A stretch of DNA of 21,519 bases, taken from positions 1-21,519 of the IMG/VR virus record IMGVR_UViG_3300023175_001272; one strand, given 5' to 3'. The notes under the pieces are model-generated. The model searched no databases, had not been told where the DNA came from, and saw only the letters and a list, made by a program, of their open reading frames with translations. Shown one piece after another: positions 1 to 21,519 of this stretch. A program made the position numbers and the translations under genes. The stretch's first letter is position 1, and every line of letters begins with the position of its first letter. The DNA comes from a virus.

Positions 1-1
1 G

Positions 2-394
2 CTGTTGGACGAGGCGTTCCTGGAGCGTTTTGCAATTACCGTTGAGCAGGAGTACCCTACAGCAGCCGTAGAAAAGCGTATCATCCTTAACAAGATGGAC
101 AAGGCTGGCTACAAGGATGAGGACTTTGCTACTCACCTTGTCACTTGGTCTGAGGTTATCCGTAAGACCTTCTTTGAAGGTGCCATAGACGAGCTTGTCA
201 GCACCCGTAGGCTTGAGCACATTGTCAATGCGTATGGTGTGTTCAAGGACAAGCTCAAGGCAATCACCCTGTGTACAAATCGTTTTGACGCTGATACTAA
301 GGCGGCCTTTATTGACTTGTACACTAAGGTTGATCCTTCAAACCCACAGTCCGTTGAGACTGAGGAAACTTCTTCGGACGATGTTGAGTTTTAA
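2..394 (+). CDS. cobS: CobS/MoxR-like AAA+ ATPase, C-terminal part (5' end outside window)
   Basis: The reading frame is open from base 2 and begins inside the protein, so only the last 130 or so residues are present; the TTG at 5 is unlikely to be the real start. The segment LLDEAFLERFAITVEQEYP is the sensor/arginine-finger region seen in MoxR and CobS-type AAA+ ATPases, where a conserved RF precedes a beta strand and a YP turn. It is followed by a helical lid domain and an acidic, Ser/Thr-rich tail ending in DDVEF. T4-like marine phages commonly carry a CobS-like ATPase next to the replication genes, which fits this place upstream of the clamp. CobS proper is a subunit of aerobic cobaltochelatase, but the phage role is unknown. 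Walker motifs lie upstream of the window, so the family call rests on the C-terminal part and context. Confidence 0.7.
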   Translation: MLDEAFLERFAITVEQEYPTAAVEKRIILNKMDKAGYKDEDFATHLVTWSEVIRKTFFEGAIDELVSTRRLEHIVNAYGVFKDKLKAITLCTNRFDADTKAAFIDLYTKVDPSNPQSVETEETSSDDVEF

Positions 395-397
395 TGC

Positions 398-426
398 TTG
401 ACATTGTTCGCAGAAGGTAGTAGTAT
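398..426 (+). promoter_or_regulatory. sigma70-like early promoter
   Basis: TTGACA at 398-403 and TAGTAT at 421-426 are separated by exactly 17 bases. The element is just after the CobS-like stop codon and reads toward the ParB/nuclease gene. The flanking sequence AATGCTTGACATT recurs almost unchanged at the promoter near 17208. Transcription would start near 433, which gives a leader of about 150 bases. Confidence 0.75.
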
Positions 427-467
427 TAAGATATGACAGTGAAGAACAGGTCAAAAAATAGTTTTTC

Positions 468-581
468 GGACATTGATGAGGCCTCAAGTCCTTAAAAAGC
501 AGCCTAGAAAGATCTAGTGTCGAAAACGACAATCCGCCGGGGACTAGCCCGGCATCACAATAACTTTTAAGGAGACATAAT
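468..581 (+). promoter_or_regulatory. structured 5' leader able to hide the ribosome-binding site
   Basis: Four local hairpins follow each other. The first is GGAC-A-TTGA / TCAA-GTCC at 468-491, with one bulged A. The second is CTAGA-AAGA-TCTAG at 504-517. The third is TGTCG-AAAA-CGACA at 518-531. The fourth is GCCGGG-gactag-CCCGGC at 536-553. In addition TCCTTAAAAAG at 489-499 is complementary to CTTTTAAGGA at 564-573, ten pairs with one bulged A. That would close a multibranch structure over hairpins two to four and bury the Shine-Dalgarno sequence AAGGAG (569-574). The first hairpin and this closing helix share bases 489-491, so they exclude each other. A 20-codon open frame (ATG 433, TAA 493-495) ends inside the anti-Shine-Dalgarno strand. 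The structures are seen by complementarity only. Confidence 0.5.
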
Positions 582-1928
582 ATGTCTAATCGCAAGACTA
601 TGTTGTCAGATAACATTTGGTTCGCTGGCACATTAAATCATATTGACGGTATCGCTAAGGTATCAGAACTTCAAAAGCATGAGTCCAATACTTACTTACG
701 AGATTTCGGTGTAACACAAGATGTCTTAGATGACTTCAATAATCTGAAAACTTCTATTGAAAAAAACGGACTACGTGTAGCAATAAAAATCCTCTCAGGC
801 ACTTGGCTTATGATAGGTGGTCACACACGCCTCAAAGCACTAATTGAATTGGGCGTGGATAATATACCTTTTGTATATGTAGACAGGCCTGATGAAATTG
901 TAGAGCTCTTTGGAGAAGAGGGTGAAGTAGATGCAAATCATCCTGCTATTTTACAGATGTTGGCTGATGATAACATTACTGTAAAGGTTGAGACTATTGC
1001 TAGATATAAAGCAGTGCGTTTCACTATGGAGCAGAAGGAAAGGTATGAGGGCCGTGAGTGTACAAACGCAGAGATTCGTACTTTTTGTGGGAATGCTAAT
1101 CTAGCATTTCAAACTTATTTGAAACTTGATCTTTTAGAAAACGGTGGGACATTTAGAGTATACGGAAAAAATAAAGCTCCGGTATATTTAGAAAACCGTA
1201 AAAAGGATCTTTTCCGTGAGCTGGAGCAAGGCAAAGAAGGCAAGACTGTGGCTGGACAATTTAAGTCCATGCTTGAAGATTACAAATTGCTTAACGATCC
1301 TAATTATAAGCTATATGACCGAGATTCAAAACTTGAGAAATTGCTTGAAAAGGTTGACTATGAAACAGTATCAGCTAAAGTGAACGAGGAGATTTCAAGG
1401 ATATCAGATCGTTCCTGGTTTGTGAATACTGATTTAAATTTCAAATCAGCTACTTCACATCATATACTTGTAGATACTTTTGTTACTACGTTTAATGATT
1501 TAGGTTCTAAAGATTATTTCGCAGTAGCCGTTGAAAATCAAGGACGTTATGACATTCACTTTAAATCCGGTGGCACTGTAGTAAATACTTTAGAAGTTAA
1601 GACTACAATTCAGGAAGGGTGGGCATCAGCAACCGAGAAGTATGGATATGCTTTATTGTTCAAGTTTTCTCCAAAGTTAGATCGTTGTTTCCTACACGTT
1701 TCATACTTGGATGTTAATTGGCTCGATAATAAAGGTCAGCGCTTGTGGAAAAAAGGTGGGGGTGTTGCTGCTCTTAGCAAGCGTGACTTGTTAGACTATT
1801 TGAAATATCCTCAGGGTCTTCCTTTTGAGAATAGAAAGGATACTCCTTGGTATGTCCAGGCTATTGGTGACTTGTACTATGAAAACAATAGCAAAGTAAT
1901 TATTTCAACAATACCTTTCGGTGCCTAG
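582..1928 (+). CDS. ParB-like N-terminal domain protein with putative PD-(D/E)XK nuclease C-terminus
   Basis: This is a 448-residue protein with ATG 582 behind AAGGAG at 569-574. Residues 50-105 resemble the ParB/Srx fold: a segment offering values to vary (LRVAIKIL), then GGHTRLKALIELG at 79-91, then IPFVYVD. That box is the nucleotide-binding region of ParB-type CTPase/nuclease domains. The middle is helical and charged. Near the C-terminus, D324 in RYDIHF and E338-V-K340 in LEVKTT are spaced as in PD-(D/E)XK nucleases, followed by alternating beta strands (ALLFKF, CFLHVSYL). The arrangement suggests a DNA-recognition or NTP-binding module joined to a nuclease, possibly acting on host or rival DNA, but no family was identified for the C-terminal half. 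The gene looks more AT-rich than the core replication genes and has its own promoter and leader, as expected for an acquired accessory gene. Confidence 0.65.
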   Translation: MSNRKTMLSDNIWFAGTLNHIDGIAKVSELQKHESNTYLRDFGVTQDVLDDFNNLKTSIEKNGLRVAIKILSGTWLMIGGHTRLKALIELGVDNIPFVYVDRPDEIVELFGEEGEVDANHPAILQMLADDNITVKVETIARYKAVRFTMEQKERYEGRECTNAEIRTFCGNANLAFQTYLKLDLLENGGTFRVYGKNKAPVYLENRKKDLFRELEQGKEGKTVAGQFKSMLEDYKLLNDPNYKLYDRDSKLEKLLEKVDYETVSAKVNEEISRISDRSWFVNTDLNFKSATSHHILVDTFVTTFNDLGSKDYFAVAVENQGRYDIHFKSGGTVVNTLEVKTTIQEGWASATEKYGYALLFKFSPKLDRCFLHVSYLDVNWLDNKGQRLWKKGGGVAALSKRDLLDYLKYPQGLPFENRKDTPWYVQAIGDLYYENNSKVIISTIPFGA

Positions 1929-1937
1929 GAGACATTG

Positions 1938-2213
1938 ATGGCTAAGATTGATTATAAGTTTAACGAAGGGGCTCTGCTTGCAGAGCTCCAGGCTTATGTA
2001 GACGCAACGTACGGTGAGCATTATAGCCGTAACAGGTTTCAGTCCTCGGAGTTTATCATGGACTGTGGACACGGCATGGGATTCTTTCTCGGCAATGTCC
2101 TCAAGTATACTCAGCGATACGGTAAGAAGGACGGTCACAATAGAAAAGACCTACTAAAAATCTTACATTATGCACTTTTAGCTTTGAATGAACATGACCA
2201 GGATTATAAATAA
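1938..2213 (+). CDS. DUF3310-family small protein
   Basis: This 91-residue protein starts at ATG 1938, five bases after AGGAGA (1927-1932); a TTG three bases upstream is a weaker choice. The C-terminal half contains GNVLKYTQRYGKKDGHNRKDLLKILHY, the signature of DUF3310 proteins found in many phages: a GN-x-x-KY-x-x-R motif, a K-x-G, and a K-D-L-x-K helix ending in a Tyr. DUF3310 members are small, predicted cytoplasmic and linked with nucleotide metabolism genes in some phages, but their activity is not established. It lies nine bases after the ParB/nuclease stop and is probably co-transcribed with it. A late-type box overlaps its last codons. Confidence 0.75.
   Translation: MAKIDYKFNEGALLAELQAYVDATYGEHYSRNRFQSSEFIMDCGHGMGFFLGNVLKYTQRYGKKDGHNRKDLLKILHYALLALNEHDQDYK
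2205..2212 (+). promoter_or_regulatory. T4-type late promoter box
   Basis: TATAAATA, the T4 late consensus, overlaps the last codons and stop of the DUF3310 gene. It sits 33 bases before the ATG at 2245, leaving room for a short leader with AGGAG. The octamer can also arise from the codons Tyr-Lys-stop, so coding coincidence is possible. Confidence 0.5.
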
Positions 2214-2244
2214 GAGTAAACTAACCTATTATTAGGAGAAAACA

Positions 2245-2550
2245 ATGGCGTACAAAGTACAAATCTCTGTCACTAGACCAAATACTGAAGTAGATCTGGC
2301 TACAACACTAAGGATGGATGAAGCGGATACTACAGTTATACCTGAGTTGCTTACTGCAACTGGTGGTACTAGAGAATATTCAAGATCAGATGATAATCTG
2401 ACTACCTATGCAGTATATACTTTTGCGGATATAGATGCCTGGTTGAATTTTTATAATCAAGCGCTACCTGTTTGGAATAGGAACAATACTGTTGAAAACG
2501 CAAACAACGCAGGCGTGACCATAGATGTCACCGTTATTGAAAACACTTGA
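2245..2550 (+). CDS. small phage protein of unknown function
   Basis: This 101-residue protein starts at ATG 2245 behind TTAGGAGAAAAC, a strong ribosome-binding site. I do not recognise the family. The sequence suggests a compact alpha/beta fold: a beta strand at the start (YKVQISVTRP), a TTLRMDEADT turn, a Thr/Ser-rich middle, a strand with YAVYTFADIDAWLNFYNQ running into a helix, and a C-terminal strand (GVTIDVTVIE). Acidic and Thr-rich composition with no Cys argues for a soluble protein. It stands between an early unit and the clamp promoter and may be read from the late box at 2205, which would suggest a structural or late role; that is inference. Confidence 0.7.
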   Translation: MAYKVQISVTRPNTEVDLATTLRMDEADTTVIPELLTATGGTREYSRSDDNLTTYAVYTFADIDAWLNFYNQALPVWNRNNTVENANNAGVTIDVTVIENT

Positions 2551-2575
2551 CATTCAGTCCTGTTTGTATTATTAT
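2547..2575 (+). promoter_or_regulatory. sigma70-like early promoter of the sliding clamp gene
   Basis: TTGACA at 2547-2552 is followed after 17 bases by TATTAT at 2570-2575. The expected start near 2582 gives a short leader of about 27 bases to the gp45 ATG at 2609. The -35 box overlaps the stop codon of the upstream gene. Confidence 0.75.
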
Positions 2576-2585
2576 ATTATATTAT
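2571..2585 (+). repeat. 15-base AT repeat, copy 1 (clamp leader)
   Basis: ATTATATTATATTAT occurs here, overlapping the -10 box and probable transcription start of the clamp gene. An identical copy lies just upstream of the clamp-loader ribosome-binding site. Both genes belong to the group translationally repressed by RegA in T4, so a shared regulatory role is possible but not shown. Confidence 0.5.
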
Positions 2586-2608
2586 TAACATAGTGAAGGA
2601 ACTATATT

Positions 2609-3268
2609 ATGAAACTGAGCAAGAACACTGTAGACGTTCTAAAGAACTTCTCGCAAATTAATCCTAACATCCTTGTCAAAGCAGGCCAAGAGATTCGCAC
2701 TATTAACTCAGGCAAGAGTGCCTTTGCTAAAGCGACTATCACTGAGGCATTTGACAAGGAGTTTGCTATCTATGACCTCAATGAACTGCTCGCAGTATTG
2801 TCACTAGGTGATGAACCAGAGGTCAGTCTTAATGATGACCACATGACAATCTCGGTTGATAATTTTGGTGAGATTAATTTCTTTTACTCAAAACCTGAAC
2901 TTGTCACAGCTCCCCCTGACAAAGACTTGCCATCATCGGAAGGCTTCTTTACTCATCCATTGACTAATGACAGCCTACAGTTTTGGTTACGTACAGCAGC
3001 TACTATCGCAGCTCCTTTTGTGAGCATTGTAGCAGATGGCACAAACGCTAAGGTTCGTATCACAGACCCTGAGTTGAGTAATGCTACTAAGTTTGAAACT
3101 GTCATTGGTCAGACTGACAAGACGTTTGTAGCACATATTCCTACAGCAAACATTAAACTGATGCCTCAGGACTACACTGTAAATATTCCTAGCTCAGGCG
3201 GCTTTGTTCATTTCAAAGCAAACGATGTTGAGTATTGGATTGCCCTTGACAAATCTTCGGAGTTTTAA
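2609..3268 (+). CDS. 45: DNA polymerase sliding clamp (gp45)
   Basis: This 219-residue protein is close to the 228 residues of T4 gp45. The N-terminus (MKLSKNTVDVLKNFSQINPNI, then LVKAGQEIRTI) and the segment FAIYDLNELLAVLSL are typical of T4-type clamps, which form a ring-shaped trimer that tethers the polymerase and also activates late transcription. The C-terminal half shows the repeated clamp fold, ending in HFKANDVEYWIALDKSSEF. ATG 2609 has AAGGA eight bases upstream. The order clamp, small genes, clamp-loader large subunit, small subunit and RegA matches T4-like genomes. With late-type TATAAATA boxes present in the window, this clamp is the expected late-transcription co-activator. Confidence 0.93.
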   Translation: MKLSKNTVDVLKNFSQINPNILVKAGQEIRTINSGKSAFAKATITEAFDKEFAIYDLNELLAVLSLGDEPEVSLNDDHMTISVDNFGEINFFYSKPELVTAPPDKDLPSSEGFFTHPLTNDSLQFWLRTAATIAAPFVSIVADGTNAKVRITDPELSNATKFETVIGQTDKTFVAHIPTANIKLMPQDYTVNIPSSGGFVHFKANDVEYWIALDKSSEF

Positions 3269-3270
3269 TT

Positions 3271-3441
3271 ATGGACGGCAAAATGTCATTTACGCTACGT
3301 GAAGTAGCAAATGGTTGGTTACTTGAGATCGATGGTATCGACCATGCAGAATATATCTTTAAGACTACGGGTCCTGCTTTAGGTATGATCCGTAAAGTCT
3401 TGAAGGAAGAAGTAAATCCTTTTGGAGACGATGATGAATAA
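3271..3441 (+). CDS. very small protein between clamp and clamp loader
   Basis: This 56-residue frame starts at ATG 3271, two bases after the clamp stop codon. No clear Shine-Dalgarno site is visible except purines inside the clamp's final codons (TTCGGAG), eight bases or so upstream, which suggests translational coupling. The protein has the pattern of a small beta/helix fold: MSFTLREVANGWLLEIDG (two strands), AEYIFKTTGPALGMIRKVLKEE (strand and helix), then an acidic tail FGDDDE. I do not know its function. Similar very small genes occur at this position in T4-like phages, and the frame is clean and packed between genes, so it is probably real. Confidence 0.65.
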   Translation: MDGKMSFTLREVANGWLLEIDGIDHAEYIFKTTGPALGMIRKVLKEEVNPFGDDDE

Positions 3442-3547
3442 AGAAGAAAAAGAAGTAGATGTAAAAAAAGAAGAACAGCAGGAAGAAGTCCGTCACATTG
3501 AATTGACTATTGAAGATAATACGGAAGTCAAAGAAAAGCTAGGTTAA
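3431..3547 (+). CDS. very small charged protein
   Basis: This 38-residue frame begins at ATG 3431 (or the second ATG at 3434) and overlaps the preceding gene by eleven bases. GGAGA at 3424-3428 is a ribosome-binding site at the right distance. The product is almost entirely Lys and Glu in its first half and then EVRHIELTIEDNTEVKEKLG, so it is likely a charged coil or an intrinsically disordered peptide. No function is recognised. Low sequence complexity lowers confidence, but it fills the gap between the previous stop and the gp44 leader. Confidence 0.5.
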   Translation: MMNKEEKEVDVKKEEQQEEVRHIELTIEDNTEVKEKLG

Positions 3548-3548
3548 A

Positions 3549-3563
3549 ATTATATTATATTAT
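3549..3563 (+). repeat. 15-base AT repeat, copy 2 (clamp-loader leader)
   Basis: ATTATATTATATTAT is identical to the copy at 2571-2585. Here it directly precedes the GGAG ribosome-binding site (3564-3567) of gp44, the kind of position where a translational repressor binds. Confidence 0.5.
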
Positions 3564-3574
3564 GGAGTTTGTGA

Positions 3575-4507
3575 ATGGAACATTTTTTATGGGTAGAGAA
3601 GTATCGTCCCAAGTCTATTGAAGAATGTATCCTGCCCGAATCAATCAAAAGCACGTTCAAGGAATTTCTCTCTAAGGGTGAAGTTCCTAACCTGCTTCTG
3701 TGTGGTACAGCAGGTACAGGTAAAACTACAGTAGCACGAGCCCTGTGTGAAGAACTAGGTAGTGACTATATCATTATCAATGGTTCAGATGAGGGTCGTC
3801 AAATTGATACACTGCGAACTAAGATCAAACAGTTTGCTAGTGGTATGTCTTTTCTCGGCAAGCCTAAGGTTGTAATCATAGATGAGGCTGACTATCTAAA
3901 CAGGGAGTCAGTACAACCTGCTCTCAGGGCTTTTATTGAGTCCTTCTCTGATAACTGTCGCTTCATATTCACTTGTAACTACAAACAAAAGATCATCACT
4001 CCTCTACACAGCAGGACTACGGTGATTGACTTTGGTTCACAAAAGGCAGACAAGGCTAAACTCGCCTCTTCCTTTATGAAGCGTATGCAGTTTATTCTCA
4101 AGGCAGAAGGCGTTGAGTATGTAGACAAGGTGTTGGCTGAACTGTTGATGAAACACTATCCTGACTACAGGAGAATCATAAACGAACTACAGCGATACAG
4201 TAGCTCTGGTGTTATTGACGAAGGTATCCTCAGCAACATAGGTGAGATCAATACAAAAGAACTTGTTTCAGCAATGAAGGAGAAGGACTGGAAGAAGATG
4301 CGTCAGTGGGTTGCTAACAATGTTGAGTCAGACCCTCAAGGTATTTTCAGATACATCTATGACAGTTTGATTCCTGAAGTTGAGACTGTTCCTCAAATGG
4401 TTATACTGATTGCTGATTATCAATACAAGTCAGCGTTTGTTGCAGATCAGGAAATCAATCTGACTGCTTGTCTGACTGAACTGATGGCGAGTATGAAATT
4501 TAAATGA
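3575..4507 (+). CDS. 44: clamp loader large subunit, AAA+ ATPase (gp44)
   Basis: This 310-residue protein (T4 gp44 has 319) loads the clamp onto primed DNA together with gp62. The N-terminus WVEKYRPKSIEECILP is the family signature. Walker A is GTAGTGKTT at 44-52 and Walker B is KVVIIDEAD at 98-106. Sensor 1 is in RFIFTCNYKQKIITPLHSR, and the SRC motif of clamp loaders reads S146-R147-T148, keeping the arginine finger while replacing Cys. The C-terminal part is the helical collar. ATG 3575 is preceded by GGAG with seven bases of spacing. The stop codon overlaps the next gene's start (ATGA), and the partner gp62 is displaced by one inserted gene. Confidence 0.95.
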   Translation: MEHFLWVEKYRPKSIEECILPESIKSTFKEFLSKGEVPNLLLCGTAGTGKTTVARALCEELGSDYIIINGSDEGRQIDTLRTKIKQFASGMSFLGKPKVVIIDEADYLNRESVQPALRAFIESFSDNCRFIFTCNYKQKIITPLHSRTTVIDFGSQKADKAKLASSFMKRMQFILKAEGVEYVDKVLAELLMKHYPDYRRIINELQRYSSSGVIDEGILSNIGEINTKELVSAMKEKDWKKMRQWVANNVESDPQGIFRYIYDSLIPEVETVPQMVILIADYQYKSAFVADQEINLTACLTELMASMKFK

Positions 4508-5229
4508 ACGTAATATATGAAGACGAGACGGTAAGAATTTTCTATGAACCGGGTGAAGGAAAGAACACTCTGGTTTGTTGTTCTGGTGTAGACTTTGATG
4601 TATTTGGATTTGAATCTGTACAAAAATACACCCCTGAAAATGCTAGCAGGCCCGAGTTTGTAAAAGTTACTTCAGGAATGGGAGATAGATTTTGGATTAT
4701 AGACAAGACAAGATCATGGGGAACTTTTATTGATTGGAATCATGTTAGTAATATTATCTCTCCTTACTTTGAAGGAAAGCACGTAGCTGTTTTAGGAAGT
4801 TGCATGGGAGGCACAAACGCTATTAAGTTTGCCTATCATGCTGACATACACCGAGTTATAGTTTTTACACCGATATGGAGCATACATCCTGAGGTTATGC
4901 CGAATACAGATTTTGATTATAGAATTCGTAATCTAAGAAAATTAGTGTATCCCTATTGGAGAAGTTTAGAAGGTATGTTTAGACCAATGACCACATATCT
5001 AATGTTTTGGACTCCGGATCCATTTGATATAGATCACATGGTAATGTACCCCACAGATACTAATATCAAAAAATTTTTTCTTAGAGACAGCCCTCATAGT
5101 GTAGCCAAATGGATACGCGGATATGGTATTCTTCCAGAGGTATTGGGTATGTGTGTTAACGCAGAAGACCCCCACTTAGAAATCTCAAAACTTTTAGATA
5201 AGGCAGATATTTTACATGAGTTATTTTAA
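4504..5229 (+). CDS. alpha/beta-hydrolase-like protein inserted between gp44 and gp62
   Basis: This 241-residue protein starts at ATG 4504, overlapping the gp44 stop by four bases. The nucleophile elbow reads G98-S99-C100-M101-G102-G103 after the strand HVAVL, so by the small-X-Nuc-X-small rule the nucleophile would be Cys100, as in dienelactone-hydrolase-type enzymes, rather than Ser. Candidate acid residues lie in TPDPFDIDH (172-177), and H198 in RDSPHSVAKWI suits the catalytic His. The early segment LVCCSGVDF may form the oxyanion region. No signal peptide is seen. The substrate is unknown. Similar single-domain hydrolases occur near glycan-synthesis genes, and this genome carries several sugar-related genes, so a glycan or ester substrate is possible. 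The gene looks AT-richer than its gp44 and gp62 neighbours, in keeping with insertion. Confidence 0.6.
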   Translation: MNVIYEDETVRIFYEPGEGKNTLVCCSGVDFDVFGFESVQKYTPENASRPEFVKVTSGMGDRFWIIDKTRSWGTFIDWNHVSNIISPYFEGKHVAVLGSCMGGTNAIKFAYHADIHRVIVFTPIWSIHPEVMPNTDFDYRIRNLRKLVYPYWRSLEGMFRPMTTYLMFWTPDPFDIDHMVMYPTDTNIKKFFLRDSPHSVAKWIRGYGILPEVLGMCVNAEDPHLEISKLLDKADILHELF

Positions 5230-5668
5230 AGAGTTTGGTCCTCCTGTTGAGGAAGTAGACGAAAAAGAATACGTTGAAAAGATTAAAAAGTTAAGTCCCT
5301 TTGACTATTTAAACACTATAACTTACACTAAAAAAGATTTAATGACAGAGGACAATGAGTCACAGTATCCTGCCTTTATCATAAACAGAGGACTAGGGTT
5401 CGGTGCTGATACTGTCATAGCAGCTAACGAAATGAACAGCAGAACACATATTGATTATCGTATGCAGTATGATTTTCTACGTGCTGTGATACGTAGGTCG
5501 AAAAGATATAACAAGTGGATCAAGGCAGAGGAGAGCAATCTCGAAGCAGTGAAGGAATACTTTGGCTACAGTTATAACAAAGCTAAAGAGGCACTGACAC
5601 TTCTGTCCGACAAAGAGATAGCTGAGATCAAGGGTTGGTTAGCGACCGCTAAAGGCGGCAAATTATAA
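5216..5668 (+). CDS. 62: clamp loader small subunit (gp62)
   Basis: This 150-residue protein is shorter than T4 gp62 (187). The order of conserved pieces fits the family: SPFDYLNTITYTKKDL, then YPAFIINRGLGFGADTVIAANEMN, then a helix with QYDFLRAVIRRSKRYNKWIKAEE, and a C-terminal YSYNKAKEALTLLSDKEIAEIKGWLATAKGG. gp62 is the single non-ATPase subunit that completes the ring with four gp44 subunits. ATG 5216 lies within the last codons of the hydrolase-like gene, a 14-base overlap, so it is probably translated by coupling. In T4, gp44 and gp62 are directly adjacent and overlap; here one gene separates them. Confidence 0.9.
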   Translation: MSYFKEFGPPVEEVDEKEYVEKIKKLSPFDYLNTITYTKKDLMTEDNESQYPAFIINRGLGFGADTVIAANEMNSRTHIDYRMQYDFLRAVIRRSKRYNKWIKAEESNLEAVKEYFGYSYNKAKEALTLLSDKEIAEIKGWLATAKGGKL

Positions 5669-5671
5669 ATA
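5664..5671 (+). promoter_or_regulatory. T4-type late promoter box before regA
   Basis: TATAAATA overlaps the gp62 stop region and lies 45 bases upstream of the regA ATG. It leaves a short AT-rich leader with GAAAGG. A late-type box before regA would let the repressor be made when early messages must be shut off. Confidence 0.6.
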
Positions 5672-5715
5672 CCTTAGTTACTATGAAAAATAATTAATAA
5701 CGAAAGGTGTATGAA

Positions 5716-6138
5716 ATGATTGACCGAGATAATTTTTTTGACATAGATTATCCCGACTACCAACCCTTAGAAATTTTGTTAGAGGATCCTGAGAACTTTT
5801 TGAAGATCAAGGAGACACTTTCACGTATTGGTGTGGCTTCAAAAAAGGACAACACATTATACCAGTCCTGTCATATCCTGCACAAGCAGGGTAGATACTT
5901 TATCACACACTTCAAGGAGTTGTTTGCTCTGGACGGCAAAGATGCTGACTTTATGGATAACGATTTAGAAAGACGAAATACTATAGCAAAGCTGCTACAA
6001 GACTGGGGCTTGCTGAAGATAGTAACAAATATTGATGAGACGGCCATGGCGCCTCTCAGTCAAATTAAAATTATTTCCTATAAGGAAAAAGGAGATTGGA
6101 ACTTAGTTCCAAAATATAACATCGGCAAAAAGCGCTAG
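5716..6138 (+). CDS. regA: RegA translational repressor
   Basis: RegA binds the initiation regions of early phage messages and blocks translation. The 140-residue product aligns by eye along nearly all of T4 RegA (122 residues): EDPENFLKIKETLSRIGVASKKDNTLYQSCHILHKQGRY, then HFKELFALDGK, then RRNTIAKLLQDWGLLKIV, and the C-terminal LVPKYNIGKK. It carries about 17 extra residues at the N-terminus (FFDIDYPDYQP). The start chosen is ATG 5716 with GAAAGG at 5702-5707; a GTG at 5707 overlaps that site and is less likely. The gene follows gp62 as in T4. Targets in this phage may include the clamp and clamp-loader messages. Confidence 0.94.
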   Translation: MIDRDNFFDIDYPDYQPLEILLEDPENFLKIKETLSRIGVASKKDNTLYQSCHILHKQGRYFITHFKELFALDGKDADFMDNDLERRNTIAKLLQDWGLLKIVTNIDETAMAPLSQIKIISYKEKGDWNLVPKYNIGKKR

Positions 6139-6142
6139 ATGT

Positions 6143-6150
6143 TATAAATA
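6143..6150 (+). promoter_or_regulatory. T4-type late promoter box before hsp20
   Basis: TATAAATA begins four bases after the regA stop codon and lies 106 bases upstream of the Hsp20 ATG. It therefore gives a leader of about 100 bases, enough for the structured element described at 6155-6256. Confidence 0.65.
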
Positions 6151-6154
6151 TACG

Positions 6155-6256
6155 GCCCCCGTGAGGTGAAGTACATTTTTATGATACCGAGCGGGCGGCA
6201 CCACTACGCCGAATGGGTAGTGTAACATTAAAACTCGCTTAATAAAGGAGACCGTT
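6155..6256 (+). promoter_or_regulatory. hsp20 leader with H-type pseudoknot candidate
   Basis: CGGC (6196-6199) pairs with GCCG (6208-6211), and the loop between them contains CACTAC (6202-6207), which is perfectly complementary to GTAGTG (6217-6222). The two helices interleave as an H-type pseudoknot; alternatively the six-base helix alone makes a hairpin with a nine-base loop. GCCC (6155-6158) and GGGC (6193-6196) could add a closing helix. The ribosome-binding site AAAGGAG follows at 6245-6251. The same stretch also holds a 14-codon frame (ATG 6181 to TAA 6223-6225) behind GAGGTG. Cis-regulatory RNA classes with pseudoknots (manA and wcaG motifs) are known from marine phages; whether this belongs to one needs a covariance-model search. 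Confidence 0.5.
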
Positions 6257-6700
6257 ATGGTTCGTAAATATACTACTGCCAACATGGCAGAAATTTTTGA
6301 TAATGTAAGACCATTTACTATAGGTTTTGATCGTTTGTTTGACAATCTAAACAATGTTTCAGAGATTCATAGTCCAAACTATCCACCCTATAATATTATT
6401 GGAGAAGAAGATGACCGATTTGTTATCGAAATCGCTTGTGCAGGCTTCTCTAAAGATGAATTTAACATAAACTTACTTCCGGAAGGCAATAAACTTATTG
6501 TTCAGGGTGTTCAGGACAGAGGCGAAGATACTCGCAAATACTATCACAAAGGCATTGCTGCTCGTAACTTCACACATTCATTTGCACTTGCAGAGAATGT
6601 TGAGGTCGAAGGTAGTGTTTACTATGATGGCGTCCTTGAGATTACACTGAAGCGTGTCGTTCCAGAAGAAATGAAACCACGAAAAATTGAAGTGAAATAA
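6257..6700 (+). CDS. hsp20: small heat-shock protein, Hsp20/alpha-crystallin family
   Basis: This 147-residue chaperone is common in marine T4-like phages. Residues 45-135 form the alpha-crystallin domain: NIIGEEDDRFVIEIACAGFSKDEFNINLL, then KLIVQGVQDR, the RNFTHSFALAENVEVEGS strand pair, and YYDGVLEITLKR, which carries the family's G-V-L motif. A short basic tail (KPRKIEVK) ends the protein. It would bind unfolding proteins as an oligomer in the cytoplasm and may help virion assembly. ATG 6257 lies five bases after AAAGGAG. A late-type promoter and a structured leader precede it, so production late in infection and control at the message level are likely. Confidence 0.92.
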   Translation: MVRKYTTANMAEIFDNVRPFTIGFDRLFDNLNNVSEIHSPNYPPYNIIGEEDDRFVIEIACAGFSKDEFNINLLPEGNKLIVQGVQDRGEDTRKYYHKGIAARNFTHSFALAENVEVEGSVYYDGVLEITLKRVVPEEMKPRKIEVK

Positions 6701-6713
6701 ATAGGAGATAAGC

Positions 6714-7019
6714 ATGGCGGTTCAGATTTTAAAATTAATAACAGGTGAAGATATTGTGGGTGAAACTACAAGTGTAAAGTCTGGGGTAAATGTTCAAAAC
6801 CCTTTGAAATTAGCTATTGTACCTAACCCTGAAAAAACTGGATCGTTCAGGCTTTCTGTGGAACCTTGGGCACCTTACTGTAAAGATGGTGAGGTGCTCA
6901 TTTTGAAGGGAAGTATACTAGCACAATTCACTCCTGATGATACTATCATGGCGGAATATGAAAGAAGGGGACAATTTATACCCCGAACAAGAGAAGTTTT
7001 GAATGAGGCAGTACAGTAA
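6714..7019 (+). CDS. Sm-like small protein (tentative)
   Basis: This 101-residue protein starts at ATG 6714, five bases after AGGAGA and 13 bases after the Hsp20 stop. The opening VQILKLITGEDIVGET followed by GVNVQNPLKLAIVP resembles the first strands of an Sm/LSm fold, where a G-[ED]-x-[IV]-x-G motif marks the turn. A second block (LSVEPWAPY, VLILKGSILAQFTPDDTIMAEYERR) would supply the remaining strands and a helix. Comparable proteins recur in T4-like marine phages as hypothetical proteins. An RNA-binding role is a guess from the fold. It is tightly packed between Hsp20 and the nuclease. Confidence 0.7.
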   Translation: MAVQILKLITGEDIVGETTSVKSGVNVQNPLKLAIVPNPEKTGSFRLSVEPWAPYCKDGEVLILKGSILAQFTPDDTIMAEYERRGQFIPRTREVLNEAVQ

Positions 7020-7489
7020 TGTATGAATACAAAGCACGTATCGTAAAAATTGTTGATGGCGATACGGTAGATGTTGACATTGACTTAGGCTTTGGTATTT
7101 GGTTAACAGATGAGCGGGTTCGTATCATGGGCATTGACACCCCTGAAAGTAGAACCCGGGACAAGGTTGAAAAATTCTTTGGTAAAGCAGCAAAGGCGAG
7201 ACTTAAAGAACTTCTCGGACCTTATGCCACGCTAAAGACAAGAGTAGCAAGAGACGGTGAGGACATGAGAGGCAAGTTTGGCCGAGTCCTCGGTGACTTT
7301 GAAGTTTATTATCATGGCGAAGATAGATACTCTACCGTGTCACAAATCCTAATCAAAGAAGGCCATGCCGTTGAGTATGAAGGCGGCAGTAAAGAAGATG
7401 TACAGGAACAGCATCGTCTTAACCGCAGACGTCTTATTGATGAAGGTAGAGTTACCGTTCCTGACAACCTGAGGGCTTTTATTACTTGA
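7019..7489 (+). CDS. staphylococcal-nuclease-like endonuclease (SNase domain)
   Basis: This 156-residue protein matches the thermonuclease family across its length. ARIVKIVDGDTVDVDIDLGFG is the N-terminal OB-fold segment with the metal-binding Asp. VRIMGIDTPESR carries the catalytic Arg and Glu (R in VRI, E in TPES). ARDGEDMRGKFGRVLGDFEV holds the second catalytic Arg (GKFGR). The segment SQILIKEGHAVEYEGG and a final helix complete the fold. It has no signal peptide, so it would act in the infected cell, for example on host or recombining DNA. ATG 7019 overlaps the previous stop codon (TAATG), with GAGG about ten bases upstream. Confidence 0.9.
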   Translation: MYEYKARIVKIVDGDTVDVDIDLGFGIWLTDERVRIMGIDTPESRTRDKVEKFFGKAAKARLKELLGPYATLKTRVARDGEDMRGKFGRVLGDFEVYYHGEDRYSTVSQILIKEGHAVEYEGGSKEDVQEQHRLNRRRLIDEGRVTVPDNLRAFIT

Positions 7490-7514
7490 CATTGAACTCC
7501 ACATATTATATAAT
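7486..7514 (+). promoter_or_regulatory. perfect-consensus sigma70 promoter of the DNA polymerase gene
   Basis: TTGACA (7486-7491), 17 bases, TATAAT (7509-7514): both boxes match the bacterial sigma70 consensus exactly and the spacing is ideal. Transcription near 7521 gives a leader of under 20 bases before the polymerase start. The -35 box overlaps the nuclease stop codon. Confidence 0.85.
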
Positions 7515-7537
7515 GTTGTTACTTGAATGGAGATCTA

Positions 7538-10042
7538 ATGTCAAATTTTTACACTTACGCTAAACACTACGGAGACAGTATACTTTTCCGTGGCATTGAG
7601 AATGGTAAACGGGTATCTAGAAAGGTGCCCTTTTCACCAACACTCTTTGTTCCTTCTAAAAACGAATCCCCCTACAAAAGTATGTTCGGTGAACTGGTTT
7701 CGCCTGTTAAGTTTGAGACCAATAAAGAAGCATCCGAGTTTGTAGATCAATACAAAGAAGTATCTAACTTTCCGATATATGGTCAGACACATTGGGGCTA
7801 TCAGTTTATTGCTGAAAAATATCCTGGTGAAGAAATGGAATGGGACATTTCTCAGATTAGATTGTATTCAATAGATATTGAGACTACAGTTGAAAATGGT
7901 TTCCCTGACGTATTCAATCCACTAGAAAAGATTACACTTATCACAATACAAGACAACGTGACTAAAAAGATAAAGTCATGGGGTCTAGGTCCTTACACGC
8001 CAGGTGAAGCAACATCACATCTTGATGTAGAGTATGAAGGATTCAGTAGTGAGAAAACTATGCTCGGTGCATTTATCAAGTGGTGGGCAAACTTTACTCC
8101 TGATGTTCTCACAGGCTGGAACATAAAACTATTTGACGTACCCTATCTTATTGTCAGGATGGAACGTGTGTTCGGTGACGAGGCAGGTGACGCTGCTAAG
8201 AAACTTATGTCACCTTTCAGACTTGTTCGTAAACAGGAGAAAACATTTGGTGGCAGAACTTACTTGTCATATGATGTTCAAGGTGTGGCACAGTTAGACT
8301 ACTTGGATATCTATCAGAAGTTTACATACGTTACCCGTGAATCATATAAACTAGATCACATAGCAGAGGTCGAACTAGGTCACAAAAAGTTAGACAATCC
8401 TTATGATACATTCCGTGAGTTTTATGAGAAGGATTGGAATAGGTTTGTAGAATACAACATCATAGATACAGTGTTGGTTGACCAACTTGAGGATAAGATG
8501 AAACTTATCGAACTCTGTATGACAATGACCTATGACGCTAAGATGAACTTTGAGGATGTATTCAGTCCTGTAAAGACATGGGACTGCCTACTTTACAATC
8601 ACTTGTTGAGGCAGAATATCATCATTGGACAAGGCAACGGACGAGCACCGAGGACTATTGCAGGTGCATATGTTCAGGAGCCTATCCCAGGACAGTATGA
8701 ATGGGTCGAGTCCTTCGATGCTACTTCACTGTATCCTTCTATCATCATGCAGTATAACATGAGCCCTGAGACACTGGTGCCCGGTGGTATGTTTGATGTG
8801 ACTGTTGATGGTATGTTAGAACGTAAACATACTTTTGACACTGATGACGCCGTAGCTGCTAATGGTCAGACGTTTACACGTAGTAGGCAAGGTCACTTCC
8901 CTAACATTGTTCAAAAGTTTTTTGATGACCGACAGCGTTACAAGAAACTGATGATTAAGGCTAAGCAGGACTATGAGAAGGATAAGGATCCTAACACGAA
9001 GAAACTGATAGCAAAGTATAATAACTTTCAGATGGCACGTAAGATTCAACTCAACTCACTCTATGGTGCGATGGCTAACGAATACTTCCGTTACTATGAT
9101 GATAGGATAGCAGAAGGAATCACACTATCCGGGCAGTTTATCATCCGGGAGACGGCTTCGGCACTTAACGAGTTTTTGAATGATACGTTAAAAACAGAAG
9201 ATGTAACCTATAGTTTCTATACGGATACTGACTCTTGTTATATTACTCTGAAAGGATTGGTTGACAAGTTTTTTGCAGACAAGCCTAAGGACAAACTTAT
9301 TGACATTCTGGACAAAGTAGGCGAAGAGCAAATCGAACCTTGTATCGCCAAGGCAATGACAAAACTAGCAGAATACACAAATGCCTTTGAGGAAAAGATA
9401 TTCTTCAAGCGCGAGGCAATCGCTGATAACTGTTTGTGGGTTGCTAAGAAAAGATACGCTATGAATGTGTGGGACAACGAGGGTGTAAGATATGACCCGC
9501 CTGACTTGAAGGTGATGGGACTTGAGATTGTTCGTTCCTCTACTCCTGGTCCTGTCCGTGAGAGTTTGAAAGAGGCTGTCCGTATTTGTTTAACAGAGGA
9601 TGAGAAGTCACTTCACAAGTTTGTGGAAGAGACACGTAAAAAGTTTTTTGCTATGGAACCTGAAGAAATAGCATTTCCACGTGGATGTAATAATATGTCA
9701 AAATACAGAGATATGAATACCATATACTCTAAAGGTACTCCTATTCATGTGCGTGGTGGGTTGTTGTATAATCACTATCTCAAAGAAATGAAGTTAGGCG
9801 ATAGATACGAGACCATACAGGAAGGCGATAAGATTAAGTTTATCTTTTTACAAGAACCTAATCCTATCAAGGAAAACACTGTTGGATTTATTTCAAAGAT
9901 ACCTAAGGAGTTTGGTATACATAGTTACATAGATTACAAAACTACCTTTGAAAAGGCATTCTTAGATCCACTAGACACTATTGTCAAAACACTCGGTTGG
10001 CATACCGAACCACAAGCAACACTTGAGGACTTATTTGCATGA
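7538..10042 (+). CDS. 43: family B DNA polymerase (gp43)
   Basis: This 834-residue replicative polymerase has 3'-5' proofreading activity; T4 gp43 has 898. Exonuclease motif I is SIDIETT (D113, E115). A further exonuclease motif is seen in LTGWNIKLFDVPYL. Polymerase motif A is DATSLYPSIIMQYNMSPET starting at D394, motif B is KIQLNSLYGAMANEYF, and motif C is YTDTDSCYI (D563, D565). The protein ends in ATLEDLFA, an acidic-hydrophobic tail like the clamp-binding C-terminus of T4 polymerase. ATG 7538 has GGAG five bases upstream; a TTG at 7523 is a poorer start. It has its own strong promoter, and its stop overlaps the next gene by ATGA. Confidence 0.97.
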   Translation: MSNFYTYAKHYGDSILFRGIENGKRVSRKVPFSPTLFVPSKNESPYKSMFGELVSPVKFETNKEASEFVDQYKEVSNFPIYGQTHWGYQFIAEKYPGEEMEWDISQIRLYSIDIETTVENGFPDVFNPLEKITLITIQDNVTKKIKSWGLGPYTPGEATSHLDVEYEGFSSEKTMLGAFIKWWANFTPDVLTGWNIKLFDVPYLIVRMERVFGDEAGDAAKKLMSPFRLVRKQEKTFGGRTYLSYDVQGVAQLDYLDIYQKFTYVTRESYKLDHIAEVELGHKKLDNPYDTFREFYEKDWNRFVEYNIIDTVLVDQLEDKMKLIELCMTMTYDAKMNFEDVFSPVKTWDCLLYNHLLRQNIIIGQGNGRAPRTIAGAYVQEPIPGQYEWVESFDATSLYPSIIMQYNMSPETLVPGGMFDVTVDGMLERKHTFDTDDAVAANGQTFTRSRQGHFPNIVQKFFDDRQRYKKLMIKAKQDYEKDKDPNTKKLIAKYNNFQMARKIQLNSLYGAMANEYFRYYDDRIAEGITLSGQFIIRETASALNEFLNDTLKTEDVTYSFYTDTDSCYITLKGLVDKFFADKPKDKLIDILDKVGEEQIEPCIAKAMTKLAEYTNAFEEKIFFKREAIADNCLWVAKKRYAMNVWDNEGVRYDPPDLKVMGLEIVRSSTPGPVRESLKEAVRICLTEDEKSLHKFVEETRKKFFAMEPEEIAFPRGCNNMSKYRDMNTIYSKGTPIHVRGGLLYNHYLKEMKLGDRYETIQEGDKIKFIFLQEPNPIKENTVGFISKIPKEFGIHSYIDYKTTFEKAFLDPLDTIVKTLGWHTEPQATLEDLFA

Positions 10043-10800
10043 AGATTCTAATCGTAGGACATGGCTTTGTTGGAACAGCTACAGAGTATTTGTTTAAGAA
10101 AACAAAAGCTGAAATACACATTTATGATACTGTAAAAGGACAAACAGGGTTTTGTGACGAGGACACATTTGATTATATTTTCTTGTGTGTTCCTACTCCA
10201 ATGGATTATAAAACAGGCAAGTTGGACATGAGCATATTGATAGACGCTTATGAAGAATGGAACTGGAGAGGGCAAACTGTCATTCGTAGCACTATTGGTC
10301 CTGACCAGGTTGATTTATTTCCTAACGCTATTATGATGCCTGAGTTTCTGAGAGAGAAACATTGGAAGAAAGATGTAGACGATCCTAAACTTCCTATTAT
10401 TGTTAGTGATTATGATACAGTGGCAAAGTTTGAAAAACTGTTCCCCGGTAAAAATGTATACTACTTGATGCCAAAGGTTGCCATGATGTATAAGTTATCA
10501 AGGAATACTATACTTGCCATGAGAGTAGCTTTGGCAAACAACCTAAAAGAGATTTGTGATGAGCAAGGTATAGATTGGGATACACTTGCATTTATGTTTA
10601 AAGGTGAAGCTGCTTTGGGATATTCACATTGGAATGTTCCCGGAAATGATAACAAGCCAGGTTTTGGAGGAAAATGTTTACCTAAGGACTTGACACACAT
10701 GGCATCATTGTGTTATAATGATGACAACTTACTACAAAAAGCATTAGATGAAAATATGGTGAGGAGAATAGAATGGGGTATACGAGAGCCATCATACTAG
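10039..10800 (+). CDS. short UDP-glucose/GDP-mannose dehydrogenase-like protein
   Basis: This 253-residue protein resembles UDP-sugar 6-dehydrogenases. KILIVGHGFVGTA is the NAD-binding Rossmann loop, FLCVPTPMD follows, and MPEFLREKHW contains the conserved Glu (E102). YKLSRNTILAMRVALANNLKEIC corresponds to the K-x-x-x-N helix, and GFGGKCLPKDL carries the catalytic Cys (C213). Typical enzymes are about 390-450 residues; here the N-terminal domain is compact and the C-terminal UDP-binding domain is missing. Catalytic residues are kept, so it may still oxidise a nucleotide sugar, perhaps with another partner, or may act on a different substrate. ATG 10039 overlaps the polymerase stop by four bases. 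Confidence 0.8.
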   Translation: MKILIVGHGFVGTATEYLFKKTKAEIHIYDTVKGQTGFCDEDTFDYIFLCVPTPMDYKTGKLDMSILIDAYEEWNWRGQTVIRSTIGPDQVDLFPNAIMMPEFLREKHWKKDVDDPKLPIIVSDYDTVAKFEKLFPGKNVYYLMPKVAMMYKLSRNTILAMRVALANNLKEICDEQGIDWDTLAFMFKGEAALGYSHWNVPGNDNKPGFGGKCLPKDLTHMASLCYNDDNLLQKALDENMVRRIEWGIREPSY

Positions 10801-11351
10801 GCAACGGTGAAAGCCGGCGCCATGTAGATATTCCTGATGATTGTGATGTTTGGGGTTGCAACTACATCTATAAAGAAAATATAAATTTAGATTTTTTGGT
10901 AGCAACAGATGTTCACACTCAGCATAATATATACTGTAGCAAGTATCCTGTAGAAAACACTTGTTACTTTCTTGGATGGGATGTATTGGATTCGGATGAT
11001 GTTGTACCTGGTATAGTAGCTTCTACAGGTGCGATCTCACATGAGAATGAATATACTGATTATGGTGTAGTCGTTGGTGGAGACAACAACAGTGTGTATT
11101 TTACATATCTACAAAAAGATGATAATGTTATACCCGTAAAAGAATCCGAACTACCAATGGAGTTTTCGTCAGGAAGTTTGGCTATGTATTTAGCAAGCAA
11201 GTCAGGTAAATACAATGAAATAATTTTAGCTGGCTTTGGTGATGATGAACACATTTATGAAGAAAATAATGTGCCTAATAAAGAAGTATGGAAAAAAGAA
11301 AGAGAATATATTATTCGCTATTTTAGCGATATGAAGTGGAGATTTATATGA
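10773..11351 (+). CDS. Rossmann-like protein of unknown function, possibly DUF115/glycosyltransferase-like
   Basis: This 192-residue protein starts at ATG 10773 with GAGGAG six bases upstream, overlapping the preceding dehydrogenase-like gene by 28 bases. It opens with AIILGNGESRRHVDIPDDCDVWGCNYIYKE, a beta strand and nucleotide-binding-like loop followed by a strand that places a residue in the pocket. That resembles the N-terminus of DUF115 or sialyltransferase-like proteins. DFLVATDVHTQH gives a Rossmann-type strand with an Asp, SGSLAMYLASKSGKYNEIILAGFGDD gives a later strand and helix. The family is not certain. Coupled translation with the sugar dehydrogenase suggests a shared role in making or transferring a sugar. 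Confidence 0.6.
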   Translation: MGYTRAIILGNGESRRHVDIPDDCDVWGCNYIYKENINLDFLVATDVHTQHNIYCSKYPVENTCYFLGWDVLDSDDVVPGIVASTGAISHENEYTDYGVVVGGDNNSVYFTYLQKDDNVIPVKESELPMEFSSGSLAMYLASKSGKYNEIILAGFGDDEHIYEENNVPNKEVWKKEREYIIRYFSDMKWRFI

Positions 11352-12430
11352 GTTTGATTGATAAATTAAGAAAGAACAGCACTATCAAAGATACCTCTGT
11401 TCTAACTGACTCAAAGTTTTTCAATACGAAAGACTTGATTCAAACCTCAGTGCCTGCATTGAACGTAGCATTGAGTGGTAGGGTAGACGGTGGCCTGACA
11501 CCTGGACTGACAGTATTTGCAGGTCCGTCAAAGCATTTCAAAACAGCATTCTCACTGCTGTTAGCAAAGGCATATCAGGACAAGTATGATGATGCTGTCA
11601 TTTTGTTTTATGACTCAGAGTTTGGTACTCCTCAGTCTTACTTTGACACTTTCGGTATTGACAAAGACCGAGTTATTCATACTCCTATCACAGACGTAGA
11701 ACAGTTAAAGCATGATTCAATGTCACAGCTCAATAACATTGAACGTGGTGACCATGTGATGATTATCATTGACTCTGTTGGTAACTTGGCGTCTAAGAAA
11801 GAGGTTGATGATGCACTTGATGGTAAGTCAGTAGCAGATATGTCTCGTGCTAAACAGTTGAAGTCCTTATTCCGTATGGTTACTCCTCACTTGACGCTGA
11901 AGGACTTACCTATGGTAGCAGTCAATCACACATACAAAGAGATTGGTTTGTTCCCTAAAGATATTCTTTCAGGCGGCACAGGCATTTACTACTCAGCAGA
12001 CAACATTTACATCATTGGTCGTCAGCAGGACAAGCAAGGTCAGGAACTGATGGGTTATAACTTTATTATCAATGTTGAGAAGTCAAGGTTTGTCCGTGAG
12101 AAGTCTAAGATTCCTGTTGAGGTATCATTTGAAGGCGGTATTAGTAAATGGTCAGGCTTGCTTGATATGGCAATGGCATCAGGTCATGTAGTCAAACCGA
12201 GCAATGGTTGGTATTCAAAGGTTGATGTAGCAACAGGTGAAGTAGAAGAAAAGAAACACCGTATCAAGGATACTTACACTAAAGAGTTTTGGTTGCCTGT
12301 ATTACAAGACGAAACCTTCTTGGCATGGATCAACAAACGATACGCTATTTCAAGCGTTGACGGGATAATGCGTGATGAAGTTACTGAAGAAGATATTGAA
12401 GAAGCCTACGGGCAAGTCGAAGAAGCCTGA
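11348..12430 (+). CDS. uvsX: RecA-like recombinase UvsX
   Basis: This 360-residue strand-exchange protein (T4 UvsX has 391) coats single-stranded DNA and drives recombination-dependent replication. Walker A is the UvsX-type AGPSKHFKT (GPSKHFKT, residues 59-66), Walker B is HVMIIIDSVGNL, and FYDSEFGTP follows the first ATPase helix. MVAVNHTYKEIG and SGGTGIYYSADNIYIIG belong to the RecA core. The end is acidic (TEEDIEEAYGQVEEA), as in UvsX and RecA tails. ATG 11348 is preceded by TGGAGAT and overlaps the previous stop as ATGA; the GTG at 11336 is an unlikely start. Confidence 0.95.
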   Translation: MSLIDKLRKNSTIKDTSVLTDSKFFNTKDLIQTSVPALNVALSGRVDGGLTPGLTVFAGPSKHFKTAFSLLLAKAYQDKYDDAVILFYDSEFGTPQSYFDTFGIDKDRVIHTPITDVEQLKHDSMSQLNNIERGDHVMIIIDSVGNLASKKEVDDALDGKSVADMSRAKQLKSLFRMVTPHLTLKDLPMVAVNHTYKEIGLFPKDILSGGTGIYYSADNIYIIGRQQDKQGQELMGYNFIINVEKSRFVREKSKIPVEVSFEGGISKWSGLLDMAMASGHVVKPSNGWYSKVDVATGEVEEKKHRIKDTYTKEFWLPVLQDETFLAWINKRYAISSVDGIMRDEVTEEDIEEAYGQVEEA

Positions 12431-12572
12431 AGGAGTGTGCGATCGCTGTCAAATAACTATTTGGCAGGGTGACGAAGCAATCTGTTTTCACACAGAAAAC
12501 GAGGAGTTGTTTCTGTGTGGAGATTGTGTTGAGAAAATATATGGGGAACATTCCAGGGAGTGGATCGAATGA
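12375..12572 (+). CDS. small four-Cys zinc-ribbon-like protein
   Basis: The frame gives 65 residues from ATG 12375, overlapping the end of uvsX in another frame. CDRC at 22-25 and CGDC at 48-51 form two CxxC knuckles, suggesting a zinc ribbon. The first 20 residues are mostly Lys and Leu and are forced by the acidic uvsX tail in the other frame, so the true start may be GTG 12435, which would leave a 45-residue protein, but its purine stretch is too close. The Cys pattern lies wholly downstream of the overlap. The stop overlaps the next start (ATGA). Function unknown; it might bind DNA or a protein of the replisome. Confidence 0.6.
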   Translation: MKLLKKILKKPTGKSKKPEGVCDRCQITIWQGDEAICFHTENEELFLCGDCVEKIYGEHSREWIE

Positions 12573-13021
12573 TAGTCCTAATATGTGGGTTACCCGGTTC
12601 GGGTAAGACTTGGCTGGCCGAGCGATTGTGTGAAGGTCACAATGATATGATACACCTTAATGCTGACTTTGTTAGAGAGGCAGTAGGTGATTGGCATTTT
12701 GATTACAATGCACGTTTAAGACAGGCCATGCGTATGCGTGGTCTTGCCTATTGTGAAGCACACTTTGGCAGAACAGCAATAGCTGACTTTGTTTGCCCTA
12801 CACCGGAAACAAGGGAGATATTCAACGCAGACTATACTATATTCCTTGACACTATAGATATTTCACGTTATAATGATACAAACAAAATGTTCGTAAAGCC
12901 TGACAATGCTGACTTTACTATTAGAGAGCATTTACATGAAAATGCAGTAGATTTGATTCGTAAAAGGATAAGAAATGCAACAACGGTTGGAAAATATAAT
13001 ACTAAACACCCTTTTGAGTGA
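12569..13021 (+). CDS. adenylylsulfate-kinase-like P-loop kinase
   Basis: This 150-residue protein has Walker A GLPGSGKT at residues 7-14 at the extreme N-terminus, then LNADFVREAVGDWHFDYNARLRQAMRM and AIADFVCPTPETREIF. That last segment resembles the IADF-x-CPT-x-x-x-R piece of APS kinases (CysC), which phosphorylate adenylylsulfate to PAPS. CysC proteins are usually near 200 residues, so this is short. FLDTIDISRYNDTNKMFVKP would be the substrate-binding lid. The protein ends in NATTVGKYNTKHPFE. ATG 12569 has AGGGAG eight bases upstream and overlaps the preceding stop. No other sulfate-assimilation gene is in the window, so the true substrate could be a nucleotide or polynucleotide. Confidence 0.7.
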   Translation: MIVLICGLPGSGKTWLAERLCEGHNDMIHLNADFVREAVGDWHFDYNARLRQAMRMRGLAYCEAHFGRTAIADFVCPTPETREIFNADYTIFLDTIDISRYNDTNKMFVKPDNADFTIREHLHENAVDLIRKRIRNATTVGKYNTKHPFE

Positions 13022-14357
13022 TGAGGATTACTTTAGAAAAGTTATTCCTTTTCTCAAGACTGAATATTTTTCAGGAGAACACAAAACACTTCTTAGCAAG
13101 ATAACACAACACGCTGACAAATACAACAAGGCACCAACAAGACAAGCACTTGCTATTGCTATCGAAGAAGATAGGAAAATATCAGAAGGTGAACTACCCG
13201 CACTTAGTGAGTGGTTAAAGACAGAGTATGAGAACGACTCTGATGCTGAATGGTTGTTGAATGAAACAGAAAAGTATTGTAAGGATAAGGCAATCTACAA
13301 TGCTATCATGGACAGTATTCAGGTTATTGACGGCAGAGATAAGGACAGAGGTCCTGACGCTTTGCCTGATATGTTATCAAAGGCACTACAGGTAGGATTT
13401 GATAATAACGTAGGGCATGACTATATTGAAAACGCAGAACAGCGCTACGAGTTTTATCATAGACTAGAAGAAAAGATGCCTTTTGACTTGGCAATGTTCA
13501 ACGAGATTACAGAAGGCGGACTTGCTAATAAAACATTGAACGTAGCACTTGCAGGCACAGGTGTGGGTAAGTCATTGTTCATGTGTCATATGGCAGGAAA
13601 CGGTATTTCTCAAGGTAAGAATGTTTTGTATGTGACACTTGAGATGTCAGAAGAACGCATAGCAGAACGTATTGATGCTAATCTAATGAACTTGCCTATA
13701 GGACAGTTAAAAGATTTGTCAAAGCAAATGTTTGAAGATAGAATTGGAAAGATAAATGAAAAAATACAAGGCAGGCTTATCGTCAAAGAATACCCGACAG
13801 CCTCAGCACACGCAGGACACTTCAAAGCGCTCCTCAACGAACTCAAGCTCAAAAGAAACTTTGTACCTGATATTATATTTATTGACTATCTTAATATCTG
13901 TAGTAGTAGTAGGTACCGCTCTGGCTCCTCCGCAAACTCTTACACAATCATTAAGTCCATTGCAGAAGAGCTACGAGGCCTAGCAGTTGAGTATGATGTT
14001 CCTATAGTCACAGCAACACAGACTACAAGGAGTGGTTACAATAGCAGTGATGTTGAACTGACTGATACCTCAGAATCATTTGGTCTCCCGGCAACAGCAG
14101 ACTTAATGTTTGCACTTATAAGTAATGAGGAGTTAGAGAAACTTGGTCAGATTATGGTTAAACAGTTGAAGAATAGATACTCGGATCCTACACGTAACAA
14201 ACGCTTTATGATAGGTGTGGACAGAGCAAGAATGAAACTGTTTGACGTAGAAGGTGACCCACAAGAAGGGCTACAGGATGCAGGTAATGATGATACTCCT
14301 GTGTTTGACAATACAGCTGTGGCAAAGTTTGGCACATATGACGGTTTTAAATTTTGA
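12975..14357 (+). CDS. 41: replicative DNA helicase (gp41, DnaB family)
   Basis: This 460-residue protein (T4 gp41 has 475) is the hexameric replicative helicase that travels on the lagging strand with primase. The N-terminal helical domain (RLENIILNTLLSDEDYFRKVIPFLK, YFSGEHKTLL) is followed by the RecA-like motor: EITEGGLANKTLNVALAGTGVGKS with Walker A at 194-200, VLYVTLEMSEERIAERIDANLMNL, Walker B in DIIFIDYLNIC, VEYDVPIVTATQTTRSGYN, and the final DPTRNKRFMIGVDRARMKLFDVE. ATG 12975 lies within the APS-kinase-like gene, overlapping it by 47 bases, with AAGG upstream. Partner primase (gp61) is not in the window. Confidence 0.94.
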   Translation: MQQRLENIILNTLLSDEDYFRKVIPFLKTEYFSGEHKTLLSKITQHADKYNKAPTRQALAIAIEEDRKISEGELPALSEWLKTEYENDSDAEWLLNETEKYCKDKAIYNAIMDSIQVIDGRDKDRGPDALPDMLSKALQVGFDNNVGHDYIENAEQRYEFYHRLEEKMPFDLAMFNEITEGGLANKTLNVALAGTGVGKSLFMCHMAGNGISQGKNVLYVTLEMSEERIAERIDANLMNLPIGQLKDLSKQMFEDRIGKINEKIQGRLIVKEYPTASAHAGHFKALLNELKLKRNFVPDIIFIDYLNICSSSRYRSGSSANSYTIIKSIAEELRGLAVEYDVPIVTATQTTRSGYNSSDVELTDTSESFGLPATADLMFALISNEELEKLGQIMVKQLKNRYSDPTRNKRFMIGVDRARMKLFDVEGDPQEGLQDAGNDDTPVFDNTAVAKFGTYDGFKF

Positions 14358-15070
14358 TAAACGAAAAAACATATAAGTTCCAAAGAATAGATAGGTTACA
14401 CTTTCTAAGATACTGTCTACCTGATGATGACATTAGTAACTATAAGATATTGGACTACGGTGGCAATCATGGTAATCTGCTAAAAGATGGCATGGCCGAG
14501 GGTGTTATACGCCCTGAAAATTATACTTGTGTTGATGTAGACTATAAAGTATTAGAAGAAGCTAGAAAAGAAATCCCTGATGCTGAGTGGATTTATTATA
14601 ACAGATTCAATCAGTGTTATAACCCAACAGGAGAGAAAATGATTACTTTTCCTTTTGAGGATAATACTTTTGATCTTGCTTATGTTTATAGTGTCCATAC
14701 ACATTGTAGTTATGAGGACTTTGTTTTTGATCTCAAAGAACTCAGACGGGTTGCTAAAAAAGTTTTGATTTCATATTGTGATAAAGAACTTGTTAGATGG
14801 GTTTCTATGAAACGTAGATTTGATTATACTGAAATTCACCCTGATTGGGATGATCCTGGGTCAATAGAATCTTATAGGTATTATGTTGATAATGATATAT
14901 CAACTACCAATCCTGATGAAATTAAAAATGATTGTGATTATCTTGTAACGGCTTATGACACAGACTGGCTTGTATCTCAGCATCCAGAAATAACAAGAAC
15001 TATTCCTACAATGGCCATGACTAATAAAATTCATGGTATAACACAACCTTTTTTAATTATAGATGAATAG
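14354..15070 (+). CDS. SAM-dependent methyltransferase-like protein
   Basis: This 238-residue protein probably starts at TTG 14354, overlapping the helicase stop as TTGA; no good upstream ATG or Shine-Dalgarno site is seen, so coupling is needed. Motif I is KILDYGGNHGNLLKDG (31-46), a class I methyltransferase SAM loop. CVDVD (59-63) follows the second strand, and FPFEDNTFDLAYVYSVHTHCSYED is the usual motif IV region. The C-terminal half is poorly conserved and includes a Tyr- and Asp-rich stretch. The substrate is unknown. It overlaps the radical SAM gene by eight bases, which suggests the two act on the same molecule. The pair looks more AT-rich than uvsX and gp41. Confidence 0.75.
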   Translation: MINEKTYKFQRIDRLHFLRYCLPDDDISNYKILDYGGNHGNLLKDGMAEGVIRPENYTCVDVDYKVLEEARKEIPDAEWIYYNRFNQCYNPTGEKMITFPFEDNTFDLAYVYSVHTHCSYEDFVFDLKELRRVAKKVLISYCDKELVRWVSMKRRFDYTEIHPDWDDPGSIESYRYYVDNDISTTNPDEIKNDCDYLVTAYDTDWLVSQHPEITRTIPTMAMTNKIHGITQPFLIIDE

Positions 15071-15947
15071 AATATTTCGCCACTATATGGAACATATAGT
15101 CACTTGGCACTGCAATTTGAAATGTACGAATTGCAGCTCAGGTTCTCCATTCCAGCCTCACCGTGATGATGACCTGTCGATATTTGTACGAGATTTAAAC
15201 ATATTGGGAAAATATGTTAATACTCCTTTCATAAGACTAATAGGCGGGGAGCCTCTCATGCACCCGCAGATATTAGATTATCTCAGGGAAATAAAGAAGG
15301 CGGGGTATAAAGCAAACCTCTCTACAAATGGTATAATGATTCCTACTATGCCAGATGAATTTTTTGAACTTGTAGATACATTATCTGTTTCTATATATTC
15401 AAACAATAATATAAACTATGGTAAAATCGTAGACTTCCTAGATAAGAAAGATATTAGTTGGGAAAATGTTTGTGATGTAAAAAGAACCCATGAACTTAAA
15501 TCAATGCAATACTTCAAGGATAATTATGGTTGGCATGAGCAGGGTAGCTTTATTGTTCTAGACAAATACGAAAAACATACAGACGAAAGAGCAAGAGAAG
15601 TTTATGATCCTTGTTTACTGAAAGATATGTGCCATTCTTTTATGAATGGTAAATACTATAAGTGCAATATTTGTATTACAAAAGGCCCACAATATGATAA
15701 TATGGGAATACCTGTAGAATGGAACTTTGAAGAAGAAGATGGATTTGATTTTACAGGAGACAATGAAGAAGAAATAATGGCAGGCCTCAGGGACTTTGTT
15801 GAAGGAGAAGGCCACAAAGAAATAATGAAAGCCTGCTACTATTGTGAAGGCTACAATACATCTCGCAATGAACCACACGGACAATTCACAAAGCAGCAAG
15901 TACACGATGTTATAAATAAGAAGATACCCATAACAAATATAACATAA
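15063..15947 (+). CDS. radical SAM protein with C-terminal Cys-rich (SPASM/twitch-like) region
   Basis: This 294-residue protein begins at ATG 15063. C17-x3-C21-x2-C24 (WHCNLKCTNCSSG) is the canonical radical SAM cluster motif, and RLIGGEPLMHP (GGEP at 61-64) is the SAM-binding strand. KANLSTNG and DTLSVSIYS correspond to later barrel strands. C184, C190, C201, C204, C258 and C261 form a second Cys set that could hold an additional iron-sulfur cluster, as in SPASM or twitch domains. The family modifies peptides, sugars or other small molecules by radical chemistry. It is not the QueE type, because the cluster motif differs. The target is unknown. The gene is coupled to the methyltransferase upstream. 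Confidence 0.85.
   Translation: MNRIFRHYMEHIVTWHCNLKCTNCSSGSPFQPHRDDDLSIFVRDLNILGKYVNTPFIRLIGGEPLMHPQILDYLREIKKAGYKANLSTNGIMIPTMPDEFFELVDTLSVSIYSNNNINYGKIVDFLDKKDISWENVCDVKRTHELKSMQYFKDNYGWHEQGSFIVLDKYEKHTDERAREVYDPCLLKDMCHSFMNGKYYKCNICITKGPQYDNMGIPVEWNFEEEDGFDFTGDNEEEIMAGLRDFVEGEGHKEIMKACYYCEGYNTSRNEPHGQFTKQQVHDVINKKIPITNIT
15911..15918 (+). promoter_or_regulatory. T4-type late promoter box before the late genes
   Basis: TATAAATA lies inside the last codons of the radical SAM gene and 39 bases upstream of the ATG at 15958. The two genes downstream look like late (membrane and virion) genes, which supports its use. Confidence 0.65.
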
Positions 15948-15957
15948 GGGACTTTTT

Positions 15958-16275
15958 ATGTCAGAGGAAAAGAAACCGTTGCCTGCAGATGTGAATGGTG
16001 ATGGAATTGTTGATGATGAAGAAAAGGCAATGTATATTGAATTCAAGCGAAAAGAGCTTGAAGACCAAGATGCAATGCGTGACGCACAGCGCAGTATGGC
16101 CTGGTTCTCGCTGTGGGGAATGTTACTTTATCCAGCGGCCGTAGTTTGTGCTAGTTTGGCCGGGTTAGATCAGGCGCAGGCCACATTGGGTGACATGGCA
16201 CCTACTTATTTCGTAGCAGTTGCAGGTATCGTAGCAGCATTCTTTGGCGCACAGGCATTTAGCAAAAAACAATGA
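15958..16275 (+). CDS. EF-hand-loop and two-transmembrane small protein
   Basis: This 105-residue protein starts at ATG 15958 behind AAGGG with seven bases of spacing. D11-V-N13-G-D15-G-I17-V-D19-D-E-E22 is a perfect 12-residue EF-hand/dockerin-type calcium loop. A charged helix follows (KAMYIEFKRKELEDQDAM), then two hydrophobic segments, roughly 48-70 (MAWFSLWGMLLYPAAVVCASLAG) and 83-100 (TYFVAVAGIVAAFFGAQAF). The topology suggests a membrane protein with a calcium-binding cytoplasmic or periplasmic head. Late position and two membrane spans would fit a holin-like or virion-membrane role, but neither is shown. The stop overlaps the next start. Confidence 0.7.
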   Translation: MSEEKKPLPADVNGDGIVDDEEKAMYIEFKRKELEDQDAMRDAQRSMAWFSLWGMLLYPAAVVCASLAGLDQAQATLGDMAPTYFVAVAGIVAAFFGAQAFSKKQ

Positions 16276-17033
16276 GCACATTTCTATTTGGTGATGATTG
16301 GAAACTAAACTTAGCGAGAAACAAACTAAGGAATGCTTTCCATGTACACAAGTTTGGCGCAAACTCAGCGCCTGCAAACGGTGTAGAAGAAACTGTTTGG
16401 GACGGCTCCACTCTGTATCCTTGGTCAACATGGGACTCAGGTGCTGACAATGTATATCTCAAATCATCATCTTCAAGCGATACTTCTCTCACAGTATTCA
16501 TTCAGGGACTTGATGCAGACTACAACCTTCAGTCTGAGATAGTCACACTGGATGGCACAGACCCAGCAACCACAGCAGTCGCTTCTTCTAATACATACAT
16601 TAGACTTTTCCGAATGTATAACAGCAGTAGCACACAGGAAGTCGGTAATATTTCAGCACATTATGGTTCAGGTGCAGGTACTAAGGTAGCACAGATTACA
16701 GCAGGCGAAGGCCAAACACTGATGGCCGTTTACACTATACCTGCAGGCCATGTTGGGTTACTTATGGAATGGGACTTTTCAGGTAGTGCAAATGCTGCCT
16801 TAAATGCAAGACTGCTGGTTCGTCCTTCAGGCAATGTTTTCAGAAATCAGCATAACGCAGCCACTTACGGTGGACAGTATCACAAGGATTTTACCGTTCC
16901 TCTCAGATTTACCGAAAAGTCAGATATTGATGTTAGGGTGACAGCAGCTACAGGATCCGCTACTATTGCATCTACCTTTGAGTTGGTTATAGTCGAAGAT
17001 AACGAGTTTTCACAGTGGTCTCAGGGCTACTAA
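16272..17033 (+). CDS. probable virion structural protein
   Basis: This 253-residue protein is Ser-, Thr-, Ala- and Gly-rich with short beta strands throughout, for example SLTVFIQGLDADYNLQSEIVTLDG, AGHVGLLMEWDFSG and STFELVIVEDNEFSQWSQGY. Two features recall proteins of marine phage virions: a repeated beta-sandwich-like pattern and the phrase TYGGQYHKDFTVPLRFTEKSDIDVRVTAATGSATIAS. I cannot place it in a named family, and head-fibre, decoration or tail roles are all possible. ATG 16272 overlaps the preceding stop (ATGA) with no clear Shine-Dalgarno site, so it should be translated by coupling from the late promoter at 15911. A structured intergenic region follows. Confidence 0.6.
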   Translation: MSTFLFGDDWKLNLARNKLRNAFHVHKFGANSAPANGVEETVWDGSTLYPWSTWDSGADNVYLKSSSSSDTSLTVFIQGLDADYNLQSEIVTLDGTDPATTAVASSNTYIRLFRMYNSSSTQEVGNISAHYGSGAGTKVAQITAGEGQTLMAVYTIPAGHVGLLMEWDFSGSANAALNARLLVRPSGNVFRNQHNAATYGGQYHKDFTVPLRFTEKSDIDVRVTAATGSATIASTFELVIVEDNEFSQWSQGY

Positions 17034-17040
17034 TACCCTG

Positions 17041-17119
17041 ACAACCCTAAGCATTACAGCCCCTTACAGACCCTTGTAGGGCTTACCTAAGTTGTTGATT
17101 TTGTTGAGTTTTTTAGGGC
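17041..17119 (+). terminator. structured intergenic region, possible terminator
   Basis: After the virion gene, AGCCC (17058-17062) can pair with GGGCT (17079-17083), with TACA/TGTA (17065-17068/17075-17078) inside. An outer alternative pairs ACAAC (17041-17045) with GTTGT (17091-17095) and TAAGC (17048-17052) with GCTTA (17081-17085). A T6 run lies at 17109-17114. The T run is 26 bases from the inner stem, so this is not a standard intrinsic terminator, but the position between a late unit and new early promoters is right for one. Confidence 0.4.
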
Positions 17120-17148
17120 TTGACAAGTGAACCTATATATAGTATTAT
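17120..17148 (+). promoter_or_regulatory. sigma70-like promoter, upstream of a tandem pair
   Basis: TTGACA (17120-17125), 17 bases, TATTAT (17143-17148). It reads toward the gene at 17277, as does a second promoter about 90 bases downstream. Confidence 0.65.
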
Positions 17149-17207
17149 AAGCATATAAGTCATTGATTCTATTGGCAAAAAGATTTCAAAAAAAGTGAAA
17201 AAAATGC

Positions 17208-17235
17208 TTGACATTTCCTCAGATTCGTGTATAAT
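17208..17235 (+). promoter_or_regulatory. sigma70-like promoter, downstream of a tandem pair
   Basis: TTGACA (17208-17213), 16 bases, TATAAT (17230-17235). A-rich sequence immediately upstream (17187-17204) could serve as an UP element. Transcription near 17242 gives a leader of about 35 bases to ATG 17277. Confidence 0.75.
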
Positions 17236-17276
17236 ATAGCATATAAACAATGAGAAAACGGTTGTGAGGACTGTAT

Positions 17277-17606
17277 ATGACTAATGTAGATTTTATGGGT
17301 TATGAGATTGTCGCTGACGGCGTTGATGCCGGTCGTTACGCTACTCCAGAAGTAGCAGCAGAGGCCTATGCAAATGAACTGCATAGCTATATCTCAGATG
17401 CGTCTAAGGACGTATGGGGTTTCCGTTATCGTGGCCCTTTCCCTACAACCTTTGCCGAGTTAGAGGCAGAGGCCCAGATCTGGGACGACCGGATCAACAC
17501 GATTTTGTTTGAGGAGCAGCACGAGGAGATAGAAAACCTCAATGCCTTCATTCAATACGCTCCTGACCTGGAAACAGCCGAGCGCTGGGCCAAGGATGTA
17601 GCGTAA
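17277..17606 (+). CDS. small acidic protein of unknown function
   Basis: This 109-residue protein starts at ATG 17277 with GAGGA six bases upstream and two tandem promoters. I do not recognise the family. It opens with VDFMGYEIVADGVDAGRYATPEVAAEAYANELHSYI (a strand, a turn and an amphipathic helix), has the aromatic block DVWGFRYRGPFPTTFAELEAEAQIWDDR, and ends in acidic helices (EEQHEEIENLNAF, DLETAERWAKDVA). No Cys, no membrane segment. A strongly promoted, early, small acidic protein is the usual profile of phage host-takeover proteins, including inhibitors and DNA mimics, but that is inference from placement and charge. Confidence 0.75.
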   Translation: MTNVDFMGYEIVADGVDAGRYATPEVAAEAYANELHSYISDASKDVWGFRYRGPFPTTFAELEAEAQIWDDRINTILFEEQHEEIENLNAFIQYAPDLETAERWAKDVA

Positions 17607-17610
17607 ATGC

Positions 17611-17639
17611 TTGACACTGATGCCATTCGGTGTTATCAT
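17611..17639 (+). promoter_or_regulatory. sigma70-like early promoter with long leader
   Basis: TTGACA (17611-17616), 17 bases, TATCAT (17634-17639). It begins right after the stop of the preceding gene and directs a leader of about 100 bases to the small gene at 17749. Confidence 0.65.
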
Positions 17640-17651
17640 TATACAATATTA

Positions 17652-17748
17652 TGTGCGAACTCCGAAACGCACACAAGAATATATGCTTGAAAAAGCGTAT
17701 TGGCTCCCATAAAAGTGGGATTAACTTTAGTAATGAAAGGAGACATTT
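17652..17748 (+). promoter_or_regulatory. leader with three tandem hairpins
   Basis: TGTGCG (17652-17657) pairs with CGCACA (17668-17673) around a ten-base loop. ATATGCTT (17681-17688) pairs with AAGCGTAT (17693-17700), eight pairs including one G-U, closed by a GAAA tetraloop. TCCCA (17705-17709) pairs with TGGGA (17716-17720). Then come AAAGGAG (17736-17742) and ATG 17749. The first loop contains CTCC, which could pair with the GGAG of the ribosome-binding site. The layout promoter, three small hairpins, AACTTT, ribosome-binding site parallels the leader at 468-581. Confidence 0.55.
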
Positions 17749-18009
17749 ATGTCTAATGTTACATCTACAACCCAGAGCCAGAAGGTTCTGAACTTCCTCC
17801 GTTCTGGCCAGTCACTGTCTGCTAAGCAGGCAAGCGGTCTGTTCGGTGTTACTTCACTTGGCAAGCGTGTTAGCGAGCTTCGTTCTGAAGGTCACGCTAT
17901 TTACACTAACCGCGCTAAGAACGGTACCACAGTGTATCGTCTCGGTACTCCAAGCCGCGCTATGATTGCAGCTGCTTACCGTGCTGAAGGTTCCTCAGTA
18001 TTTGAGTAA
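17749..18009 (+). CDS. small winged-helix/HTH-like protein
   Basis: This 86-residue protein starts at ATG 17749 behind AAAGGAG. SQKVLNFLRSGQSLSAKQASGLFGVTSLGKRVSELRSEGHAIYTNRAKNGTTVYRLGTPS has the winged-helix pattern: helix 1 (QKVLNFLRSG), helix 2 (SAKQASGLFGV), recognition helix (LGKRVSELRSEG), and a two-strand wing (AIYTNR, TTVYRLG). It would bind DNA, probably as a phage or host transcription regulator. The C-terminal tail (AMIAAAYRAEGSSVFE) is short and helical. Its codons look less AT-rich than those of neighbouring accessory genes, fitting high expression. It has its own promoter and a structured leader. Confidence 0.75.
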   Translation: MSNVTSTTQSQKVLNFLRSGQSLSAKQASGLFGVTSLGKRVSELRSEGHAIYTNRAKNGTTVYRLGTPSRAMIAAAYRAEGSSVFE

Positions 18010-18030
18010 TCATTTTGTAATGAGGTGAAC

Positions 18031-18099
18031 CGGTCCTACCTTGCATATGGCTAAAAGACCGAGTCCTGGGCATGACACAAAAAGGCCCACTTCTTTTAG
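18031..18099 (+). promoter_or_regulatory. pseudoknot-like RNA element before the YubB-like gene
   Basis: CGGTC (18031-18035) pairs with GACCG (18057-18061). The loop of that helix ends in CTAAAAG (18051-18057), which is complementary to CTTTTAG (18093-18099), so the two helices interleave as a pseudoknot (sharing only base 18057). A third hairpin, TGGGC (18067-18071) with GCCCA (18085-18089), lies between the downstream strands. Ribosome-binding site GGAG (18105-18108) and ATG 18115 follow, so folding of the second helix ends only five bases before it. No promoter is seen between the previous gene and this element, so it would be read through. Confidence 0.45.
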
Positions 18100-18114
18100 T
18101 ATTCGGAGATACAA

Positions 18115-18663
18115 ATGGCAAATCATGTAGATAACTTCCTAAAGGTCACAGGCAATCACGCTTGTATGGCCGAATTTTCACGCATTTTTGAAGAACTATC
18201 AGACCAAGAAGGCCTGCAAAATGCTAGGTTCTTGCCTGAGTGGGATAATGAAGATTATCCTTCAAGGGATTGGATGCAAGATCACATAGGTCCTAAATGG
18301 GCTCATGTTGATTACTACGAGGAAGGAAATGATTTTGTCAGTATCACCAGTGCTTGGTGTAGTATATTTCCGTTTACAAAAAATTTAGCTCGACATCTTG
18401 AGGAATTTGACCCTAGGGTTCGTATTGAACTCACATATATAGACGAGTTTGTGAACTTTGCAGGTGCTGCAGTCTGGGCCAATAGTGATTGGGATGTTGA
18501 GGAAGAAGATCACAAATACTTTGAAAAAGAATGGTTAGATCAAGGTGGTCTTGACTTTGAGCATGAGGACTATGATTCATGGGAATATCGAGACATGGTC
18601 AACGACAAGATTGCCTATTGGGCCAATGAAATGGCCTGTTGGATGGAGAATATGGATGAATGA
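18115..18663 (+). CDS. YubB-like ferredoxin-fold protein (DUF1281-type)
   Basis: This 182-residue protein starts at ATG 18115. MANHVDNFLKVTG opens a beta strand like that of YubB/DUF1281 proteins, and HIGPKWAHVDYYEEGNDFVSITSAWCSIFPFTKNLARHLEEFDPRVRIELTYIDEFVNFAGAAVW matches their core: a [WG]-x-K-W piece, a strand ending in TAW-x-x-x-x-P, a helix, and a strand ending in an acidic pair and F-x-G. These proteins occur on plasmids and phages and have no established activity. The C-terminal third is strongly acidic (DWDVEEEDHKYFEKEW). It overlaps the cytidylyltransferase start by eight bases. Confidence 0.6.
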   Translation: MANHVDNFLKVTGNHACMAEFSRIFEELSDQEGLQNARFLPEWDNEDYPSRDWMQDHIGPKWAHVDYYEEGNDFVSITSAWCSIFPFTKNLARHLEEFDPRVRIELTYIDEFVNFAGAAVWANSDWDVEEEDHKYFEKEWLDQGGLDFEHEDYDSWEYRDMVNDKIAYWANEMACWMENMDE

Positions 18664-19108
18664 TATTTTTGATAAAGTCGGTTTTACCTGCTCCACTTTT
18701 GACTTGCTTCACGCTGGGCATATCACAATGCTCAGAGAAGCAAAGAATCAGTGTGACTATTTGATCTGTGGTCTACAAACAGACCCTACTATTGACAGAC
18801 CAAACAGTAAGAACAAACCTATTCAGTCGCTTGTAGAACGCTGGATTCAGTTGGAAGCTGTGAAGTATGTAGATAAAATTGTGGTGTATCAGACTGAAAG
18901 GGATCTTGAGGATTTACTGCTTACACTTGACTTAGATGTTCGCATTGTAGGTGAAGAATACAGAAATGCAAAATTCACCGGACAAGACATCTGCAAGCAA
19001 CGTGGTATAGAAATTTATTACAACAAGCGTGAGCATAGTTTCTCTACCACAGAGTTGAGGGAGAGAATAAATGCCGTGGGTAACAGAAACATTAAGAGAG
19101 TATCTTGA
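18656..19108 (+). CDS. cytidylyltransferase-like protein (glycerol-3-phosphate cytidylyltransferase type)
   Basis: This 150-residue protein starts at ATG 18656 with GGAG seven bases upstream; upstream codons in the same frame lie inside the YubB-like gene. VGFTCSTFDLLHAGHITMLREAKNQCDYLICGL contains the HxGH motif (H19-A-G-H22) of nucleotidyltransferases. VERWIQLEAVKYVDKIVV is the usual following segment, and HSFSTTELRERI corresponds to the S/T-S-T-T signature that binds the CTP phosphates. Family members make CDP-glycerol, CDP-ethanolamine and related activated groups; the length matches TagD-type enzymes. It could supply an activated alcohol or sugar for a surface glycan. Substrate not determined. 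Confidence 0.8.
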   Translation: MNDIFDKVGFTCSTFDLLHAGHITMLREAKNQCDYLICGLQTDPTIDRPNSKNKPIQSLVERWIQLEAVKYVDKIVVYQTERDLEDLLLTLDLDVRIVGEEYRNAKFTGQDICKQRGIEIYYNKREHSFSTTELRERINAVGNRNIKRVS

Positions 19109-19313
19109 GGATTGGTATAATATGTCAGCAGATGATGTGAAAAGAAAAATTGCAAAAGTAGTTATTGCAAGTAGGACATCAATGGATCCTACTTTTAAAA
19201 CTTATTGGAAGAATACAGCCAAAGTTTTGGCGACTAAATATAATGTGAACTTGTCAGAAATCGAAAAGTGTCCGGAGTATTATAATGAAACTAAAACTAG
19301 TCGCTATCACTAA
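19071..19313 (+). CDS. small helical protein of unknown function
   Basis: This 80-residue protein starts at ATG 19071 behind GAGGGAG and overlaps the cytidylyltransferase gene by 38 bases. It appears fully helical: VTETLREYLEDWYNMSADDVKRKIAKVVIASRTSM, then TYWKNTAKVLATKYNVNLSEIEKC, with Lys-rich surfaces. The second half contains WKNTAKVLATKYNVNLSEI, a helix-turn-helix-like arrangement, but it is not diagnostic. Only one Cys and no membrane segment. No family recognised. The overlaps on both sides suggest a real gene in a coupled string. Confidence 0.6.
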   Translation: MPWVTETLREYLEDWYNMSADDVKRKIAKVVIASRTSMDPTFKTYWKNTAKVLATKYNVNLSEIEKCPEYYNETKTSRYH

Positions 19314-19632
19314 TGTTTACAGAAATATAGGAAGTATGGATCTACAAATGTGGCGTTGCACAGGTGCTAACGAATACATTGTAGCAAGATTTGATGAAGA
19401 ACCTACTTGGAAATTAGTAGGGGAACACATAAATGGATTTATTCATTCGCTTGAAGGCAGAATATCCGAAGATACAAAAGAAGTATACGCAGGATTTGAA
19501 ATTTATTCAGATGCTTCTTTAACTCACGGAGAAAACTTCCAACTCCACAATGGAGGTACTATAGATTTTCCCGCACAAGATGTGACTGAGATAGACGTAT
19601 CAGAGGAAATGAATGGAATCCTCGGTACCTAG
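19285..19632 (+). CDS. small protein of unknown function
   Basis: This 115-residue protein starts at ATG 19285 behind GGAG with seven bases of spacing, overlapping the previous gene by 29 bases. It appears to alternate strands and short helices: KLKLVAITNVYRNI, LQMWRCTGANEYIVARFDEEPTWKLVGEHINGFIHSLEGRI, EVYAGFEIYSDASL and IDFPAQDVTEIDVSEEMNG. The acidic composition and lack of membrane segments suggest a soluble protein. I do not recognise the family. It precedes a glycosyltransferase with which it overlaps, so a linked role is possible. Confidence 0.6.
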   Translation: MKLKLVAITNVYRNIGSMDLQMWRCTGANEYIVARFDEEPTWKLVGEHINGFIHSLEGRISEDTKEVYAGFEIYSDASLTHGENFQLHNGGTIDFPAQDVTEIDVSEEMNGILGT

Positions 19633-20338
19633 AATAACTATAGGTTACACGTATTACGAAGAGCCTGAACTACTAGAACAACAAATAAAACTATGGGAAA
19701 AATATCCTCATGAGGTTGAAATTGTTTTAGTAGATGATGGCTCCTCTCTTTTTCCCGCCAAAAAAATATTAGACAAATATAAATTGTCATTTGATCTTAA
19801 ACTTTATGCGGTAGATGAAGATTTAGGATTCAACTCTCACGGTTGCAGAAATCTTATAGCAACCGTTGCCTCCTCTGATACTATACTTTTTTTAGATATA
19901 GACTGTTCATTAAATCCAAATGATGTTGCTTATATAAGGACCGTTAGTTTTAATAAAGAATCTGTATACACATTTTTCATGTATGAAACTCATTCATATA
20001 CTTTTAGATTCATGGGTCATGTAAATGTTTTTATTGTAAACAAAGAAAAATTTTGGGAAGCAGGCGGCTATGATGAATCGTATACAGGATGGCATCATGG
20101 TGACCGAGAGTTTATGGAAAGACTTTTGCCTATTACAAACCAAAGAATTTTAGGCACTATTTCATGTAATGTTTGTAGGGCACAGAGAGAAATAATATTA
20201 GATGGAGACGCTACTATTACTAAGCATGATAATAGTAATCATTCTATGATAGTTCCTGCACACAAAGAAAAAACTTATGCAGAAATGAAAGGCACAGTAA
20301 AAACTAAATTAAACTTTTCCTATACTCAGGTATTATAA
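19613..20338 (+). CDS. family 2 (GT-A) glycosyltransferase
   Basis: This 241-residue enzyme has the GT-A pattern: RITIGYTYYEEPELLEQQIKLWEKY, then EIVLVDDGSS with the nucleotide-sugar-binding D41-D42, then ILFLDIDCSL with the metal-binding D95-I-D97, then EKFWEAGGYDESYTGWHHGDREFMERL, which carries the acceptor-side residues typical of GT2 members. The rest is beta and short helices. It would transfer a sugar from an activated donor to a glycan, lipid or protein. ATG 19613 has AGAGGAA just upstream and overlaps the preceding gene by 20 bases. Its AT-rich character, like that of the MTase/radical SAM pair, suggests acquisition. A late box overlaps its end. Confidence 0.8.
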   Translation: MESSVPRITIGYTYYEEPELLEQQIKLWEKYPHEVEIVLVDDGSSLFPAKKILDKYKLSFDLKLYAVDEDLGFNSHGCRNLIATVASSDTILFLDIDCSLNPNDVAYIRTVSFNKESVYTFFMYETHSYTFRFMGHVNVFIVNKEKFWEAGGYDESYTGWHHGDREFMERLLPITNQRILGTISCNVCRAQREIILDGDATITKHDNSNHSMIVPAHKEKTYAEMKGTVKTKLNFSYTQVL

Positions 20339-20341
20339 ATA
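20334..20341 (+). promoter_or_regulatory. T4-type late promoter box at the end of the glycosyltransferase gene
   Basis: TATAAATA overlaps the glycosyltransferase stop region and ends only five bases before the ATG at 20347. A transcript starting at the usual distance from a late box would begin at or next to that ATG, so the message might be leaderless. Confidence 0.6.
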
Positions 20342-20346
20342 CAGTT

Positions 20347-21519
20347 ATGTTTAGATTCAAACAATACCTCACCGAGGCTACAGACGAAGATAAATTGACT
20401 CACCTTGAACACGTTGAGGACCATGCTGTCCACGGCGGGAACAAGGGTTTTGCTCATGCTTTTCATACACTAAACGGTGTGCATGATGCGCTGATGGGCA
20501 AAAAGGGTGGCACTAAGGTTACAATGAAGTATGATGGTAGCCCTTCAGTCGTATTCGGCCATCACCCTGAGACAGGTAAGTTTTTCGTAGGTACTAAGGG
20601 TACGTTTAATAAAACACCTAAGATAGCGCACACTCCTGAAGATGTAGAAAAACATTACAAACATTCAGAAGGCCTGAAGCAAAAGATGCACGCTGCCTTA
20701 GAACACTTGCCCAAAATTATGCCTGACAAGGGTGTGTATCAAGCAGACATCATGCACACTCCCAATGACCTCAAACACGAAGGCCACAGAATATCACATA
20801 AGACACAGCTTATCACATATCATCACAAACCTAACTCAGAGGAAGCACGTAAGGCTATGAACTCTAAGATAGGGGTTGCTGTACACACAGCTTATGACGG
20901 TAAGACTATGCAGGATATGAAAGTCAGGCAGGCACACACACCTGAAATGAAAGACCACGAACACGTACACCAGTTTCCTATGTTTCATCAGATGGAACAC
21001 GTATCGTTTACACAGGCACAACAGCAAGAATACAAACAGCACATGGCAAATGCTATGGAAGCATATAAGAAAGCACCTAAAGAAGCATTTGACCACATAC
21101 AGGAACACGAAACTAAACACGGCAAAAAAGGTGCAGCAGTATCAGCATATCTAAACAAAACTGTAAGAGACGGTAGCACACCCTCACACGAAGGTATGGC
21201 TGACCACTTGACAGCACACTATGCTAAGAAAGCAGCAGGTGTAAAAACTGAAGTTGCTCAACAGAGACACCTAGACGCTGGCAAGAAACACATTGCGGGA
21301 CTTAATAAAGAACATCTGACACACGTATTGGGTGTTCATGGACATTTACAAAAAGCAAAGAACGTATTGACTGACGCATTTAACTCACACCACATACACG
21401 GGCATGAGTTTGATGGTGAACCTACAAACCCTGAAGGTTATGTTGTTCATCACAATGGCCGTCCTTCTAAGTTTGTGTTAAGACATGAGTTTAGCAAAAT
21501 GAACTTTGCAGCAAGCGAA
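20347..21519 (+). CDS. DUF6267-like, nucleotidyltransferase/ligase-like protein, partial (3' end outside window)
   Basis: The frame is open for 391 codons from ATG 20347 to the end of the window without a stop. The opening MFRFKQYLTEATDEDKLTHLEHVEDHAVHGG resembles DUF6267 proteins of T4-like phages. Then K61-Y-D-G64 (TMKYDGSPSVVFG) matches motif I (KxDG) of covalent nucleotidyltransferases such as DNA and RNA ligases. FVGTKGTFN follows, then YQADIMHTP, and near the window end E363-GYVV and K375-FVLR, which resemble motifs IV and V. The region between them is unusually rich in His and Lys. A ligase-like or RNA-repair role is suggested by the motifs, not shown. Late promoter box immediately upstream. 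Confidence 0.7.
   Translation, partial: MFRFKQYLTEATDEDKLTHLEHVEDHAVHGGNKGFAHAFHTLNGVHDALMGKKGGTKVTMKYDGSPSVVFGHHPETGKFFVGTKGTFNKTPKIAHTPEDVEKHYKHSEGLKQKMHAALEHLPKIMPDKGVYQADIMHTPNDLKHEGHRISHKTQLITYHHKPNSEEARKAMNSKIGVAVHTAYDGKTMQDMKVRQAHTPEMKDHEHVHQFPMFHQMEHVSFTQAQQQEYKQHMANAMEAYKKAPKEAFDHIQEHETKHGKKGAAVSAYLNKTVRDGSTPSHEGMADHLTAHYAKKAAGVKTEVAQQRHLDAGKKHIAGLNKEHLTHVLGVHGHLQKAKNVLTDAFNSHHIHGHEFDGEPTNPEGYVVHHNGRPSKFVLRHEFSKMNFAASE

Follow-up and report, generated by a model that had tools for sequence, protein, structure and literature searches.

The cargo slot and its gene

The window, the whole stretch of 21,519 nucleotides analysed here, is a fragment of a marine T4-like phage from IMG/VR (21.5 kb). 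It encodes a clamp homologue (phrog_223) and contains the end of cobS (phrog_249), which has 54–61% identity to cyanophage cobS. Between cobS and a DUF3310 gene lies a hypervariable slot (window positions 395–1937), which holds the cargo gene and, immediately ahead of it, the leader at 433–581 (Table 1).

The N-terminus of the cargo protein is ParB-like (phrog_620 match, E = 2e-8). In an alignment with four distant relatives, residues D324 and E338-x-K340 are invariant, a D..ExK pattern typical of PD-(D/E)XK nucleases. AlphaFold models of the protein are of middling confidence. A Foldseek search with the whole chain gives ParB/Noc/KorB as the top matches (E about 0.01), and the C-terminal part alone receives no clear nuclease fold assignment; the PD-(D/E)XK assignment therefore rests on the conserved D..ExK residues, and the protein is referred to as a putative nuclease. 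Domain search returned no GIY-YIG or HNH match, domain and profile searches recognised no RNA-binding domain, and no homologues of the protein were detected in isolate phages or GTDB.

Table 1 Features of the cobS–cargo gene interval and the cargo gene (window coordinates)
Feature	Position	Strand	Basis
Inverted repeat of 20 positions (about 19 bp) over the cobS stop codon and the −35 box	369–416	+	
Sigma-70-type promoter of the cargo gene, TTGACA-17-TAGTAT	398–426	+	10/12 match
Micro-ORF ATG...TAA, 20 codons (MTVKNRSKNSFSDIDEASSP), probably incidental	433–495	+	
Competing (anti-anti-SD) hairpin, 461–466/495–500, 468–471/488–491 and 473–476/484–487	461–500	+	folding
Anti-SD strand TCCTTAAAAAG	489–499	+	9 Watson–Crick pairs with 565–573, p = 0.003 in shuffles
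Hairpin 1, CUAGA/UCUAG	504–517	+	pair probability 0.8–0.96 in 433–600
Hairpin 2, UGUCG/CGACA, loop AAAA	518–531	+	pair probability 0.8–1.0 in 433–600
Hairpin 3, GCCGGG/CCCGGC	536–553	+	pair probability 1.0
3′ strand of the closing helix, over AAGGA of the SD AAGGAG (569–574)	564–573	+	
Start-codon hairpin AGACAT-AAT-ATGTCT, holding ATG582	573–587	+	
Cargo gene, ParB-like N-terminal domain and putative PD-(D/E)XK nuclease domain	582–1928	+	phrog_620, alignment, Foldseek

The slot was compared in related phages (L005, L006, L009, L010, L013, L014 and L087, and further in L094, L100, L108, L111 and L114). Phages whose cobS and DUF3310 genes are nearly the same have different slot contents or an empty slot, the contents being ParB-like proteins, unknown proteins of ~400 amino acids, or nothing. 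Several cargo alleles are ParB-like and 28–37% identical to the protein of the window; others are unrelated. Long inserts mostly have their own TTGACA promoter. Two other cassette types have leaders that are kept with their cargo while the promoter differs (L005/L006 versus L100, and L009 versus L108), so that leader and gene seem to be one moving unit. These two leader types, the first lying at 2656–2763 in L006, have CTATAAAA near a small-hairpin loop; their minimum free energies (MFEs) are not significant, yet they stay conserved together with the cargo where the promoters differ. Sister-cassette leaders have no significant structure and their Shine–Dalgarno (SD) sequences are open. Hiding of the SD is therefore not a slot-wide property, and a rule common to the cargo alleles was rejected.

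Several further arrangements were seen around the slot. At 4373–4450 of L094, cobS ends early and is followed by the apparent tail of another phage's cobS with its hairpin and promoter, which looks like a cassette imported with its donor flank. Phages with other inserts in the slot (L018, L019, L127, L135, L138 and L147) have, by eye, strong hairpins of dissimilar sequence shortly 3′ of the cobS stop codon. A 9-bp hairpin near the start of the DUF3310 coding sequence (window 1968–1989, GGGGCTCTG/CAGAGCTCC) is kept in many relatives (L034, L042, L144, L151 and others); since not all relatives keep it, coding constraint (EGAL..EL) may explain it.

Promoter and upstream inverted repeat

Transcription of the cargo gene is predicted to start at about position 433 (A433). 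The promoter sequence, TTGACATTGTTCGC.GAAGGTAGTA, is common to the window, L005, L006 and L009, and the alignment with these relatives ends near the predicted start, at about position 430. The leader contains no intrinsic terminator on the + strand and one weak candidate on the − strand. Late-type TTATAAATA promoter motifs occur in the window at 2205, 5664, 6143, 15911 and 20334, all on the + strand; the scan of the window found none within 427–581. All five motifs lie close to gene ends.

In the inverted repeat at 369–416, the cobS stop codon falls within the loop and the −35 box within the 3′ arm. The repeat is the best fold of its neighbourhood (z −6 to −7, 0/300 shuffles) and is better structured than the 433–581 leader. 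Its innermost pairs are retained in all 12 of the cargo cassettes examined, and one pair switches from C–G to U–A between cassette groups. Over the 12 cassettes, the share of cells that pair is 77.6%, and sliding the arms gives no more than 46.9%; shuffle controls for the double changes are only moderate, and both arms are under coding and promoter constraints. None of the other five TTGACA promoters in the window has a repeat of this type. The hairpin would occur only on read-through RNA from cobS, and it might insulate the cargo against transcription of cobS.

A predicted junction that closes on the Shine–Dalgarno sequence

The preliminary description of this DNA had the leader folding over its own ribosome-binding site, with 489–499 pairing with 564–573 across three small hairpins. 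This architecture is borne out in detail. Residues 489–497 (TCCTTAAAA) form nine contiguous Watson–Crick pairs with 565–573 (TTTTAAGGA), A498 is bulged and G499 pairs with C564, and the enclosed hairpins pair 504–508 with 513–517, 518–522 with 527–531, and 536–541 with 548–553. The SD, which had been described as covered, has AAGGA inside the helix and its final G outside.

The module 489–573 has an MFE of −29.5, the shuffled value being −14.8 (z −5.4, 0/300). Without the closing helix, the three hairpins are significant by themselves (z −4.2), and they form in every context folded. The closing helix is worth about 7 kcal/mol (MFE −29.5 versus −22.5), and with the hairpins held fixed, 0/1000 shuffles of 489–499 reach the native fold energy. 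A 9-bp Watson–Crick match to the SD arises in 0.3% of shuffles, or in 8.8% with G–U pairs allowed. When GC-corrected MFE was scanned in 85-nt segments, the module ranked among the best 0.5% in the window without being the single best. Computation shows 489–573 to be a compact four-way-junction RNA closing on an SD-pairing helix, and the leader 433–581 is a real, unusually structured RNA.

The start-codon hairpin has a pair probability of about 0.5–0.99 in transcripts that start at or before 433, with the exception of 300–620 (0.21). A start codon within a small AGACAT..ATGTCT palindrome is found at two genes of the window, at 573–587 and near 17749.

A competing hairpin is predicted to balance the junction

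An alternative hairpin at 468–491 had been put forward as a competitor for bases 489–491. The hairpin exists and is larger than described: it is extended by the pairs 461–466/495–500 and thereby captures the whole anti-SD strand. The 461–500 hairpin and the 489–573 junction share this strand, and the two folds are therefore close in energy. By itself the hairpin is unremarkable (z −1.4).

Because the larger hairpin takes the anti-SD strand, the SD of the intact leader is not unusually hidden. Its opening energy in 433–620 is 3.3 kcal/mol, compared with a shuffled mean of 3.75 (189 of 300 shuffles were at least as high), and is ordinary at 20 °C too; among 30 gene starts in the window, the accessibility of the cargo gene's SD is mid-range. 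Of the claim that the leader hides its own SD, what stands is that the closing helix can sequester it; in the full transcript the SD is no more hidden than in shuffled leaders or at other genes of the window.

Removal of the 5′ part shifts this balance. For transcripts from 433, the probability of the SD helix is 0.1–0.65, varying with the chosen 3′ end, and SD opening costs about 3.3–4.9 kcal/mol. With 433–469 removed, the probability is 0.9–1.0 in all segments tested; for transcripts from 470 it is 0.94–0.99, and the opening energy rises to 5.8–7.3 kcal/mol. When 433–488 alone was shuffled, the SD was less open than in the native sequence in 194 of 200 cases, so that relief of the block is a specific effect of the upstream part. 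The balance of the two folds persists at 10–30 °C; an RNA thermometer was rejected, as the balance shifts little from 10 to 37 °C. The strongest evidence for a switch, which is plausible but unproven, is this two-state balance, itself computed from a single sequence.

The micro-ORF

A 20-codon frame runs from ATG433 to TAA493–495, with its stop inside the anti-SD strand, as had been noted together with the idea that a ribosome finishing it would free the SD. The same description had conceded as its weak point that ATG433 falls at the predicted transcription start, which it does (A433), and no SD precedes ATG433. An ATG frame of at least 10 codons that ends in the anti-SD strand is present in 11% of shuffles, and one with any start codon in 27%; a stop codon is almost forced there, because the anti-SD strand carries CCTTAA. 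A ribosome simulated on 475–508 reduces the SD helix probability to 0, and SD opening is 3.0–3.4 kcal/mol, compared with 3.3–3.6 kcal/mol in the free RNA (433–620/660). Since these values are nearly equal, a ribosome parked there would change little, and the proposed release of the SD is not supported.

Translational attenuators of the erm and cat type have a leader peptide. Like them, the leader combines an anti-SD strand with hairpins that compete and with a short frame that ends in that strand. Unlike theirs, its frame has no SD, begins at the predicted transcription start and has counterparts in 11% (ATG) to 27% (any start) of shuffles. The attenuation logic is accordingly unsupported, and the micro-ORF is probably incidental.

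Distribution of the leader

The leader is carried by three near-identical contigs, namely the window, L002 and L003; along the leader, the latter two do not differ from the window, and over 2.4 kb they have 2 and 6 differences. No homologue was found in isolate phages or GTDB genomes, and IMG/VR searches by protein, helix pattern and hairpin pattern returned no leader beyond the window and the two near-identical contigs. A covariance model of the leader, run on 95 loci and 16 whole records, matched only the window and near-identical contigs. Two hits of 15.9 bits were set aside; both belong to near-identical phages, and in L173, which was inspected, the hit overlaps a coding ORF. A second occurrence of the element was found neither elsewhere in the window nor in the 16 related records. 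No Rfam family matched in the leader at gathering or relaxed thresholds, the best match being a chance hit on the other strand (E = 1.1), and ARAGORN detected no tRNA or tmRNA in it.

Comparison with known leaders

On early transcripts of I-TevI, segB and mobE, the ribosome-binding site (RBS) is buried in RNA structure; a late promoter yields transcripts that do not contain the 5′ strand of the structure (PMC2988022; PMC3014915). RBS-sequestering structures have been reviewed for I-TevI, I-TevII, I-TevIII, segB and Aeh1 mobE (PMC2988022). The leader resembles those of these T4-type homing endonuclease genes in belonging to a nuclease-type gene of a T4-like phage, with a helix that can cover the SD, and in that the transcript can also originate from the upstream gene. 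Its 9-bp helix covers AAGGA (p = 0.003), but net SD opening is ordinary. It differs from them in several respects: the leader has no late promoter, unlike mobE, segB and I-TevI, and there is therefore no late transcript lacking the 5′ strand; its fold is a three-hairpin junction with a competing upstream hairpin, rather than a single stem; and the cargo product is ParB/PD-(D/E)XK-like, unlike the GIY-YIG and HNH homing endonucleases. By analogy, the leader may at most work like the mobE, segB and I-TevI hairpins, and we do not class it among them.

In Aeromonas phage 25, the free-standing nuclease gene seg43(25) has a very stable RNA directly upstream of its RBS, with a role that is unproven (PMC2988022). 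Both leaders place a stable structure near the RBS of a nuclease-type gene; the seg43(25) hairpin excludes the RBS (PMC2988022), whereas the closing helix of the leader includes it. A multi-helix junction that closes on the SD is also a likeness to riboswitches and other Rfam RNAs, from which the leader differs in matching no Rfam family.

Interpretation

On the basis of the folding models, we tentatively propose that 433–581 controls translation of the ParB/putative-nuclease cargo gene in cis and would act as a two-state gate, a reading we consider the best of those compared and a serious possibility. The 461–500 hairpin, formed first during transcription, would keep the SD available, and RNAs with the 5′ part missing, processed or occupied would form the junction and close the SD. 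Expression of a DNA-cutting protein may thereby be kept low or timed, and the micro-ORF would be unnecessary to the gate. It is rather doubtful that the leader represents a previously undescribed two-state phage RNA, in which junction and hairpin, sharing the anti-SD strand, would gate translation of the ParB/PD-(D/E)XK protein, and which would serve as the regulatory half of an exchangeable leader-and-cargo cassette in marine T4-like phages.

Alternatively, the leader could be an mRNA-stability or 5′-processing element, in which the hairpins protect the transcript or guide its processing and the overlap with the SD is secondary. The autonomy of the three hairpins and the ordinary SD accessibility agree with this; the energy contributed by the closing helix, which no shuffle matches, and the 9-bp complement to the SD do not, and we judge such a role unlikely. 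Two measures of the fold, the z-score of the module and the p-value of the helix, count against a passenger leader with no regulatory role, whose hairpins would have been left by recombination in the hypervariable slot and whose SD complement would be due to chance. The recombination-prone slot, the sister cassettes without such structure and the confinement of the leader to one lineage in the collections searched would all be expected of a passenger. Its two other copies have no changes in the leader, a weak argument against a passenger with only 2 and 6 changes per 2.4 kb. Taken together, we regard a passenger as quite unlikely.

Protein-mediated control was also considered. The T4 proteins gp43, RegA and gp32 act as regulators that bind RNA operators, and the leader could likewise be an operator for the ParB/nuclease or another phage protein, which would stabilise the SD-closed form. 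Retention of leader with cargo under changed promoters in two other cassette types is expected under co-evolution of leader and product, and there is a precedent in T4 gp43, which represses its own mRNA via a hairpin and its RBS (PMC3014915). Against this autoregulation, no RNA-binding domain was recognised in the cargo protein and the element is found nowhere else in the window or the 16 related records, and we find it very unlikely. Attenuation by the micro-ORF, with a ribosome at the stop codon masking the anti-SD strand, is most improbable: the frame is there, its stop lies in the right strand and covering 475–508 abolishes the SD helix, but 11–27% of shuffles carry such a frame, its ATG lies without an SD at the predicted transcription start, and the parked ribosome brings little gain in SD opening.

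If the two-state translational control element is real, the T4 habit of keeping phage nucleases translationally quiet would extend to ParB/PD-(D/E)XK-type cargo in marine phages, and a junction-type switch would work without a late promoter. The comparison of cassettes suggests a swappable slot after cobS, in which regulatory leaders may travel with their genes.
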